Source: Salegentibacter sp. R32
Lineage (GTDB): Bacteria > Bacteroidota > Bacteroidia > Flavobacteriales > Flavobacteriaceae
DNA length: 64,000 nt
Direction: 5' to 3'
Assembly (NCBI RefSeq): GCF_008692195.1
Contig: NZ_RXOM01000018.1
Location: forward strand, 62,001 to 126,000
The notes under the pieces are model-generated. The model did not search any database. It was given only the letters and a program-made list of their open reading frames with translations, and was not told where the DNA came from. This document shows positions 1 through 64,000 of this stretch, one piece after another (position 1 is the stretch's first letter; the number at the start of each line of letters is the position of its first letter). The position numbers were made by a program, and so were the translations under genes.

Positions 1-1
1 G

Positions 2-1267
2 ATAACTGAAGTAAACGTTGCTGAAACTTTAAAAGAGGTAAGGCGCGCTTTGGTAGATGCCGATGTAAACTATAAAACCGCAAAGAATTTTACCAATACA
101 GTAAAAGAAAAAGCACTTGGTCAAGACGTACTAAAAGCGTTAAAGCCAGGGCAATTAATGGTGAAACTCGTAAAAGATGAGTTAACCGAATTGATGGGAG
201 GTGATGCAGAAGGAGTAAATCTTTCAGGAAATCCCAGTATCATTTTAATGTCCGGTTTACAGGGTAGTGGTAAAACTACGTTCTCCGGTAAATTGGCTAG
301 TTTCTTAAAAAACAAGAAGTCCAAAAAACCATTATTGGTAGCTTGTGATGTTTACCGTCCGGCGGCAATCGATCAGTTGCACGTGGTGGGTGAGCAAATT
401 GATGTTGAGGTTTATTCCGACCGAGATACCAAAGACCCGGTTAAAATTTCACAAGATGCCATTGCTCATGCTAAAGAAAACGGGCATAATGTAGTGATTA
501 TCGATACCGCGGGTCGTTTGGCTGTTGATGAAGCGATGATGACCGAAATTTCGAACATCCATCAAGCCATTGAACCACAAGAAACATTGTTTGTGGTAGA
601 TTCAATGACAGGGCAGGATGCGGTAAATACGGCCAAAGCCTTTAACGATACACTTAATTTCGACGGAGTTGTACTTACCAAATTAGATGGTGATACGCGT
701 GGTGGTGCCGCTATTTCCATTAAATCTGTAGTAAATAAACCTATCAAGTTTATTGGTACCGGTGAAAAAATGGAAGCCATCGATGTTTTCCATCCTTCCC
801 GTATGGCAGACCGTATTTTGGGAATGGGAGATGTGGTTTCTTTAGTTGAAAGAGCTCAAGAGCAATATGATGAAGAAGAAGCAAGAAAACTTCAGAAGAA
901 AATTGCGAAAAACAAATTTGGTTTTGACGATTTCTTAAATCAGATTCAGCAGGTGAAAAAAATGGGGAATATGAAAGACCTCATTGGTATGATTCCCGGT
1001 GCTGGAAAAGCCATGAAAGATATCGATATTGATGATGACGCTTTTAAACATATTGAAGCGATTATTCATTCGATGACACCAGAAGAAAGGTCTACACCTT
1101 CGCTTATCAATGCGAGTAGAAAACGACGAATAGGAAAAGGTTCAGGAACTTCCGTAACTCAGGTAAATCAATTACTGAAGCAATTCGACCAAATGAGCAA
1201 AATGATGAAGATGATGCAAGGCGGCGGCGGAAAGAAAATGATGCAAATGATGCGCGGAATGAAATAA
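2..1267 (+). CDS. ffh: Signal recognition particle protein Ffh, 5' end outside window
   Basis: GTPase subunit of the signal recognition particle, which binds hydrophobic signal sequences on ribosomes and delivers them to FtsY at the inner membrane. The frame is open from base 2, reading ITEVNVAETLKEVRRALVDA, which is the Ffh N-domain, so the true start lies upstream. A TTG at 50 is not the start. Visible motifs: P-loop LQGSGKTT, DTAGRL (G3), TKLDGDTRGG (G4) and a Met-rich C-terminal M domain ending in repeated KMM/MMQMM. A strong terminator follows. Only the first part of the N domain is missing. Confidence 0.97.
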   Translation: MTEVNVAETLKEVRRALVDADVNYKTAKNFTNTVKEKALGQDVLKALKPGQLMVKLVKDELTELMGGDAEGVNLSGNPSIILMSGLQGSGKTTFSGKLASFLKNKKSKKPLLVACDVYRPAAIDQLHVVGEQIDVEVYSDRDTKDPVKISQDAIAHAKENGHNVVIIDTAGRLAVDEAMMTEISNIHQAIEPQETLFVVDSMTGQDAVNTAKAFNDTLNFDGVVLTKLDGDTRGGAAISIKSVVNKPIKFIGTGEKMEAIDVFHPSRMADRILGMGDVVSLVERAQEQYDEEEARKLQKKIAKNKFGFDDFLNQIQQVKKMGNMKDLIGMIPGAGKAMKDIDIDDDAFKHIEAIIHSMTPEERSTPSLINASRKRRIGKGSGTSVTQVNQLLKQFDQMSKMMKMMQGGGGKKMMQMMRGMK

Positions 1268-1271
1268 AACA

Positions 1272-1305
1272 AAAAAGGCTGGGAGCAAAATGCCCGGCCT
1301 TTTTT
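1272..1305 (+). terminator. Rho-independent terminator of ffh
   Basis: A 12-bp stem, aaaaaggctggg pairing with cccggccttttt (one G-T pair) around a 9-nt loop, ends in a T run 4 nt after the ffh stop. Confidence 0.9.
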
Positions 1306-1346
1306 AATGGAGATAATTAGTGATTACCAGATTTAATTTATAGAAA

Positions 1347-2237
1347 ATGACATTATTAGACGGTAAAAAAGTTAGTAACGATATTAAAAACGAAATTGCG
1401 GCCGAAGTTGAAAAAATGAAAAGCCGTGATGAAAAAGTTCCACATTTAGCAGCGATTATTGTAGGAAACGACGGCGCTAGTATGACCTATGTAAACAGTA
1501 AAGTGAAAGCTTGTAAACGTGTAGGCTTTGAATCTACTTTAGTGAGAATGTCCGGTACGACAAGCGAAATGGAACTACTCGACAAAATTGAAGAACTGAA
1601 TAATAATGATGATATTGATGGGTTTATCGTTCAGTTGCCGTTGCCTCCACAAATTGATACCCAAAAAGTATTAATGGCAGTAGATCCAGATAAAGATGTA
1701 GATGGTTTTCACCCTATCAATTTCGGTAAAATGTCGTTGGATATGACTTCTTTTATTCCTGCTACGCCGTTTGGAATTTTAGAACTATTAGAGCGTTATG
1801 ATATTCCAACAAAAGGGAAACATACCGTGGTGATTGGAAGAAGCCATATTGTGGGAAGACCAATGAGTATTTTGATGGGAAGAAGTGGTTTCCCGGGAAA
1901 TTCAACCGTAACTTTAACTCACAAATACACCAAGAATATTACCCAAATTACTTCACAAGCAGACATTATTATCATTGCGGTTGGGATTCCTCATTTCTTA
2001 AAAGCTGAAATGATTAAAGATGATGCAGTCGTAATTGATGTAGGAATTACCAGAGTTCCTGATGAATCTACCGAGAAAGGCTATAAAATTGTAGGAGATG
2101 TAGATTTTGATAATGTAAAGAAACGAGCTTCTTATTTAACCCCCGTTCCCGGTGGAGTAGGGCCAATGACCATTGCTATGTTGTTGAAAAATACCTTGCT
2201 GGCAAGAGAGCGTCACAGAAAAAGAGAAAAATTATAG
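1347..2237 (+). CDS. folD: Bifunctional methylenetetrahydrofolate dehydrogenase/cyclohydrolase FolD
   Basis: Cytoplasmic enzyme that interconverts 5,10-methylene-THF, 5,10-methenyl-THF and 10-formyl-THF for purine and formyl-Met synthesis. At 296 aa it has the usual family length. Recognisable signatures are YVNSKVKACKRVGF with the catalytic Lys in the N-terminal domain, VQLPLPPQ, DVDGFHP, the nucleotide-binding GRSHIVGRPM and the C-terminal TPVPGGVGPMT. The ATG at 1347 fits the family N-terminus. It lies alone between two terminators, so it is probably a monocistronic transcript. Confidence 0.97.
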   Translation: MTLLDGKKVSNDIKNEIAAEVEKMKSRDEKVPHLAAIIVGNDGASMTYVNSKVKACKRVGFESTLVRMSGTTSEMELLDKIEELNNNDDIDGFIVQLPLPPQIDTQKVLMAVDPDKDVDGFHPINFGKMSLDMTSFIPATPFGILELLERYDIPTKGKHTVVIGRSHIVGRPMSILMGRSGFPGNSTVTLTHKYTKNITQITSQADIIIIAVGIPHFLKAEMIKDDAVVIDVGITRVPDESTEKGYKIVGDVDFDNVKKRASYLTPVPGGVGPMTIAMLLKNTLLARERHRKREKL

Positions 2238-2256
2238 TCGATAAAATTCTATTGAA

Positions 2257-2288
2257 TAAAAAAGGAAACCAATTTGGTTTCCTTTTTT
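2257..2288. terminator. Bidirectional terminator between folD and the DUF1232 gene
   Basis: The perfect hairpin aaaaaaggaaacc/ggtttcctttttt has A and T runs on both sides. It lies between the converging folD and DUF1232 genes and can serve both. Confidence 0.88.
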
Positions 2289-2292
2289 AGCT

Positions 2293-2691
2293 TTAATCTT
2301 GTTCAAGTTTCCAGTCTAAATATTTGTGCAAATCACTTTCGATAAATCGTAATGCAAGTGCTAAAACACTAGCATCATCAACGTAACCAAACCCGGGAAT
2401 AAAATCTGGGATTATGTCTAAAGGATTCAGAACATATAATAGCGCAAATACAATAGAGGCGATGGTAAACCAAGGAATATCTCTATAAATTCCCAATTTG
2501 TAATCCTTTAGCATATTCACCATTAGCTTACCAAGTTCTGTATATTTTTTTAAAACACCTGCGGTAGACATTTTTCTATCAATCTCTTCTTGATTGTCTA
2601 AAGTTTCTGTGATGTCTTCAGGGCGAGATTTATTAGCCTCTTTTCTAACGTAATCTTCGTTAATTTTATCTTTTATTTTATCAAATATCAT
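2293..2691 (-). CDS. DUF1232 (YkvA-like) membrane protein
   Basis: A 132-aa protein with the YkvA/DUF1232 core in the C-terminal half: a membrane segment IASIVFALLYVLNPLDIIPD followed by FIPGFGYVDDASVLALAL. The motif NPLDxIPDFIPGFGYVDD is diagnostic for the family. The molecular function of DUF1232 is not established. The N-terminal ~55 residues are charged. It is the last gene of a tight minus-strand set, with 2 nt separating it from the AI-2E-type permease, so the two are probably co-transcribed. Confidence 0.85.
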   Translation of the reverse strand: MIFDKIKDKINEDYVRKEANKSRPEDITETLDNQEEIDRKMSTAGVLKKYTELGKLMVNMLKDYKLGIYRDIPWFTIASIVFALLYVLNPLDIIPDFIPGFGYVDDASVLALALRFIESDLHKYLDWKLEQD

Positions 2692-2693
2692 TG

Positions 2694-3773
2694 TTACAAT
2701 TTTTTCGAGTTACTTTCTTCTTTCAATTCCGTATTATCTAGTTCGGTATTGTTGCTAGAGCTAGATTTATCTTTCCCGTATTCTTTCTTATAAATCATTA
2801 CAATCAATAAGAATAAAGATACTAATAAAGGACCAAAAATAAGTCCGATAAAACCAAATAAAGGAACGCCAACTACTACGCCAATTAAAGTGATTAGCGG
2901 ATGAACATCAGATAGCCTTCTTAATACATATAATCTAATTAGATTGTCTGAAGAACCTACAACTACAATCCCATAAATTAAAATCGCAATGGCTTGCCAA
3001 TTTTCGCCTTGAGCAAACATCAGAATGGTCACAGGTACAATTCCGATAGCTGTTCCCACGAAAGGAATCATAGAACCAATGGTAGTAATAACAAACCAGA
3101 AAAACGGATTGGGAACTCCAAAAATTAAAAAACCAATTAGAGCGACAATTCCTTGTACCACAGCTACCAACGGAATACCAATTGCATTTGCCTTCACCAT
3201 ATTGTCACTTTCTTTACCTATTAGCATCAAATTTTCGTGATTAATAGGTAAATATTCATCTAGAGAATTTCTAATCTTATCTTGAAAAGTAAGCATATAA
3301 TACAGTAAGAAATACATAATACCAATAGCAATAAAGGCATTAAATGTACCGCCCGCCAAACTCTGTAAATTGGTTGATACCCAACCGGTAATTTCTGAAG
3401 TGTTTATTTGGTCGCTAATACTGTAATTTAATGAGTGTTCCCACTTATCAATTTGAGTTTTAAAAGCTTGAACTACTCTTTCTGAATTATTTACTGCTTT
3501 ACCTATTTTTGAAGTTAACATAGTGATGATTCCCGCCACAGGAACTAGAATGCCAATAAAAGAAGCAAACATTAATAAGCCGGCAGCCAAATCTTTATGC
3601 CAACCTTTCTGAACCAGTTTTCTCATCCAACCCTTTAGTAGAAAAAATAAAGTGATGGCACCTAAAATACCTGAAAGATAAGGTGTTAATTCTTTGAAAA
3701 TTAAGAAGCCTAAAAACAAAAGGAGCAACAAGATAAAAAGTTGTCTTACTAAGGCTGGTTGTAGTTGTTTCAT
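2694..3773 (-). CDS. AI-2E family transporter (PerM/YdiK-like permease)
   Basis: Inner-membrane protein of 359 aa with the AI-2E transporter pattern: paired N-terminal helices (residues ~8-50), a helix near 65-85, an extracytoplasmic stretch (~90-140) and a C-terminal bundle with FWFVITTIGSMIPFVGTAIG and PLITLIGVVVGVPLFGFIGLIFGPLL, the family's conserved core. Members export varied small molecules or Na+/H+, so the substrate cannot be read from sequence. The last 30 residues are polar and Ser/Asn-rich. It sits 3 nt from the VOC gene upstream. Confidence 0.88.
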   Translation of the reverse strand: MKQLQPALVRQLFILLLLLFLGFLIFKELTPYLSGILGAITLFFLLKGWMRKLVQKGWHKDLAAGLLMFASFIGILVPVAGIITMLTSKIGKAVNNSERVVQAFKTQIDKWEHSLNYSISDQINTSEITGWVSTNLQSLAGGTFNAFIAIGIMYFLLYYMLTFQDKIRNSLDEYLPINHENLMLIGKESDNMVKANAIGIPLVAVVQGIVALIGFLIFGVPNPFFWFVITTIGSMIPFVGTAIGIVPVTILMFAQGENWQAIAILIYGIVVVGSSDNLIRLYVLRRLSDVHPLITLIGVVVGVPLFGFIGLIFGPLLVSLFLLIVMIYKKEYGKDKSSSSNNTELDNTELKEESNSKKL

Positions 3774-3776
3774 ATA

Positions 3777-4202
3777 TTACTTGGCAAATAACTGTTGTTG
3801 GTTTTTAAATGCTTTGAATTCTAAAGCATTTCCGCAGGGATCATAAAAAAACATGGTGGCTTGTTCACCGGGTTTTCCTTTAAACCGAATATAAGGTTCA
3901 ATTTCAAAAGATATGTTTTTTTGCTGAAGTTTTTCTGAAAATGAATGAAAATCTTCCCACGTCAAAACAACTCCAAAATGCGGAATAGGCACTGCTTTTC
4001 CATCTACCGGATTTGTATTTTTCTTAGCAGAAGCATCTTTTTCTTTATAATGAATGACCAACTGATGACCAAAAAAGTCAAAATCTACCCAATGCTCGTC
4101 GCTTCTTCCTTCTTGAAGTTCTAACGTATCCCGATAAAAAGTTCGGGCAGCTTCTATATCATCTACAGGAATTGCTAAGTGAAAAGGCTGAATATTCTTC
4201 AT
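3777..4202 (-). CDS. VOC (glyoxalase/bleomycin resistance-type) protein
   Basis: A 141-aa protein of the vicinal oxygen chelate superfamily with two beta-alpha-beta-beta-beta modules. It opens with PFHLAIPVDDIEAARTFYRD, which supplies the first metal ligand His, and closes with FFYDPCGNALEFKAF, which supplies the last ligand Glu. HFGVVL in the middle begins the second module. Substrate is unknown; related flavobacterial proteins are annotated as glyoxalases. It lies between the Rho_N gene and the AI-2E permease with 3-nt gaps. Confidence 0.85.
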   Translation of the reverse strand: MKNIQPFHLAIPVDDIEAARTFYRDTLELQEGRSDEHWVDFDFFGHQLVIHYKEKDASAKKNTNPVDGKAVPIPHFGVVLTWEDFHSFSEKLQQKNISFEIEPYIRFKGKPGEQATMFFYDPCGNALEFKAFKNQQQLFAK

Positions 4203-4205
4203 GGA

Positions 4206-4442
4206 TTAATGATTTCTAAGTGCATTAATAAGTTCGTCTTTTGTCATTTTCGAGCGCCCTTCTATCCCTACTTTTTTAGCTTGTTGGTATAATTCTTCTT
4301 TGGTGCGCTCTTCATATTTTTCACTTTTACCACCTTTTTTACCAGAATCTGGAGTGTTAGCTATTCGCGCAGCTTTTTCTTTACTGTAACCTTCGTTCCG
4401 TAAAGCTTCGTATTGCTCTTCGTTTTTAATTCGTTTTGCCAT
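4206..4442 (-). CDS. Small Rho-N domain (DUF7218-like) protein
   Basis: A 78-aa basic protein. Residues 1-45 (KNEEQYEALRNEGYSKEKAARIAN, then a GKKGGKS linker) resemble a short module found in many bacterial and plant small proteins. Residues 46-78 (RTKEELYQQAKKVGIEGRSK to ELINALRNH) form a Rho N-terminal-like SAP helix-extended-helix, typical of nucleic-acid binding. The role is not established. It is the first gene of the four-gene set that ends at the DUF1232 gene. Confidence 0.8.
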   Translation of the reverse strand: MAKRIKNEEQYEALRNEGYSKEKAARIANTPDSGKKGGKSEKYEERTKEELYQQAKKVGIEGRSKMTKDELINALRNH

Positions 4443-4492
4443 TTTTGTTTTAAATGTAACAAGAATTAAAAACCTTTACCCTTAAAATAATG

Positions 4493-5296
4493 TTACTTTT
4501 TGCGATTGATTCTCGGTCGCTTTTTTACTTTGGCTTTCACCTCCTTAGCTGAAAATTGAGAAGCTTCTTCCGTTTTGCTGGAATTTCCTATGAGTTGATT
4601 AAGTGCTTTAAATTCTTCTGAAGTAAGCTCACGGTATTTTCCCACTGGTAAATCCAGTTCAATATTCATAATTCTAATGCGCTTCAGCTTAACCACTTCA
4701 TAATTTAAATACTCACACATTCTTCTAATCTGGCGGTTTAAACCTTGCGTGAGAATAATCTTGAATTCGTGACTGCTTATTTTAGAAACTTTACACTTTC
4801 TAGTAACGGTATCTAAAATAGGAACGCCATTACTCATTTTATTTAAAAAATCGTTGTTAATGGGTCTATCAACTTTTACAATGTATTCTTTCTCGTGATT
4901 GTTTCTGGCGCGTAAAATTTTATTGACAATGTCCCCATCGTCGGTAAGTAGAATGAGACCTTCACTGGGTTTGTCTAATCTCCCGATAGGGAAAATACGC
5001 TTTGGATAATTTATATAATCAATAATATTATCTTTTTCTACCCGGGTATCTGTCGTACAAACAATACCGACCGGTTTGTTGAAAGCGAGGTAAACGTTTT
5101 TTTCTTCTTTAGCTGAAATTAATTCACCATTTACCCGAACTTCATCTTCCTCAGAAACTTTGGTGCCCATTTCAGGAATAGCTCCGTTAATAGTCACCCT
5201 GCCTTCATCAATCAGTTTATCGGCTTTCCTACGGGAACAATAACCAACTTCGCTTAAAAATTTATTGATTCGTTTTAATTTCTTCTCTTCTGCCAC
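4493..5296 (-). CDS. rluF: 23S rRNA pseudouridine synthase RluF-type
   Basis: Isomerises uridine to pseudouridine in 23S rRNA; RluF acts near position 2604. It has an N-terminal S4 RNA-binding domain (RINKFLSEVGYCSRRKADKLI, residues ~9-60), the RsuA-family catalytic motif GRLDKPSEGLILL with Asp108, and NRQIRRMCEYLNYEVVKLKRIRI in the C-terminal core. A basic tail (KVKKRPRINRKK) follows. The 267-aa length and the GIVCTTDTRVEKDNI block favour RluF over RluB or RsuA. The exact target base is inferred from family. Confidence 0.88.
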   Translation of the reverse strand: MAEEKKLKRINKFLSEVGYCSRRKADKLIDEGRVTINGAIPEMGTKVSEEDEVRVNGELISAKEEKNVYLAFNKPVGIVCTTDTRVEKDNIIDYINYPKRIFPIGRLDKPSEGLILLTDDGDIVNKILRARNNHEKEYIVKVDRPINNDFLNKMSNGVPILDTVTRKCKVSKISSHEFKIILTQGLNRQIRRMCEYLNYEVVKLKRIRIMNIELDLPVGKYRELTSEEFKALNQLIGNSSKTEEASQFSAKEVKAKVKKRPRINRKK

Positions 5297-5309
5297 AGAT
5301 GTGAAAATT

Positions 5310-6149
5310 TTATTTATTTAGAAACTGAATAATTGCTGAATGAATATAATCATTATTCAATGAATGACCAGCACCTTCTGTTTCTATAAATTCAGATTGT
5401 TGAAGGTTTTTCTGAATACTTTTTGAAGCTTTTACCGGAGCAATTTTGTCGTACTTATCATGGATAACCAGAGTAGGTTGCTTTACTTCTTTGGCAAATT
5501 TTGCAATGGAAAATTCTTCAAACTTAAAACCTAATTGAGTATGGAATTTATTTTCTAAATCTTGCATTACCCGAGGTTTCAAGTTTAAGATTTGTTGGTA
5601 ATCATTCATAATCGAAGTCAGTTCTGAAGGTGGTCCCAACAGCACTAACTTTTTAATGTTCTCATTAGGGAATTGGTGCTGATGAAAAACCGTAGTCATT
5701 CCACCAATACTGTGGCCAATTACCATTTCCGGATTCAATTCCTGAACCATTTTCTCTACACATTTGGTGTAAAGGGGAACGTGAATATAGTTCCCTTCAG
5801 AATAGCCATGAGCCGGAGCATCAAAAGCGTAGATGTTATAATTTTCTGCTTGTAGTTTTTCAACTAAAACCTTCCAACGGTACGTATTGCTTTCCCAGCC
5901 GTGAATAAGTAAAATAGTTTTACCGGAACCTTGCCAATGATAAGTTTGTAACTTGATTCCTTCAGCAGTAATAATATCAGATTTAGCTCTTTTTAAAAAA
6001 TCTTCCTGTTCGGGTTTTACCCTTCCGCGCCGCGGTGTGCAAAACAAATAGAAAGCTTTTTTTACTGCTTTTTGGGGCTTGACTAAGTGTAAGGTGTTAA
6101 GCCTTATGCCAATTACTTTTGGTAAGTACTTATTGATTGTTTTTTTCAT
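5310..6149 (-). CDS. Alpha/beta hydrolase
   Basis: A 279-aa serine hydrolase-fold protein. Evidence: the oxyanion-side motif LIHGWESN, the nucleophile elbow GHSIGG (Ser147), the acid strand LVIHDKYDKIAPV and the catalytic His in GAGHSLNND. The N-terminal 40 residues are basic and do not form a clear signal peptide. Substrate is unknown; the fold fits a lipase/esterase or thioesterase. It lies 13 nt upstream of the pseudouridine synthase start. Confidence 0.85.
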   Translation of the reverse strand: MKKTINKYLPKVIGIRLNTLHLVKPQKAVKKAFYLFCTPRRGRVKPEQEDFLKRAKSDIITAEGIKLQTYHWQGSGKTILLIHGWESNTYRWKVLVEKLQAENYNIYAFDAPAHGYSEGNYIHVPLYTKCVEKMVQELNPEMVIGHSIGGMTTVFHQHQFPNENIKKLVLLGPPSELTSIMNDYQQILNLKPRVMQDLENKFHTQLGFKFEEFSIAKFAKEVKQPTLVIHDKYDKIAPVKASKSIQKNLQQSEFIETEGAGHSLNNDYIHSAIIQFLNK

Positions 6150-6169
6150 AGAAACCCCATAAAATTAAT

Positions 6170-6355
6170 TTAAACTTCGTCGGTATCTTTTTTTCTTTTT
6201 ACAATGCCAATTCCTGATAAGAAAAATATAAGTCCAACAATGGCAAATGCCCACGGACTTAATCCAATAGATAGGCTTCCAAAAATACCAAATACACCTA
6301 ATACCAGGCTAATCATTCCGCCAACAACAAGTACAATTCCAAGAATCTTAATCAT
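6170..6355 (-). CDS. Small two-helix membrane protein
   Basis: A 61-aa hydrophobic protein with two membrane segments separated by a Gly/Pro turn (LSIGLSPW) and a short charged C-terminus (KRKKDTDEV). No enzymatic motif. Similar tiny membrane proteins are common and uncharacterised in flavobacteria. It is probably the first gene of the minus-strand group running to 2293, since a -7 element lies just upstream. Confidence 0.65.
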   Translation of the reverse strand: MIKILGIVLVVGGMISLVLGVFGIFGSLSIGLSPWAFAIVGLIFFLSGIGIVKRKKDTDEV

Positions 6356-6378
6356 CTCTATTTTTTTTGGTTAGAGAG

Positions 6379-6386
6379 TAAAGATA
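6379..6386 (-). promoter_or_regulatory. Candidate -7 element upstream of the small membrane protein
   Basis: On the minus strand the sequence reads TATCTTTA, one base off the Bacteroidota -7 consensus TAnnTTTG and identical to elements at 14391 and 61747. It lies about 25 nt from the start codon at 6355. No clear -33 element. Confidence 0.45.
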
Positions 6387-6440
6387 CTATTATGTCTTGC
6401 TGCTAGGGTGATGATTAACATTTTGTAAACAAAAGCATCA

Positions 6441-7052
6441 TTAGTTGGTTTGCCATTTTTCAATCTCTTTTTTAGCAGACTCTTCCCCCGTCCAACGTAA
6501 AATTTTCACTTCGTCATTCAAATCGTAATTTTCAAACCAAGTACCAATCATTTTTCTTATTTCAGGATATTGAGTAGAAAAATCATCAAAGTTCGCCGCT
6601 TTAATAATTCGGTTTTTTTCTTCCGCAGGAATAGCGATTATTTTATTGTCAGATTCACCATCATCACTTAACTCTAATAGTGCAATCGGGATGATTTCAA
6701 CAACACTTCCGCTAGGGATATTTTCCCCTAAGATAAGTACATCGAGCGCATCGCCATCGCCATCTTTTTCAGGATTGGAATATGTAGAAGGAATAAAACC
6801 ATAATTGCCCAAGTAAGGCAAAAAATCAATTATTCGGGCTTTTCCTTCAGCAGAATCGACCACAAATTTTCTTGATATTTTATCATATTCAATTTTATGG
6901 TTGGTCCCGGCGGGAATTTCAACAACTGCTTGTACCTGATTGGCTTCAGAATAAGTAGGTAAATGATAAAAGTCTTTGGTTTCTTCCTTGGTTTTACAAG
7001 AAAAAAAGAATAATAGACTAACTGAAAAAAGTAAAAATGGGGTGATTTTCAT
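6441..7052 (-). CDS. ppa: Inorganic pyrophosphatase, family I, lipoprotein form
   Basis: Hydrolyses pyrophosphate to phosphate. Family I signatures are present: YDKISRKFVVD, YLGNYGFIPSTY and DGDGDALDVLILG, with the Asp cluster that binds Mg2+. The start is placed at 7052 rather than 7094, giving a signal KITPFLLFSVSLLFFFSC with lipobox Cys19, and this avoids overlapping the upstream gene (1 nt between stop and ATG). Most family I enzymes are cytosolic; this one appears to be exported and lipidated. Active-site residues look intact, so it is probably active in the periplasm or at the outer membrane. Confidence 0.88.
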   Translation of the reverse strand: MKITPFLLFSVSLLFFFSCKTKEETKDFYHLPTYSEANQVQAVVEIPAGTNHKIEYDKISRKFVVDSAEGKARIIDFLPYLGNYGFIPSTYSNPEKDGDGDALDVLILGENIPSGSVVEIIPIALLELSDDGESDNKIIAIPAEEKNRIIKAANFDDFSTQYPEIRKMIGTWFENYDLNDEVKILRWTGEESAKKEIEKWQTN

Positions 7053-7053
7053 G

Positions 7054-7605
7054 TTATTCCCAACCAATCCAAAAACGTTTAATTTCAGCATCATCAGGAA
7101 TCTGATTTGGCTCTACCGGGATATCGGTATTGTATTTTGCATCGCCGGAAATATGTTTTTTATCGATAGCGATGTAAGCGTTAATTTCATCTAAGAAAAT
7201 AATCACATTACTCAGTGTATTTTCGATACGGGAAATTTTATAATTGGTAGAAATATCTTTAAAAGTACTTTTAGCCGTTAAACCTTTTTCGGTTTTAAAT
7301 CGCTTGTCTTTCACTTGAATAGTCCCAATTGTACTCGTGCTATCAAATTGTTGAACAGGAGTTAGTAATAAAAGTTCACTTCCTTTTTTATCAAAAACCG
7401 AAATTTGATTGCTATTTCTAAACTGGTTTTGTCCTTGTTTTACAATAGAATCGTTTGCATAAATAGAATCTAAATCTCTAACTTGGACATCTTTAGTAAG
7501 AAGCCCTACTTGATTTTTAGTTATTAAAAAAGGATCTTTTTTTTCTTCTTGTTTACAAGAAATTATAACGAGTGCTAAGGTGAAAAGCGTGATTAATTTT
7601 TTCAT
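7054..7605 (-). CDS. Hypothetical lipoprotein upstream of ppa
   Basis: A 183-aa predicted lipoprotein: signal MKKLITLFTLALVIISC with Cys17 as lipidation site. The mature part is mixed alpha/beta with the pattern DLDSIYANDSIV and a repeated LTPVQQFDSTSTIGTIQVKD stretch. No family recognised. It ends 1 nt before the pyrophosphatase start, so the two are very likely one transcript of two exported proteins. Divergent from queE. Confidence 0.7.
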   Translation of the reverse strand: MKKLITLFTLALVIISCKQEEKKDPFLITKNQVGLLTKDVQVRDLDSIYANDSIVKQGQNQFRNSNQISVFDKKGSELLLLTPVQQFDSTSTIGTIQVKDKRFKTEKGLTAKSTFKDISTNYKISRIENTLSNVIIFLDEINAYIAIDKKHISGDAKYNTDIPVEPNQIPDDAEIKRFWIGWE

Positions 7606-7731
7606 GGGTATATTGAATTATAAAGCCGTAAAAATAGGAATACTTATTTGCTCTTAGAAATAATTTGGAATGAATTCTATGAACAATTTAAGATAACTTC
7701 AAGAAATAAGAATAGTTCATTTGCTATTGAT

Positions 7732-7739
7732 TATCTTTG
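7732..7739 (+). promoter_or_regulatory. -7 promoter element of queE
   Basis: TATCTTTG matches TAnnTTTG exactly and ends 7 nt before the queE ATG at 7747, so the transcript would be almost leaderless. No good -33 element at the usual distance. Confidence 0.6.
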
Positions 7740-7746
7740 CGCCGCG

Positions 7747-8379
7747 ATGAAAAAAGAAGAAATAGAGCAGTTGGTAAATGAAGGGAAAATGCTTCCGTTA
7801 ATGGAAGAATTTTATACCATTCAAGGAGAAGGTTACCATAAAGGAACGGCCGCTTATTTTATAAGAATAGGAGGTTGCGATGTAGGTTGCCATTGGTGCG
7901 ATGTAAAAGAAAGTTGGGATGCCGAAAAGCATCCGCCAACGGTTACTGAGAAAATAGTAGATAATGCTACAAAATATAGCGATACTGTTGTGGTCACCGG
8001 TGGCGAACCGCTTACTTGGGATATGACCGAACTTACCACACAATTAAAAGCAAAAGGAGCAAAATTGCATATTGAAACTTCCGGGGCTTATGAATTAACT
8101 GGAGTTTGGGATTGGATTTGCCTTTCTCCCAAAAAACTAAAACCTCCTACCCAGAAAGTTTATGAAAATGCAAATGAATTAAAAGTGATTGTGTACAATA
8201 AACACGATTTAAAATTTGCAGAACAGCAAGCAGCCAAAGTAAATAAAGATTGTATTTTGTATTTGCAACCCGAATGGAGCGTTCGTGAAAAGATTATACC
8301 GTTGATTGTCGATTATGTGATGCAAAATCCAAAATGGAAAGTTTCCCTGCAAACGCATAAATATTTAAACATACCGTAA
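7747..8379 (+). CDS. queE: 7-carboxy-7-deazaguanine synthase QueE
   Basis: Radical SAM enzyme that contracts 6-carboxytetrahydropterin to 7-carboxy-7-deazaguanine in queuosine biosynthesis. Start set at the ATG at 7747 (210 aa): the longer frame from 7648 would run through the -7 element. Substrate-binding EEFYTIQGEGYHKGTAAYFIR precedes the cluster motif CDVGCHWC (Cys44, Cys48, Cys51, CX3CX2C). VVTGGEPL is the SAM-binding GGE motif. No other queuosine gene is nearby. Confidence 0.93.
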   Translation: MKKEEIEQLVNEGKMLPLMEEFYTIQGEGYHKGTAAYFIRIGGCDVGCHWCDVKESWDAEKHPPTVTEKIVDNATKYSDTVVVTGGEPLTWDMTELTTQLKAKGAKLHIETSGAYELTGVWDWICLSPKKLKPPTQKVYENANELKVIVYNKHDLKFAEQQAAKVNKDCILYLQPEWSVREKIIPLIVDYVMQNPKWKVSLQTHKYLNIP

Positions 8380-8416
8380 TCATTCATCTGAAAAGATTGA
8401 AATTTTAAACTGAAAA

Positions 8417-9250
8417 ATGAATCCATCTTATAAAGGTTTTTACTTTACCCTAGAACCTCCCCAGCCAGCAACCGAAATCCTAATAGCCGAATTGGGCGAA
8501 TTGGGTTTTGAAAGTTTTGTTGAAACAGAAACCGGTTTGCAGGCTTTTATTATTACTGAAGAATATCAAGAAGGATTGTTAGAAGAAGTACAAATTCTGC
8601 AATCGGAAGAGTTTAAGATTTCTTACACTTCAGAAGATATAGAGCAAGTCAACTGGAACGAAGAGTGGGAAAAAAACTTTTCTCCGATTATGGTTGATGA
8701 AGTTTGTCAGGTTCGAGCACCATTTCACCCAAAATTAGAAACGGAGTTTGATATTGTGATTGAACCTAAAATGTCTTTCGGAACTGGTCATCATGCGACT
8801 ACTCATATTATGATTCAGCATATTTTAAAAGAAGATTGGCAAGATAAAAAAGTGTTGGATATGGGCTGCGGAACCGGAGTTTTGGCCATTCTCACCGAAA
8901 TGAAAGGAGCAAAACCCATCGACGCAATTGATATTGATAACTGGTGCTATTTAAATACCTTAGAAAATGTAGAGCGCAATAATTGCAAACATATTTCAAC
9001 TTATGAAGGTGACGCGAGTTTGCTAGAAGGTAAAAGCTATGATGCGATTATTGCTAATATCAACCGGAACATTTTGTTAAACGATATGGCAACTTATGTA
9101 AATTGTTTAAATGCTAACGGAAAATTATTTTTAAGTGGTTTTTATCAGGAGGACTTACCAATTATTAAAGATTCTTGTGAAAAACTGGGATTAACTTACG
9201 AAAGTTACTTAGAACGAGAGCGTTGGATCGCAGCAAAATTTGTTAAATAA
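8417..9250 (+). CDS. prmA: Ribosomal protein L11 methyltransferase PrmA
   Basis: SAM-dependent enzyme that trimethylates ribosomal protein L11. The 277-aa length is typical. The N-terminal substrate-recognition domain spans ~1-100, then the Rossmann methyltransferase begins with MSFGTGHHATTHIM (PrmA signature), motif I VLDMGCGTGVLAI, acidic motif IDAIDID and the NxN-type motif IIANINRNIL. It lies 38 nt after queE and 51 nt before clpS, all on +. Confidence 0.93.
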   Translation: MNPSYKGFYFTLEPPQPATEILIAELGELGFESFVETETGLQAFIITEEYQEGLLEEVQILQSEEFKISYTSEDIEQVNWNEEWEKNFSPIMVDEVCQVRAPFHPKLETEFDIVIEPKMSFGTGHHATTHIMIQHILKEDWQDKKVLDMGCGTGVLAILTEMKGAKPIDAIDIDNWCYLNTLENVERNNCKHISTYEGDASLLEGKSYDAIIANINRNILLNDMATYVNCLNANGKLFLSGFYQEDLPIIKDSCEKLGLTYESYLERERWIAAKFVK

Positions 9251-9301
9251 TTTATTTTTTTGAAGGTTATTTTTTAATTTTAAGTGTTTAAAATATTAAG
9301 T

Positions 9302-9577
9302 ATGAGCGTGCAAGAAGAAGTTTTAGAAGAATTACTCACCCAAACAGAAGAAACAGAACAGAATGAAATAGTGGTGTTTAATGATGATGTAAACACTTTT
9401 GATTTTGTAATTGAAATGTTGATACAAACCTGTGATCACAATCCTTTACAAGCAGAACAATGTACGATGCTTATTCATTACAAAGGTAAATGCGCCGTAA
9501 AAACTGGCGACTACGACGATTTAAAACCCCGTTGTAGTGCTTTATTAGAAGCAGGGATAAGCGCAGAAATACAGTGA
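9302..9577 (+). CDS. clpS: ATP-dependent Clp protease adaptor ClpS
   Basis: Adaptor that delivers N-degron substrates to ClpA/ClpC-ClpP. Start set at ATG 9302 (91 aa). The core VVFNDDVNTFDFVIEMLIQTC matches the ClpS NDDxxxxxxVI motif, and EQCTMLIHYKGKCAVKTGDYDDL matches the second half, where Met/His and the GKCAVKTG turn form the docking surface. Located directly after prmA and followed by a terminator. Confidence 0.92.
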   Translation: MSVQEEVLEELLTQTEETEQNEIVVFNDDVNTFDFVIEMLIQTCDHNPLQAEQCTMLIHYKGKCAVKTGDYDDLKPRCSALLEAGISAEIQ

Positions 9578-9604
9578 TTGTCGGAGTGTAAAATCAAAAT
9601 ATGT

Positions 9605-9640
9605 CAAAATCCTTTTCAATTATTTTGGAAAGGATTTTTT
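9605..9640 (+). terminator. Terminator of clpS, overlapping the end of the converging methyltransferase
   Basis: aaaatccttt pairs with aaaggatttt across a 13-nt loop, followed by T residues. It overlaps the last codons of the minus-strand methyltransferase (stop at 9620). Confidence 0.75.
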
Positions 9641-10366
9641 CTTTCCTACTCGGAGTAAGACCGGAAAGTTTACTTCTCTTTTTTGATTTCCCCAGCTTTT
9701 CTTTAAGTCGATTTTTATAAATCGAAGCGGACTCTCATTTATTGTCTTTTCATAATGTTTCACTGCAGACCATGTGTTGAGGTAATTCAGCATCTCTTCT
9801 GCAGTCCAATTAACTTTAATTTGAAAAGCTGGCACAGAAATTTCTTTGAAAGGGAATGGAATTGTTTGATAGTTCTCTTCAATATATTTTCGTTCTTCAT
9901 CCCAATAGAAGCCAATAATATCGTCGTAAAAGTGATGGGTAATGTTATCAATTTCAGGAGAAATACTTAATAATCCATAACCAATAACGGCTAAAATTCC
10001 GTTTGGTTTTAAAGTTCGGTTTACTTCTGCATAAAACTTATCAAAATCAAACCAATGAATAGCTTGCGCTACGGTAATCAAATCAAACTGATTTTCTTCG
10101 AAATTTGTTTTCTCTGCTGGTTGAATAGAATAATTAATATTATTTAATTTTGGTGCTTGCTCGAGTTGAGAAGCACTGATGTCGGTCGCTTCAACTAAGT
10201 TGAATTTTTTAGCAAGTTGAGTGGCAACTTGGCCATTACCGGCCGCACAATCCCAAGCTGAATTTTTATTTTCTACTAAATCAAATATAAAATTGAATAA
10301 ATCAGCAGGATAGGTAGGCCGATATTTTGCGTATAGGTCTGAATCTTTAGAGAAGTTATCTTTCAT
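9620..10366 (-). CDS. Class I SAM-dependent methyltransferase
   Basis: A 248-aa methyltransferase_11-type protein. It begins with the pattern FSKDSDLYAKYRPTYPADLF common to this group, then motif I AWDCAAGNGQVATQLA, and motif IV-like DLITVAQAIHWFDFDKF. Proteins of this group methylate small molecules, and the substrate is unknown. Monocistronic and convergent with clpS. Its start lies 11 nt downstream (in the minus direction) of a hairpin. Confidence 0.82.
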   Translation of the reverse strand: MKDNFSKDSDLYAKYRPTYPADLFNFIFDLVENKNSAWDCAAGNGQVATQLAKKFNLVEATDISASQLEQAPKLNNINYSIQPAEKTNFEENQFDLITVAQAIHWFDFDKFYAEVNRTLKPNGILAVIGYGLLSISPEIDNITHHFYDDIIGFYWDEERKYIEENYQTIPFPFKEISVPAFQIKVNWTAEEMLNYLNTWSAVKHYEKTINESPLRFIKIDLKKSWGNQKREVNFPVLLRVGKKKSFPK

Positions 10367-10376
10367 GCTTAAAAAT

Positions 10377-10406
10377 AAAAAAAGCTTAGCAAATTGCTAA
10401 GCTTTT
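10377..10406 (-). terminator. Hairpin upstream of the methyltransferase (unit alpha)
   Basis: aaaaaagcttagca/tgctaagctttt forms a strong stem. Read on the minus strand it ends in a T run, so it would stop transcripts coming from 10.4-10.9 kb just before the methyltransferase start. Confidence 0.65.
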
Positions 10407-10556
10407 ACGCCTTTTGATTGATGAGAACATATTTTGGCTAAAAAATAAATTTAAAGGCGATTTCTTTAGTATTTATTAATAAGACTGGATTTAAATTAAA
10501 ATGTTGCAAAAAAAAATAATAAAAAATTAAAATTTTAATATTAACGGTAAAAAAGA
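10407..10556. other. Gene-free stretch between two related hairpin units
   Basis: Very AT-rich, with no ATG-started ORF of useful size on either strand. The left part (10405-10440) repeats sequence found after the second hairpin (10587-10620): acgcc, then ttgattgatga, then gagaaca. It may be a decayed duplicate of the small ORF unit. Confidence 0.4.
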
Positions 10557-10582
10557 TAAAGGCTAACGAAACCGTTAGCCTT
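10557..10582 (-). terminator. Terminator of the 41-aa small ORF (unit beta)
   Basis: aaaggctaac/gttagccttt forms a 10-bp stem and is followed on the minus strand by ATCTTTTTT. It lies about 35 nt past the stop of the small ORF at 10618. Confidence 0.75.
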
Positions 10583-10617
10583 TGGTTACGCCGTTGATTG
10601 ATGAATGAGAACAATTT

Positions 10618-10743
10618 TTAACTAATTAAATATCGGCGTTTGCTGTTCCAAAACTTTTTACGGCTATTCACAGTGGAATAGTGGCTATCGTTTTCTAAAG
10701 TTTTTGTACTTGCTTGGTCTAGTGATAAATTTACAGTATTCAT
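10618..10743 (-). CDS. Putative 41-aa basic peptide
   Basis: The reading frame starts MNTVNLSLDQASTKTLEND and ends KKFWNSKRRYLIS. It is Ser/Asn-rich in the first half and strongly basic in the last 13 residues. A terminator follows it. I do not recognise the family. The ATG-to-terminator arrangement in an otherwise gene-free stretch supports a real transcript. Nearby sequence TTGTTCTCAT-CATCAATCA plus GGCGTAA after its stop recurs 180 bp downstream in unit alpha, in front of another hairpin. It could instead be a small RNA. Confidence 0.5.
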   Translation of the reverse strand: MNTVNLSLDQASTKTLENDSHYSTVNSRKKFWNSKRRYLIS

Positions 10744-10862
10744 AATATTGTGTTTTTGATTGTTGATGAATGATTTATACTAGTATGACGCTGAAGAATA
10801 AAATTTGTTACAGTACTTGGTAATACAAAGTAATGTTTTAAGATTTATTTAACGTTTCAAGC

Positions 10863-11618
10863 TTATAAATATTTTTCGCTTAAATATCTCCAATAGCGTT
10901 TGGGGACGTGTTGTTGGTGGAGTTTGGTGTTTTTTCTAGATTTAATATTCGTGCTGTCAAAATAATTTTTCCATAAGTGTTGAAACTGAATTTCTTCCGT
11001 CGTAAAAAAGTCGGTGGAAGTTTCTAAAATAGAAGCGGGCAGATCAAGCTGAATAATTTCTACTTTCTCCAGATCGTAAAAAATTCCGTAGTTTCTTTTT
11101 AAATCGTAAATGCACCATTTTTGATCGGCATACCGGTTCTTAAAATGTTTGACATTGAGCGGCAACACATTAAAATCGGGTTCTACAGTGGCAAAATAAA
11201 TAGCATCTTTTGTTTTTCTAAAGCGAACAAAAGCATCCATTCGGTGTTTTTCTCGACCAACTTGTTTTACCGTTTGTGCTACTTTTAAAACCGCAGGATG
11301 CGCATAGTCTTTAGTAATATCTTTTGTAGAAACTAAAGCGTGTTGAATGTATTGAAATAAAGTAATTTCAATTTCATCCAGTTCACTTAAAAATGCCCAA
11401 TAAATTTGTTGGCTTCCGCGAGAACCACATTTAGCTTTTACCTTTTTCCACACGCGAATTGCTTTTTCTTCAGAAGTGATGACCTCTTCAACTTCTTCAA
11501 AAAAATCACCCATAAATTTTTCTTTCTTGACAATTTTGGGCTGCTTGCATTTATATTCATAAGCCATAAAAACTGCTGAAAGAAAACCTTCAAAAGAAGC
11601 ATCGTAAATAAAGATCAT
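10863..11618 (-). CDS. DUF4130 (TIGR03915-type) putative DNA metabolism protein
   Basis: A 251-aa protein opening with MIFIYDASFEGFLSAVF, the hallmark of the TIGR03915 family. Other conserved pieces are RKTKDAIYFATVEPDFNVLPL, FKNRYADQKWCIYDLKRNYGI and the end PKRYWRYLSEKYL. The family is a usual neighbour or fusion partner of a radical SAM protein (the next gene upstream, 11690-12976) and of uracil-DNA glycosylase-like domains, so a DNA repair or modification role has been proposed but not shown. It is 71 nt downstream of that partner, with a short repeat between. Confidence 0.85.
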   Translation of the reverse strand: MIFIYDASFEGFLSAVFMAYEYKCKQPKIVKKEKFMGDFFEEVEEVITSEEKAIRVWKKVKAKCGSRGSQQIYWAFLSELDEIEITLFQYIQHALVSTKDITKDYAHPAVLKVAQTVKQVGREKHRMDAFVRFRKTKDAIYFATVEPDFNVLPLNVKHFKNRYADQKWCIYDLKRNYGIFYDLEKVEIIQLDLPASILETSTDFFTTEEIQFQHLWKNYFDSTNIKSRKNTKLHQQHVPKRYWRYLSEKYL

Positions 11619-11631
11619 TTGTAACTATTTT

Positions 11632-11667
11632 TCGTCATTCCGGGCTTGACCTGGAATCTCATTACAC
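11632..11667 (+). repeat. Dispersed palindromic repeat, copy 1
   Basis: tcgtcattccgggcttgacc and the following tggaatctcattac form an imperfect hairpin. Related copies lie at 63288-63321 and, inverted, at 26419-26448. A second motif, agcttgtcgaa, follows. Confidence 0.7.
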
Positions 11668-11689
11668 TTAGTTTAAGCTTGTCGAAATT

Positions 11690-12976
11690 TCAATACTGAA
11701 TCAACGCATCTTGTTTATCAAATAAATTCAACTGATTGTTATATGTATTTCTGAATTTACTACTCGAATTTTGTAAAATCAAACTTTTAATATTCATCGC
11801 AGAAAGGTCTTTTTTCTCCCATTCTTTTGAATTGCAAACCATAAAATATTTAGCGCGATTAAGTGCAACACCAATCTTTTTTAAATGCTCCCAATTAAGA
11901 TTGCGATATTTTCTAGCGCCTAAAATCTTGTAGACAGATTTCATTCCGAGTCCGGGGATTCTTGCCAGCATTTGCTTATCGGCTTTATTCACATCTACCG
12001 GGAATAAATGTAAATTACGCAACGCCCAACTCAGTTTCGGGTCTACATCACTGTCGAGATTTGGGTGTTCTTTGTTGAGTAATTCTTCAATAGAAAATCC
12101 GTAAAAACGCATCAACCAATCGGCTTGATATAATCGATTCTCTCGTAGTAACGGCACATCGGTCCCAATGGAAGGTAATCTGGGGTCGTAACTCACGGGT
12201 ATATAACCCGAATAATATACCCGTTTCATCTGGTATTTTTTATAGAAGTAAGCAGCGGTATACATCACTTGTGCATCGGTTTCGTTGGTCGCACCGACGA
12301 TCATTTGTGTGCTTTGCCCGGCGGGAGCAAATTTGGGAGTACTTTTAATGATTCTCTTTTCGGATTTATGCCGAATAATTTCATCTTTTACCTTTTTCAT
12401 AGGTTGAAGAAAATCTTTTCGGTCTTTATCGGGCGCTAGCAATTTTAGACCTTCTCGTGTGGGAATTTCAATATTTACAGAAAGCCGATCGGCATATAAA
12501 CCTGCTTCGTGCATCAACTCATCACTCGCTCCGGGAATTGATTTAAGATGAATATAACCATTAAAATTTTCTTCTAACCGAAGTTTTTTGGCTACTTGTA
12601 CCAAACGTTCCATCGTGGTGTCGGGACTTTTAAAAATACCTGAACTCAAAAAAAGTCCTTCAATATAATTTCGACGATAAAAATTAATCGTTAGATCGAC
12701 TACTTCTTGCACTTTAAAAGCTGCTCGTTGAATATCATTACTTTTTCGAGTTACACAATAGGCGCAATCGAAAATACAATGATTGGTGAGCAAAATTTTT
12801 AATAACGAAACACAACGCCCGTCTTCGGTATAACTATGGCAAATACCCATTCCGCTAGAATCCCCAAGTCCTTTACCTTTATTTTGCCGTTTGCTTCCGC
12901 TGCTGGAACACGAAACATCGTACTTCGCAGCATCGGCAAGAATATTGAGTTTTTCTTTTATTCGATCAAAATTCAT
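11690..12976 (-). CDS. Putative DNA modification/repair radical SAM protein (TIGR03916-type)
   Basis: A 428-aa radical SAM protein with cluster motif NHCIFDCAYC (Cys67, Cys71, Cys74). It starts with the family signature DRIKEKLNILADAAKYDVSC and SGMGICHSYTEDGRCVSLLK. The C-terminal part holds a helix-hairpin-helix, LARIPGLGMKSVYKIL (about residues 335-380), which binds DNA non-specifically in repair enzymes. Together with the downstream DUF4130 gene it forms a widely conserved pair whose reaction is unknown. A -7 element TAAGTTTG precedes it. Confidence 0.88.
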   Translation of the reverse strand: MNFDRIKEKLNILADAAKYDVSCSSSGSKRQNKGKGLGDSSGMGICHSYTEDGRCVSLLKILLTNHCIFDCAYCVTRKSNDIQRAAFKVQEVVDLTINFYRRNYIEGLFLSSGIFKSPDTTMERLVQVAKKLRLEENFNGYIHLKSIPGASDELMHEAGLYADRLSVNIEIPTREGLKLLAPDKDRKDFLQPMKKVKDEIIRHKSEKRIIKSTPKFAPAGQSTQMIVGATNETDAQVMYTAAYFYKKYQMKRVYYSGYIPVSYDPRLPSIGTDVPLLRENRLYQADWLMRFYGFSIEELLNKEHPNLDSDVDPKLSWALRNLHLFPVDVNKADKQMLARIPGLGMKSVYKILGARKYRNLNWEHLKKIGVALNRAKYFMVCNSKEWEKKDLSAMNIKSLILQNSSSKFRNTYNNQLNLFDKQDALIQY

Positions 12977-12994
12977 ATAAATATGGATATATTA

Positions 12995-13002
12995 CAAACT
13001 TA
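12995..13002 (-). promoter_or_regulatory. -7 promoter element of the radical SAM gene
   Basis: Minus strand reads TAAGTTTG, an exact TAnnTTTG match, 18 nt upstream of the ATG at 12976. No clear -33 TTG. Confidence 0.55.
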
Positions 13003-13123
13003 TGGAAATTATCCTTCGGTTAGAAAATCGTTGATGTTAAAATTGAGTTGATTAAAATTAGTTTAACTTGAAAGGTGAAGAGATAATAACGACTTATACA
13101 TTTTATTTATTTCTACGACCTAT

Positions 13124-14347
13124 ATGCACCTTCGAACCGCTACTGAACGACAAAAGAAAATCGCTACCATTATTACTTTTTTTACGATTCCGTTATCGGG
13201 ATTTATGACCGATGTTTATTTGCCTTCTTTCCCTTCGATGGCGAAAGATCTATCGGTTTCAGAAAGTAGTATTCAATTTACATTAACCTGCTTTTTCTTA
13301 AGTTATGGTTTTGCGCAGTTATTTGTAGGAAGTGTTTTAGATAGTGTGGGGCGTTATAAACCGTTATTAATTTCGTTAGCAGCCTTATTTGTAAGTAGTT
13401 TGGCCGTAACATTTACCGACGAAGTTTGGTTAATTTCTTTTTGGCGAATTGTACAAGGTATCGGTACAGCTTTCGTTGTGGTCGCCAAGCGAGCTTATTT
13501 TGTAGATGTTTACGATACCGAAAGAAGAAAACACTACCTAAGCTATTTTACGATCGTTTGGTCTTGCGGTCCGATTATCGCTCCTTTTCTTGGTGGTTAT
13601 TTAGAAGAATTATTCAACTGGCAGGCTAATTTTTACTTTCTAGCTATTTATTCAGCATTACTTTTTGTTGCTGAAGCAGTTTTTAGTGGGGAAACCATTC
13701 GAGTAGTTAAAAAATTCAACTTGAAAAAAACAACAAAATTGTATCGAGTAATGTTAAGGAACAGGGCTTTTGTGTTGGGTATCCTAATTTTAGGCTTAGC
13801 CTATTCGGTAGTGATGGTTTTCAATATTGCAGGTCCTTTTGTGGTAGAGCAACATTTTGATTTTAATCCGGTAGTGATTGGGTATTGTACATTGATCCTA
13901 GGAATTTCTTGGATGATCGGTGGTATTTTGAGTAAGCGATTTAATTTTTATCCTTTTGCTCCAAAAAATAAATTTGCTGTAATCGTTCAATTAGCGCTAA
14001 TTTCTTTGTTAGTATTACTAAGTTTTAATTTCGATACTTTATATGTATTGATCGCTTTTGCTTTTTTAATTCATATTTGTTCCGGCTTTATTTTTACCAA
14101 TTACTTTACTAATAACATGATTTATTACCCGAGTAATGCAGGTATTGCAGGCGGATTAATTGGCGGATTGCTTTACATCATCACTTCTTTTTCTAGTTTT
14201 ATCATTTCATCTTCCGGTGAAATTATCGATACGCAAGATATGGGGTTACGGTACTTGCTAATTTCAATTCCGTTAGCGATCGCTATCTTTTATGCGCTTG
14301 CTGTTCAGTTGAAGCGTCTTAAGAAAAGAAAATTAATTGCTAAATAA
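13124..14347 (+). CDS. MFS transporter, Bcr/CflA-type drug exporter
   Basis: A 407-aa, 12-helix inner-membrane protein. It starts RQKKIATIITFFTIPLSGFMTDVYLPSFPSMAKDL, typical of the Bcr/CflA drug:H+ antiporters (LPSxPxMAxDL), followed by the motif A-like GSVLDSVGRYKPLL and the motif C-like GPIIAPFLGGYL. Substrate unknown. It ends 55 nt before the S24 regulator on the same strand. Confidence 0.85.
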   Translation: MHLRTATERQKKIATIITFFTIPLSGFMTDVYLPSFPSMAKDLSVSESSIQFTLTCFFLSYGFAQLFVGSVLDSVGRYKPLLISLAALFVSSLAVTFTDEVWLISFWRIVQGIGTAFVVVAKRAYFVDVYDTERRKHYLSYFTIVWSCGPIIAPFLGGYLEELFNWQANFYFLAIYSALLFVAEAVFSGETIRVVKKFNLKKTTKLYRVMLRNRAFVLGILILGLAYSVVMVFNIAGPFVVEQHFDFNPVVIGYCTLILGISWMIGGILSKRFNFYPFAPKNKFAVIVQLALISLLVLLSFNFDTLYVLIAFAFLIHICSGFIFTNYFTNNMIYYPSNAGIAGGLIGGLLYIITSFSSFIISSSGEIIDTQDMGLRYLLISIPLAIAIFYALAVQLKRLKKRKLIAK

Positions 14348-14348
14348 G

Positions 14349-14381
14349 GGAAAATATCCTTTTATATTTTGGATTATTTCC
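14349..14381 (+). promoter_or_regulatory. Candidate operator of the S24 regulator gene
   Basis: ggaaaatatcc and ggattatttcc form an 11-nt inverted repeat (9 of 11 paired) with an 11-nt spacer. The right arm overlaps the -33 element (TTTG, 14368-14371). This arrangement suits autorepression by the encoded regulator. Confidence 0.45.
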
Positions 14382-14398
14382 TAATCCTGTTATCTTTA
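14368..14398 (+). promoter_or_regulatory. Promoter of the S24 regulator gene
   Basis: TTTG (14368-14371), 19 nt spacer, TATCTTTA (14391-14398). The spacing is the Bacteroidota optimum, and the start codon at 14403 is only 4 nt from the -7 element, so the mRNA is probably leaderless. Confidence 0.6.
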
Positions 14399-14402
14399 CG
14401 AT

Positions 14403-15164
14403 ATGGAATTAGGAATTGAGATTAAACGTTTTAAAGAAATAAGAGACGAAAATCAGTTTACACAAGCTGAATTTGCCGAGCGTCTAGGAGTAAAAAACAC
14501 TACAGCCGATATAGAACGCGGTCGTACCAAACTCTCCGGCACGGTGGTGATGGAATTGTTGAAGCAATTCAACATTAATCCACTTTGGTTATACGGGCAA
14601 AGTCATCAAAAACATTTGCCTTTGCATCAGGTCGATACGATGCCAAAAGTAATTACGGTCGATGTGGAAGATAACGAGAATATTACGATGGTTAACCAAA
14701 AAGCTGCTGCCGGCTATCCGCATAATATTCAAGATGTAGATTGGTACCGACAGTTGCCGGCGTTCGATTTTCCGCTTCCGCAGTATAGAAATGCTACTTA
14801 TCGCGGTTTTCAGGTAGAAGGAGATAGTATGATGCCGAATTTAAGACCTGAAGATTGGGTGTTGGCAAAAGCCATCCCAAGTTTATCGGATGCGAGTGAT
14901 CATAAAATTTATGTAGTCGTGATGTACGATACGGTGGTGGTAAAAAAATTACACAAATTAGCAGATCCTTCTAAAATACGATTAGTTTCTTTAAATGAAG
15001 AATATGCTCCTTTTGAAGTGAAAGTTTCAGATATTCAAGAGTTGTGGCAAGTAACGAGTAAACTTACGTTTAGTTTAGATGCGAACTCAGAAAATAGTAT
15101 GCTCCGACAATTACAAGCTTCGATGGAAGAATTAAAATCACAGCTTAATTCTTTTAAACGATAA
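14403..15164 (+). CDS. LexA-like XRE/S24 transcriptional regulator
   Basis: A 253-aa repressor with an N-terminal XRE-type HTH (FKEIRDENQFTQAEFAERLG, residues ~10-65) and a C-terminal S24 peptidase domain. The self-cleavage site is a probable Ala103-Gly104 in QKAAAGYPH, nucleophile Ser142 in VEGDSMMPN, and general base Lys181 in VVVKKL, all present, so RecA- or stress-stimulated autocleavage is plausible. Flavobacterial homologues are free-standing regulators rather than phage-borne, and no phage genes are nearby. The target is unknown; it may regulate itself or the MFS gene. An alpha-helical tail follows the peptidase domain. Confidence 0.85.
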   Translation: MELGIEIKRFKEIRDENQFTQAEFAERLGVKNTTADIERGRTKLSGTVVMELLKQFNINPLWLYGQSHQKHLPLHQVDTMPKVITVDVEDNENITMVNQKAAAGYPHNIQDVDWYRQLPAFDFPLPQYRNATYRGFQVEGDSMMPNLRPEDWVLAKAIPSLSDASDHKIYVVVMYDTVVVKKLHKLADPSKIRLVSLNEEYAPFEVKVSDIQELWQVTSKLTFSLDANSENSMLRQLQASMEELKSQLNSFKR

Positions 15165-15165
15165 T

Positions 15166-15197
15166 AAAAAGGCTTTCAAATTTTGAAAGCCTTTTTT
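15166..15197. terminator. Bidirectional terminator
   Basis: aaaaaggctttcaaa pairs perfectly with ttttgaaagccttttt. It serves both the S24 gene and the converging lipoprotein gene. Confidence 0.9.
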
Positions 15198-15207
15198 AAG
15201 TTATTTA

Positions 15208-15621
15208 TTAGTTATTGTTTGCAAGTCGTTCCTGATCTTTAGAATCAAAAACTTCTTTACCATCTAACCAATTTTTGAAATTTTCTTCACCCATTTCAGC
15301 TATCATTTTAGATGAATTTATAGCAGTACCTTCAACTTTAATTGTCAAGACAAATGGTACATCATTATATCTTACTACACCATCAACTAATAAATCATAA
15401 CCAGGTCCGGCATTTTCTAAAGCTCTATCTAAAGCATCTTTAAGATTCCAACCTATTCCTAAGAAATATGACTTTTTTCCTTCAACTTTTTTTCCTTGTG
15501 TTTTGTCAACTTGTAGATTTACTTGCTTTGTACTAATCATTGTATAATCCACAAGTCTTACTGAACAGCTAGAAAGTGTTAAAGTTGTAATAGCAATTAA
15601 TAGTAAAGATTTAATTCTCAT
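15208..15621 (-). CDS. Hypothetical lipoprotein
   Basis: A 137-aa predicted lipoprotein. Start at 15621, giving MRIKSLLLIAITTLTLSSC with lipidation at the Cys; the upstream extension to 15669 would put 16 residues before the signal. The mature domain has the pattern FLGIGWNLKDALDRALENAGPGYDLLVDG, resembling small Bacteroidota lipoproteins of unknown function. No enzymatic motif seen. Confidence 0.7.
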   Translation of the reverse strand: MRIKSLLLIAITTLTLSSCSVRLVDYTMISTKQVNLQVDKTQGKKVEGKKSYFLGIGWNLKDALDRALENAGPGYDLLVDGVVRYNDVPFVLTIKVEGTAINSSKMIAEMGEENFKNWLDGKEVFDSKDQERLANNN

Positions 15622-15769
15622 AAAAGTAATTTTGTTTAGTTTCCTACTCGTAAGGCTTTTCGGTTTCACCCCGTTTCTTGATGGTTTCTGGTCTCCATTT
15701 TGTTAAAGAAAACCAAAAATAAAAATTTTATTGAAATATTACTGTATTAGATAATAAATTCTTAAATAT

Positions 15770-16651
15770 TTACTTGTCCCCATACATTTCAGCTAAAAAA
15801 GCTTTTAAAGAAGTGGGTTCATTACCGGTGAAATCTCTGTAGGTAGTTGCCGTTTCATCAAATTCACCCTGAGCAATTCCTTTAGCAAACATCATGGTCA
15901 TATCGATTGCCGGTTGAGGTACGCCATAACCTTTTAAAGTTTCTGCAAATTCTTCAGGTTCTGGAGAAACATAGTTAATTTCTGTTCCGCTTACTTCAGA
16001 AATAAGCGCTGCAATTTCAGCAAAGGTGAATGCTTTTTCGGTACTCACTTCGTAAGTTTTGTTTTCATGACCTTCACCGGTTAAAATTTCAGCAGCAAGA
16101 ACAGCCATATCTTTTCTGGCCATAAATCCGGTTTTTCCGTCTTCAGCAGGTAAGAAAAGCGTTTTACTTTCTAATAAATTCTCTCCGGCGAAAAGCGGGA
16201 TGACTTCCATATATAAATTATGCTTTAAAATGGTGTAATCCAAAGAAGCATTCTTTAGAGCATCTTCGGCCGCTAAATGACCTTTTGCTACGGGGTAAAT
16301 CGGTGAATTTTCAGATTCATCTTTTCTGCCGAAACTTGTATACACCACATGTTTTACACCTGCTTTTTCTGCAGCAGCAACAATGTTTTTGTGCTGAGCA
16401 ACTCGCTTGTCTAAATCATTTCCCGAGATAAAATAGATTTTTTCAACGCCACTAAAGGCTTTTTCTAACGAGCTTTCATCATCATAATTCCCTTCACGAA
16501 TATCGATCCCTTTAGCTTGTAAAGCTTCGGCTTTGCTGGTATCTCTTACTAAACCTGCGATTTGATTTGCTTCAATTTTGGTTAATAAGGCATCGATCAC
16601 TAAGCCTCCTAAATTTCCGGTAGCTCCGGTAATTAAAATTTTTCCTTGCAT
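15770..16651 (-). CDS. NmrA/QOR2-type NAD(P)H-dependent quinone oxidoreductase
   Basis: A 293-aa Rossmann protein with the nucleotide-binding motif ITGATGNLGGLVID near the N-terminus and YTSFGRKDESENSPI plus DYTILKHNLYMEV, which match the SDR_a5/QOR2 (YtfG) subgroup. Such enzymes reduce quinones with NADPH and are often controlled by a divergent HxlR/QorR-type regulator, exactly the arrangement here. Expression is probably induced by quinones or other electrophiles. No catalytic Tyr-x3-Lys is expected in this atypical SDR group. Confidence 0.85.
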   Translation of the reverse strand: MQGKILITGATGNLGGLVIDALLTKIEANQIAGLVRDTSKAEALQAKGIDIREGNYDDESSLEKAFSGVEKIYFISGNDLDKRVAQHKNIVAAAEKAGVKHVVYTSFGRKDESENSPIYPVAKGHLAAEDALKNASLDYTILKHNLYMEVIPLFAGENLLESKTLFLPAEDGKTGFMARKDMAVLAAEILTGEGHENKTYEVSTEKAFTFAEIAALISEVSGTEINYVSPEPEEFAETLKGYGVPQPAIDMTMMFAKGIAQGEFDETATTYRDFTGNEPTSLKAFLAEMYGDK

Positions 16652-16675
16652 AACTATAATTTATTTAAGTTTGTT

Positions 16676-16692
16676 ACTTACTTTTGGTAAGT
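16676..16692. promoter_or_regulatory. Candidate HxlR-family operator
   Basis: The perfect palindrome ACTTAC-TTTTG-GTAAGT directly adjoins the -7 element of the oxidoreductase gene and covers its likely start of transcription. It lies in the divergent region with the HxlR gene. A half-site-like GTTACTT recurs near 16745. Confidence 0.65.
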
Positions 16693-16723
16693 CAAAGATA
16701 TTTAGTAATTAAGTATTAAACAA
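16693..16723 (-). promoter_or_regulatory. Promoter of the quinone oxidoreductase gene
   Basis: On the minus strand TTG (16723-16721), 20-nt spacer, then TATCTTTG (16700-16693), an exact match to TAnnTTTG. The ACTTAC palindrome starts at the next base. Confidence 0.65.
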
Positions 16724-16783
16724 GAAGGCACTAAAAAGTAAAGTAGTTACTTAGAGGTTAGTTTTATTGAAAATGAATGAATT

Positions 16784-17161
16784 ATGAGATCAGAAAATTT
16801 AAAAATTTTTGCTGAAGCAGAAACTTGTCCTGCCAGAAATGTATTAGACCGCTTTGGAGATAAATGGTCGACGCTGGTAATTTTAGTTTTAAACGAAGAA
16901 GAAAAGTTGCGTTTTAATGAGCTACATAAAGTGATCGGAGATATTTCTCAAAAAATGCTTACGGTAACCTTAAGAAATTTGGAAGCTGACGGATTGGTAA
17001 GCAGAAAAGTATATCCTGAAATTCCGCCACGAGTAGAATATAAATTGACACCCTTAGGTAAAAGTTTGGTCCCCCACATTTCTAGTCTGTTAAAATGGGC
17101 AGACCAAAACTTTTCGAGCATTATGGCATCACGTTCAAAATATAACCAAAAGGCAAGTTAG
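16784..17161 (+). CDS. HxlR family transcriptional regulator
   Basis: A 125-aa winged-helix regulator. CPARNVLDRFGDKWSTLVILVL has the conserved N-terminal Cys and the DKW signature, and FNELHKVIGDISQKMLTVTLRNLEADGLVSR is the recognition wHTH, with YKLTPLGKSLVPHI closing the wing. In YodB/QorR-type members the N-terminal Cys senses quinones and aldehydes. Divergent from the quinone oxidoreductase, which it probably represses. Its last 4 bases overlap the end of leuB. Confidence 0.88.
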   Translation: MRSENLKIFAEAETCPARNVLDRFGDKWSTLVILVLNEEEKLRFNELHKVIGDISQKMLTVTLRNLEADGLVSRKVYPEIPPRVEYKLTPLGKSLVPHISSLLKWADQNFSSIMASRSKYNQKAS

Positions 17162-18273
17162 ATAATCGTTGCTTGACCCAAGCTAAGATTATCACCGTTA
17201 ATTTTTAGATCTTCATTATCTAGAATTAAACCTTCAATAAAAGTTCCTACTTTCTCCGTAGAGTAGGAGCTTTCTTTATTAATATCGCTGGTACAAATAT
17301 TCATTTCTAAACTTTTATCGACAGCCGCTTGAATGATCGCTGCTTCTTCCAGTAAATTAAAATGTTCTAACATCATCGCCGCCGAAAGGATAGAAGCAAT
17401 TGGGTTCGCAATTCCTTTTCCGGCAGCTTGCGGGTAAGAACCGTGAATAGGTTCAAAAAGTGCGTGTTCTGTACCTACCGAAGCTGAAGCTAATAAGCCA
17501 ATACTACCACCAATTACACTTGCTTCATCAGAAATAATATCACCAAACATATTTTCGGTAAGAATCACATCAAATTGTTTCGGGTTAATAATCATTTGCA
17601 TCGCCGCATTATCGACATATAAAAAGTCTAATTCTACGTCCGGGTAGTTTTTGGCAATTTCTTTTACCGTACGTCGCCAAAGTCGAGAAGTCTCCAACAC
17701 ATTCGCTTTATCGACCAAGGTCACTTTGTTTTTTCGTTTCTGCGCCGCTTCAAATGCCAGATGCGTCATTCGTTCAATTTCTTCCGCAGTATATACGCAA
17801 AGATCCGAAGCTTCTCGCTCATCGTCGCTCAAAGTTTTTTCGCCAAAATAAATACCACCGGTCAATTCTCGATAGATCACCATGTCGGCACCTTCAATGC
17901 GATCGGGTCGTAAGGGCGAATGTTTCAATAAGCGTTCAAATGCACGAACCGGTCGAATATTAGCAAATAAACCTAACTCTTTGCGTAACTTTAGTAAACC
18001 TTGTTCCGGTCGTAGTTTTGCAGCGGGATTGTTATCGTATTTCGGGTCACCAATGGCGCCAAATAAAACCGCATCAGATTTTTTACATAAATCGAGTGTC
18101 GCATCGGGTAACGGATTTTCGGTGAGGTCGATTGCCGAAGCACCTACCACGGCTTCTTCAAACAAAAACTCGTGATCAAAACGTTCGGCAATGGCTTTTA
18201 AAACCTTGATCGATTGCTGTGTAATTTCCGGCCCTATGCCGTCTCCTGCTAATACTGCGATGTTCAACTTCAT
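17158..18273 (-). CDS. leuB: 3-isopropylmalate dehydrogenase LeuB
   Basis: NAD-dependent oxidative decarboxylation of 3-isopropylmalate to 2-oxoisocaproate, the third step of leucine synthesis. At 371 aa it is slightly longer than the usual ~360. Motifs: LAGDGIGPEITQ, VLFGAIGDPKYD, the substrate Arg/Lys region LRKELGLFANIRPVR, VDKANVLETSRLW, YVDNAAMQ, DIISDEASVIGG and EPIHGSYPQAAGKGIANP. Last gene of the leu cluster, separated from leuD by a 116-bp repeat, so it may be expressed by read-through or from its own promoter. Confidence 0.96.
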   Translation of the reverse strand: MKLNIAVLAGDGIGPEITQQSIKVLKAIAERFDHEFLFEEAVVGASAIDLTENPLPDATLDLCKKSDAVLFGAIGDPKYDNNPAAKLRPEQGLLKLRKELGLFANIRPVRAFERLLKHSPLRPDRIEGADMVIYRELTGGIYFGEKTLSDDEREASDLCVYTAEEIERMTHLAFEAAQKRKNKVTLVDKANVLETSRLWRRTVKEIAKNYPDVELDFLYVDNAAMQMIINPKQFDVILTENMFGDIISDEASVIGGSIGLLASASVGTEHALFEPIHGSYPQAAGKGIANPIASILSAAMMLEHFNLLEEAAIIQAAVDKSLEMNICTSDINKESSYSTEKVGTFIEGLILDNEDLKINGDNLSLGQATII

Positions 18274-18291
18274 ATCTTCATTTTTTAGGTT

Positions 18292-18407
18292 GGGCGCAAC
18301 CCTAGCGGGTCGGGCTATACGTTATATCTTTTTTGCTTGTCACTTCGAGCGGAGTCGAGAAGTCGTTGATCTAGCAAAAAAGGATGCCACTTCTATCCCT
18401 TGCGCAA
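18292..18407 (-). repeat. 116-bp dispersed repeat, copy A
   Basis: Read on the minus strand it starts ttgcgcaagggatagaagtg and ends cccgctagggttgcgccc. It contains the hairpin acttctcga-ctccgc-tcgaagt. It is about 94% identical (7 mismatches) to copy B at 20404-20519 in opposite orientation. Lies between leuD and leuB. Confidence 0.9.
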
Positions 18408-18413
18408 ATTAGT

Positions 18414-19004
18414 TTATACGTTTTGTTGCTTTTCAAAAGCTTTAATTTTATCAAGTTTGCTTACTAAAAAGTCAATATCATCAAAACCTTTGAGCAAGCA
18501 CATTTTTTTATAAGCATCGATGTCAAATTTCTCTTCTAAATTTTTATCGATGAGTTTTATCGATTGATTCTCTAGATCTACTTTAATTTGAGTTTGTGGG
18601 TTTTCTTCGATCGCTTTAAAAAGCTCCGATAAATACTCCGGACTCACCTGCACAGGAAGCAAACCATTGTTTAAGGAGTTTCCTTTAAAAATGTCGGCAA
18701 AATAACTGGAGACGACAACTTTAAAACCGTAAGCTTTAATTGCCCAGGCAGCGTGTTCTCGACTAGAACCACAACCAAAATTGTCGCCGGCCACTAATAC
18801 TTGTCCGTGATATTTTTCTTGATTCAGCGGAAAGTCTTCTTTTTCATTTCCTACATGATCAAAACGCCAATCTTTAAATAAATTCTCTCCAAACCCGGCT
18901 TTATCGGTCGCTTTTAAAAATCGCGCCGGTATGATCTGATCGGTGTCAATATTTTCAATCTCTAAAGGAACAGCGGTATCGGTAAGTGTGATAAATTTTT
19001 CCAT
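18414..19004 (-). CDS. leuD: 3-isopropylmalate dehydratase small subunit LeuD
   Basis: Small (swivel domain) subunit of isopropylmalate isomerase, which forms a heterodimer with LeuC. A 196-aa protein with [17 protein letters not shown], the substrate loop region, and [27 protein letters not shown], the aconitase-superfamily GCGSSREHA signature. Start codon overlaps the leuC stop (TAATG), indicating translational coupling. It may be the last gene before a 116-bp repeat. Confidence 0.96.
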
Positions 19005-20386
19005 TAGTTTAAGTTTTGGGTGTAATCAACAATTTTTCCGGCAATCGCAGTGGCAGCAGCCGTTAACGGACTTGCTAAAATCGTACGTGAACCTTGCCCT
19101 TGTCTTCCTTCAAAGTTTCGATTACTGGTAGAAACGCAATATTCTCCGGCAGGTATTTTATCGTCGTTCATCGCTAAACATGCCGAACAACCCGGTTGCC
19201 GTAGTTGAAACCCGGCTTCTTCAAAAATAGTATGTAAACCTTCGGCTTCAATTTGCGCAGCCACTTGCCGCGACCCGGGAACGATTAATGCATTTACATT
19301 TTTAGCCTTTTGTTTTCCTTTAATATAATTGGCAGCGATTCTAAAATCTTCAATTCTAGAATTGGTACAACTCCCAATAAAGATGTAATTGATTGGTTTG
19401 TCGATGAGCGATTCTCCTGCGGTAAAGCCCATATATGCTAAAGCTTTCCCGGAACTTTTACTTTCGTTTACGGGAATGGCTTGTGAAATTTTAATGCCCA
19501 TTCCGGGATTGGTGCCGTAAGTGACCATCGGTTCGATGGCTTCAGCATCAAAAGAATATTCTTGGTCAAATACAGCGCCTTCATCGGTTTTTAAACTTTC
19601 CCAGTAGGTTTTTAGCTTTTCAAAAGCTTCTCCTTTCGGAGCAAACTCTCGACCTTCCACATAATCGTAAGTGGTTTGGTCTGGAGCTATGAGTCCGCCG
19701 CGCGCGCCCATTTCGATACTCATATTGCAGACGGTCATTCGACCTTCCATCGACATCTCTTCAAAGACATTTCCGGCATATTCACAAAAATATCCGGTAC
19801 CGGAATTGGTGCCGAGTTCACTAATAATATACAAAATGACATCCTTAGGAGTAACGCCATTCTTTAATTTTCCGTTTACATTAACTCGTAGTTTTTTAGG
19901 TTTTTGTACCAACACCGATTGGCTGGCAAAAACTTGAGCAACTTGACTCGTACCGATCCCAAAAGCGATGGTGCCAAACGCGCCATGTGTGGAGGTGTGA
20001 CTGTCGCCACAAACCATGGTCATCCCCGGTTGGGTAATGCCTAACTCTGGCGCCATCACGTGAACTATACCATTGTAAGGATGACCTAAACCGTAAAGTG
20101 TAATGTTGTTTTCTTCACAGTTTTGGGTGAGTTCTTTTAATTGTTTACGAGATAAAAGATCTTTTACCGGCAAATGCTGATTTTCAGTCGGTGTGTTATG
20201 ATCTGCGGTAGCCACAATTTTATCGGGCCGAAATACCGGAATATCACGGTCTTTAAGTTCTTGAAAAGCTTGCGGACTCGTAACTTCATGGATTAAATGT
20301 TTATCGATGTATAAAATATCGGGACCATTGGGGATCGATTCGACCACGTGTGCATCCCAGATTTTATCAAAAAGTGTTTTTTTCAT
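19004..20386 (-). CDS. leuC: 3-isopropylmalate dehydratase large subunit LeuC
   Basis: Fe-S subunit of isopropylmalate isomerase. Start at 20386 ([13 protein letters not shown], 460 aa), the family N-terminus; the frame is open upstream only through repeat copy B. Cluster ligands appear in [14 protein letters not shown] and GCSACLAMN, and [21 protein letters not shown] and VVGGATGTG-like stretches are in place. It requires leuD to form the active enzyme. About 136 nt separate it from leuA, filled by the repeat. Confidence 0.96.
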
Positions 20387-20403
20387 TTTTGTTGATCTTC
20401 TAA

Positions 20404-20519
20404 TTGCGCAAGGGATAGAAGCGGCATCCGTTTTTGCTTGATCAAAGACTTCTCGACTCCGCTCGAAGTGACAAGCAAAAAAGATATAGCGAATAGCCCG
20501 ACCCGTTAGGGTTGCGCCC
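20404..20519 (+). repeat. 116-bp dispersed repeat, copy B
   Basis: Starts ttgcgcaagggatagaagcg and ends cccgttagggttgcgccc, with the same internal hairpin. Inverted relative to copy A, so leuD-leuC sits between two inverted 116-bp repeats. Lies between leuA and leuC. Confidence 0.9.
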
Positions 20520-20522
20520 AAA

Positions 20523-21695
20523 TTATGCGCTTACTCGATTTTTACTTTGATAGATTTGCATGATCTCGTGAATATCATTGTCAAGCACTTCTTTGCGTGC
20601 ATCGGCAAAATGAAGAAATTCTTGATACACAACATCGAGTTCTAATTTGGTCAGGTTGTAACCAATTTTTTTGGCTTTATGCGCCAAGGCAGCGCGACCA
20701 CTTCTGGCGGTTAAAATAATTGCAGATTCGGTAACGCCCACATCGGCAGGGTTTATAATTTCGTAAGTTTCTCGGTTTTTAATTACGCCGTCTTGATGAA
20801 TACCGGAGCTATGCGCAAAGGCATTGGCACCAACGATGGCTTTGTTGGGTTGTACGAACATTCCCATCTCGCGAGAAACCATTTTGCTGGTGTCGTACAA
20901 TAATTGCGTATTGATGTTGGTGTCTAAGTTTAATGCAGGGTGTTGGCGCAAAATCATGACGATTTCTTCTAGCGCAGTATTCCCGGCGCGTTCGCCAATA
21001 CCGTTAATAGTACATTCGATCTGGCGAGCTCCGTTGGTCATTCCGGCAACAGAATTGGCAGTCGCCATTCCTAGATCGTTATGGCAATGGCAAGAAATAA
21101 TTACATTTTCGATGCCCGGAACATGTTCTTTTAAGTATTTAATTTTTTTACCATATTCTTCCGGTAGGCAATAACCGGTGGTGTCTGGAATATTTAAAAC
21201 GGTCGCACCGGCTTTGACGGCTTCGGTACAGACGACAGCTAAAAATTCGTTATCAGTTCTGCCGGCATCTTCGGCATAAAATTCAACATCATCTACAAAA
21301 GTTTTGGCATAAGCAACGGCTTCGCCGGCACGCTCAATAATTTCTTGCGGTGTGGCTTTAAATTTATACTTAATGTGTGATGCAGAAGTACCGATACCGG
21401 TATGAATTCTTGGTTTTTTAGCATATTTTAAAGCTTGTGCAGCGACTTCAATATCGTTTTTAACGGCGCGTGTTAAACCGCAAACCGTGGCATTTTTTAC
21501 GAGTTTAGAAATTTCTGAAACTGACTGAAAGTCTTGCGGACTTGATACCGGGAAACCGGCTTCGATCACATCTACTCCCAATTCATCTAAACGTTTGGCG
21601 ATTTTTAATTTTTGTTCGGTGTTTAATTTACAACCGGGCACTTGCTCTCCATCTCTCAACGTGGTATCAAAAATTTCTACCTTTTCTGTACTCAT
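20523..21695 (-). CDS. leuA: 2-isopropylmalate synthase LeuA
   Basis: Condenses 2-oxoisovalerate with acetyl-CoA, the first committed step of leucine synthesis. [15 protein letters not shown] begins the HMG-CoA-lyase-like barrel, with metal ligands in [14 protein letters not shown] and [29 protein letters not shown] is also family-specific. At 390 aa it lacks the ~120-residue C-terminal regulatory domain found in longer LeuA enzymes, so the classical leucine feedback site is missing; this short form is common in Bacteroidota. First gene of the leu cluster; no leader peptide seen upstream. Confidence 0.94.
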
Positions 21696-21844
21696 AAACG
21701 CTAGTTTTTAGTTTATCTTTAGCTTAAAAGTAAGTAGCTTATAGAGGTCTAGAAACCGACTTTTAAAAATGCTTACGATCGCTAAAGTTTGTTTTTAGTG
21801 TGTAATTGATTGTTTTTTAGTGTTTTGTGTTTTAGGTAATTACG

Positions 21845-23395
21845 ATGTTAAAAGAATTTTCTGATCCTTTATTTTCTTTAGTGCAATCGCTTTCTGCTTC
21901 AGAAAAGCGTCAGTTTTCGTTATATGCAGGAAGATTAGGAGGAAATTCTGAACGTAAATTTGAACATCTTTTTAAATTGTTATCGAAACAGAAATATTAT
22001 GACGAAGCAGAAATTCTTTCGAAAACAAGCATTACCAAACAGCAACTTTCGAATGTAAAAGCGCATTTGTACAAACAAATTTTAACGAGTTTGCGCTTGC
22101 ATACTCCGCAGCAAAGCATTCCGCTACAGTTGCGGGAGCAATACGATTTTGCTTATATTTTATATCGAAAAGGTTTGTACAAACAGGCATTGAAATTGTT
22201 AGATAAAACCAAAACCACCGCCATTGAATATGAAGAGAAAACCATCGCTTTTGAAGTGTTGGATCTTGAGAAAATTATTGAGTCGCAATACATTACCCGA
22301 AGTTCTGAAAACCGCGCCGATCATCTGGTGAACCAAACGGAGGAGCTTTCTTTTTTGAATGTGATTGCCAGCAAGCTTTCTAACTTATCGCTTCAGTTGT
22401 ATAATATTTTCTTGAAAATGGGCTATGCGCGAACGGAGGAAGAGGCAAAGGAAATTACCAATTTTTTTGAAGAGAATTTACCCGATTATGATTATGGTCA
22501 GCTGAGTTTTCGGGAAAAATTGTGGTTATATCAGGCGTATTTATGGTATAATTTTATCACGCAAGATTTCTTGTCTTGTTATCGCTATGCTTCGAAATGG
22601 GTCGATTTATTTCAGCAAAATTCAACTTTGATCCACGTGCATCCGGTATTTTATCTAAAGGGAAATCATTATTTGTTGGAATCACTTTTTTACTTGAATA
22701 GTGTCGATCTATTTGAGCAGGTACTTACCAAATTTGAAGAGAATGTTGAGGATAAGCGCATTCCTAAAGATGAGAATATTTCTGCTTTATCTTTTATGTA
22801 TTTATATTTCAATAAGCTGAATTTAAGGTTTATGAAAGGCGAGTTTGCCGATGGAGATGCGCTTGTCGATGAGATTATTGACGGAATAAAAGTTTATCAA
22901 CATACCTTAGATGAGCACCATTTGATGGTGTTATATTATAAAATTGCTTCACTTTATTTTGGAGATGGTAATTATAAAAAATGTATTGAATACCTGCAGA
23001 AAATCATTCAGAATAAATCTTTAGAAATGCGGGAAGATCTCATGTGTTTTAGCCGAATTTTAAATTTGGTAGCGCATTACGAAGCCGGACTCGATTATCA
23101 CTTAGACCGATTGATTCGATCGACCTATCGTTTTCTAATCAAGATGAACGATTTACACGAAGTACAAAAAGAAATGATCAAGTTTTTACGTGATCTCCCC
23201 AAAGTTTACCCTTCAGACATAAAAGCAGAATTCAAAAAATTACGCGATCGATTAAAAGTTTACGAAGAACATCCTTTTGAGCGACGAGCTTTCTTGTATT
23301 TAGATATTATTTCTTGGCTGGAGAGCAATTATGAAAATCGTCCGGTAGCCGAGATCGTGAAAGAAAAGTTTAGAGAACAGAAACGCTTTATTTAG
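21845..23395 (+). CDS. Conserved hypothetical, repetitive alpha-helical
   Basis: A 516-aa soluble protein without signal or membrane helices. The N-terminal region DPLFSLVQSLSASEKRQFSLYAGRLGG, then FEHLFKLLSKQKYYDEAEIL, and many helix pairs with aromatic residues (LRLHTPQQSIPLQLREQYDFAYILYRKGLYKQALKLLDK) look like TPR-type solenoid repeats. I recognise it only as a conserved flavobacterial unknown; homologues are often annotated as hypothetical. Downstream of divergent leuA, on the opposite strand, so it is not part of the leu operon. Confidence 0.7.
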   Translation: MLKEFSDPLFSLVQSLSASEKRQFSLYAGRLGGNSERKFEHLFKLLSKQKYYDEAEILSKTSITKQQLSNVKAHLYKQILTSLRLHTPQQSIPLQLREQYDFAYILYRKGLYKQALKLLDKTKTTAIEYEEKTIAFEVLDLEKIIESQYITRSSENRADHLVNQTEELSFLNVIASKLSNLSLQLYNIFLKMGYARTEEEAKEITNFFEENLPDYDYGQLSFREKLWLYQAYLWYNFITQDFLSCYRYASKWVDLFQQNSTLIHVHPVFYLKGNHYLLESLFYLNSVDLFEQVLTKFEENVEDKRIPKDENISALSFMYLYFNKLNLRFMKGEFADGDALVDEIIDGIKVYQHTLDEHHLMVLYYKIASLYFGDGNYKKCIEYLQKIIQNKSLEMREDLMCFSRILNLVAHYEAGLDYHLDRLIRSTYRFLIKMNDLHEVQKEMIKFLRDLPKVYPSDIKAEFKKLRDRLKVYEEHPFERRAFLYLDIISWLESNYENRPVAEIVKEKFREQKRFI

Positions 23396-24576
23396 AATAA
23401 AGTATAGCTAAAGATGAAGTTAATGCTATTATATTCCGTATATCTTATTGAATACTTCCCTAAAATATCCCTGTTAAAACCATACCTGATTTCGGCTCCG
23501 TATTTATCTAAATATTTAAATCCAATTCCGGCAGCTAGGTTAGCAGCATTATTAACCTCTAAATTCTCAAATTCTTTTTTTAGTGCTACGTTGGGGGTGT
23601 AAGCTAGATTGACAAAAAATTTACTTTCTTCATTTAAAAATAAATAATATCGAGGTCCCATGGCAATATCTAAATAGCTGTAATCTATTTCTTGAGTAGC
23701 CGATGAAAGAGCTTGGTTATTATATTTTCCTTCTGAAGTGTATTTTTGATAAGCTACTTCAGCAAAAAGTGACCATTTATTATTATTAAAGGGTAGGATA
23801 AACTCACCTTCTAGACCTATTCTCCAGCTAATTTTTTTGTCGAATTCTATCGTGTAGCTAGGTGAATTTTCTATATAAGAACTCATTGACATTAAACTTA
23901 TTCCTGGTCTAATGCTTAGATGGAAATCACTTTTTTTAGTCTTTTTAAATTTTTCCCTATAATTGGGGTCGTTACAGGCATTGTATTCTTTAAAAAGTTT
24001 AGTAAGGCTTCTTTCCTCGTATTCTAAATTTTGAATTTGGGAATAAGAGATATCTTCACACTTTAGATAGTTGAAAATTTGTTGCTTAAACCTATTGTTT
24101 TTATTCACATAACTCCCTTGTTGGTATTCTTTAAAAACCAATTGCTCAATATTTTTTTCATTGGTTTTATAAAAGTATTTCCGGTTGTTCCCATTTTCAT
24201 ATTTATATAAGGTGGCATCTCCATCAACCAATGTTTTTAGTAGAATGGTTTTTTCTTTGAAATTTGGTCTTTTGTCAGAATCTAAATTTCTTAGTAAAAC
24301 CGGGGAAGTATCAATATCTACGGTGAATTTTACATATTGGGAAATATTTTCAATACCAAATTCTTGAATATTTTCTATAGATATGGAATTTTTTTCTGCT
24401 TCTAATGAAGTTTTATAATCGATAGAAGTGGGATTGTTTTTCCAATCTTCGTTTTTAATGAATACTTCTAAACGATCACCGTTTTCGGTAATGATATATC
24501 CTTTTTCAAAGTTGATTTGAGCAAATAAAAAAGTACTGAAGAGTACTGTAGTTAGGGTAAGGAAAAGCTTTTTCAA
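23392..24576 (-). CDS. Outer-membrane beta-barrel protein with N-terminal domain
   Basis: A 394-aa exported protein with signal MKKLFLTLTTVLFSTFLFAQ. Residues ~20-185 form a soluble beta domain containing FEKGYIITENGDRLEVFIKNEDWKNNPTSI, and the C-terminal ~170 residues are a predicted porin-like barrel with alternating aromatic strands (FHLSIRPGISLMS, WSLFAEVAYQKY, FFVNLAYTPNVALK), ending in Phe (INFIFSYTLF), as outer-membrane proteins do. Function unknown. Convergent with the 516-aa gene; the two ends overlap by 4 nt. Confidence 0.72.
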   Translation of the reverse strand: MKKLFLTLTTVLFSTFLFAQINFEKGYIITENGDRLEVFIKNEDWKNNPTSIDYKTSLEAEKNSISIENIQEFGIENISQYVKFTVDIDTSPVLLRNLDSDKRPNFKEKTILLKTLVDGDATLYKYENGNNRKYFYKTNEKNIEQLVFKEYQQGSYVNKNNRFKQQIFNYLKCEDISYSQIQNLEYEERSLTKLFKEYNACNDPNYREKFKKTKKSDFHLSIRPGISLMSMSSYIENSPSYTIEFDKKISWRIGLEGEFILPFNNNKWSLFAEVAYQKYTSEGKYNNQALSSATQEIDYSYLDIAMGPRYYLFLNEESKFFVNLAYTPNVALKKEFENLEVNNAANLAAGIGFKYLDKYGAEIRYGFNRDILGKYSIRYTEYNSINFIFSYTLF

Positions 24577-24621
24577 AATAATGGTTTTGTTTCGGTGTGC
24601 AATATAAACAGAATTTTGAAA

Positions 24622-25119
24622 TTACAAATTCAACTGAAGAAAAACCAGATCTAACCAGCGATCAAATTTATAGCCTACTTCTTTTAAGTATCCTACTTCT
24701 TGAAAGCCTAGTTTTTGATGAAATTTGATACTGAATTTATTTTCAGCATCGATCCCGGCCACCATATTGTGGTAATTCTCTTTTTTGGCAATATCGATGA
24801 GTGCTAAAATAAGTTGCTTGCCAAAGCCTTTACCTTGATGGTCTGGTGAAACGTAAACCGAATGCTCAATACAAAATTGATAAGCTTCGTGCGGTCTAAA
24901 TTGGCCAAACGTTCCGTAGCCGGTAAGCTTCCCGTTTTCTTCTGTGACTAAAATAGGAAAGTTGAGCCGCTTTTTTTCTTGAAACCAAGTTTGTATTTCG
25001 GCTAGACTTCTTTTATTATAATGATAAATAACGGTGGTATGCTCAATATGATAATTGAAAATGGTTAAGATGCTTGGTAAATCTTTTTCAATAGCTTCTC
25101 TAAGAATAGTCGTATTCAT
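24622..25119 (-). CDS. GNAT N-acetyltransferase (phosphinothricin acetyltransferase-like)
   Basis: A 165-aa GCN5-related acetyltransferase. It opens LREAIEKDLPSILTIFNYHIEHTT, has GYGTFGQFRPHEAYQFCIEHSVYVSPDHQGKGFGKQLI, the acetyl-CoA pyrophosphate-binding motif A, and FHQKLGFQEVGYLKEVGYKFDRWLD, as in the PAT/Bar/YncA subgroup. In this subgroup substrates are methionine sulfone/sulfoximine and other amino-acid-like compounds. Its start directly abuts the stop of the MFS gene (25120), so they are co-transcribed. Confidence 0.86.
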   Translation of the reverse strand: MNTTILREAIEKDLPSILTIFNYHIEHTTVIYHYNKRSLAEIQTWFQEKKRLNFPILVTEENGKLTGYGTFGQFRPHEAYQFCIEHSVYVSPDHQGKGFGKQLILALIDIAKKENYHNMVAGIDAENKFSIKFHQKLGFQEVGYLKEVGYKFDRWLDLVFLQLNL

Positions 25120-26250
25120 TTAATAAAGTTTAAAAAGCTTTCTTGAAAAAGGAATTAACATCAATCCGCAAACTAAAAATAATAGGAAGGCTAATTTTAA
25201 ACTGAATAATTCGGCTAAATATCCTATAATTGGTGGACCTAAGAGTCTGCCCAAAATCCCGTAGGTAGAAATAATTGAAATGGCCATCCCTGCAGAGTAT
25301 TTTTTAGAATCTCCGGCTGAAGTGAAAATCATTGGAATAACGGCAGCAACACCCAGACCAATTAAGCTGAAACCCACTAAAGCCGGCCAAAAATAAGGCA
25401 AGATAATAACGGTGGCTATTCCTATAACAATGAGGCTGGCACTTAGGTAATACGATTTTTGCATACCTATTTTTTCGATTACTCGATCTGAAGAAAATCG
25501 GGAAATTGCCATAAAAATCATAAAGGTGAAATAACCTAAGGTGAAAATTTCTTCACCTACCACGTCTTCAAAATATACACTGCTCCAGTCAAACATTCCG
25601 CCTTCACAAACCGAGGCAAAAAAAATTAAAATTCCTAAGTAAAAGATAAATGGGTCGGGTTTACCGAGTTTTATCTTGTTTCCACTTTCGGCTTTGTCGT
25701 TTTTCAATAAATAAAAATAAGCTGCAATTGCCCCTAATCCAGTGAGAAGTGTCACTAAAAGCATATGCAGTTGAATGGAAACATTCAGTTTTAATAATAA
25801 CGTACAGAAAGCTACACCGGTTAAACCTCCAGCGCTCCAAATTCCGTGAAAGGAACCAATGATTTTTTGTTTAAATTTTTTCTGAAGCGTAATGGTTTGC
25901 GTATTCATAAATATATTGATGATACGCATACAGAATGAAAAAACCGATACTGCTACCACCAAAACAAAAATATTTTTGGTATAACCTACTGCCAATAAAG
26001 AAACGGCAAAAAACAGCATAGAAAGAATCAGCGGATTTCGACTACTGAATTTTGAAACCATCCATCCAGAAATGGGCAATCCAATTAAGGATGCAATTGG
26101 CATAACCAACAATAAGTTTCCTAAGTCTGCTTCGCTAAAATTAAAAATAGCTTTAATGGTGGGGATGCGGGAAGCCCAAGAAGAGAAACAAAATCCTGAT
26201 AAAAAGAAGCATGTGCTTAAGGCAATACGCTGTTTAACTTTGAGCTGCAT
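25120..26250 (-). CDS. MFS transporter
   Basis: A 376-aa major facilitator with 12 predicted helices. It opens with VKQRIALSTCFFLSGFCFSSWASRIPTIKAIFNFSEADLGNLLL, a pattern of the small YbjJ-like MFS group. The substrate is unknown. Directly followed by the GNAT gene with no gap. A -7-like CATCTTTG lies ~25 nt upstream on the minus strand. Confidence 0.8.
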   Translation of the reverse strand: MQLKVKQRIALSTCFFLSGFCFSSWASRIPTIKAIFNFSEADLGNLLLVMPIASLIGLPISGWMVSKFSSRNPLILSMLFFAVSLLAVGYTKNIFVLVVAVSVFSFCMRIINIFMNTQTITLQKKFKQKIIGSFHGIWSAGGLTGVAFCTLLLKLNVSIQLHMLLVTLLTGLGAIAAYFYLLKNDKAESGNKIKLGKPDPFIFYLGILIFFASVCEGGMFDWSSVYFEDVVGEEIFTLGYFTFMIFMAISRFSSDRVIEKIGMQKSYYLSASLIVIGIATVIILPYFWPALVGFSLIGLGVAAVIPMIFTSAGDSKKYSAGMAISIISTYGILGRLLGPPIIGYLAELFSLKLAFLLFLVCGLMLIPFSRKLFKLY

Positions 26251-26418
26251 AATTTATTACTAATAATGAAAAATGCAAAGATGCTTCACTTTGAGAAAAT
26301 AAGAAAAGTCTTTTGAGTTTTTATAACAAAAAACACAATTAGTTTTCTTTAACTTGAACCTGCACGTCCGGCAGGCGGGCTTGATTCAGGTTCTCATAAA
26401 GACTTGGTTAGGAGAGTG

Positions 26419-26448
26419 ATGAGATTCTGAAATAAATTCAGAATGACG
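26419..26448 (-). repeat. Dispersed palindromic repeat, inverted copy
   Basis: Minus strand reads cgtcattctgaatttatttc then agaatctca, the same element as copies at 11632 and 63288, with a variant loop. Confidence 0.65.
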
Positions 26449-26475
26449 TTCTCAATACTTTTAAATTTTTATAAC

Positions 26476-26510
26476 AAAAAAGCCACTCCTCACTTAGAAG
26501 GGCGGCTTTT
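26476..26510 (-). terminator. Terminator of acs
   Basis: aaaaagccactcct and agggcggctttt pair with two mismatches, and A runs flank the stem. It lies about 80 nt past the acs stop. Confidence 0.7.
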
Positions 26511-26591
26511 GGAAAATTTATAACGGAATAAAATTAACTTGAAATCAAGTAATTTAAAAAGTTTTCGACTCCGCTTGAACTAACATAAGAT

Positions 26592-28505
26592 TTATTTATT
26601 CAATGAATTTTCGATAATCTCATCTACCACTTCAGGATTTAATAAAGTACTGGTGTCTCCTAAATTATTGGTATCGTTACTGGCAATTTTACGTAATATT
26701 CTACGCATAATTTTTCCTGAACGGGTTTTAGGCAATCCTGAAACAAATTGAATTTTATCCAGTTTCGCAATAGGGCCAATATGTTCGGTAATTATCTGAT
26801 TGATTTCTTTTCGAACATTCTCGTGCTTACGGGATTCTCCTGCTTCTTTTAAAATTACATAACCGTAGAGGGCATTTCCTTTTACCTCATGAGGGAAACC
26901 AACAATGGCAGATTCTGCTACGGCTTGATGTTCGTTAATCGCATCTTCGATAGGTGCAGTTCCTAAATTATGGCCTGAAACAATAATTACATCATCGGCA
27001 CGACCGGTAATTCGGTAATAACCTACGCCATCTCGTAACGCTCCGTCACCTGAGAAATATTTATTTTCATAAGCTGAGAAATACGTGTCTTTATAACGTT
27101 GGTGGTCGCCCCAGACCGTTCTTGCCATTCCTGGCCAAGGAAATTTAATACAAAGCTTCCCCTGCACTTGATTGCCTTTTATCTCATTTCCTTCTTCGTC
27201 CATTAGTGCTGGTTGAATTCCTGGAAGCGGTAAAGTTGCATAGGTGGGAATGGTTGGGGTTGAATGCGGAATAGGTGAAATCATAATTCCGCCAGTTTCC
27301 GTTTGCCACCACGTATCGACCACGGGACAGTTCTTCTTCCCGACATTATCGTTATACCAGTGCCAAGCTTCTTCGTTAATAGGTTCCCCTACCGTTCCTA
27401 AAACTTTCAAAGAAGAAAGGTCGCGTGATTCTACATATTCTAAGTTTTCTTTAGCTAACGCACGAATGGCGGTTGGCGCAGTGTAAAATTGATTCACCTT
27501 GTGTTTTTCTACAATATCCCAAAAACGACCAAAATCAGGATAACTTGGGACGCCTTCAAACATAACGGTAGTGGCACAATTGGCCAATGGGCCGTAAACA
27601 ATATAACTGTGCCCGGTTATCCAACCAATATCTGCGGTACACCAATACACATCACCGGTTCTGTAATTAAAGACGTTTTTAAATGTATAAGCGGTATAAA
27701 CCATATAGCCACCGCAAGTATGCATCATTCCCTTGGGTTTTCCGGTAGAACCCGAAGTGTAAAGAATAAAAAGCGGATCTTCAGCATCCATCATTTCCGG
27801 TTTGCAGTTTTCATCTGCTTTTTCTAATAAAGGTTGTAGCCACTCATCGCGGCCTTCTTGCATATCTATTTCAGAATTAATTCTTTTAGCGACCAAAACG
27901 TTTTCCACATCGGGACATTTTTCTAAGGCTGCATCTACGATACTTTTTAACTGAATCGTTTTAGCTCCTCTGAAGGAACCATCTGCCGTGATAACCATTT
28001 TACAATCACTATCTAAAATTCTGGTTGCCAAAGCGGAAGAAGAGAATCCTGCAAAAACGATAGAATGAATGGCTCCAATTCGGGCACAGGCGAGCATTGC
28101 TACAGATAATTCAGGAATCATGGGTAAGTAAATACAAACGCGGTCTCCTTTTTTAATGCCTTTACTTTTTAAAACATTGGCAAATTTACAAACGCGTTGA
28201 TGCAGTTCGTTATAAGAAATATGTAGTGCTTCTTCCTCGGGATTGTTCGGTTCAAAAATAATGGCAGTTTCATCTCCATGGGAAAATAAATGTTTGTCTA
28301 TGCAGTTTTCGGTTATATTGAGTTGAGCACCTTGAAACCATTTTACTTCCGGTTTGGTGAAATCCCAGTCCAAAACTTTATCCCAGCGTTTGCGCCATAA
28401 AAAGTGTTCTTCAGCAATTTCTTCCCAGAATTTTTCGGGATATCTCACCGACTTTCGGTAAACTTGAAAATATTCTTCTAAATGTTTAATGTGATAATTA
28501 CTCAT
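26592..28505 (-). CDS. acs: Acetyl-CoA synthetase Acs
   Basis: AMP-forming acetate:CoA ligase, 637 aa. Contains the AMP-binding signature YTSGSTGKPKGMMHT, VDTWWQTETGGIMI, YRITGRADDVIIVSGHNLGTAPIEDA and the C-terminal LPKTRSGKIMRRILRKIA with the Lys that is acetylated to silence the enzyme. N-terminal ACAS_N features are present (YFQVYRKSVRYPEKFWEEIAEEHFLW). It converts acetate to acetyl-CoA. No acetyltransferase of the Pat type is adjacent; the GNAT at 24622 is of another subgroup. Confidence 0.96.
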   Translation of the reverse strand: MSNYHIKHLEEYFQVYRKSVRYPEKFWEEIAEEHFLWRKRWDKVLDWDFTKPEVKWFQGAQLNITENCIDKHLFSHGDETAIIFEPNNPEEEALHISYNELHQRVCKFANVLKSKGIKKGDRVCIYLPMIPELSVAMLACARIGAIHSIVFAGFSSSALATRILDSDCKMVITADGSFRGAKTIQLKSIVDAALEKCPDVENVLVAKRINSEIDMQEGRDEWLQPLLEKADENCKPEMMDAEDPLFILYTSGSTGKPKGMMHTCGGYMVYTAYTFKNVFNYRTGDVYWCTADIGWITGHSYIVYGPLANCATTVMFEGVPSYPDFGRFWDIVEKHKVNQFYTAPTAIRALAKENLEYVESRDLSSLKVLGTVGEPINEEAWHWYNDNVGKKNCPVVDTWWQTETGGIMISPIPHSTPTIPTYATLPLPGIQPALMDEEGNEIKGNQVQGKLCIKFPWPGMARTVWGDHQRYKDTYFSAYENKYFSGDGALRDGVGYYRITGRADDVIIVSGHNLGTAPIEDAINEHQAVAESAIVGFPHEVKGNALYGYVILKEAGESRKHENVRKEINQIITEHIGPIAKLDKIQFVSGLPKTRSGKIMRRILRKIASNDTNNLGDTSTLLNPEVVDEIIENSLNK

Positions 28506-28586
28506 AATTTAGTTCGTGGTTAATTTTATTGACTGTTAAATTTCTGAAATTATTTTTAGAAACCGATAAAAATTTAAGACAGAAAT

Positions 28587-28607
28587 CGTTATTTGATAAA
28601 AATAACG
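28587..28607. promoter_or_regulatory. Palindrome upstream of acs, candidate operator
   Basis: CGTTATTT-GATAA-AAATAACG, a perfect 8-5-8 inverted repeat, 82 nt upstream of the acs start. It is not followed by a T run that would make it a terminator. Confidence 0.45.
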
Positions 28608-28683
28608 GAATTATGCGGTAGTTCAGTTAAAAGAATATGGATTATTCTATCATTTTGAAAGTATATTTAGAGAATAATTCAAC

Positions 28684-29946
28684 TTATACTAATATGTTCA
28701 TCAAACTTTCTTTGTCGTTAATATAATCTCCGAAGAATTGTAAGTCTTTCATTCGACTCATTAACGGATCAAAATCTTGTTTTGCTTTTAATTCGATACC
28801 GACTACCGCATAACCTTTTTCACGAGAATTTTTCTTGATGTATTCAAAATGCGTAATATCATCATTTGGTCCTAAAACATCAACCACAAATTGTTTTAAA
28901 GCCCCAGCACGCTGCGGAAACCGGACTAAAAAATAATGTTTAAGCCCGTTGTACAATAAAGCCCGTTCTTTAATTTCTTCCATTCGGGTAATATCGTTAT
29001 TACCTCCGCTAATGACGCAAACCACATTTTTTCCTCTTATTTCTTCTGAAAATTGCTCTAGGGCAGCTAAGGTCAAAGCTCCGGCCGGTTCAGCTACAAT
29101 AGCATCCCGATTGTATAGATTCAAGATGGTTTCGCAAATTTTTCCTTCATCAACGGTGACCACTTTTTCCAAGTTTTGTTTACAGATTTGAAAAGTGAGG
29201 TCACCAACTTTCTTAACGGCTGCACCGTCTACAAATTTATCGATAATGTGAAGTTCAGTGTTTTCATTTTTATCAATAGAAGTTGACATGGATGCAGCTC
29301 CTTTCGGTTCAACCCCAATAATTTTGGTTTGTGGAGAAAGTGCTTTAAAAACACTACTCACTCCCGAAGCCACACCGCCTCCGCCGATAGGAACAAAGAC
29401 ATAATCAATCGGTTCACGAAAAGCTTCTAGAATTTCTAAAGCAATGGTTCCTTGCCCTTCCATTATTTTAGGGTCATCAAAGGGATGAATTACTGTGCTG
29501 TGATGCAACTCGCTATATCGCATAGCTTCCTGTTTGGCATCATCAAATGTATCGCCCACGAGAATTACTTCGACTTTATCTTCGCCAAACATCCGAACTT
29601 GCTGTACTTTCTGAAGCGGAGTAGGGGTGGGCATAAAAATTTTGGCTTCAATGTTTAATTTTTTACAAGAATATGCCACACCTTGCGCGTGATTACCAGC
29701 ACTTGCGCAAACCACTCCTTTTGCTCTTTCTTCCGCAGTTAACGAAACAATTTTATTATACGCACCTCTAATTTTATACGAGCGCACCCGTTGCTGGTCT
29801 TCTCTTTTTAAGAAGATTTGAGCATCAAAATCTTTAGAATAACTTCGGTTTTTCTCTAGCGGCGTGTTTTTAGCTATGCCTTCTAAATTCTTTTGCGCTT
29901 TCTTGATTTCTGCTAAAGAAAGTTGAGGTAAAGTTTGCGTTTTCAT
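28684..29946 (-). CDS. ilvA: Threonine dehydratase IlvA
   Basis: PLP-dependent deamination of threonine to 2-oxobutyrate, the first step of isoleucine synthesis. A 420-aa enzyme with the PLP lysine in SYKIRGAYNKI, the phosphate loop VPIGGGGVASG and ASAGNHAQGVAYSC. The C-terminal ~90 residues (HYFLVRFPQRAGALKQFVVD) form one short regulatory ACT-like domain, as in the Corynebacterium/Bacillus ilvA type rather than the two-ACT E. coli type. Lies downstream of ilvC in the same orientation, separated by a 347-nt repeat-containing gap, so probably not strictly co-transcribed. Confidence 0.94.
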   Translation of the reverse strand: MKTQTLPQLSLAEIKKAQKNLEGIAKNTPLEKNRSYSKDFDAQIFLKREDQQRVRSYKIRGAYNKIVSLTAEERAKGVVCASAGNHAQGVAYSCKKLNIEAKIFMPTPTPLQKVQQVRMFGEDKVEVILVGDTFDDAKQEAMRYSELHHSTVIHPFDDPKIMEGQGTIALEILEAFREPIDYVFVPIGGGGVASGVSSVFKALSPQTKIIGVEPKGAASMSTSIDKNENTELHIIDKFVDGAAVKKVGDLTFQICKQNLEKVVTVDEGKICETILNLYNRDAIVAEPAGALTLAALEQFSEEIRGKNVVCVISGGNNDITRMEEIKERALLYNGLKHYFLVRFPQRAGALKQFVVDVLGPNDDITHFEYIKKNSREKGYAVVGIELKAKQDFDPLMSRMKDLQFFGDYINDKESLMNILV

Positions 29947-29989
29947 TGTTATTTAAAATTAGTACAGTCTTCATTTCTAGCTTGATTGA

Positions 29990-30087
29990 GCGTTTCCCTG
30001 CGGGTCGGGCTATTCGTTGCAATTCCTCACAAATTTTCACTAAAGCTTTAATTTGTTGCGGGATTTTCACTACTATCCCTAACGCAA
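29990..30087 (-). repeat. Diverged third member of the 116-bp repeat family (copy C)
   Basis: On the minus strand it keeps the ends ttgcg-tagggatag and cgaatagcccgacccg of copies A and B, but the middle is different and includes twice the phrase agtgaaaat. About 98 nt. Confidence 0.65.
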
Positions 30088-30097
30088 TCAAAACCAC

Positions 30098-30134
30098 CCT
30101 GCCCGTCGGGCACCCCTTCCTTAGAAAGGAGGGG
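30098..30134 (-). terminator. Hairpin pair after ilvC, possible terminator
   Basis: tgcccgtcgggca and ccccttccttagaaaggagggg form two adjacent stems about 160 nt beyond the ilvC stop. On the plus side it ends ggacttttttgtc. Terminator function is a guess. Confidence 0.4.
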
Positions 30135-30293
30135 GACTTTTTTGTCTAGCCAAGAATTAAAGTTTATCCTTGAGTCTCGATACAATTTTGCTTCATTTCA
30201 TTACACAAAATCACTCGACCTGACGAATTTTTTATATTTTTTCAATTTTTGTGGATTAACTTCGAACTAACATCTATTTCCTATATCCTAATT

Positions 30294-31340
30294 TCAGTTG
30301 TTTTCCGGTCTTAATTTTCTTACTTGCGCACCGGTTTGCCATAATTCAGATTCGCGTAATTCTTTGAGTTCTTCTTCTAGTTTTTCACGGTAATCTTCTT
30401 TTTCGTTGGCTTTGATAGTTACTCGAGCTTCTTCTCCAGTTTTTACACTATCGTAAAGATCATCAAACACAGGAAGCGTTGCTTCTCTAAATTTATGACG
30501 CCAGTCTAGAGCTCCACGTTGGGCGGTGGTGGAGCAATTGGCATACATCCAATCCATTCCGTTTTCGGCGACTAAAGGCATTAAACTTTGGGTAAGTTCT
30601 TCCACGGTTTCATTAAAAGCTTCCGAAGGTGAATGGCCATTTTTACGTAAAACCTCATATTGCGCTTCAAAAACACCGGCCAAAGCTCCCATTAAAATTC
30701 CGCGTTCCCCGGTAAGATCGGAGTAGACCTCTTTCTGAAAATCGGTTTCAAATAAATAACCCGAACCTACGCCAATGCCTAAGGCAACGACACGATCATA
30801 GGCTTTTCCCGTGGCATCTTGAAAAATAGCATAACTCGAATTTAATCCTTTTCCTTCTACAAAAAGTCGGCGTAAAGACGTTCCTGAACCTTTTGGGGCG
30901 ACTAAAATAACATCGACATCTTTGGGTGGTACAATGCCGGTTTGGTCTTTATAGGTAATCCCAAAACCGTGAGAAAAATAGAGTGCATCGCCGGAATTCA
31001 ATTGTTTTTTAACGGTTTCCCACTGAGCAATTTGCCCAGCATCAGAAAGTAAATATTGTACAATCGTTCCGCGTTTGGCGGCTTCTTCCACTTCAAAAAG
31101 TGTTTCGCCAGGAATCCAGCCATCGGCGACAGCCTTGTCCCAAGTTTTAGAGTTTTTACGTTGCCCTACAATGACGTTAAAGCCATTGTCTTTTAAGTTG
31201 AGCGCTTGCCCCGGACCTTGAACTCCATACCCGATTACTGCAATGGTTTCTTCTTTTAAAGTTTCTACTGCTTTATCTAAAGGAAACTCATCACGAGTAA
31301 CTACATTTTCTTCTACTCCGCCAAAATTTAATTTTGCCAT
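30294..31340 (-). CDS. ilvC: Ketol-acid reductoisomerase IlvC
   Basis: NADPH-dependent isomeroreduction of acetolactate or acetohydroxybutyrate. A 348-aa protein with the nucleotide motif VIGYGVQGPGQALNLKDNG, the catalytic stretch LVAPKGSGTSLRRLFVEGKG, and the Mg2+-binding DLTGERGILMGALAG and ETVEELTQSLMPLVAENGMDWMYANCSTTAQRGALDW, in a single C-terminal knot-domain arrangement. Fourth gene of the ilvD-B-N-C operon, 92 nt after ilvN. Confidence 0.95.
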   Translation of the reverse strand: MAKLNFGGVEENVVTRDEFPLDKAVETLKEETIAVIGYGVQGPGQALNLKDNGFNVIVGQRKNSKTWDKAVADGWIPGETLFEVEEAAKRGTIVQYLLSDAGQIAQWETVKKQLNSGDALYFSHGFGITYKDQTGIVPPKDVDVILVAPKGSGTSLRRLFVEGKGLNSSYAIFQDATGKAYDRVVALGIGVGSGYLFETDFQKEVYSDLTGERGILMGALAGVFEAQYEVLRKNGHSPSEAFNETVEELTQSLMPLVAENGMDWMYANCSTTAQRGALDWRHKFREATLPVFDDLYDSVKTGEEARVTIKANEKEDYREKLEEELKELRESELWQTGAQVRKLRPENN

Positions 31341-31432
31341 GATTTTTTAATTTAAGTTTTATGAATTGTTTTAAGGTTAATTTCTTATGAGAATACACTT
31401 CGACAGGCTCAGTGTAACAACTCTGAATTAAT

Positions 31433-31972
31433 TCAATATTTAAAGGTTGAAGCCTTTTCCACTTCTGCCATGTATTCTTTAAATTCTTTCATCTGTTTGG
31501 GAATCGCTACACGGCCCGACCGTACGAAGCCTAATAAACCGTAAGGTTCTAACTTGTTGTAAAGTGCTTGCGTATCGGTTTTGTGACCTGTTTTTTCGAT
31601 GATCGTAAATTCAGCCTCGACCGTTAAAATGCGAGCATTGCTACTTCTAATGATCTCTTCCACATCTTCTCCGGAAGCTAAAGCCGAGGTAGGAACTTTA
31701 TAAAGTGCGATTTCCTGATGCACCATCTCGTCGTTGCGGTGGTAAAAAGCTTTAACCACATCGACCTGCTTTTCGATTTGCTGAATTACTTTAACGACCA
31801 GGCTTTCTTCTTCTTCCACTACAATGATGTAGCGGTGAATGCCTTCGACCTCGCTAGCTGAAGCGGTGATGCTTTCAATATTAATATGTCTTCGGGTGAA
31901 GATGATGCTTACCCGATTTAGTAAGCCAATTTTATCTTCGGTAAATACCGATATGGTGAATTCTTCTTTCAT
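31433..31972 (-). CDS. ilvN: Acetolactate synthase small subunit IlvN/IlvH
   Basis: Regulatory subunit that mediates valine feedback. A 179-aa protein with an N-terminal ACT domain, TISVFTEDKIGLLNRVSIIFTRRHINIESITA, then the C-terminal dimerisation half (EAEFTIIEKTGHKTDTQALYNKLEPYG, FVRSGRVAI). ilvB stops 6 nt before its ATG. The tail, MAEVEKASTFKY, is not conserved. Confidence 0.94.
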   Translation of the reverse strand: MKEEFTISVFTEDKIGLLNRVSIIFTRRHINIESITASASEVEGIHRYIIVVEEEESLVVKVIQQIEKQVDVVKAFYHRNDEMVHQEIALYKVPTSALASGEDVEEIIRSSNARILTVEAEFTIIEKTGHKTDTQALYNKLEPYGLLGFVRSGRVAIPKQMKEFKEYMAEVEKASTFKY

Positions 31973-31978
31973 CTTTTT

Positions 31979-33688
31979 TTATTTTAATCGCACTTCAGAA
32001 ACACAGCATCCGGTAGGAATCATGGGGAATACATTATTTTCTTTCCCTACCATCACTTCTAATAAATAGCTGCCTTTATGATTTAAAAATCGGTTGAGCG
32101 CTTCTTCTAAGTGTTCTCGTTGTTCCACACGTTCGGTTTCGATATGATAACCTTTAGCGATAGTTTGAAAATCGGGGTTCACCATTTCGGTAAACGAATA
32201 GCGACGCTCAAAAAACAATTCTTGCCATTGGCGAACCATGCCTAGAAATTCATTATTCAATACCAAAATTTTCACATCGATCTGCGATTGAAAAATGGTG
32301 CCTAACTCTTGGATCGTCATTTGAAAACCACCGTCGCCCACTACACAAATCACTTCACGATCGGGAGCTCCTAATTTGGCTCCGATCGCTGCCGGAAGTC
32401 CAAAGCCCATCGTGCCTAAACCGCCGGAAGTCACGTGACTTCGCCATTGGTCGTGCTCGTAGTACCGTTGTGCTGCCATCTGGTGCTGCCCTACATCGGT
32501 CACGATCACTGCTTTTCCTAAGGTTTTATCTGAGATTTTTTTGATTACTTCACCCATCGTCATTTCTTTTTCTAACGAAGGAGAAAGTTCTTCTTCTACG
32601 ACTTCTAAAAACTCCTTTTGCTTGCAGTTGTAGAATTCTTGTTTCCAATCATCATGCTTTTTTTCTTCTAAAAGCTCGGTAAGCATTTGCAGTGATTGTT
32701 TACAATTACCAAGAACCGGTACCTCGGCATATACGTTTTTATTGATTTCTGCCGGATCAATTTCGAGATGAATTACTTTGGCTTGTTTCGCATACCGACT
32801 TAGATCTCCGGTCACCCGATCGTCAAAACGCATGCCGACAGCTATCAACACATCACATTCGTTGGTGAGTAAATTAGGGCCGTAATTGCCGTGCATGCCT
32901 AGCATGCCCATATTGAGTGGATGATGTGAAGAAAGTGCAGAAATTCCTAAAATGGTCCACGCCGAAGGAAGGTCTCCTTTTTCAATAAATTTTCTGAATT
33001 CTTCCTGCGCTTCTGCCAACACGACTCCTTGGCCAAAAAGCACATAAGGTTTTTTCGCTTGATTGATTAAGGCCGCTGCTTTTTTAATTTGTACTTCGTT
33101 TACCGGATTATCCGGAACATAGCTACGAACACTTTGGCAAGGTTCATATTCAAATTCAAAACTTTCAAACTGTGCATCTTTGGTAATATCGATTAAAACC
33201 GGTCCCGGTCTTCCGGTTTTGGCCAAATAAAAAGCTTTGGCTAAGGCCTGCGGGATATCTTTCGCTTGCGTCACTTGGATGTTCCATTTGGTCACCGGCG
33301 TCGAAATGCCGACCACATCGGTTTCCTGAAAAGCATCGGTACCTAAAAGATTACTGCCTACTTGCCCTGTAATGCAAACTAAGGGCGTTGAATCGATCTG
33401 CGCATCGGCCAAACCGGTAATGAGGTTGGTTGCTCCCGGACCCGAAGTGGCGATGCAAACACCAACCTTACCCGAGACGCGTGCGTAACCTTGTGCGGCG
33501 TGAATGGCTCCTTGTTCGTGTCGCGTTAAAATGTGTGCTAAGCGATCGCGATAATCGTACATTGCATCGTACACCGGCATAATGGCTCCGCCGGGATAGC
33601 CAAACAAATATTCCGTTTCTTCTAGCAAAAGACATTTCACCACGGCTTCCGCTCCTGTGATGACTGTTGTTTTAGTTGATACTTCCAT
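31979..33688 (-). CDS. ilvB: Acetolactate synthase large subunit IlvB
   Basis: ThDP-dependent catalytic subunit. The 569-aa length is typical. Evidence: the catalytic Glu in [23 protein letters not shown], the ThDP/Mg motif [17 protein letters not shown] with [13 protein letters not shown], and the FAD-binding middle domain ([12 protein letters not shown]). Overlaps the end of ilvD by 17 nt, which implies translational coupling. Required by both the isoleucine and the valine/leucine branches. Confidence 0.96.
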
Positions 33689-35363
33689 GAGCTTTATCGG
33701 TTACGCATCCTAAGGATGCAGAGGTTACAGATTGTGTATATTTAAAGAGCGCTCCACGGGATACTTTTAGTGGTGGCGCTTTCCATTCTTGTTGACGCTG
33801 TTGTAATTCTTCTTCAGACAGGTGAACGTCGATCGTATTTTTTTCAGCATCGATGGTAATTTGATCGCCATCTTTCAGCAAACCAATCGTGCCGCCAACT
33901 TGTGCTTCGGGAGTAATGTGCCCAACGACAAAACCGTGCGTACCTCCGGAAAATCTTCCATCGGTAATTAAAGCCACTTTCTTTCCTAATCCTCTTCCCA
34001 TAATGGCAGAAGTAGGTTTAAGCATTTCGGGCATTCCCGGTCCGCCTTTAGGTCCTTCATAACGGATCACCACCACATCGCCTTCTTTTACTTCTCCGTT
34101 AGCAATCCCATCGTTGGCTTCATATTCGCCATTGTAGATTTTAGCGGTTCCCGAGAAGAGTAAACCTTCTTTTCCGGTGATTTTTGCTACGGCGCCTTCC
34201 GGAGCTAAGTTTCCTTTTAGAATTCGTAAATGACCGGTAGGTTTTAAAGGTTGTTCTACGGAATGAAGAATCTCTTGCTCTGAAGAAAGGGAAGGAACCT
34301 CTGCTAAATTTTCGGCTAGTGTTTTTCCGGTTACCGTTAGGCAATCGCCGTGTAGGTAGCCTTTTTCTAATAAATATTTCATGACGGCAGGAGTTCCTCC
34401 AATTTGATGCAGGTCTTCCATCAGGTATTTACCGCTCGGTTTTAAATCGGCTAAATACGGAACTTGATCACTGATTCGCTGAAAATCGTCTATCTTAAAA
34501 TCGACGCCTGCCGCATCGGCGATCGCTAAAAAGTGAAGCACGGCATTGGTCGAACCGCCTAAGGCAATGACTACGGTAATAGCGTTTTCAAATGATTTTT
34601 TTGAAACGATATCGGAAGGTTTCAAATCTTTTTTGAGCAACTCTATCACGGCTTCTCCGGCTTGGGTACATTCGGCTACTTTTGCATTTCCTACCGCAGG
34701 GTTGGAGGCGTTGTACGGAAGTGAAAAACCCAAAGCTTCAATCGCAGAAGCCATTGTATTTGCTGTGTACATTCCGCCACAAGCTCCAGGGCCGGGACAA
34801 GCATGGTGAATTACTTTTTTAAATTCGCACTCCTTCATTTTTCCGGCAGATTTTTGTCCCCAAGCCTCAAAAGCAGAAACGACATCGAGTTTTTTATCGC
34901 CTAATTTTCCGGGAGCGATGGTTCCGCCATACACCATTACTGAAGGTCTATCTAACCTGAACATCGCCATCAAAGCGCCCGGCATATTTTTATCGCAACC
35001 TACAACGGTGACTAGCGCATCGTAGCTCATTCCTTCCACCACCGTTTCCATTGAATCGGCAATAATATCGCGAGAAGGAAGTGAAAAGCGCATTCCTGGG
35101 GTTCCCATAGAAATTCCGTCGCTTACACCAATGGTGTTAAACACTAAACCTACACCATTATTGCTGTTGATACCGGTTTTTACATGTTGCGCTAGGTCGT
35201 TAAGGTGCATATTGCAGGGATTTCCTTCAAATCCTGTGCTACCAATGCCTATTAAAGGTTTTGCCAAATCTTCATCGGTTAATCCTAAAGCGTGCAGCAT
35301 CGCCTGCGAAGCGGGCTGGGAAGGGTCTTGGGTTACACGTTGACTAAATTTGTTGAGTTTCAT
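33672..35363 (-). CDS. ilvD: Dihydroxy-acid dehydratase IlvD
   Basis: Fe-S dehydratase that makes the 2-oxo acids. A 563-aa protein. Cluster cysteines are seen in [31 protein letters not shown] and [20 protein letters not shown]. Mg-binding and C-terminal motifs [19 protein letters not shown] are complete. First structural gene of the operon. Its ATG at 35363 follows leader peptide 2 and its terminator, so translation of the leader probably decides whether ilvD is transcribed. Confidence 0.96.
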
Positions 35364-35382
35364 GGTTTTTCTTCTTTAAACT

Positions 35383-35409
35383 AAAAAACCCTTCTCGGTG
35401 TGAGAAGGG
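35383..35409 (-). terminator. Attenuator terminator 2 of the ilv operon
   Basis: Minus strand: cccttctc, ACACC loop, gagaaggg, then TTTTTT. A perfect 8-bp stem 20 nt upstream of the ilvD ATG. The 5' half (cccttctc) can instead pair with gagaagg at 35444-35438, which overlaps the stop of leader 2: the antiterminator. Confidence 0.9.
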
Positions 35410-35437
35410 CTTCTAAATATCGTTAGTTAATAGCATA

Positions 35438-35444
35438 CCTTCTC
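35438..35444 (-). promoter_or_regulatory. Antiterminator half-site 2
   Basis: Transcript GAGAAGG, complementary to CCUUCUC of terminator 2. It starts inside the leader 2 stop region, so a ribosome stalled on the Ile/Leu/Val codons would leave it free while one reaching the stop would cover it. Confidence 0.75.
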
Positions 35445-35511
35445 AGCTCATTATTGGAATAATAATGACTAAAAGAATAATGCTAATAATGATGTTACTG
35501 TTTGTTTTCAT
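35443..35511 (-). CDS. ilv operon leader peptide 2
   Basis: A 22-aa ORF, MKTNSNIIISIILLVIIIPI then MS. Twelve of 22 residues are Ile, Leu or Val, with runs III, II-LL-V and III. Nothing else of the reading frame suggests a function. It precedes the perfect attenuator hairpin at 35409-35383 and ilvD. This is the classical layout of branched-chain amino acid attenuation, where shortage of charged tRNA stalls the ribosome. Confidence 0.85.
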   Translation of the reverse strand: MKTNSNIIISIILLVIIIPIMS

Positions 35512-35521
35512 CTAATCAAAT

Positions 35522-35545
35522 AAAAAACCATCCGAAAAAGGATGG
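35522..35545 (-). terminator. Attenuator terminator 1 of the ilv operon
   Basis: Minus strand: ccatcc, TTTTTC loop, ggatgg, then TTTTTT. Six-bp perfect stem. The ccatcc half can alternatively pair with ggatgg at 35567-35562 just upstream. Confidence 0.85.
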
Positions 35546-35561
35546 CTTCAATTTTGGGTAC

Positions 35562-35567
35562 CATCCA
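35562..35567 (-). promoter_or_regulatory. Antiterminator half-site 1
   Basis: Transcript GGAUGG, in GAUGGAUGGUACCC just after the leader 1 stop, can pair with CCAUCC of terminator 1, mutually exclusive with the terminator stem. Confidence 0.7.
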
Positions 35568-35571
35568 TCAG

Positions 35572-35634
35572 TTAATTTCTAATAATAGAAATGACTAGAC
35601 AGATGATTGATATTTTTTTGTTTAACTTCTTCAT
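35572..35634 (-). CDS. ilv operon leader peptide 1
   Basis: A 20-aa ORF: MKKLNKK, then ISIICLVISII, then RN. Nine of 20 residues are Ile, Leu or Val, nearly all in one block. It is followed within 5 nt by the antiterminator half-site and 27-50 nt later by terminator 1. Together with leader 2 it makes two complete, independent attenuators in series in front of ilvD. Confidence 0.82.
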   Translation of the reverse strand: MKKLNKKISIICLVISIIRN

Positions 35635-35913
35635 AATTGTTTGATGAAAGTATAGAACTGTTTTGGATTGACCAAAATATAATTCGATTAAAATGTTAAA
35701 ATGTTTCATTTTTATTGAATTGTTAGTTTTTAGGTGAGAAAAATGTCAATCTGAAAATTACTATCAACTGTTATACATTTCTTTTTCAATCATTTTGGCA
35801 AAATTAAATAGTATTCCTCTCCTATTTTTAAAAACAGGTATTATTACGCGTTTATGGTAAAGTGATTTGTAATAATTTGGTGGACAGAATAATAACCGAA
35901 AAACTATCAAATT
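35635..35913. other. Divergent intergenic region between the ilv leaders and the amine oxidase gene
   Basis: AT-rich, carrying the promoters of both directions. On the minus strand, TATATTTTGG near 35675 is the best -7-like element for the ilv transcript but is one base too long for TAnnTTTG. On +, taataatttgg near 35873 is equally imperfect. No repeat or gene seen. Confidence 0.45.
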
Positions 35914-38900
35914 ATGCACAATTTTCTTAAAAGCCTTCAGCCCTTACCATTTAAGAGTGATAATGGAATTGAAGATGGCAAAATTAAAAGGTTGATTCCA
36001 TCGAGTATGGTTGATACCCCAGTGATGGATTACCAGAAATGGCTCAATGAATCGAAAGATAAATTGGCTTCTTTGGAAAATGTTTCTACTTCAGAAAAAG
36101 TAGCGATCATTGGTTCTGGGATGAGCGGATTGATTACGGGTTTTGAATTGTTAAGGGCCGGATTTACAAATTTTAAAATCTATGAAGCTACAGATAGGAT
36201 TGGTGGTAGGTTTTATTCGTATAAATTTCCTAATGATGATAAAAACTTTGCTGAGTTGGGAGCGATGAGATTTCCGCCTTCAGAGAATTGCCTGTATTGG
36301 TACATTAAATTTTTACAAGATAATTCCAGTAAACATCCTCATGATATTATTCTAAATTCAGATTTTCCTGACCCAGGGTTGGTTCCTACCTTGGTTTTAT
36401 ATAATGGAAAGCAGTACGAAGTAAATCCGGGGCAGCCACTTCCAAATGTTTTTAAGGACATTAATGAAAGTTGGAATGGCTTTCTTCATACCCGCGAACC
36501 CATTTTATTGGCAAACGGAGTGCAATTAGACCCACCGGCTCAAATTATGGATTGGCTCGATTTATCGCGGCCAGATGTGTACAATCCTGTAAAAGCCCAA
36601 AATGCTTGGCAAGGCTATGTGAATTATTTTAAAGATAAGAGTTTTGTGGAAGGGGTAATTGATATTTTTTGTCAACCTAATGCCCCTAAAACTTTTAATA
36701 CGGAAACGAAGGAGTGGGGAGAAACTTATGAATGGAAATACCCGCAGGATATTGAAAAATTTGGAACAATAGGAACGGGAATTGGTGGAGAATATCCGCT
36801 GTTTAATATTGGGTTTGTTTGTATGTTGAGGTTTACGCTTAACAAGCTAGAAGAAAACCACGCTTTATTGGTAACCGGGACAGATTCTGTAGTAGATGCT
36901 TTGGCCGATTATGATTTCAATGGTAAAAAATTACGTGATTTTATTGAGTTGAATTCTGCTGTGCATCATATTCAACCAAATGAAACCGGTGAAACTATCA
37001 GTCTTTTAAATAGGGAAAAACAATTACTTGATGAGAAGATTAATCATTTAGTTATGGCAACTACCCATCGTTCCGCAGAAATAGAGATGGGCATTGATTC
37101 TTTATGGCAGCGAAAACAAGGAAAGATTGCAACGGAAATTATTCCGCAGGAAAAAAGACAAGCTATCGGGAATTTACATATTGCTCAGTCGAGTAAATTT
37201 TTCTTAAAAGTAAAACCTTGGTGGTTGGGTGAAGCAAATAAAGATAAGGTAAGATGTATTACTACCGATACTGCTATGGCGAACTTCTATACGTTAGAAT
37301 ATAATAAGGAAAGTGAAGATGCGGTTTGTTTGATGAATTATGTTTGGGAAGATTATTCTGAGAAAGCTGAATCTATAGGTGAATTAAACGAACGGTACCA
37401 ACGTTTTCTTTCAGATTTAAAACAATTAGACGATATCGATTATATTTTAGATGCAATGCCCGATAAGGTAGATGCTTCTAATGCAGTAAAAATAGATTGG
37501 CAATTAAAGCAATATTACAACGGTGCTTTTGCACTTTCTGAAGCTACACAAGAAGATTACTTGAGTAAATTGTTTTATAACTTTATGAATGTGTCTTCAG
37601 AAAAAGCCAAAATATATTTTGCCGGAGATAGTTATTCCTGGGTTGGTGGCTGGGTAGAAGGAGCCTTACAAACTGGTTTAAATGCTTTTTCTGCAATTGC
37701 AACAAGTATGGGAGGAAAGTTAACGGCTAATAGTTACAGTCCTCTTCAGAATTTAAATTCAGAATCTATACGCTATGATAATCCAAGTTGGAACGATTCC
37801 ATTGTTTCTTTTGGCCCGTATGGAGGCTCATCGGTACATACACAACCTTTTAATCAGTCCTTAACCACTAACGATTCCTTGGTATTGCATTTACGTGGAA
37901 ATTGTATTTGTGGCGTAGAAGTAAACCAAAAATTGATTGGTGGTAAAGAAGGTTATGATACGGTAAGCATTAACCTTGCGGAACCAGTGGAACATTTAAA
38001 GCTGTATGTGACCAATTCTGAATATTATCGAGCTACGATTGTTAATTGTATTGAAATTAATGGAAAAATTTACGGAGGAAATCCAGAAGAAGGAGCATTG
38101 ATTTATGAAATGTCTTTCCCGACACCTATGTATTTTTCTAATATTAATGGACTCACAGGAGATGCGGTAGATAGGTTAGGTTTTTCGTTTAGTGAACCTG
38201 TTTTGAAACAGAAGCAAAGTAAGAATACTGCAAAAAATGTTTCTAATTTAAGTCATTTAGCTACTTATTCATTTGTATTTTTAATAGTTTTCTTTAGCTT
38301 ATTTTCTTGTAAAGAGCACAAGAAAGATAATGATACTCCCAGTAAGAAAGAAAAGAAATATACCACTAAAGAGACTACTAAGAATATGGGAATCAAACCT
38401 CAACAGTTTTCAGTTTATAAAGAAGAAAGCGAATTCAATTTCCCGGAAGATTCTACTAAAATCTATGAATGGCTTGCTAATAGAGATACTTTAAAGATTA
38501 CTCAACATGCTTGGGGTATTTGGGAAAACCTTACTAAAAAAACCAATCAGGTTTATAAAGGTGATACTTTATATGTTTTTGAAACTTGGATGGGTGTAGA
38601 TGAACTTGCAGAAATGTCGGCTGCAAAATATAGGGAAGGTGGTTGCGAACAAATAAAAAAGGGACGAACCGATTTAGAAATTCCGCAACAGTTTTTTCAT
38701 GCACAGGTTTTTGCCAAGCAAGCTAAAATTGATTCAACCTTTAAAGTATTAGAGACTGTTTCTTACAATCCGAGTGCAGCTTGCTTTGCTACTCAAAACT
38801 TGATTTTTAATAAAAGCGTGCTAGATGGTTATCAACGAAAAGATAAAATTGGAAAAATACCTCCTTTTCCTGCTGATGCGATTACCACAAAACCCACTTA

Positions 38901-39696
38901 TTATGCAGGGAAACCTAACGGAGATGAATTAATTAGGGTTCCGGTTTGGCCAGGTACGCCTAATCCAGCAAAAGAGTTTGGTCACGATTCTTGGGATTTG
39001 TATATATTTGTTGATATTAATAATGGTCAGGCGAAAGATAAAAAGCTGGTGCCGGTAAAAGGAAGTAATCCTACGGAGTCAGAAATCGCAGCTGCTACTT
39101 GTAACTTGAATGAGTTTATTCATTATAAAATAGATGAAGAAGGAGCAAAGTATTTAAATGAACATGAAGATAAAGGAACAAAAGCTGCCAGTCAATTTAA
39201 AGTGGGAGATTATGTACTTTTGGTAGGAATGCACGTAGGAACTAAAGAAATTAGCAACTGGACTTGGCAAACGTACTATTGGTCATATAGACCGGATAAC
39301 CCTGCTAGTCCGAGTTCTAAATTTAATGCAGAATTGCGTCCTTCTTCTATAACCGGGGCTGCGGCAAACTATGCAGTTTCTACCGCGTATGCGATGGTAT
39401 GGCCTAACCAACCTATAACGGGAGGGACCGATAAAGGTGCTGAAGCTATTATTTCATTTAATCCTTATTTAGAAGGAAGTTTTGGACCTAGTGTATTTGC
39501 ATTTAAAAATAAGTTTAACCCTTCTTACCAATATGGAGTGCAGACTAATTGTATGACTTGCCATGCTTTAGCAATTCCACCTGGAGGAGAATATTCTACA
39601 GCGCAATATATAAGTATGGATAATGAGTATTTTAAAAATCAAGTTCAGTTAGATTTTGCTTGGTCTATACAGAGTAATATAAATGAAGATAAATAA
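35914..39696 (+). CDS. Giant fused protein: flavin amine oxidase, jacalin-like domain, membrane/lipobox segment, heme-c domain
   Basis: A 1260-aa single reading frame. Residues ~40-600: L-amino-acid oxidase/tryptophan 2-monooxygenase-like flavoprotein with FAD motif [14 protein letters not shown] (Gly67, Gly69, Gly72), then [12 protein letters not shown] (115-123) and the C-terminal FAD motif [18 protein letters not shown] (~568-585). Residues ~632-760 resemble a jacalin-type lectin fold ([10 protein letters not shown], later [13 protein letters not shown]). Residues ~780-799 are a strong hydrophobic segment ending LFSC (Cys799), a lipobox without an N-terminal start. The ~450-aa C-terminal part is of unknown fold and carries a covalent heme motif CMTCH (1213-1217). 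No RR/Tat signal is visible. Either a true membrane-spanning redox fusion, or two former genes joined. The oxidised substrate is not predictable. Confidence 0.75.
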
Positions 39697-39724
39697 GAGT
39701 AGTGTTTAGGTGATTAGATTAAGT

Positions 39725-39760
39725 TGAAAAGGTAAGCTTCTTTTATGAGCTTGCCTTTTC
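39725..39760 (+). terminator. Terminator after the amine oxidase
   Basis: gaaaaggtaagct and agcttgccttttc pair with one G-T, around a loop of about 8 nt. Located ~30 nt past the stop, and can serve the converging DUF3616 gene too. Confidence 0.75.
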
Positions 39761-39776
39761 TTATTTGTTGAATTGT

Positions 39777-40859
39777 TTATAAATCAAAAACATCCATCGC
39801 TACTTTATTGTCACCGATTAACCTTTTTTGTTGAGGTGAATCGTAGGTAATGATGATTTCTTTTTCATTTAAAAAAGCCACGCCTTCTGCTTTGTCCTCT
39901 CCACGTTCAATTTCTGTTCCGCGGGCCACATCAAAAAGACGTTCTGGGTGATGGACTACGCTGGCATAATTATCTTCAAGTCCGCCTTCAATTTTATAGA
40001 GGCTAATGGTTCCGTCTAAATCCATTGTTGGGCCGGCCAGAATATATAAATCGCCATTGGGAAAACAATTGAGCTCACGAATCCCTTTTCCGTTTAAATC
40101 TATAAAATGCTTTCGATAAAGCTTACTTTCCCCTTTGCGCTGTTGCATAATTAATTCATTGTTCAAGCTATCGCACCAAATTTCTAAGATAACGGCATAA
40201 CCATTTAGCACCGGTCCGCGCAATCCTATAAGAATTCTACTATCGCAAACGGCAAGTCCTTCAATATCAAATCCATTATCTTTACAGGGAATTCGCATAA
40301 AGTCTTTTAAATGTTCATCGGCTAACAAGGCATTGTGCAGTTCTGAGCTTTTGCTACCGCCCCGCATCATTTTGGCAGTTATTTTTTCTCCTTTATAATC
40401 GGCTTCTTTAAATAGTTGAAAATTTCCATCTTTTTGAAGGCAGGGAATACAGCCTAACGAAAATCTGTTTTCATCTAATTTTAATTCTTGCAAGGCTTCG
40501 AGTTGTTTTTCAATAGTATCTTCTTCGTCGGGTGAATTTCTTTTGAGGCTCATACTACCGCAAAACCAGAGGTAAGGTTCCTCATAAGCCAAGGCTTCCA
40601 TATCCATTTCGTTATCTGCTGGTAGGTCAAAAAAATCTTTTAGCTCGTAACAGCAATGATTTTCAAAACTTAGCTGATCCTCGTCTTCGTCTTTTATGAT
40701 AAGTCTTTCTATTCTCGCATCTTCGTCATAACTAAGCCAGAGGTTTCTATCTGTAATTAGTGTACTCGATATTTCTGTTTTAAGGTCACTTAAGTTTTTA
40801 GCTTCTTTATTAAAAGTAAGCAATGCGGTTTTGGTGGGTTTTTTTGGTTTGGGTAGCAT
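39777..40859 (-). CDS. DUF3616 domain protein
   Basis: A 360-aa protein. MDMEALAYEEPYLWFCGSMSLKRN, FDIEGLAVCDSRILIGLRGPVLNGYAVILEI, and the end RGEDKAEGVAFLNEKEIIITYDSP are the DUF3616 signature pattern, related to beta-propeller proteins with a phytase-like flavour. No signal peptide, so it is probably cytoplasmic. Function unknown. Convergent with the amine oxidase gene. Confidence 0.82.
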   Translation of the reverse strand: MLPKPKKPTKTALLTFNKEAKNLSDLKTEISSTLITDRNLWLSYDEDARIERLIIKDEDEDQLSFENHCCYELKDFFDLPADNEMDMEALAYEEPYLWFCGSMSLKRNSPDEEDTIEKQLEALQELKLDENRFSLGCIPCLQKDGNFQLFKEADYKGEKITAKMMRGGSKSSELHNALLADEHLKDFMRIPCKDNGFDIEGLAVCDSRILIGLRGPVLNGYAVILEIWCDSLNNELIMQQRKGESKLYRKHFIDLNGKGIRELNCFPNGDLYILAGPTMDLDGTISLYKIEGGLEDNYASVVHHPERLFDVARGTEIERGEDKAEGVAFLNEKEIIITYDSPQQKRLIGDNKVAMDVFDL

Positions 40860-41038
40860 TTTTTGTTTTTAAGGTATATAATTGCTAACTATTGTGTGGT
40901 CTTGTTAAGAATTATTTATCAAAGTAAAGCTGCTGAAATTCCCTTTAAAACCCTCTGGTTTATTTATACAGATAAAGATTAAGTACAAGAGATCTAGCTT
41001 TAAATGTTAATAAAATATTAATTTTAACAGTTTAAGTG

Positions 41039-41068
41039 TTGTTATTTTCGATTAAGTGTTTACTTTTG
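41039..41068 (+). promoter_or_regulatory. Promoter of small membrane protein 1
   Basis: TTG (41039-41041), 19-nt spacer, TACTTTTG (41061-41068), an exact Bacteroidota promoter. Shares upstream sequence aaatgttaataaaatattaa with the second copy. Confidence 0.7.
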
Positions 41069-41143
41069 TCTTGTAATCGATTGCCGAATTAGTTTTATCG
41101 GTGTTCGGAATCAATAATGTTTAACACTTAATTTTTAGAACTT

Positions 41144-41344
41144 ATGGGTGTGCTATCATTTATTAAACGGTTTTTACTTTTTGTAAGCCTTTGGGCAGTT
41201 GTGTTTGGAGCGATTTGTGCTGTTTTTCCGTTTGAGTACTTTAATCAGAAGTTTACCGAGGCTTATAACTTAGAACAAGTTCAGGAGGTTGACCGTTCTC
41301 AAGAATTGGCTACTTCAAATCATCAAAATTTGGATATTTATTAG
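41144..41344 (+). CDS. Small membrane protein, copy 1
   Basis: A 66-aa protein with one helix: SFIKRFLLFVSLWAVVFGAI, then CAVFPFEYFNQKFTEAYNLE. The C-terminal ~25 residues are polar and Gln/Asp-rich. Paralogous to the protein at 41664: SxIKRFxLFV, FGAxC, PFxYFNxKFxEAYNxxQ shared over ~45 residues. No known family; similar small proteins occur in flavobacteria. A possible stress- or envelope-associated peptide. Confidence 0.75.
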   Translation: MGVLSFIKRFLLFVSLWAVVFGAICAVFPFEYFNQKFTEAYNLEQVQEVDRSQELATSNHQNLDIY

Positions 41345-41390
41345 ATAGATAAAAAATCATATTACTTTACATTGGTTTTATATTTTAGTT

Positions 41391-41423
41391 AAGGCTTTAT
41401 CAATTCAGGATAAAGCTTTTTTT
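41391..41423 (+). terminator. Terminator of small membrane protein 1
   Basis: gctttatc/gataaagc stem followed by a T run, ~45 nt past the stop. Confidence 0.75.
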
Positions 41424-41604
41424 ATTTCTCTATTTCTTCCTTTTAAGTTATAAAGAGGCTAGGTTGCTATTCTTCCTAAAATTATTCTGTTATTTTTTAA
41501 TGCCCGTGTTGAAAAATGAATATTTATAATTTAAAAATTGGTTAAATAACTCTATTTTATCGATTAAAATGTTAATAAAATATTAAAAAATAGATAAAGT
41601 GCAA

Positions 41605-41631
41605 TTTGAGTCGATTAAATGCATATATTTG
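41605..41631 (+). promoter_or_regulatory. Promoter of small membrane protein 2
   Basis: TTTG (41605-41608), 15-nt spacer (short), TATATTTG (41624-41631). The upstream block aaatgttaataaaatattaa and cgattaa are shared with copy 1, so the promoter was duplicated with the gene. Confidence 0.55.
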
Positions 41632-41663
41632 TATTGTAAATAATAATTAAAATAATTTTGAAT

Positions 41664-41870
41664 ATGGGATTGATGTCGTTAATAAAAAGATTTATGTTGT
41701 TTGTCATTATTTGGGTGGCAGTGTTTGGTGCGGTTTGTTATATTTTCCCTTTTCATTATTTCAATGAAAAATTCTCAGAAGCATATAATATAGATCAAAC
41801 TCAAGAAATTGATAATTCACAGGATGTTGCTGTAGAAGATAAAAATTTAAGTTCTGATTATCAATTTTAA
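41664..41870 (+). CDS. Small membrane protein, copy 2
   Basis: A 68-aa paralogue of the protein at 41144. Start set at ATG 41664 so that the protein begins MGLMSLIKRFMLFV, aligned with MGVLSFIKRFLLFV of copy 1; an upstream TTG (41658) is rejected. Identical layout: one membrane helix, then PFHYFNEKFSEAYNIDQTQEIDNSQD and a polar end. Followed by its own hairpin (41912-41945). Confidence 0.75.
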   Translation: MGLMSLIKRFMLFVIIWVAVFGAVCYIFPFHYFNEKFSEAYNIDQTQEIDNSQDVAVEDKNLSSDYQF

Positions 41871-41911
41871 ATTTAGAAAAAGTAAAAATCATTTCATACT
41901 TGTTTGTTGAA

Positions 41912-41945
41912 TAAACTTCATCATTATCGATGGGGTTTTTTTATT
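41912..41945 (+). terminator. Terminator of small membrane protein 2
   Basis: aaacttcatc/gatggggttt (two G-T pairs) with T run. Confidence 0.7.
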
Positions 41946-42114
41946 TAATTAGAGTTATAGTTCTTATAAATAGAAATATAGGGTTTAAATGAACAAGTGA
42001 AATTTCTTTAAGTTTGTTACGTGTTTTTTTAAGCCTATTAGGGGGTATTCTGCACCCTATTTAAACCCTAAAAAATATTGTGGAAAATCAATATTATTGA
42101 ATAATTTTACTTTG

Positions 42115-43743
42115 ATGTATTTTTCAAAAATTAGCAAGTCAATATTATTTTTTTTCTGTGTATTTAATTTTTTTTTAATAAATGCTCAAAACTCTATTTA
42201 TAGCGACAGTCTTAAAATTATAAATCTTTACGAAGGGGCGCGTCAAAATTCAGATAAAAATCCAATTAAGGCAAAAGAGATTTTATATGATTTAGTTAAA
42301 TTCACTGATAGCATTTCTACTAAGCATACAGTTTCAGAAAAATTTTTAGCTGAAAGAAAATCAACAGCACTTCATTTTTTAAGTTATTTCGAAAGGCGTG
42401 AATCTAATTTTGAGAAATCTTTAGAATTGGCTCAAAGAAGTATTGAAATTAAAGAAGCTAATGATTTTCATCAATTACTCGCCACAACGTATCATCAAAA
42501 GGCAAAGACTTGGCACAATTTAAACTTAAATAGTGAAGTATTAAAAGCATTAGATAAGGCAGATTCTATAGCTAAACAGTATAACCAAAAAGATGAATTG
42601 CTCGAGATCTATAGTTCCTACGGTTCTTATTATGGATATCTTGGAGATACTATAAATGCGAAAAAATATTATAGAGCTTCAATCAAGTTGGTAGAAGATA
42701 TAGGGAACCATCATCAAGAGGCAATAGTCTATTCCAACTATGCAAATTATCTGCATAGGACAGGCCATTATCATGAAAGTTTACCGTATTTAGAAAAATC
42801 TTTACAATTACATATTGATAACGATAATGATATTGGTTTAGAATCAGCCCTATATGCCTTGGGAATTCATTATAATAAAGTTGAAAAACCAGAAAAGGCG
42901 ATTTATTATTTAAAACAGGCTATAAATTTAAATATTAAATTAAATGGAGAAGCTACTTTACCATTTCGCTACAAGGCCTTAAGTTATAGTTACGAATTGC
43001 TTGAAGATTACAAAAATGCCTACCAATATCATAAGTTATATAAAGAAGCACTGGCAAAGCGAAATGATGCTGAAGAAATAAAGCGAGTGGCGTTTTTGGA
43101 AAAGGATTTTCAAGCTGAAAAAAGAAGAGTTATAGATAGTACAGCTTTTATACAACAAAAACTATTGGATGAAAGTAATTTAAAACGAAAAGCCAATACC
43201 CGTTTTTGGGTATTTGTAGTTTTTATAACAATAATCATAGGAGTCATCGTTTTTTTATTAGGAAGGAATAGACAAAAAATTAAAGAACAGGCTTATCAAA
43301 ATATTTTGCTAAACAATAAAATTGCTGTCAAAACCGAAGAGATAAATGAATTATTGACAGAAACCATTCAACATATCCGTAGTAAAGAGCATTTAGCTGA
43401 AAACCTTCAGAAATTATCTCTAGAGCAAGAAGGCATAACGTTAAAAAGCATTATTGCAGATTTAAAAGCTAGCAAAGCAGATCATTCTAAATTAATGCTT
43501 ATTAAGCAAAATATTAAACAAGTAAATTTTGAATTTATAAAAAAGCTAAAAACCAAACACCCCATTCTTACCAAAACCGATATTGAAATTTGCTCTTTTA
43601 TTCGCATTGGATTAAGCAGAAAAGAAATAGCCAATTTGCGAAATACTTCCTTAGAAGCAGTTAAATCTTCCCGTTTTAGGATAAAGAAAAAATTGAAAAT
43701 TTCAGCTTCAGAAAAACTTGACGACTATGTTAACTCATTGTAG
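42115..43743 (+). CDS. TPR-containing sensor-type regulator with C-terminal HTH
   Basis: A 542-aa protein of a common flavobacterial type: an N-terminal signal/membrane segment (SKISKSILFFFCVFNFFLINAQ), TPR repeats over residues ~60-340 (ESALYALGIHYNKVEKPEKAIYYLKQAI), a transmembrane helix FWVFVVFITIIIGVIVFLLG (~365-385), a coiled region, and a LuxR/FixJ-type HTH at the C-terminus (LTKTDIEICSFIRIGLSRKEIANLRNTSLEAVKSSRFRIKKKL). Start at 42115 rather than the TTG at 42097. No kinase domain. It probably senses envelope signals and regulates transcription, possibly of the neighbouring small genes. Confidence 0.8.
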   Translation: MYFSKISKSILFFFCVFNFFLINAQNSIYSDSLKIINLYEGARQNSDKNPIKAKEILYDLVKFTDSISTKHTVSEKFLAERKSTALHFLSYFERRESNFEKSLELAQRSIEIKEANDFHQLLATTYHQKAKTWHNLNLNSEVLKALDKADSIAKQYNQKDELLEIYSSYGSYYGYLGDTINAKKYYRASIKLVEDIGNHHQEAIVYSNYANYLHRTGHYHESLPYLEKSLQLHIDNDNDIGLESALYALGIHYNKVEKPEKAIYYLKQAINLNIKLNGEATLPFRYKALSYSYELLEDYKNAYQYHKLYKEALAKRNDAEEIKRVAFLEKDFQAEKRRVIDSTAFIQQKLLDESNLKRKANTRFWVFVVFITIIIGVIVFLLGRNRQKIKEQAYQNILLNNKIAVKTEEINELLTETIQHIRSKEHLAENLQKLSLEQEGITLKSIIADLKASKADHSKLMLIKQNIKQVNFEFIKKLKTKHPILTKTDIEICSFIRIGLSRKEIANLRNTSLEAVKSSRFRIKKKLKISASEKLDDYVNSL

Positions 43744-43788
43744 TTTAGTTTTTTAAGTTTTTGAACCCTGTTTTGCACCCCTTCATTT

Positions 43789-43820
43789 TTTGTATCAATT
43801 GGTACCGGAGTATATTTTTG
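43789..43820 (+). promoter_or_regulatory. Promoter of the small gene at 43838
   Basis: TTTG (43789-43792), 20-nt spacer, TATTTTTG (43813-43820), an exact match to the Bacteroidota promoter. It lies inside the extended reading frame, which argues that the real start is the downstream ATG at 43838. Confidence 0.65.
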
Positions 43821-43837
43821 AGCTAGAAATATGCGAT

Positions 43838-44008
43838 ATGACACCATCTGGAGACAAAAAAACTTTAATTGAAGCTGAAGAAGAAAAACTTTTCAATTAT
43901 TCCTTTTTTCCTTTAGAGAAATTTATGGTTCAACAAAAAAGTAAATTAATTCAACATTTAAATAATCTTTCTGAGATAGAAGAAAAAATAAAAAGACTCA
44001 AAAATTAG
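43838..44008 (+). CDS. Hypothetical 56-aa helical protein
   Basis: Begins MTPSGDKKTLIEAEEEKL and is rich in Glu/Lys with a C-terminal helix IQHLNNLSEIEEKIKRLKN. A TTG-started frame from 43790 would extend it to 72 aa but contains the promoter, so the short form is preferred. Function not recognised. Followed 5 nt later by another tiny gene. Confidence 0.55.
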   Translation: MTPSGDKKTLIEAEEEKLFNYSFFPLEKFMVQQKSKLIQHLNNLSEIEEKIKRLKN

Positions 44009-44012
44009 AATT

Positions 44013-44180
44013 ATGGAAACTCAAAGCTATTTATTTGAAACTATATTAGTATTACTATTTGTTTGCTATACCTGTATATTGGTTTTTGTTATTTATTGGA
44101 TGATTGAAGTAAGCAAAGAGCTAAAGAGCATTAACCAAGAATTAATTCAATTAATTTATAAAAGGCAAGAGCATACTTAA
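44013..44180 (+). CDS. Hypothetical 55-aa single-helix membrane protein
   Basis: Starts METQSYLFE, then one hydrophobic helix (TILVLLFVCYTCILVFVIYW), then a polar tail with VSKELKSINQELIQLIYK. It directly follows the 56-aa gene with 4 nt between, so both are probably co-transcribed from the promoter at 43789. A pair of one soluble helical and one membrane micro-protein; partner function unknown. Confidence 0.6.
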   Translation: METQSYLFETILVLLFVCYTCILVFVIYWMIEVSKELKSINQELIQLIYKRQEHT

Positions 44181-44263
44181 GATTGTTAGAATTAATAAAA
44201 CTTTTAATCATAATAATTTTTCTATTTCAAAAATAGAATTGATAACTAACTCGATAAATAGAT

Positions 44264-45211
44264 ATGATGAAAACTCAACTGCCAAATTTAAAGTTGCTCC
44301 TAAGTTTGATGACTTTCATGGTTTTTTCTGTAAGCTGTTCATCAGACGATGACAACAGCAGTAATAATGATGAAGAAACTAATTGTGAGAATACTGCCAG
44401 TATTTTTGATATTAACTTAAATGCAAACGATTGTAATGTAGATATCGAAGCAGAGCTTCTTATTAATAGTCAATATAACGAAAGCGTCAGCGGTTCCGTA
44501 CGCACCATTACCATTAATGGAATCGCCAATCATTTAGTGGGAGAGTTTCCCAATGCCGGAAATCCCAACACCATCGCTGAAGCTTCAGAAACCTTTACCA
44601 TGACTACCGAACCCAGTGTTGCTTCTAGTATCACTAATGGCCAAGGCCATACGTTTGGGGTTCTGTTTTCTGGTGTGGCAGTAGACCCTTACACGGCTGA
44701 ATTTTTCCAAGGTTCGGGAGGCGTAAATATGCAATGGAATATTACTACTTTACAGAATGAACGAGATCTTGGTTTAGATTGTAATAATGCCCACGTGCAA
44801 CCTACTGGTCGTTATCATTACCACGGTTTACCCATTAGATATGCTTTTGAAGAAGGCATTGATGGTTCGCAAATGGTAAAAGTAGGCTATGCCGGTGATG
44901 GTTTCTCCATTTATTATAAATATGGGTACGACGATGATGGAACTACCCTTATTGAATTGGAAAGCGGCTACCGATTAAAAACCGAAGAACGTAGTGGAGA
45001 TGGTGTGACTGCTCCCAATGGTTGCCCCAACGGATTGTATTTTCAGGATTATGAATATGTAGAAGGTATCTCTGAACTGGATGCGTGTAATGGAAGATTT
45101 GGGAAAACACCGGAAGCTGAAAACGAATATTATTATGTTATTACCGATAATTTCCCTTCCAGTCCACTTTGCTTTAGTGGAACCCCCGATAATAGTTTTA
45201 GATTTAACTAG
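44264..45211 (+). CDS. YHYH domain lipoprotein
   Basis: A 315-aa protein with a lipoprotein signal ending MVFSVSCSSDDD. The mature region carries the YHYH hallmark in PTGRYHYHGLPIRY (residue ~190), preceded by AHVQ, and GYAGDGFSIYYKYGYDDDG. YHYH is named for the motif and is of unknown function; it is widespread in surface-associated marine bacterial proteins. The start could also be the second Met (44267). Directly followed by a small exported protein. Confidence 0.8.
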   Translation: MMKTQLPNLKLLLSLMTFMVFSVSCSSDDDNSSNNDEETNCENTASIFDINLNANDCNVDIEAELLINSQYNESVSGSVRTITINGIANHLVGEFPNAGNPNTIAEASETFTMTTEPSVASSITNGQGHTFGVLFSGVAVDPYTAEFFQGSGGVNMQWNITTLQNERDLGLDCNNAHVQPTGRYHYHGLPIRYAFEEGIDGSQMVKVGYAGDGFSIYYKYGYDDDGTTLIELESGYRLKTEERSGDGVTAPNGCPNGLYFQDYEYVEGISELDACNGRFGKTPEAENEYYYVITDNFPSSPLCFSGTPDNSFRFN

Positions 45212-45214
45212 GTT

Positions 45215-45703
45215 ATGAAAATTTTCTGTGGTCTACTCATTTTTTATGTATGCGTTGGGTTTTCGGTGCATAGTCCCTATAGCAATTCTTTTGTAATTGC
45301 TGAAGTAAATGGTGAAACCACCTTAACTGTACATACCACTCCGGCTGCACTTACCTATTTAGTAAAAGCCACGCAAGATTCTTTAAAAGAAGAAACCCTT
45401 ATTAACCTGAAAGAAAATAAAACCATTATCACCGAGTATTTTACAGAACATATTCACTTGATGGCCGATAGTAAAAAGCTTTCTTTAAAAAACATGATAA
45501 TGGAATCTGCCGGTCATCATGCCCTTTTAAAATTTGAAGTGAACAATCTCAATACTAAAACACTTGTTTATTCTGGGAGTATCACTGCCTTTTCAGATGT
45601 ATTTAAACGTTTTGAAAATATTGTTGAAATAAAAAGGGGAGAAGAGACCTCCAATATATTTTTATTGAAAAAAGGCCAGCTTTATTTTGAGGAGGGGTGT
45701 TAG
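45215..45703 (+). CDS. Hypothetical exported protein downstream of the YHYH protein
   Basis: A 162-aa protein with an N-terminal hydrophobic segment, IFCGLLIFYVCVGFSVHS, that may be a signal peptide. The mature region is beta-rich (TTPAALTYLVKATQDSL, HHALLKFEVNNLN, SITAFSDVFKRFENIVEIKRGEE). The start lies 3 nt after the YHYH stop, so the two are co-transcribed. I do not recognise the family. Function unknown. Confidence 0.65.
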   Translation: MKIFCGLLIFYVCVGFSVHSPYSNSFVIAEVNGETTLTVHTTPAALTYLVKATQDSLKEETLINLKENKTIITEYFTEHIHLMADSKKLSLKNMIMESAGHHALLKFEVNNLNTKTLVYSGSITAFSDVFKRFENIVEIKRGEETSNIFLLKKGQLYFEEGC

Positions 45704-45800
45704 TATAATAATGTAATTTTTTAATTTAGGATTTTACAATTAATAATTAATTGAGCGCTTTTGTTTTTTAGGATATGTTATATAAAATTCAATTTTAATA

Positions 45801-45840
45801 AAAAAACGCAACTACTTTAAAAATAAGTAATTGCGTTTTT
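45801..45840 (-). terminator. Terminator, distal copy
   Basis: Minus strand: cgcaattactt, loop, aagtagttgcg, then TTTTTT. It is the duplicate of the tRNA-Arg terminator and would stop the 160-aa gene's read-through. Confidence 0.75.
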
Positions 45841-45861
45841 GTTTTGTGACCTCGGCAGGAT
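45801..45861 (-). repeat. 61-bp direct repeat, distal copy (att-like)
   Basis: aaaaaacgcaactactttaa to ctcggcaggat. It is 58 of 61 identical to 46675-46735 in the same orientation. It contains a terminator hairpin and the last 15 nt of tRNA-Arg. The distal copy carries no upstream tRNA. Confidence 0.85.
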
Positions 45862-45930
45862 AGATTTTTTTACTCTTCATTTATATATTTTATATTTGGC
45901 ATTAATTTTAATTAAATGTATTTCAGTGGA

Positions 45931-46413
45931 TTATATACATTTTTTTATATAATTTTTATCATTATATATAGTATTGGCTTTTTTGTAAACTTTATGTATA
46001 GAGATATTAAATTTTTCAATATAATCTTTTTCATTAACCTCTTTCATAGATTTATGTGAGTGCCTTGTTAAAAAGTCAAAAAATGATTTAGTTTTATCAT
46101 TTTCATAATTCATTAATAATTTTAATTGTGCTCTATCTTTTTCGACCATTGTTGTTAATTTCAATAATTCCCTAAGATTATCTTTTGCTGTTGTTCCCTG
46201 TGCTTCAATAGTATCTTTATTACTTACATACAACATTTCTCTTAAATGTGTACAATAATCAGAAAATACATCCCTAAAATCATCTTTCCATTTGTTGATA
46301 GCTTGTGTTTCATTATTTACTTTCATCTGCCTAAATGCTAATATTCCAGCAAGTATTACAGTTAAAACGGGTATGCACATTTTAATCACATCAAGCCAAG
46401 TTATATTTTCCAT
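45931..46413 (-). CDS. Hypothetical 160-aa membrane-anchored protein carried between tRNA-derived repeats
   Basis: N-terminal membrane helix (TWLDVIKMCIPVLTVILAGILAF) and a charged helical remainder (QMKVNNETQAINKWKDDFRDVFSDYC, then LLKLTTMVEKDRAQLKLLM, and IEKFNISIHKVYKKANTIYN). The codon use is very AT-rich. It is the only gene between two copies of a 61-bp repeat that includes the tRNA-Arg 3' end, so it is probably mobile cargo. I do not recognise the family; no integrase is near. Confidence 0.65.
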   Translation of the reverse strand: MENITWLDVIKMCIPVLTVILAGILAFRQMKVNNETQAINKWKDDFRDVFSDYCTHLREMLYVSNKDTIEAQGTTAKDNLRELLKLTTMVEKDRAQLKLLMNYENDKTKSFFDFLTRHSHKSMKEVNEKDYIEKFNISIHKVYKKANTIYNDKNYIKKCI

Positions 46414-46674
46414 ATATTTTATTTAAAAAATTCAACTTTAGACAATATAACTTTAATAAATGAAATTTTACTAATAATGCCGTAAAAGCTATTTAAGTAA
46501 CCTTATTTTTATTTAACCATTTATGAATGGTTTCGGTCTCACTCTCTTTAAGAATAGAAACTATAAAAATACTTTCTATTTAAAAATTACTTTTTATATA
46601 TCTAAGTTGATTAGAACAAGTGAATTTTAATTTATCAGTTCGGGTTTGAAAATTTTATGGAGAATTTTTAAAAC
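46414..46674. other. Upstream part of the tRNA-Arg mini-island
   Basis: AT-rich, no significant ORF. It contains the perfect hairpin aaccatt-tatg-aatggtt at 46515-46532. Confidence 0.5.
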
Positions 46675-46715
46675 AAAAAACGCAACCACTTTGAAAATAA
46701 GCAATTGCGTTTTTG
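46675..46715 (-). terminator. Terminator of tRNA-Arg
   Basis: Minus strand: cgcaattgctt, loop, aagtggttgcg (three G-U pairs) and T run. Confidence 0.8.
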
Positions 46716-46735
46716 TTTTGTGACCTCGGCAGGAT
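46675..46735 (-). repeat. 61-bp direct repeat, tRNA-proximal copy (att-like)
   Basis: Direct repeat of 45801-45861 (three mismatches), overlapping the 3' end of the tRNA-Arg gene over 15 nt (46721-46735). The pair looks like attL/attR of an island integrated at the tRNA 3' end. Confidence 0.85.
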
Positions 46736-46794
46736 TCAAACCTGCAACCTTCTGAGCCGTAATCAGATGCGCTATTCAGTTGCGCCACGAGGCC
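46721..46794 (-). tRNA. tRNA-Arg (anticodon ACG)
   Basis: 74 nt. Minus strand begins GGCCTCGTGGCGCAACTGAA and ends ATCCTGCCGAGGTCA. Acceptor GGCCTCG pairs with CGAGGTC (one G-T), D-arm GCGC, anticodon stem TCTGA/TCAGA with loop TTACGGC giving ACG, and T-arm GCAGGTTTGAATCCTGC. CCA is not encoded. The 3' end carries the repeated att-like sequence. Confidence 0.95.
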
Positions 46795-46881
46795 TTTTTG
46801 CGGGTGCAAATATATTTCTTTTTCATAAAACTGCAAAGGCTTTTTGTGAAAATTCAAATTTTAAATTTCATCCCTTATTTT

Positions 46882-46889
46882 TATCTTCG
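46882..46889 (+). promoter_or_regulatory. Candidate -7 element of apt
   Basis: TATCTTCG, one base from TAnnTTTG, about 19 nt upstream of the apt ATG. Confidence 0.4.
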
Positions 46890-46908
46890 AAATTTATAAT
46901 TAATACTC

Positions 46909-47418
46909 ATGAATTTAGAAAGCTATATTAGAACCATCCCCGATTTTCCTAAAAAAGGAATTTCTTATAAAGATATCACTCCACTTTTGCAAAACCCGGA
47001 AGCCTTAGATTTCTGCGTGAAAAGTTTTACTGATAAAATCGATGCAAAAATAGATATGGTGGTCGGTATAGAATCTAGAGGATATTTCTTGGCCACTTTA
47101 CTGGCCAAACATTTTAATGCAGGATTTGTACCCATACGAAAAAAAGGAAAGTTACCATATAAAACACTTCAAGAATCGTACGATTTGGAGTATGGGCAAG
47201 ACCAATTAGAAATTCATGAAGATGCCATAAAAGCTGGGCAGAAGGTTTTAATTCATGATGATGTGCTCGCTACCGGAGGAACCGCCAAAGCTGCTTGCAA
47301 TTTAGTAGAACGTTTGGGAGGCGAAATTATTCAGTGTAATTTTTTAATAGAACTTTCTTTTCTAGAAGGAAGAAGTAAATTAGCAGATAAAAATATTTAT
47401 TCGTTACTAAGTTATTAA
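46909..47418 (+). CDS. apt: Adenine phosphoribosyltransferase Apt
   Basis: Salvage of adenine to AMP with PRPP. A 169-aa enzyme, the usual length. IRTIPDFPKKGISYKDITPLL is the family start; VVGIESRGYFLATLLA and the PRPP loop VLIHDDVLATGGTAKAAC are the catalytic core. Follows tRNA-Arg divergently, with a 110-nt spacer. Its stop overlaps the end of the next, converging small gene. Confidence 0.95.
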   Translation: MNLESYIRTIPDFPKKGISYKDITPLLQNPEALDFCVKSFTDKIDAKIDMVVGIESRGYFLATLLAKHFNAGFVPIRKKGKLPYKTLQESYDLEYGQDQLEIHEDAIKAGQKVLIHDDVLATGGTAKAACNLVERLGGEIIQCNFLIELSFLEGRSKLADKNIYSLLSY

Positions 47419-47600
47419 TTTTCTAATAGCTTTTGGTTGGGATTTGTTGCAGCGTGTTTGGTTACCCAAGTTTTCCATCCAATAATGGCCAATTGTAATT
47501 TACTGGCTTTCTCTAAATCCAGCCCTTTTTTGGTATAGTTGGGCAGTAAAATTTTATTCAATTTAGAAAGTCCTCTGAAGATTGAAGTTTTTAGTCCCAT
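47415..47600 (-). CDS. Small basic hypothetical protein
   Basis: A 61-aa basic protein with GLKTSIFRGLSKLNKILLPN, then KKGLDLEKASKLQLAIIGWKTWVTKHA. The amphipathic pattern suggests a nucleic-acid- or membrane-binding helix. Its stop overlaps that of apt by 4 nt. Conserved small proteins of this shape beside apt appear in flavobacteria (from memory); function unknown. Confidence 0.6.
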   Translation of the reverse strand: MGLKTSIFRGLSKLNKILLPNYTKKGLDLEKASKLQLAIIGWKTWVTKHAATNPNQKLLEN

Positions 47601-47624
47601 GGTTTTTCTTTTAAAAATACAAAA

Positions 47625-47653
47625 TCCTTGACAGTCAAGCTCTCAAGGATTCT
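47625..47653 (-). terminator. Terminator of the thioredoxin-like gene
   Basis: Stem aatccttga/tcaaggatt around an 11-nt loop; minus strand ends in TTTTG then TATTTTT. Confidence 0.6.
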
Positions 47654-47675
47654 ATTTTTAAGAAAATTATAGGGT

Positions 47676-48806
47676 TTAGAAACTGTTTAAATTTTCAAAT
47701 CCCATTTCCGAAAATTTATTGATTAGACTCTTTTTGCCATAACCGCTCCATTTTCTCATGATCTTACCTTTTGGATCAATGAATATAAAAGTTGGAAAGC
47801 GTGCGGCCCCATATTTAATAAAGGTTTTCCCTTTACTACCTTTACCATCCCAAATGCTTTCCCAAGTTATTTGATCTCTTTCCAGTGAGTTAAGCCAAAC
47901 TTCTTTATTCATATCACCTGAAACACTTACAATTTCTAAAGAATCTATATGTTTGTTTAAATCTTTAAGTTCTTCAACAGCTTGTATGCAAGGTCCGCAA
48001 TAGGCTGTGGTAAAATCGACTAAGGTATATTTACCTCTAAGATCGGAAAGACTGGTCAGCTCATCGTTAGGTTGGTAGGCTTCAAAATCATAATAAGCGT
48101 CACCGGCATTTAAAATTTTTTCTTCTAGAAAGATTTTAACAGGTCTACCGTATTTTCCTTTTTGGATTTCAGGGTCAAGATTCTGATAAAGTTTTCTGAC
48201 TTTTTCTTTAGAAATTTGATTTTTAAGATAGTTTAATTGAATAACGCTGGTATGAGCTTTTGGATGGGTCTTGATATAATCTATTTTAATAGTTTGTGTT
48301 AAGCTGTCTATTTTGGTAACTTGTTTGTTGATGGTAGTGGCTTTCTGCCTATCTCCCGCATAATGGGCTTTCAATACTAAATTCATGATAGAATCCCTTC
48401 TCTTTCTATGACTTTTTAGTTGGTTATCTAATTCCATCTCTTGATTTTGGGTGGGGGATCCTTCTATTTTTAAAGAATTTGGAAAATCTGAACGGTCACC
48501 GGTAACAGTTACAGATTCATTACCAATTAGCACAGAGGTGTAAAATAACTCGTCATTATAATTTCCTTGTAAGTTTAATAAAGTAGGGGGTTCTTCTAAT
48601 GTTCCTGTGAATTTAAAATTTCCATTACTCAGCATTGTACTATCAAAAACGGCCTCGGTATCCAAATTGGCTAAATAGAGTTGAGTGCTGTCAGGGAGGC
48701 CGGTAATTCTTCCGGAAATTTCAAACCTATCTGTTTTATCTTTTGGTTTTTGGTTACAAGCGAGAAGAATAATAACTAATAAAATAGTATAAAGAAGGTT
48801 TTTCAT
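47676..48806 (-). CDS. TlpA/DUF4369 family thioredoxin-like lipoprotein
   Basis: A 376-aa lipoprotein (signal LLYTILLVIILLAC, Cys17). Residues ~26-140 form the DUF4369 domain (FEISGRITGLPDSTQLYLANLD, TVTGDRSDFPNSLKIEGSPTQNQEM). Residues ~235-376 are a thioredoxin-like AhpC/TSA domain with active site YCGPC (Cys270, Cys273). The periplasmic role is thiol-disulfide exchange. It belongs to the large Bacteroidota DUF4369-TlpA family often near transport or sensor genes. Six nt lie before the gene at 48813. Confidence 0.85.
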   Translation of the reverse strand: MKNLLYTILLVIILLACNQKPKDKTDRFEISGRITGLPDSTQLYLANLDTEAVFDSTMLSNGNFKFTGTLEEPPTLLNLQGNYNDELFYTSVLIGNESVTVTGDRSDFPNSLKIEGSPTQNQEMELDNQLKSHRKRRDSIMNLVLKAHYAGDRQKATTINKQVTKIDSLTQTIKIDYIKTHPKAHTSVIQLNYLKNQISKEKVRKLYQNLDPEIQKGKYGRPVKIFLEEKILNAGDAYYDFEAYQPNDELTSLSDLRGKYTLVDFTTAYCGPCIQAVEELKDLNKHIDSLEIVSVSGDMNKEVWLNSLERDQITWESIWDGKGSKGKTFIKYGAARFPTFIFIDPKGKIMRKWSGYGKKSLINKFSEMGFENLNSF

Positions 48807-48812
48807 AGGAGT

Positions 48813-49466
48813 TTATTTTATTTTCAGGTAGTAAACATAATACCTTTCAATATTATATTCTTTATAGAAATTTTTTGTTTTTTGACTATTTACAAGGCAA
48901 TAAGAAGAAAATCCATTTTTAGCTTTGACTGGTGGAGTTATAGCAAGAATAGGATATTCTTTGCCCAATTCCAATTTAAAATATCCTTTATCGTTTTCTG
49001 TTTGAAGAGGTTTAAATATAAAACTATGATCAGCTTTTAATTTTCCCTCCAATGTCATCATGCTTGGATAATCAACTAAAATTTTGAGAGAATCTTTTAG
49101 GAATTTACCGCCGAAAATTATTTTTTGTTTATCCTCTTTTTCAAAAATCTTGGTTCTATCACATAAATTGACTTTATATTTCAGGGTGTCTTTTTCTCTT
49201 ATAATCGAGTAGGTTTTATTTTCGCAAGACACTAAATTATCATTGCTTATAATTTCGCCTTTTACAATTTCTTCTTTTCGGATTAAAAATTTTTTTCCTT
49301 TAGCAAGAGCGTCCTTACAAACAATAGATAAAGTTAAAACGTTATTAAGCTTGTTGTAAACTCTTGTTTGGCGATCATTTGTACTTTCATACTTTAGTTT
49401 TATTTTATTTTGAGTGAAACTTATGAAGGGGATCAATATTAAAAGAATATGAAGTGTATTTTTCAT
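48813..49466 (-). CDS. Hypothetical exported protein
   Basis: A 217-aa protein. Start at 49466 gives a signal MKNTLHILLILIPFISFTQN; the frame continues upstream to 49511 but without a usable signal. The mature region is beta-rich (KIKLKYESTNDRQTRVYNKL, SILCKDALAKGKKFLI-like stretch and FKPLQTENDKGYFKLELG). Lies between the M56 gene and the TlpA gene, all on the minus strand, so possibly co-transcribed. Function unknown. Confidence 0.65.
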   Translation of the reverse strand: MKNTLHILLILIPFISFTQNKIKLKYESTNDRQTRVYNKLNNVLTLSIVCKDALAKGKKFLIRKEEIVKGEIISNDNLVSCENKTYSIIREKDTLKYKVNLCDRTKIFEKEDKQKIIFGGKFLKDSLKILVDYPSMMTLEGKLKADHSFIFKPLQTENDKGYFKLELGKEYPILAITPPVKAKNGFSSYCLVNSQKTKNFYKEYNIERYYVYYLKIK

Positions 49467-49497
49467 TAAGATTATTTTAACGGAGTAACAAATACCT

Positions 49498-50799
49498 TTA
49501 TTGATGAACATAAATGGTGTTACATTCAGGATTTTTAGGGATTTCCCCAGACGTGATTGTTTCTACATTGTATTTTTCAGTATCAAAATTCGTAGTACTC
49601 CCAAAGGGATGAACAGTAGTCGTGAGACCTGAAAAAGAAATAATCACATTTTTACCGTCAGCTTGAAAAGTATAGGTGCCTATAGGATTAGAATAAGCAT
49701 TAGTTACTTCCCGAAAATGATTATCGGTTTCAAATTTAATTTCGATAGAGAGGTTGATTAGTTGGTGTTCATTATTCCTTTCTATATTAGAAAAGCGTAT
49801 TTCTGTGCCTTCTAGGTCAGCTTCCAATTGCATTTTTATCTGTTCAATTTCTTGGTTGGTTGTACTGGATTTTATAATATGGATGGGAGTAGAAGATACT
49901 TTTTCTGAAATCTCTTTGTTAGCAGAAGGGTAATATTCAACCTTCTCCTTCACATTAAAACTCCATAAAAAGAAGCCCAGTAACGGTAAAATCAACATGC
50001 TTTTTAGAAATACGTACTTTCGTGATTGTTTTTTGTTTAACATAACTATTCGTTTTTTGATGAATGATTGATAAAAATGATTGGCCAAAGTTGGCGCTTG
50101 ATAATTGGTGGCTACTTTTAATAAAGTAAGCTCGTAGTTTTTTTGTTGAATATCCTTATCTTTTGAAATCTCATTATCGGCAATAAATTCTAAATTTTCT
50201 AAGATTCTTTTTTGGTAGAACCAAGCTAACGGATTAAACCAAAATAAAATCAAAATCACTTGATTGCATAATACATCTATAGAATGGTATTGGCGACCGT
50301 GAATTTTCTCATGCTGAATAATAAAATCCAATTCATTTTTATTATAAAACTTTAAATGATACGCGATGTATTTAAAAAATGAAAAAGGGGAGAGTTTTTC
50401 AATAAGTTCAATATGGTAAAAACCTTCGGTATCTTTTCGTTTAGGGAGGTTTAAAATTTTCAATAAGCCGCAGAGCTGAATGATAAAGCGAATGAACATA
50501 AACACAACACCCACTAAATAAATGGAGAAAAGCAATTGAATCCAATCAAAATTTTCTTCTTTAATGCTATTGTGGTTTTCGATCGTGATTTCATTAACAT
50601 TGAATGAAGTAGGAGCCGCTTCCATGTAAGTTACATGAGTAAACTCTAAAAATGGAAAGCCCAACGCGCAAACAATTCCCGCTAATAAAAAGTATCGATT
50701 GTGTTTAAAAAGTGTTTCTTTCTTCAAAAAGAAAAAATCTACCAAGAAAAATAAGCTTAGAATAGCGGTACTTTTTAAAAGATAAGTGAAAAAATCCAT
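49498..50799 (-). CDS. M56 family (BlaR1/MecR1-like) metallopeptidase
   Basis: A 433-aa protein with N-terminal membrane helices (~5-25, 35-55, 88-110) and an inner zinc-protease core with HEKIH (His163, Glu164, His167) in FIIQHEKIHGRQYHS, and the fourth hydrophobic segment ILILFWFNPLAWF. A further helix (~272-290) precedes a periplasmic beta region. It is the signal-transducing protease of BlaR1 type, though the classical penicillin-binding domain is absent. Overlaps blaI by one base (TAATG). Target is the BlaI-type repressor encoded just upstream. Confidence 0.85.
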   Translation of the reverse strand: MDFFTYLLKSTAILSLFFLVDFFFLKKETLFKHNRYFLLAGIVCALGFPFLEFTHVTYMEAAPTSFNVNEITIENHNSIKEENFDWIQLLFSIYLVGVVFMFIRFIIQLCGLLKILNLPKRKDTEGFYHIELIEKLSPFSFFKYIAYHLKFYNKNELDFIIQHEKIHGRQYHSIDVLCNQVILILFWFNPLAWFYQKRILENLEFIADNEISKDKDIQQKNYELTLLKVATNYQAPTLANHFYQSFIKKRIVMLNKKQSRKYVFLKSMLILPLLGFFLWSFNVKEKVEYYPSANKEISEKVSSTPIHIIKSSTTNQEIEQIKMQLEADLEGTEIRFSNIERNNEHQLINLSIEIKFETDNHFREVTNAYSNPIGTYTFQADGKNVIISFSGLTTTVHPFGSTTNFDTEKYNVETITSGEIPKNPECNTIYVHQ

Positions 50800-51158
50800 T
50801 ACTTTTTGTTTTCAATAATTTCTAGAATTTCTCGTAATTCTTCCGCACTAATTTTTTCTTCTTTAGCAAAAAAAGAAACCATCTTTTTATACGAGTTGTC
50901 AAAAAATTTCTGTGAAGCATTCTTCATAAAGTAAGAGCTATAGGCTTCTTTATTAATTAATGGATAGTATCGGTGTGTATTTCCGAAGGCTTCGTGACCT
51001 ACAAATTTTTTTTCTTCCAGTTTTCGTACAATCGTAGAAACCGTATTGTAATGTAATTTGCTGTTAGGCATTTCTGCTAATACTTCTTTTACAAATGCTT
51101 TTTCCAGTTTCCAAAGTGCTTGCATTACTTCTTCTTCTTTATTGGTAAGTTTTTCCAT
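50799..51158 (-). CDS. BlaI/MecI family transcriptional repressor
   Basis: A 119-aa winged-helix repressor: LTNKEEEVMQALWKLEKAFVKEVLAEMPNSKLHYNTVSTIVRKLEEKKFVGHEAFGNTHRYYPLI, followed by a C-terminal dimerisation helix (KMVSFFAKEEKISAEELREILEIIE). The proteolytic site in the C-terminal half is not obvious. The regulator gene is first of the BlaI-M56-unknown-TlpA group. Immediately upstream lie three palindromes that probably are its operators. Confidence 0.92.
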   Translation of the reverse strand: MEKLTNKEEEVMQALWKLEKAFVKEVLAEMPNSKLHYNTVSTIVRKLEEKKFVGHEAFGNTHRYYPLINKEAYSSYFMKNASQKFFDNSYKKMVSFFAKEEKISAEELREILEIIENKK

Positions 51159-51231
51159 ACTGTAATTTTAGATTGCTATTTGGTGATCATGCTTTTTACT
51201 ATTATTAACCTTATATGTCCTTAAAGGATTT

Positions 51232-51262
51232 CAAACTTAAAACTAAAAAATAAGTTATACAA
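51232..51262 (-). promoter_or_regulatory. Promoter of the BlaI operon
   Basis: Minus strand: TTG (51262-51260), 20-nt spacer, TAAGTTTG (51239-51232), exact match to the Bacteroidota promoter. About 75 nt of leader precede the ATG at 51158. Palindrome 1 lies entirely in the spacer. Confidence 0.7.
51241..51256. promoter_or_regulatory. Operator-like palindrome 1
   Basis: aacta-aaaaat-aagtt. Same layout as copies 2 and 3 (arms of 5, spacer 6) with one mismatch, between the -33 and -7 elements. Confidence 0.6.
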
Positions 51263-51276
51263 CTATTTTTTTAGTT
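51261..51276. promoter_or_regulatory. Operator-like palindrome 2
   Basis: aacta-tttttt-tagtt, perfect arms, starting exactly 20 bp after palindrome 1. Overlaps the -33 element. Confidence 0.65.
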
Positions 51277-51280
51277 ATTT

Positions 51281-51296
51281 AACTATAAGTTTAGTT
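51281..51296. promoter_or_regulatory. Operator-like palindrome 3
   Basis: aacta-taagtt-tagtt, perfect arms, starting exactly 20 bp after palindrome 2. A longer inverted repeat cttaaaactaaa/tttagttttaag encloses the whole array (51236-51302). Confidence 0.65.
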
Positions 51297-51302
51297 TTAA
51301 GG

Positions 51303-51486
51303 TTGATGAGAGGTGGGTTTTTGATGTTAATCGAATTATTTTACTGTTTGACGCTGAAATGGTTAGCAGTGTGAATTTTATGTTAAGTTAGCGTAATCAA
51401 CTAACCATTTCATTAAGCTCATTTTTATAATACCTGCTTGAAATTTTTAAGGTAGTAATGAAAATTAATGATTTAAAATCTACTCA
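51303..51486. other. Upstream region of the CotH gene with an 11-bp inverted repeat
   Basis: gaaatggttag (51356-51366) and ctaaccatttc (51401-51411) are perfect inverted repeats with a 34-nt spacer, possibly an operator or a 5' UTR hairpin. No gene seen. Confidence 0.5.
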
Positions 51487-54400
51487 ATGAAACAGAAAAT
51501 TACCCAAAACCTAGGTATTATTTTTTTTATATTTTTTAGTTTAAGTGCTTTAGCTCAAGACTTGGCTATTAATGAGGTGATGGCATCCAACGATAATATA
51601 ATTGCCGATGCAGATGGTGATTATGAAGATTGGATAGAAATTTATAATTATGGCACTACACCTATAAATTTAGATGGCTTTGGTTTGTCTGATGATAACA
51701 CAGATCTTTTTCAATGGACGTTTCCTGCTTACGATATTCAGCCCGGAGAATATTTATTAATTTGGGCTTCCGATAAAAATATATCGGTTTTGGGGCAAGA
51801 TTTTCATACTAACTTTAAGATTAGTGCAGGCGGTGAAGATGTTTTTCTAACTGATGATCAAGGTAATATTGTAGATACAGCGCCAGAGACAGAATTAGAT
51901 ACCGATGTTTCTTTAGGAAGACAGCCTGACGGGACAGGTTCTTGGTTGTTTTTCTATACTCCAACGCCGGGAGCTTCTAATGTTGGGACTGGGTTAACTG
52001 AGTTAATGACTCCACCGATATTCTCACACGATTCCGGTTTATATACTTCGTCGTTTAACCTAACTCTAAGTCATTCTAATCCAAATGCACAGATAATTTA
52101 TACATTGGATGGTTCAGAGCCTGAACAAAGTAATTTAGGAGGAACAAATTTTAATTATAAAAATAAATACCCTTTACAGACTACCGATTCTCCAGGGCCT
52201 CTTTTGTCTAATAGTTATATATCCAATACCTATGCTGCTCCAATAAATATTGATGATAGGTCTTCAGATCCAGATAATTTGACCCATAAAAATCCACACC
52301 AGTTTGATTTAATTACTCCTTTAAATCCGGTAAGAAAAGCCACCGTTATAAAGGCCAAGGCTTATGTAAATGGAATAGCTTCTAAAACTGTATCAAAAAC
52401 GTACTTTGTATGGGCAGGTGGTAATCCATATAATATTCCGGTTATTTCTTTACAGTTACAGGAAGATTATTTATTTGATTATAATGACGGAATTTATACA
52501 GCAGGAGTAGATTTTGATACTTGGAGAGCACAAAACCCTAATAATAATCAATATTGGAGACCCGAGTGGAATAATTACTGGAGAAAAGGAAGTAATTGGG
52601 AATACCCTGTTAATGTTGAAATATTTGATGCCAACGGATTAAATTCTTTAATGAATTTAAACGCTGGTTTTAGAATTCATGGGAATACTTCAAGGTCTAA
52701 TGCCATTAAAAATGTTAGGTTATATGCTAGAAGTGAATATGATGATGGGGAGTTTGAACATGATTTATTCAACAACCAACCTATACCTGATGCCGTAGTT
52801 GCCAATAATGATGAATATAAACGTATACTTCTTCGAGGTAATGGTGGGGGTGGTCCCGTTTCCTATGATGTTGTTTTTAACCGGTTGATGCAGCCTGTTT
52901 ATCATGGTGTAGCCAGGATTCAACCTGCTATTCACTTTATTAATGGAGAATATTGGGGACTTACTGCTATAAGGGATCGTATAGACCAACATCATTTTGC
53001 TTTAAACTTTGACTTAGACGATGATGATATTGCTATTATAGATTGTAAAGGGGTGAATTGTGAATTAGATGAAGGGGAAACTGCTGATTTTAATGATTAT
53101 ATCGCGATGCGGGATTTCATTCTGAATAATGACATGAGTAATCAAGCCAATTATGATCAAGCAGCTAGTTTACTGGACATGAAATCTTATATAGACCATA
53201 TGGTATTAGAAGTTTTTTCAGAAAACGATAGCTATGAAAGAAATTTCTGGAAAGTAAGAACTCCGGTTAATAATAATTATGGAGATGGAAAATGGCGAGT
53301 CACTGTTCAGGATTTTGAAGCTTCCTTAAATGATAACATCAATTGGTTGGAACATTGGGCAGATCCTTTAAATGCGAATAACGAAGCATTATTAAGCGCT
53401 CTTTTAGCCAATACAGAATTTCAGCATCAATTTATGAACAGGTTTGCAGATATGTTGAATACCGTTTTAGATACTAATTATTTTCACGATGTGGTTAATC
53501 AAACATTTTCTGAAGTTAATCTTTATTTAGCCGAAGATCAAGATCGCTATCCCAAAACAGATTTTTATGATCCATCAGAACAAACCACTCTGTTAACTTG
53601 GGGGAATTTACGTCCTGATGCTCAAAGAAGTCAAATCAAAAATTATTTTGCTGTTAATAGTATTTTAGATTTAACCTTAAATGTTTCAGATGTCCAGGCT
53701 GGTTTTGTGAAAATGAATACCATTGAAGTAAAAGAAAAAACATCGGGAGTTTCGCAAAACCCTTATCCTTGGATAGGGAAGTATTTTGAAGCGGTTCCTG
53801 TTACTCTAAAAGCAATTGCCTTTTCAGGATATGAGTTTTCTCATTGGTCTGGCGATGTAAGTGGTACAAATGCAGAACTTACCATTACTCCTTCAGCAAA
53901 CATGCAAATTCAGGCCAATTTTACCGCCATAGATGATCCGTCTGAAGTGGTTTATTTCTGGTTAATGGATAGCAATATACCTAACGATACGCCTTTAACA
54001 GGATTAGATGCTACTTATTCAAGTAACGGCCTTTCAGCAACAATTAATTATACCAGTTGTCTCACCGGATATCCTTTTACCAGTGACGATCCGGAATGGA
54101 GAACCGCTTCTTTTGAAAGAAAAAACTCTCCAACCGAGTTAAATTATGCTGCGGAAGCAAATAATGATATTCCGTATTCAGAAGACATTATGAAAGGCGT
54201 CCAAGTAAAACAACCATTTAAATTTGGTTCTCTAGAGAATTACTTAGAATTTGTGATGCCTACCACAGATTTAGAGAATATTAAATTTTCTTTTGCAGTA
54301 GAGACCAATGGAGCGGCAGAGACTTTACTTATCGATTATTGGGACGGCAATGCTTGGTCAAGCAATAATTTAAGTAACGCTACTGAAACCGTTCCCGGTG

Positions 54401-54810
54401 ATTACGAAATACGTGAGTTTGATTTCTCTAACGTAAGTATTGCCAATAACAATCCTAATTTTACAGTAAGAATGCGTTTTGATGGTACAGATATGTTTGT
54501 AGATAATGGTGATGAGGTAAGATTAAATAATATTGCGTTAATGGGAGAATCTACTTTATCTTCCCAAGAATTTGTTCAGCAAAATTCTATTAAAGTATAT
54601 CCCAACCCAACTTATAATTTTGTAAATGTTGGATCTAGCAATCAAATTGGCAAACTTGAATTGTTTAATATTATGGGGAAGAAAATCAGGGGGTATTCTG
54701 TAAAAGGAACCCAGAAGAAAATCAACATAGAGAATCTTTCCGCAGGAATTTACCTATTAAAAGTTTCTGCTGAAGGACAAAGTGAAACAGTTAAATTGAT
54801 GAAACAATAA
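51487..54810 (+). CDS. Lamin-tail/CotH kinase-like surface protein with T9SS type A sorting domain
   Basis: A 1107-aa secreted protein (signal to ~SLSALAQ). Order: lamin tail domain (~25-150: AINEVMASNDNIIADADGDYEDWIEIYNYG), a chitobiase-like segment (IIYTLDGSEPEQS, ~205), a CotH-like domain (~300-640: RKGSNWEYPVNVEIFDANG, FRIHGNTSRSNAIKNVRLYARSEY, LRGNGGGG and LTAIRDRIDQHHFALNF), then a Bacterial_repeat_2-like piece (FSGYEFSHWSGDVSG) and a T9SS C-terminal sorting domain (~1031-1107: KVYPNPTYNFVNV, ending GIYLLKVSAEGQSETVKL). Exported via type IX secretion and likely surface-attached. Substrate unknown. Confidence 0.87.
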   Translation: MKQKITQNLGIIFFIFFSLSALAQDLAINEVMASNDNIIADADGDYEDWIEIYNYGTTPINLDGFGLSDDNTDLFQWTFPAYDIQPGEYLLIWASDKNISVLGQDFHTNFKISAGGEDVFLTDDQGNIVDTAPETELDTDVSLGRQPDGTGSWLFFYTPTPGASNVGTGLTELMTPPIFSHDSGLYTSSFNLTLSHSNPNAQIIYTLDGSEPEQSNLGGTNFNYKNKYPLQTTDSPGPLLSNSYISNTYAAPINIDDRSSDPDNLTHKNPHQFDLITPLNPVRKATVIKAKAYVNGIASKTVSKTYFVWAGGNPYNIPVISLQLQEDYLFDYNDGIYTAGVDFDTWRAQNPNNNQYWRPEWNNYWRKGSNWEYPVNVEIFDANGLNSLMNLNAGFRIHGNTSRSNAIKNVRLYARSEYDDGEFEHDLFNNQPIPDAVVANNDEYKRILLRGNGGGGPVSYDVVFNRLMQPVYHGVARIQPAIHFINGEYWGLTAIRDRIDQHHFALNFDLDDDDIAIIDCKGVNCELDEGETADFNDYIAMRDFILNNDMSNQANYDQAASLLDMKSYIDHMVLEVFSENDSYERNFWKVRTPVNNNYGDGKWRVTVQDFEASLNDNINWLEHWADPLNANNEALLSALLANTEFQHQFMNRFADMLNTVLDTNYFHDVVNQTFSEVNLYLAEDQDRYPKTDFYDPSEQTTLLTWGNLRPDAQRSQIKNYFAVNSILDLTLNVSDVQAGFVKMNTIEVKEKTSGVSQNPYPWIGKYFEAVPVTLKAIAFSGYEFSHWSGDVSGTNAELTITPSANMQIQANFTAIDDPSEVVYFWLMDSNIPNDTPLTGLDATYSSNGLSATINYTSCLTGYPFTSDDPEWRTASFERKNSPTELNYAAEANNDIPYSEDIMKGVQVKQPFKFGSLENYLEFVMPTTDLENIKFSFAVETNGAAETLLIDYWDGNAWSSNNLSNATETVPGDYEIREFDFSNVSIANNNPNFTVRMRFDGTDMFVDNGDEVRLNNIALMGESTLSSQEFVQQNSIKVYPNPTYNFVNVGSSNQIGKLELFNIMGKKIRGYSVKGTQKKINIENLSAGIYLLKVSAEGQSETVKLMKQ

Positions 54811-54831
54811 AAATAACTTTTTTAAAAGTGC

Positions 54832-54867
54832 AATCCCTTTTCAGTTAAATGAAGAGGGATTTTTTTA
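54832..54867 (+). terminator. Terminator of the CotH gene
   Basis: aatcccttttc/gaagagggatt stem with a T7 run. Confidence 0.75.
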
Positions 54868-54912
54868 TTCCATCAAAAATAGAATAAACAAAAGCATCTA
54901 AATTGTTTACAG

Positions 54913-54920
54913 TATCTTCG
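54913..54920 (+). promoter_or_regulatory. Candidate -7 element of the Na/Ca exchanger gene
   Basis: TATCTTCG, near-match to TAnnTTTG, 17 nt before the ATG at 54938. Confidence 0.4.
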
Positions 54921-54937
54921 CAAGAAAAATAACTTAC

Positions 54938-55882
54938 ATGTCTATAGTTTTAATAGTTGCCGGTTTTATTTTATTGGTAGTAGGAGGAGAGTATTTGGTG
55001 CGATCTTCGGTAGCATTATCGTTTAAGTTCAATATTTCTAAAATGGTGATCGGGTTAACCGTCGTTTCATTTGCAACTTCGTTGCCGGAGTTGTTGGTGA
55101 GTTTGCAAGCTGCTTTAGATGGATTTTCAGATATAAGTTTAGGCAATGTGATTGGTTCTAATATTGCGAACATAGGTTTGGTGTTAGGGATCACTTCCAT
55201 TATTAGTTCGATCGATGTCGATAAAGATTTTTATAAATTCAATTGGCCGGTAATGGTCTTGTTTTCTTTAGCGCTATATGTCTTTTTACAAAGCGGTTAC
55301 CAGATATCTCGACTTGAAGGTGGTATTTTCCTAGCGGCTATTGTACTTTATTTATTCATTTTAATACGAAGAGCCAGAAAAAATGATGAGGTCGCTACAG
55401 AAGAAGTCGATGATAGCTTGCAAGGTGTTTCAGGATTTAAAATTGTGATTTGGCTATTAATTGGTGGAGCGGCACTTTATTTTGGATCTGAGTGGCTGGT
55501 AGAAGGTTCGGTAGATTTAGCGAAAAAATTAGGGGTAAGCGAGCGCGTTATTTCGGTCACCATGATCGCTATTGGTACGAGCGTTCCCGAGTTGGCAGCT
55601 TCCGTAATTGCGGCGCTTAAAAAAGAGAAAGCACTTTCACTAGGTAATTTAATAGGTTCTAATATTTTTAATATTGCTTCTGTTTTAGGAGTAACTGCGC
55701 TTATTAATCCCATCAACTTAGAATCTAAAGCAGTCTTAACCAACGATATATTTTGGATGTTGGGGTTTGCAATAATTTTATTACCTTTAGTGTTCCTTCC
55801 GAAGCGTTACACCTTCAGCAGATATAAAGGTTTAATTATCTTTATAGGGTATGCTGTATTTGTAGGGCTTACTTTTTCATAG
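54938..55882 (+). CDS. Sodium/calcium antiporter (CaCA family, YrbG-like)
   Basis: A 314-aa, ~10-helix inner-membrane antiporter. Both alpha repeats are visible: GLTVVSFATSLPELLVS with GSNIANIG (alpha-1) and MIAIGTSVPELAASV with GSNIFNIASV (alpha-2). The conserved Glu in each PELxxS motif binds cations. Ca2+ efflux in exchange for Na+ or H+ is the usual role. The central loop (KNDEVATEEVDDSLQ) is acidic and may sense Ca2+. Single gene between terminators. Confidence 0.92.
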   Translation: MSIVLIVAGFILLVVGGEYLVRSSVALSFKFNISKMVIGLTVVSFATSLPELLVSLQAALDGFSDISLGNVIGSNIANIGLVLGITSIISSIDVDKDFYKFNWPVMVLFSLALYVFLQSGYQISRLEGGIFLAAIVLYLFILIRRARKNDEVATEEVDDSLQGVSGFKIVIWLLIGGAALYFGSEWLVEGSVDLAKKLGVSERVISVTMIAIGTSVPELAASVIAALKKEKALSLGNLIGSNIFNIASVLGVTALINPINLESKAVLTNDIFWMLGFAIILLPLVFLPKRYTFSRYKGLIIFIGYAVFVGLTFS

Positions 55883-55970
55883 TAGTCATTTAAATTTAGG
55901 GGTAAGATAATTTTAAGGATACTTTTTTAAGAACTTAACAAAAAAAATTAGGGGGTATTTATAAAAACAC

Positions 55971-55978
55971 TATTTTTG
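55971..55978 (+). promoter_or_regulatory. -7 promoter element of glnN
   Basis: TATTTTTG, exact TAnnTTTG match, 29 nt upstream of the ATG at 56008. The -33 element is not clear. Confidence 0.6.
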
Positions 55979-56007
55979 TGCCTAGCAACACAAAAAGTTA
56001 ATTATAA

Positions 56008-58194
56008 ATGTCAACGCTAAGATTTCAAGCTTTAAAGAAAACATTAAACAGAAAGCCGGTAGAGGTAGAAGAACCTGTTAGGCGATCTGAAATTTTTGGT
56101 AAAAACGTATTCAACGAACCGGCTATGCGCCAATACCTTACCAAAGATTCTTACAACAGTGTGATGGATGCTATCGAAAAAGGTTCTAAAATCGATAGAA
56201 ATTTAGCCGATCATATTTCAACCGGATTAAAAGAGTGGGCGATCTCTAAAGGAGCAACGCACTACACACACTGGTTTCAACCTTTAACAGGTTCTACTGC
56301 AGAAAAACACGATGCCTTTTTTGAGCCAACCGGTAACGGTTCTGCGATCGAAAAATTTGGAGGTAGTGCTTTAGTTCAGCAAGAACCAGATGCTTCTAGT
56401 TTCCCTAACGGCGGAATTAGAAATACTTTTGAAGCAAGAGGTTATACAGCTTGGGATCCTACTTCTCCTGCATTTATTTTAGGAACTACACTTTGTATTC
56501 CTACCGTATTTGTATCGTATACCGGAGAGGCATTAGATTATAAAGTACCATTATTACGCTCGTTACAAGCTTTAGATAATGCAGCGACAGAAGTCGCTAA
56601 ATATTTTGATAAAAAAGTATCTAAAGTAAATGCTACTTTAGGATGGGAGCAAGAATATTTCTTGGTAGATTCTGCATTAGCAGCTTCTCGCCCAGACTTA
56701 GTTTTAGCGGAAAGAACTTTATTAGGTCACGCACCGGCTAAAGGTCAGCAGTTAGACGATCATTATTTTGGTTCTATTCCTACACGTGTAATTAACTATA
56801 TGCGTGATTTGGAAACTGAATGTATGTTATTAGGTATTCCTGTAAAAACGCGTCATAACGAGGTAGCGCCTAACCAATTTGAGTTAGCGCCAATTTTTGA
56901 AGAAGTAAACTTAGCGGTAGATCACAACTTATTATTAATGGATGTGATGGATAAAGTTGCTGAGCGCCACCATTTCAAAGTACTTTTCCACGAGAAGCCA
57001 TTTGCAGGAGTAAACGGTAGTGGTAAGCATAACAACTGGTCGTTAGCAACAAACACAGGAGTGAACTTATTAAGTCCTGGTAGCACGCCAATGAAGAACC
57101 TTCAGTTTTTAACTTTCTTTATCAATACGATCAAAGCGGTTTACGATAACGAAGAGTTAATCCGTTCTTCTATTGCAACGGCATCTAACGATCACCGTTT
57201 AGGAGCAAACGAAGCGCCACCGGCAATTATTTCAGTTTTCATCGGTTCTCAGTTAACTAAAGTTCTTGATGAATTAGAAAAAGTAACCGATGGTAAACTT
57301 TCGCCACAAGAAAAAACAGATCTTAAATTAAATGTAGTAGGTAAAATTCCAGAAATTTTACTTGATAACACCGATAGAAACAGAACTTCACCTTTCGCCT
57401 TTACCGGTAATAAATTTGAGTTTAGAGCCGTAGGTTCAACTGCAAACTGTTCTAACCCAATGACCGTTTTAAACGCGGCAGTAGCGAAGCAACTTCAAGA
57501 ATTTAAAGTTGAAGTAGATAAGCTCGTGAAAGATAAGAAGATGAAGAAAGACGATGCGATCTTCAATGTGCTTAGAGAATACATAAAAAAATCTAAGAAA
57601 ATTAGATTTGAAGGTGATGGTTACGGGGAAGCTTGGGAAAAAGAAGCTGAAAAACGTGGCTTGAGCAATAACAAGAAAACTCCGGAAGCTTTAAAAGTTA
57701 AAATCGCAGACAAAACCATTAAGTTGTTTGAAGATTTAGGAGTGATGAACCGTGTAGAGATGGAAGCACGTCACGAAATTGAAGTAGAAGAATATGCAAT
57801 GCATATCCAGATCGAAGGTCGTGTGTTAGGTGATATCGCAAGAAATCACGTAATCCCAACAGCGATTAGATACCAAAACATTTTAATTAAAAACGTACAA
57901 GGGCTTAAAGAAATTTACGGAAGTGAATTTAAAACGCACGCGGCAGAGCAATTAACGATCATTGAAGATATTTCGGGTCATATTGCTAAGATCAATAAAG
58001 GGATTACCGAAATGATCGATGCACGTCGTGAAGCAAATAAGTTAGAAGATGCTGAAGAAAAAGCATTTGCTTATTGCGATAAAGTAAGACCTTATTTTGA
58101 TGATATTAGATATCACTGTGATAAATTAGAGATCTTGGTTGACGATGAATTATGGCCGATCACTAAATACAGAGAATTGTTATTCACGTATTAA
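56008..58194 (+). CDS. glnN: Glutamine synthetase type III (GlnN)
   Basis: ATP-dependent assimilation of ammonia into glutamine; GSIII is the dodecameric form typical of Bacteroidota. At 728 aa it matches the family length, with the GSIII N-terminal domain (FGKNVFNEPAMRQYLTKDSYNSVM), HYTHWFQPLTGSTAEKHDAF, LGWEQEYFLV, TRHNEVAPNQFELAPIFEE, the ATP-binding NGSGKHNNWSLAT and RTSPFAFTGNKFEFRAVGS. Encoded alone; no adjacent nitrogen regulator. Confidence 0.97.
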   Translation: MSTLRFQALKKTLNRKPVEVEEPVRRSEIFGKNVFNEPAMRQYLTKDSYNSVMDAIEKGSKIDRNLADHISTGLKEWAISKGATHYTHWFQPLTGSTAEKHDAFFEPTGNGSAIEKFGGSALVQQEPDASSFPNGGIRNTFEARGYTAWDPTSPAFILGTTLCIPTVFVSYTGEALDYKVPLLRSLQALDNAATEVAKYFDKKVSKVNATLGWEQEYFLVDSALAASRPDLVLAERTLLGHAPAKGQQLDDHYFGSIPTRVINYMRDLETECMLLGIPVKTRHNEVAPNQFELAPIFEEVNLAVDHNLLLMDVMDKVAERHHFKVLFHEKPFAGVNGSGKHNNWSLATNTGVNLLSPGSTPMKNLQFLTFFINTIKAVYDNEELIRSSIATASNDHRLGANEAPPAIISVFIGSQLTKVLDELEKVTDGKLSPQEKTDLKLNVVGKIPEILLDNTDRNRTSPFAFTGNKFEFRAVGSTANCSNPMTVLNAAVAKQLQEFKVEVDKLVKDKKMKKDDAIFNVLREYIKKSKKIRFEGDGYGEAWEKEAEKRGLSNNKKTPEALKVKIADKTIKLFEDLGVMNRVEMEARHEIEVEEYAMHIQIEGRVLGDIARNHVIPTAIRYQNILIKNVQGLKEIYGSEFKTHAAEQLTIIEDISGHIAKINKGITEMIDARREANKLEDAEEKAFAYCDKVRPYFDDIRYHCDKLEILVDDELWPITKYRELLFTY

Positions 58195-58216
58195 TCTGAA
58201 TAACTTTTAAGAATAC

Positions 58217-58245
58217 AACCCCGTTTTTGTAAACGGGGTTTTTTT
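58217..58245 (+). terminator. Terminator of glnN
   Basis: aaccccgttt/aaacggggtt perfect stem, TTGT loop, T run. Its loop side also holds the TTTG (58226-58229) that may serve as the purM -33 element. Confidence 0.85.
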
Positions 58246-58260
58246 AATTCCTTATTTTTG
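58226..58260 (+). promoter_or_regulatory. Promoter of purM
   Basis: TTTG (58226-58229), 23-nt spacer, TATTTTTG (58253-58260), then 20 nt to the ATG at 58281. The -33 lies inside the glnN terminator. Confidence 0.5.
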
Positions 58261-58280
58261 CAATTCCAATACCAAATAAA

Positions 58281-59462
58281 ATGAGTCAAGAAGTAAGTAA
58301 ACGTTACGCGCAAAGAGGCGTTTCCGCAGGAAAAGAAGATGTACATAATGCTATTAAGAACGTAGATAAAGGTTTGTTTCCTAAAGCCTTTTGTAAAATT
58401 GTTCCCGATCATTTAACCCAAGATGAAGACTATTGTCTTATTATGCACGCCGATGGCGCCGGTACAAAATCTTCATTGGCATATATGTATTGGAAAGAAA
58501 CCGGAGATATTTCTGTGTGGAAAGGGATAGCACAGGATGCACTTATTATGAATATCGACGATCTTTTGTGCGTGGGAGCAACCGATAATATTTTACTTTC
58601 TTCTACCATTGGTAGAAATAAAAACTTAGTTCCGGGTGAGGTGATTTCAGCTATCATTAACGGGACGGAAGAATTGATTGCAGAATTAAAAAGCTTTGGC
58701 GTAGAAATTCATTCTACCGGTGGTGAAACGGCAGATGTAGGAGATTTGGTAAGAACTATTATTGTCGATTCTACCGTAACTGCAAGAATGGAACGTAGCA
58801 AGGTAATTGATAATGCCAATATTAAAGCCGGCGATGTAATTGTTGGTTTGTCTTCTTCTGGCCAAGCTTCTTACGAAAAAGAATACAACGGCGGGATGGG
58901 AAGTAACGGACTTACTTCTGCGCGTCACGATGTGTTCAATAAAGAATTAGTTGAAAAATATCCTGAAAGTTTCGATAACTCGATTCCTTCAGAATTAATT
59001 TATTCAGGAACAAAAAAACTAACATCAACGGTTGAAGATTCGGTTTTAGATGCCGGAAAATTAGTGCTTTCTCCAACGAGAACTTACGCACCAATTATCA
59101 AGAAAATCCTTTTAACATATTCTTCCGAAGAAATTCACGGAATGGTACATTGTAGTGGAGGAGCGCAAACTAAAATTCTTCATTTTATCGGTGACGATTT
59201 GCACGTGATTAAAGATAATATGTTTGATGTGCCGCCGTTGTTCAAGTTAATTCAGCAAGAAAGTAAAACCGATTGGAAAGAAATGTACCAGGTTTTTAAT
59301 ATGGGACATCGAATGGAAATTTATGTTCCGCAGGAATATGCTGAAGATATTATTGAAATTTCAAAATCTTTTGAGGTAGATGCCCAGATAGTAGGAAGGG
59401 TAGAAGCTTCAGTAGAAAAAAAACTAACAATAAATAGCGAATTTGGAAGTTTTACTTACTAA
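58281..59462 (+). CDS. purM: Phosphoribosylformylglycinamidine cyclo-ligase PurM (AIR synthase)
   Basis: ATP-dependent ring closure giving AIR in purine synthesis. The 393-aa Bacteroidota-type PurM is longer than the E. coli enzyme. Evidence: AIR synthase motifs HADGAGTKSSLAYMYWKETGDISVWKGIAQDALIMNIDDLLCVGA, the Gly-rich phosphate region VEIHSTGGETADVGDLV, GLSSSGQASY, and MVHCSGGAQTKILHF. No other pur genes are nearby. Confidence 0.93.
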   Translation: MSQEVSKRYAQRGVSAGKEDVHNAIKNVDKGLFPKAFCKIVPDHLTQDEDYCLIMHADGAGTKSSLAYMYWKETGDISVWKGIAQDALIMNIDDLLCVGATDNILLSSTIGRNKNLVPGEVISAIINGTEELIAELKSFGVEIHSTGGETADVGDLVRTIIVDSTVTARMERSKVIDNANIKAGDVIVGLSSSGQASYEKEYNGGMGSNGLTSARHDVFNKELVEKYPESFDNSIPSELIYSGTKKLTSTVEDSVLDAGKLVLSPTRTYAPIIKKILLTYSSEEIHGMVHCSGGAQTKILHFIGDDLHVIKDNMFDVPPLFKLIQQESKTDWKEMYQVFNMGHRMEIYVPQEYAEDIIEISKSFEVDAQIVGRVEASVEKKLTINSEFGSFTY

Positions 59463-59480
59463 GACCATAAATGAAGGATA

Positions 59481-60509
59481 ATGTTGAAGAAGTTTAGTTT
59501 ACTTTTTATAGTTCTTTGCACTAATTTTTTAATCGCTCAAACCCGAGATAGTATTGTTCCGGTCAATACCTTAACACCGTATGCTTATCAACCTGCTTTT
59601 CCTATAACGCAGGTTGATAAATTAAATCGATTAAGCAAATACCATCCAAGTATTACCTTTTGGGAAGAAGTAAATAAAATAGGTTTGGACCTTTCTGAAG
59701 TAGCTTTTGTGAATTGGAATGCCGGGGGAGCGAATTCTATTTCAGCCTTATTGAATACAGATTTTAAAAGAACTTACGAGCGTAAAAACATTCGTTGGAA
59801 AAATGAATTGATTGCCCGATATGGAATCAACAAACAAACCGATCAAGATGTTAGAAAAACCGATGACCATTTAGAAATCAATTCAACCTTTGGTTATCGC
59901 AAAGACACGCTTTCTAACTGGTATTATTCGGCAAAAGCTAATTTTAGTACACAATTTTCCAATGGGTATAACTATCCCGATACCTCCAAGAAAATATCGA
60001 CCATTATGGCTCCTGCCTATTTGTTTTTAGGGGTAGGTTCAGAATATAATGTAGATGAAGAAAATTTAAACGTTTACGCTTCCCCACTCACACTACGCTC
60101 TACCTTTGTGTTAGATCAAGACTTAGCTAATGAAGGAGCATTTGGAGTAGAAGGAGCTGTGTACGATGAAGAAGGAAATCTTATAAAAGAAGGTGAAAAC
60201 GTAAGGACAGAAGTAGGAATTTTACTCACCAATGAATACAGCACAGAAATTTTTGAAAATATTGGTTTAAGCAACAAATTGAGTTTATATACCGATTACA
60301 TCAATAAATTCGGAAATATAGATGTGAACTGGGAATTGAACTTCAATTTCCAGGTTAACCAGTATGTGTTGGCTAAACTAGGTTCACATTTAAAATATGA
60401 TGATGACATTAAAGTCCAAGAAGAAAATGCTGAAGGAGAATTAGTAGATGCCGGCCCACGAATACAATGGAAACAACAACTAGGGATTGGAGTGATTGTT
60501 AATTTGTAG
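59481..60509 (+). CDS. DUF3078 family protein
   Basis: A 342-aa exported protein with signal KFSLLFIVLCTNFLIAQ. The core GLDLSEVAFVNWNAGGANSISALLNTDFKRTYERKNIRWKNELIARYG is diagnostic of DUF3078, with repeated beta strands after it and the last strands QWKQQLGIGVIVNL, suggesting an outer-membrane beta-barrel. Function is not established. It follows purM by 18 nt on the same strand, so it may be co-transcribed. Confidence 0.85.
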   Translation: MLKKFSLLFIVLCTNFLIAQTRDSIVPVNTLTPYAYQPAFPITQVDKLNRLSKYHPSITFWEEVNKIGLDLSEVAFVNWNAGGANSISALLNTDFKRTYERKNIRWKNELIARYGINKQTDQDVRKTDDHLEINSTFGYRKDTLSNWYYSAKANFSTQFSNGYNYPDTSKKISTIMAPAYLFLGVGSEYNVDEENLNVYASPLTLRSTFVLDQDLANEGAFGVEGAVYDEEGNLIKEGENVRTEVGILLTNEYSTEIFENIGLSNKLSLYTDYINKFGNIDVNWELNFNFQVNQYVLAKLGSHLKYDDDIKVQEENAEGELVDAGPRIQWKQQLGIGVIVNL

Positions 60510-60529
60510 CCTTATCGAAAAAAAATAAG

Positions 60530-60572
60530 AAGTCTGAATTTAAAACTTAGATTTTTAAATTCAGACTTTTTT
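60530..60572 (+). terminator. Terminator after the DUF3078 gene
   Basis: agtctgaattta/taaattcagact perfect stem with ~17-nt loop, then TTTTTTG. Confidence 0.8.
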
Positions 60573-60629
60573 GTTTACAACAATATAGAAGTAAAAAAAC
60601 TTCCAATTAAATAATCACCAAATTTATCG

Positions 60630-60637
60630 TAAATTTG
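60630..60637 (+). promoter_or_regulatory. -7 promoter element of prfA
   Basis: TAAATTTG, exact TAnnTTTG match, 21 nt before the ATG at 60659. The frame extends upstream to 60635 through this element, so the short start is preferred. Confidence 0.6.
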
Positions 60638-60658
60638 CGAGCATTACGAGGAAGAATT

Positions 60659-61735
60659 ATGATAGACAAATTAAATATAGTTAAGCAACGTTACGATGAG
60701 GTGAATGATTTAATCATTCAACCAGAAATTATTGCTGACCAAAAACGTTACGTAGAACTTACTAAAGAATACAAAGACCTAAAAGACCTGATGGTTGAAA
60801 GGGATAAATATGTAGAGCTTACTAACAATATTACTGAAGCCGAAGAAATTATTGCCGATGGCAGTGATGCTGAAATGGTTGATATGGCCAAAATGCAGTT
60901 AGAAGAAGCCAAAGAAGAGCTACCGGAGCTGGAAGAGAAAATCAGAATGATGTTGGTGCCAAAAGATCCGGAAGATGCGAAAAATGCAGTGGTAGAAGTT
61001 CGCGCCGGAACCGGTGGGGATGAAGCCAGTATTTTTGCGGGAGATATTTATAAAATGCTCACTAAATATTGCGAAAGCAAAGGTTGGAAAGTAAGCACCG
61101 TAGATTTTTCTGAAGGAACCAACGGCGGTTTTAAAGAAATTCAATTTGAAGTATCAGGTGAGGATGTTTACGGAACATTAAAATATGAAGCCGGAGTGCA
61201 TCGTGTACAACGAGTACCACAAACCGAAACCCAAGGACGTGTGCATACCAGTGCCGCCACCGTTATGGTTTTCCCAGAAGCGGAAGAGTTTGATGTAGAG
61301 ATTGACCCAAAAGATGTACGTATCGATTATTTTTGTTCCTCAGGACCAGGAGGTCAGTCGGTAAACACTACTTATTCTGCGGTACGTTTAACTCACGAAC
61401 CTACTGGAATTGTAGCGCAATGTCAGGATCAGAAATCGCAGCATAAAAACAAAGAGAAAGCTTTTAAAGTATTGCGTTCACGCTTATACGATATGGAATT
61501 GGCCAAAAAACAAGAAGAAGATGCTGCTAAACGTGGATCTATGGTAACTAGTGGTGATAGAAGTGCAAAAATTAGAACCTACAACTATCCACAAGGTCGT
61601 GTTACTGATCACCGTATCAATTTAACACTTTATGATTTACAGAATATCATCAACGGCGATATTCAGAAAATCATCGATGAACTTAAATTAGTGGCCAACA
61701 CCGAAAAACTTAAAGAAGCATCAGATTCATTATAA
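60659..61735 (+). CDS. prfA: Peptide chain release factor 1 PrfA
   Basis: Recognises UAA and UAG and triggers peptide release. 358 aa from the ATG at 60659. The GGQ catalytic loop is in [19 protein letters not shown], the stop-codon recognition loop region lies in the codon-reading domain with [38 protein letters not shown] and [19 protein letters not shown] are family signatures. A GAGGAAG stretch 6 nt before the ATG is an unusually good ribosome binding site for this window. No prmC nearby. Confidence 0.96.
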
Positions 61736-61746
61736 TTCAATTTTTG

Positions 61747-61754
61747 TATCTTTA
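61747..61754 (+). promoter_or_regulatory. Candidate -7 element of the toxin-antitoxin pair
   Basis: TATCTTTA, near-match to TAnnTTTG, 23 nt upstream of the antitoxin ATG. Confidence 0.45.
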
Positions 61755-61777
61755 GTATAAAAGATAATTTATTCAAA

Positions 61778-62005
61778 ATGAATATTGAAAACACAAAATT
61801 AGAGTTGATACAGCAGCTTCAGAAAACGGAAGATAAAGCTGTATTGCTTAGAATTAGAAAAGTTTTTGAAGAAGAATCGGGTGATTGGTTTGATGAATTA
61901 TCTGTAGAAGAAAAAAAAGAAATTGAAATAGGTATCAGACAAGCTGATGAGGGAAAACTAGTTTCTCATGAAAGTGTAATGGAGAAACTAAAAAAATGGC
62001 ATTAG
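61778..62005 (+). CDS. Antitoxin-like protein (addiction module/RelB-type)
   Basis: A 75-aa acidic-basic protein. KLELIQQLQKTEDKAVLLRIRKVFEEE and then [34 protein letters not shown] fit the addiction-module antitoxin family in which the C-terminal helices wrap around a ParE/RelE-like toxin. It overlaps the toxin start by 10 nt, the usual layout. It probably forms a repressor complex on its own promoter. Confidence 0.85.
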   Translation: MNIENTKLELIQQLQKTEDKAVLLRIRKVFEEESGDWFDELSVEEKKEIEIGIRQADEGKLVSHESVMEKLKKWH

Positions 62006-62283
62006 AAGTAGATTGGACGCCCCAAGCAGAAAATGGACTTTTAGCAGTTATTGATTATTTAGAAAGAGAATGGAGTGTAAATGAAATACTTCAATTAGAA
62101 AACAAAATTAAAGAGGTGATTTCTTTAATTTCTATAAATCCTGATTTATTTCCCCTTCATGAAAATCTGAAGTTACACAAAGCTTTAATCGATAGAAATA
62201 ACTACATAATTTATAGATTAAATACTGAAAAAGACAAAATAGAGATTATTAATTTTCGAGGAACAAAACAAAAACCACTATAA
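61996..62283 (+). CDS. ParE/RelE-family toxin
   Basis: A 95-aa basic RelE/ParE-fold protein: [23 protein letters not shown] (helix pair), [46 protein letters not shown]-like C-terminal strands with the Arg/Tyr/Arg pattern of the family. RelE types cleave mRNA in the ribosome, ParE types poison gyrase; sequence alone does not tell them apart here. Antitoxin overlaps its start. Terminator overlaps its stop. Confidence 0.82.
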
Positions 62284-62297
62284 GTTTAGTGGTTTTT
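62271..62297 (+). terminator. Terminator of the toxin-antitoxin operon
   Basis: aaaaccacta/tagtggtttt stem containing the toxin stop codon, followed by T residues. Confidence 0.8.
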
Positions 62298-62314
62298 ATT
62301 TTTATAAAAATACT

Positions 62315-63133
62315 ATGACAACAACAGAGTTAGTTTCCCAAATCAAAATGAAAAAATCATTCTTATGCATCGGTTTAGATGTAGATTTAGAGAAAATCCC
62401 AACACATTTATTGGAGAAGGAAGATCCAATTTTTGAATTTAATAAGGCAATTATCGATGCTACTCATCATTTAGCAGTAGCTTACAAACCTAATATTGCT
62501 TTTTATGAAGCTTACGGTATTGAAGGTTGGCAAGCTTTAGAAAAAACAATCTCTTATTTAAATGAAAAGTACCCAGATATTTTTACCATTGCCGATGCAA
62601 AACGTGGTGATATTGGTAATACTTCTACACGTTATGCCAAAGCCTTTTTCAGTGATTTGAATTTCGATTCGGTTACCGTAGCACCGTATATGGGGGAGGA
62701 TTCCGTAGTGCCTTTTCTAGAATTTGAAAATAAACATACCATTTTATTAGCGCTGACTTCCAATCGTGGAGCATTCGATTTTCAAACCAAAAAAGTCGAT
62801 GGGGAAGAAGTTTATAAAAAAGTTTTACAAACATCAATAACTTGGAAAAATCACCATAACCTCATGTATGTGGTGGGAGCAACCAAAGCAGAATATTTTG
62901 CAGAAATTAGAAAAATAATTCCCGATAGTTTTATTCTGGTTCCCGGAGTTGGAGCGCAAGGAGGAAGCGTAGCCGAAGTTTGTAAATATGGCTTGAATGA
63001 AAATGTAGGTTTGCTCATAAATTCTGCACGTGGAATTATTTATGCTTCAACGAAAGAAAATTTTGCTGAAGCCGCTGCCGAAAAAGCCAAAGAATTACAA
63101 CAAGAAATGCAAAACATTTTAGAAAATATATAA
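62315..63133 (+). CDS. pyrF: Orotidine 5'-phosphate decarboxylase PyrF
   Basis: Converts OMP to UMP, the last step of pyrimidine synthesis. The 272-aa type 2 (long) PyrF is common in Bacteroidota. Evidence: [14 protein letters not shown], the catalytic [11 protein letters not shown] with the Lys-Asp pair, and [19 protein letters not shown] with [10 protein letters not shown] forming the phosphate site. Lies right after the TA pair; no other pyr gene nearby. Confidence 0.94.
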
Positions 63134-63287
63134 TAGGATCTTTGATCTTTGTGCCACTGAGCTTGTCGAAGCGTGACTAACAAACTTATTGTAAAAGTGT
63201 TCTATTGAATTTGTTTAACTCTGTTGAATCCTAGATTTCAGTATCTTAAAAAAAATGATTATCCGTAATTTATGATAATTGATGTTT

Positions 63288-63321
63288 TCGTCATTCTGGA
63301 CTTGATCCAGAATCTCATTAC
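63288..63321 (+). repeat. Dispersed palindromic repeat, copy 2
   Basis: tcgtcattctggacttgatc then cagaatctcattac, an imperfect hairpin; same family as 11632-11667 and 26419-26448. Confidence 0.7.
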
Positions 63322-63340
63322 GGACATTCCAAAAACTATC

Positions 63341-63376
63341 AACCTCACAGGATTTCAAAATCGATGAGGTTTTTTA
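63341..63376 (+). terminator. Hairpin with T run before the gene at 63413
   Basis: aacctca (63341-63347)/tgaggtt (63365-63371) stem, 17-nt loop and TTTTTT. It probably ends the pyrF transcript. Confidence 0.6.
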
Positions 63377-63412
63377 ATTCCTAATTTCAAAGAAAATGAT
63401 TATTTTGTAGCT

Positions 63413-63901
63413 ATGGAATTAGAAAACTCAGCGCTTTATAAGAAAGCAAATGCTATTGAGCAGATGAGCTCTAAAATTGTGGATTTGGTAAATAATTATA
63501 CCGAGGAAGATGTCCTAAATTTAGAATACCTAAAAACTCAAGCTAATTTTATTGCAGAAGATAGTTTAAAGATTCCGGTAAAAATTGCCGGTGCTTGGCA
63601 TGTAGATTTGTATGATATAAAAATGGAAAATGCTGCTATTATTAGGCGGTCTGCAAGAGAAGTAAGAACTCATTTAATGGGATTAGAAATTCACGGTTTT
63701 AGAGAAAAAGAGTATTTAGATTTATTAAGAAATGAAATAGATGAATTTAGAACGCTATTTGCAGAATGGGTAAAAACTTTCGATCCGTGGAATTATATAA
63801 TCGATCGTTGGGGACTTTTTAATCCGCCCGGGGTCAATTATGACGACAAAAATCCAGATGACGATATCCCTTTTGACCCACCAGATTTTGAAGATTTGTA
63901 A
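63413..63901 (+). CDS. Hypothetical protein, acidic C-terminus
   Basis: A 162-aa soluble protein, highly helical at the start (ALYKKANAIEQMSSKIVDLVNNY, LEYLKTQANFIAEDSLKIPVKIAG), then REVRTHLMGLEIHG and EYLDLLRNEIDEFRTLFAEWVKTFDPWNYIIDRWG, finishing in a Pro/Asp-rich tail (PPGVNYDDKNPDDDIPF). A tattttgtag element lies within 12 nt of the ATG, so the message may be leaderless. I do not recognise the family. Confidence 0.65.
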   Translation: MELENSALYKKANAIEQMSSKIVDLVNNYTEEDVLNLEYLKTQANFIAEDSLKIPVKIAGAWHVDLYDIKMENAAIIRRSAREVRTHLMGLEIHGFREKEYLDLLRNEIDEFRTLFAEWVKTFDPWNYIIDRWGLFNPPGVNYDDKNPDDDIPFDPPDFEDL

Positions 63902-63972
63902 GTGAGCTTGGAAGTTATTGTAGGTAGTGTATGATGATTTTATTTCAATAAAATATTCCTTACTTTGTAGCT

Positions 63973-64000
63973 ATGCAATTTCAAGATCAGTTACAACGAA
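63973..64000 (+). CDS. 5' end of an unidentified gene, truncated by the window
   Basis: ATG followed by nine codons (MQFQDQLQR) running off the window. The promoter-like TTACTTTG lies just upstream with TAGCT to the ATG, exactly as at 63413. Too short to identify. Confidence 0.4.

Follow-up and report, generated by a model that had tools for sequence, protein, structure and literature searches.

Results

Two leader modules lie in tandem upstream of an ilv operon

The window that we analysed, a stretch of 64,000 nucleotides from Salegentibacter sp. R32, carries on its minus strand a group of genes for the synthesis of isoleucine and valine. These genes were called with NCBIfam models, each scoring above its cut-off:

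33672-35363, minus strand: ilvD, dihydroxy-acid dehydratase (TIGR00110)
31979-33688, minus strand: ilvB, acetolactate synthase large subunit (TIGR00118)
31433-31972, minus strand: acetolactate synthase small subunit, ilvH/ilvN (TIGR00119)
30294-31340, minus strand: ilvC, ketol-acid reductoisomerase (TIGR00465)
28684-29946, minus strand: ilvA, threonine ammonia-lyase, the first step towards isoleucine (NF006390)

From its strand and the 348-nt gap that precedes it, ilvA is probably part of the same operon, ilvDBHCA. Upstream of ilvD, the interval from 35680 to 35363, which runs from promoter-like elements to the ilvD start, contains the following features, all on the minus strand:

35672-35677, minus strand: promoter-like upstream element TTTTGG (putative, compare the Bacteroidota -33 TTTG)
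35646-35654, minus strand: promoter-like element TATACTTTC, 11 nt before leader 1 (putative, an imperfect match to TANNTTTG)
35572-35634, minus strand: leader peptide 1, MKKLNKKISIICLVISIIRN, 20 amino acids, 9 of them Ile, Leu or Val
35561-35566, minus strand: antiterminator segment 1, GGATGG, 8-13 nt past the first base of stop codon 1
35522-35549, minus strand: terminator 1 and T run (core CCATCC-TTTTTC-GGATGG at 35545-35528, extended stem 35549-35524)
35443-35511, minus strand: leader peptide 2, MKTNSNIIISIILLVIIIPIMS, 22 amino acids, 12 of them Ile, Leu or Val
35438-35445, minus strand: antiterminator segment 2, TGAGAAGG, which starts inside stop codon 2
35383-35412, minus strand: terminator 2 and T run (core CCCTTCTC-ACACC-GAGAAGGG at 35409-35389)

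GGATGG (35566-35561) can pair with the CCATCC of the hairpin at 35545-35528, and TGAGAAGG (35445-35438) can pair with CCTTCTCA of the hairpin at 35409-35389. The core of the terminator is weaker in module 1 than in module 2 (-8.2 versus -12.3 kcal/mol, L001). The 271-nt leader as a whole has a folding energy of -77.9 kcal/mol, compared to -44.6 +/- 4.3 kcal/mol in shuffled sequences, which is 7.8 standard deviations below. A preliminary description of this DNA had named the two leaders, their pairing segments, the two hairpins with T runs and the ilvD start, and had proposed two complete attenuators in tandem; all that it named lies where it said, on the minus strand, and the proposal is borne out by the anatomy and by the folding, recurrence and conservation described below.

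The two promoter-like elements may form the promoter of the operon, judging by their resemblance to the Bacteroidota consensus TTTG/TANNTTTG (as given in the part of PMC6847099 available to us). The other five ilvD loci of the genus also have TTTG ahead of the leader, and all six have TATANTTT at the second element. Directly upstream of these elements, at 35703-35681, is CATTTTAACATTTTAATCGAATT, a similar form of which is present in all six genus loci (L001-L006); it may be an UP-like element or an operator. In this phylum translation starts without Shine-Dalgarno sequences (PMC6847099). The context of the leader start codons is hardly enriched in A, either at -3 (0.46 versus 0.36) or at -6 (0.36 versus 0.36).

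Only 16 nt separate the end of terminator 1 from the ATG of leader 2 in the window, and this distance is 7-50 nt in the 16 tandem loci that we found outside the genus (negative values for L002-L004 come from the detector picking an upstream in-frame ATG). Both modules are therefore most likely carried by one RNA, unless there is a promoter inside module 1. A layout in which each attenuator has a promoter of its own, with no action in series, is very unlikely, since in nearly all loci the spacing is shorter than a promoter plus start site.

The tandem arrangement is not expected by chance

We scanned for leader modules with a detector that accepts an ATG-initiated reading frame whose last 18 residues include a 12-residue stretch with at least 6 Ile, Leu or Val and whose stop codon lies 8-85 nt before a terminator; it makes no use of antiterminator complementarity. 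In 5000 dinucleotide shuffles of the 800-nt region upstream of ilvD, it found 8 modules and no pair. Across the minus strand of the whole window it found four modules: the ilvD pair (8 and 11 Ile, Leu or Val in 12) and two weak matches, at 43367 and 15263 (6 in 12). It found none on the plus strand. By amino acid composition alone, against a background of 22.5% Ile, Leu and Val, leader 1 (9 of 20) has P = 0.02 and leader 2 has P = 0.001. As sole evidence the composition of leader 1 is weak, and the case for the pair is built on the combination of elements and on their conservation, not on composition.

A T-box or a known riboswitch was also considered for this leader. No Rfam family matched it at gathering score. 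Allowing E-values up to 5 gave eight matches below threshold, including Phe_leader on each module (23.8 and 22.3 bits, where the gathering score is 55), so neither class is indicated. The features that we do find are those of ilv-type attenuators: short reading frames that precede the biosynthetic operon and are rich in its end products, an intrinsic terminator (as predicted from sequence) between leader and first gene, and in both window modules an antiterminator that excludes the terminator and would be blocked by a ribosome at the stop codon.

Folding predicts a switch at the end of each leader

We modelled the switch by placing each codon in turn in the ribosomal A site, folding the RNA that lies 3' of the ribosome as far as the last nucleotide of the terminator loop, and recording how probable it is that the antiterminator segment is paired with the terminator's 5' arm. 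Because this segment was preselected for complementarity, the informative result is the position along the leader at which pairing is lost. Pairing probability in window module 1 was 1.0 from Lys7 to Arg19, 0.8 at Asn20 and 0.3 at the stop codon; in module 2 it was 1.0 from Ile7 to Pro19, 0.6 at Ile20, 0.1 at Met21, and 0.0 at Ser22 and the stop. Over the stretch rich in Ile, Leu and Val it was thus close to 1.0 in both modules. Pairing ends in the same manner in L002-L004. Outside the genus we folded the eight modules of four loci, of which five lose antiterminator pairing at the end of the leader; in the codon-by-codon folding, L055 module 2 and L178 module 1 had no antiterminator, and L182 module 2 had no drop at the stop.

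With no ribosome on the RNA, the predicted probability of the antiterminator was 0.14 in window module 1 and 0.68 in window module 2, and 0.64 and 0.97 in module 1 of L002 and L003, respectively. In both window modules the leader folds below shuffled sequences (a check on the 1:2 protector hairpin), but with the antiterminator predicted to be this frequent in several modules, a protecting hairpin is clear in some of them only.

Taken over all modules, the complementarity between stop region and terminator is better within a module than between modules. In 129 modules, the stop region scored 12.93 against the terminator arm of its own module and 10.41 against the arms of other modules, a difference reached by none of 2000 permutations. 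In an earlier set of 106 modules, a control segment inside the leader scored 7.62, compared to 13.37. Broken down by terminator type, these 106 modules show the effect in type A (n = 59, 0 of 2000 permutations) and in the rest (n = 12, 0 of 2000), whereas own and swapped arms did not differ in type B (n = 35, 839 of 2000), perhaps because type B arms hardly vary.

These results lead us to propose, with considerable confidence, that two complete classical leader-peptide attenuators act in series on one transcript ahead of ilvDBHCA. When charged tRNA is scarce, a ribosome would stall at the Ile codons (and also the Val or Leu codons) of a leader. The antiterminator segment at its stop codon would then stay uncovered and could engage the 5' side of the terminator hairpin, allowing RNA polymerase to read on. 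A ribosome that reaches the stop codon would instead cover the antiterminator segment, and the terminator would form.

Module 2 is kept at all six ilvD loci of the genus and module 1 in a clade

Six of 16 genomes of the genus have ilvD. Both modules are present at four of these six loci (L001-L004); L005 and L006 are without module 1 and have promoter-like elements directly ahead of module 2, which is kept in all six. L001-L004 form a clade in a tree of ilvD DNA sequences (support 95/97), with the two single-module loci outside it, so module 1 was either gained once, or lost once or twice. Within the clade, leader 1 keeps its length and frame; its N-terminal part varies, but the final seven codons and the stop codon do not. 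The antiterminator and hairpin core of module 1 are invariant too, and for this reason covariation there cannot test module 1. Across the six loci, 97% of cells in the terminator 2 stem are paired and 3 of its 11 base pairs have changed on both sides; the antiterminator pairing of module 2 is retained in 95.7% of cells, with no double change. Covariation of the stems, which had been named beforehand as a check, is therefore seen in terminator 2 but not in antiterminator 2. Loss of reading frames or stems in close relatives, named as evidence against the pair, applies in part: module 1 is absent at two of the six loci, and module 2 at none.

This pattern raises the question of whether module 2 is the sole regulator, with module 1 a recent insertion or remnant of little effect, or a weak promoter-proximal terminator. 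Two of the six loci live without module 1, its terminator core is both the weaker one and invariant, and its leader composition is by itself weakly significant. Nonetheless we consider this reading unlikely, because in four genomes leader 1 has kept its length, frame, final seven codons and stop despite a variable N-terminus, together with the antiterminator and hairpin core. In addition, module 1 of the window resembles the first modules of tandem loci in other genera (5 of 16 score above every shuffle) and none of their second modules (0 of 16), and tandem pairs recur widely in the family, as described next.

Tandem modules recur across the Flavobacteriaceae

The detector was applied to 290 distinct regions upstream of ilvD, drawn from 100 plus 40 ilvD places among the matches listed and from the loci that the searches yielded directly; L019, L028, L029 and L030 were left out for lack of upstream DNA or as distant or partial matches, and 11 rows as duplicates of others. 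Two modules were found in 20 regions, one in 89 and none in 181, where 'none' means none by the detector, which can miss real modules. By comparison, no pair arose in 1450 shuffles of these regions, which contained four modules, or on the reverse strands of all 290, which contained three. The numbers with two, one and no modules were 16, 45 and 86 in the 147 rows from searches of relatives and of the family; 4, 21 and 55 in 80 loci from named organisms; and 0, 22 and 38 in the 60 rows of a phylum-wide search (of which L239, L309 and L310 belong again to the family). The last three rows come from the order.

Sixteen of the 20 tandem loci fall into 12 coded genera of the family, and the search for paired micro-ORFs and hairpins across the Flavobacteriaceae that the preliminary description had suggested thus yields a recurrent arrangement. 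The other four are from named organisms: L047 (Gaetbulibacter sp. S0825), L053 (an uncultured Aquimarina), L055 (an Ignavibacteriae metagenome-assembled genome) and L057 (an uncultured Lutibacter). Their genera cannot be matched with the coded ones, and the count of 12 genera refers to the 16 family loci.

The two positions in the pair differ in their terminators. CTGTATC or a close variant occurs in terminator 2 at 14 tandem loci out of 20 (the six others being the four of the genus, L053 and L055), and in terminator 1 at none. Outside the genus, the distance from terminator 2 to ilvD is 172-311 nt at every tandem locus (15 of 16) except L055, where it is 30 nt; in the window it is 25 nt.

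Two further observations concern sequences near these modules. By eye we spotted a motif like GTTGAACATCATA lying 20-30 nt past the second terminator, and about 130-290 nt upstream of ilvD, in L047, L178, L182, L017 and L227, with weaker forms in L221 and L020. In another family of the phylum, most of L243-L264 have one Ile/Val-rich leader upstream of ilvD, which runs through a YRxGK-like end and is followed by a CCTTCCC terminator.

Both leaders are dominated by isoleucine

For the 16 tandem loci outside the genus, we compared amino acid content over the final 14 codons of each leader: first leaders contain 40% Ile, 16% Val and 6% Leu, and second leaders contain 42% Ile, 13% Val and 5% Leu. 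From this near-identical make-up, both modules seem to read the same amino acids. It had been suggested that the two leaders might sense separately, because leader 1 of the window contains Cys and leader 2 contains Pro and Met. Such a two-input gate, with leaders reading different amino acids as a counterpart to the Salmonella mgtCBR leader, is quite unlikely: both leaders are dominated by Ile, Cys is missing from leader 1 of L004 (STILLV), and just 4 of the 16 second leaders from other genera contain Pro.

GTC makes up 139 of the 257 Val codons in 120 ilvD leaders, compared to 35 of 212 in a background of six window genes (Fisher P = 1.8 x 10-17, with a background from one genome and with related leaders that are not independent). 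This strong preference may reflect a tRNA whose charging is the first to drop, or a role of the codon in RNA pairing. This codon bias, the complementarity of the stop region to the terminator, and conservation that lies in the codons next to the stop and not at the N-terminus all speak against the idea that the micro-ORFs encode functional small hydrophobic peptides, with hairpins that are ordinary terminators or processing sites. Both peptides are indeed very hydrophobic, but we judge this explanation highly improbable, and attenuation by translation of the leaders remains our preferred reading.

Origin of the pair

Module 1 does not look like a recent copy of module 2 made within the genus. 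First-versus-second module scores were 20, 21, 23 and 26 in L001-L004, under the shuffled maxima of 24, 27, 30 and 28, and 42, 33, 10 and 8 of 500 shuffles, respectively, scored as high. Window module 2 scored above the best shuffle against 4 of the 16 first modules and 5 of the 16 second modules of other genera. The two modules of L053, by comparison, are near-copies (score 88, a value without a shuffle control), and this pair looks like a recent duplication.

A single origin of the pair in the family is not shown by a tree of ilvD with 109 rows, on which the two-module state requires 14 changes, seven of them forced by starred branches; detector misses inflate this count. The state is nevertheless clustered on the tree beyond what shuffling produces (0 of 500 shuffles as low). 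The tree is a biased sample in that all 20 tandem loci were included; from L139-L238 it took 20 loci (11 tandem and 9 single), and L068-L110 were excluded as distant. Gains or losses of the pair therefore look frequent, although detector misses and biased sampling inflate or distort the count.

Leader modules elsewhere in the genome

Two other amino acid loci of the same genome have leaders of this kind. A His-rich leader, MREINLHHHHIHFHAQAR, with one terminator lies upstream of hisG (L331, about 1332 to 1450), and a Trp-rich leader, MKILTVHTWWWNNLRKTS, also with one terminator, lies upstream of a trpE-like gene (L332, reverse strand, about 1318 to 1435) that scores 447.6 bits, under the TIGR00564 cut-off of 517.7. 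Their presence suggests that leader-peptide attenuation operates in this genome.

The leucine genes leuA, leuC and leuB are apart from the ilv operon, at 17-22 kb of the window, and the detector found no leader module upstream of leuA. Among the leu genes there are two matches to Flavo-1 RNA, at 20398-20507 (plus strand) and 18304-18410 (minus strand). One of them is between leuA and the leuC match, on the opposite strand, and the other is just before leuB; the gene preceding the latter is presumably leuD.

Discussion

The enterobacterial operons ilvGMEDA and ilvBN have the classical leader-peptide attenuators of branched-chain synthesis, and to our knowledge the classical branched-chain operons have one attenuator each. 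The locus studied here is like them in having leaders rich in the end products, an antiterminator/terminator switch and a branched-chain operon downstream, and unlike them in having two complete attenuators in series. Corynebacterium ilvBNC is a further branched-chain operon with a leader-peptide attenuator (PMC11857589 and PMC10272879, available to us in part).

Tandem attenuators as such have a precedent, contrary to the preliminary description, which knew of no described tandem leader pair of this type. In the accessible part of PMC3641672, the Salmonella mgtCBR leader is described as having tandem attenuators that act additively, with mgtM responding to ATP and mgtP to proline, and with stem-loops that do not resemble intrinsic terminators. 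The likeness is that two leader ORFs lie in one leader RNA, each within an attenuator; at ilvD the two ORFs are present and the single transcript is suggested by their spacing. The differences from mgtCBR, on the strength of that excerpt, are that both ilvD modules have predicted intrinsic terminators and that, judged by leader amino acid make-up alone, both would respond to Ile and Val and not to different signals.

Other comparisons also draw on partial texts. The rimP-leader of several Gammaproteobacteria has a second terminator in tandem, with a potential antiterminator at the upstream one (PMC2965389). It shares with the ilvD pair the two terminators in series, but the available passage mentions no leader peptide, and it concerns another gene in another phylum. 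Pseudo-cooperative behaviour is described for tandem riboswitches that share one ligand (PMC9481103); like the ilvD pair, these consist of two complete switches in a row, both of the transcription-terminating kind and both for one signal, but they sense through ligand-binding aptamers, whereas the sensor proposed here is a translating ribosome. Closest in phylogeny, strong clues for leader-peptide attenuation upstream of amino acid operons have been reported in Flavobacterium psychrophilum, also of the Flavobacteriaceae and with the same mechanism proposed (PMC9723704); in what was available of that paper, 'ilv' is absent from the main text and a tandem pair is not mentioned. The accessible parts of PMC4974804, PMC4833913, PMC2659441 and PMC7366714 contain no same-signal tandem leader-peptide attenuator, nor did one appear among the matches listed in our literature searches, which subscription journals lie mostly outside.

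The likely consequence of the series can be sketched with simple arithmetic. Since polymerase must pass both terminators, read-through of the pair would be the product of two similar probabilities. For two equal switches in series (a toy model, not data), read-through of 0.1 to 0.9 in each raises the fold range from 8.3 to 68, with an effective slope of 1.18 in place of 1.04; read-through of 0.2 to 0.8 raises the fold range from 3.9 to 15 and the slope from 1.04 to 1.11. The pair would thus leak less when amino acids are plentiful and would have a wider range, with slight steepening only. The model gives too small a gain in slope for the steeper response that had been suggested for two switches in series, and points to a wider range in its place.

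We lean slightly towards a view in which a two-stage attenuator is a standing feature of the family: two non-identical modules for the same signal, in fixed order, which have repeatedly been reduced to one or rebuilt by duplication, with the series multiplying repression and the two stages perhaps differing in threshold.

Attenuation is taught as one switch per operon. The ilvD pair, known here from its sequence, looks like a two-stage gate on one operon, and comparison among genomes supports the double arrangement well. If our reading is right, these would be the first described same-signal tandem leader-peptide attenuators with two intrinsic terminators in the literature searched, which suggests that stacking, familiar from tandem riboswitches, is open to leader-peptide attenuators as well. 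Because the double arrangement is present in four and absent in two close relatives within one genus, the question of what an additional switch brings to these bacteria is directly testable.
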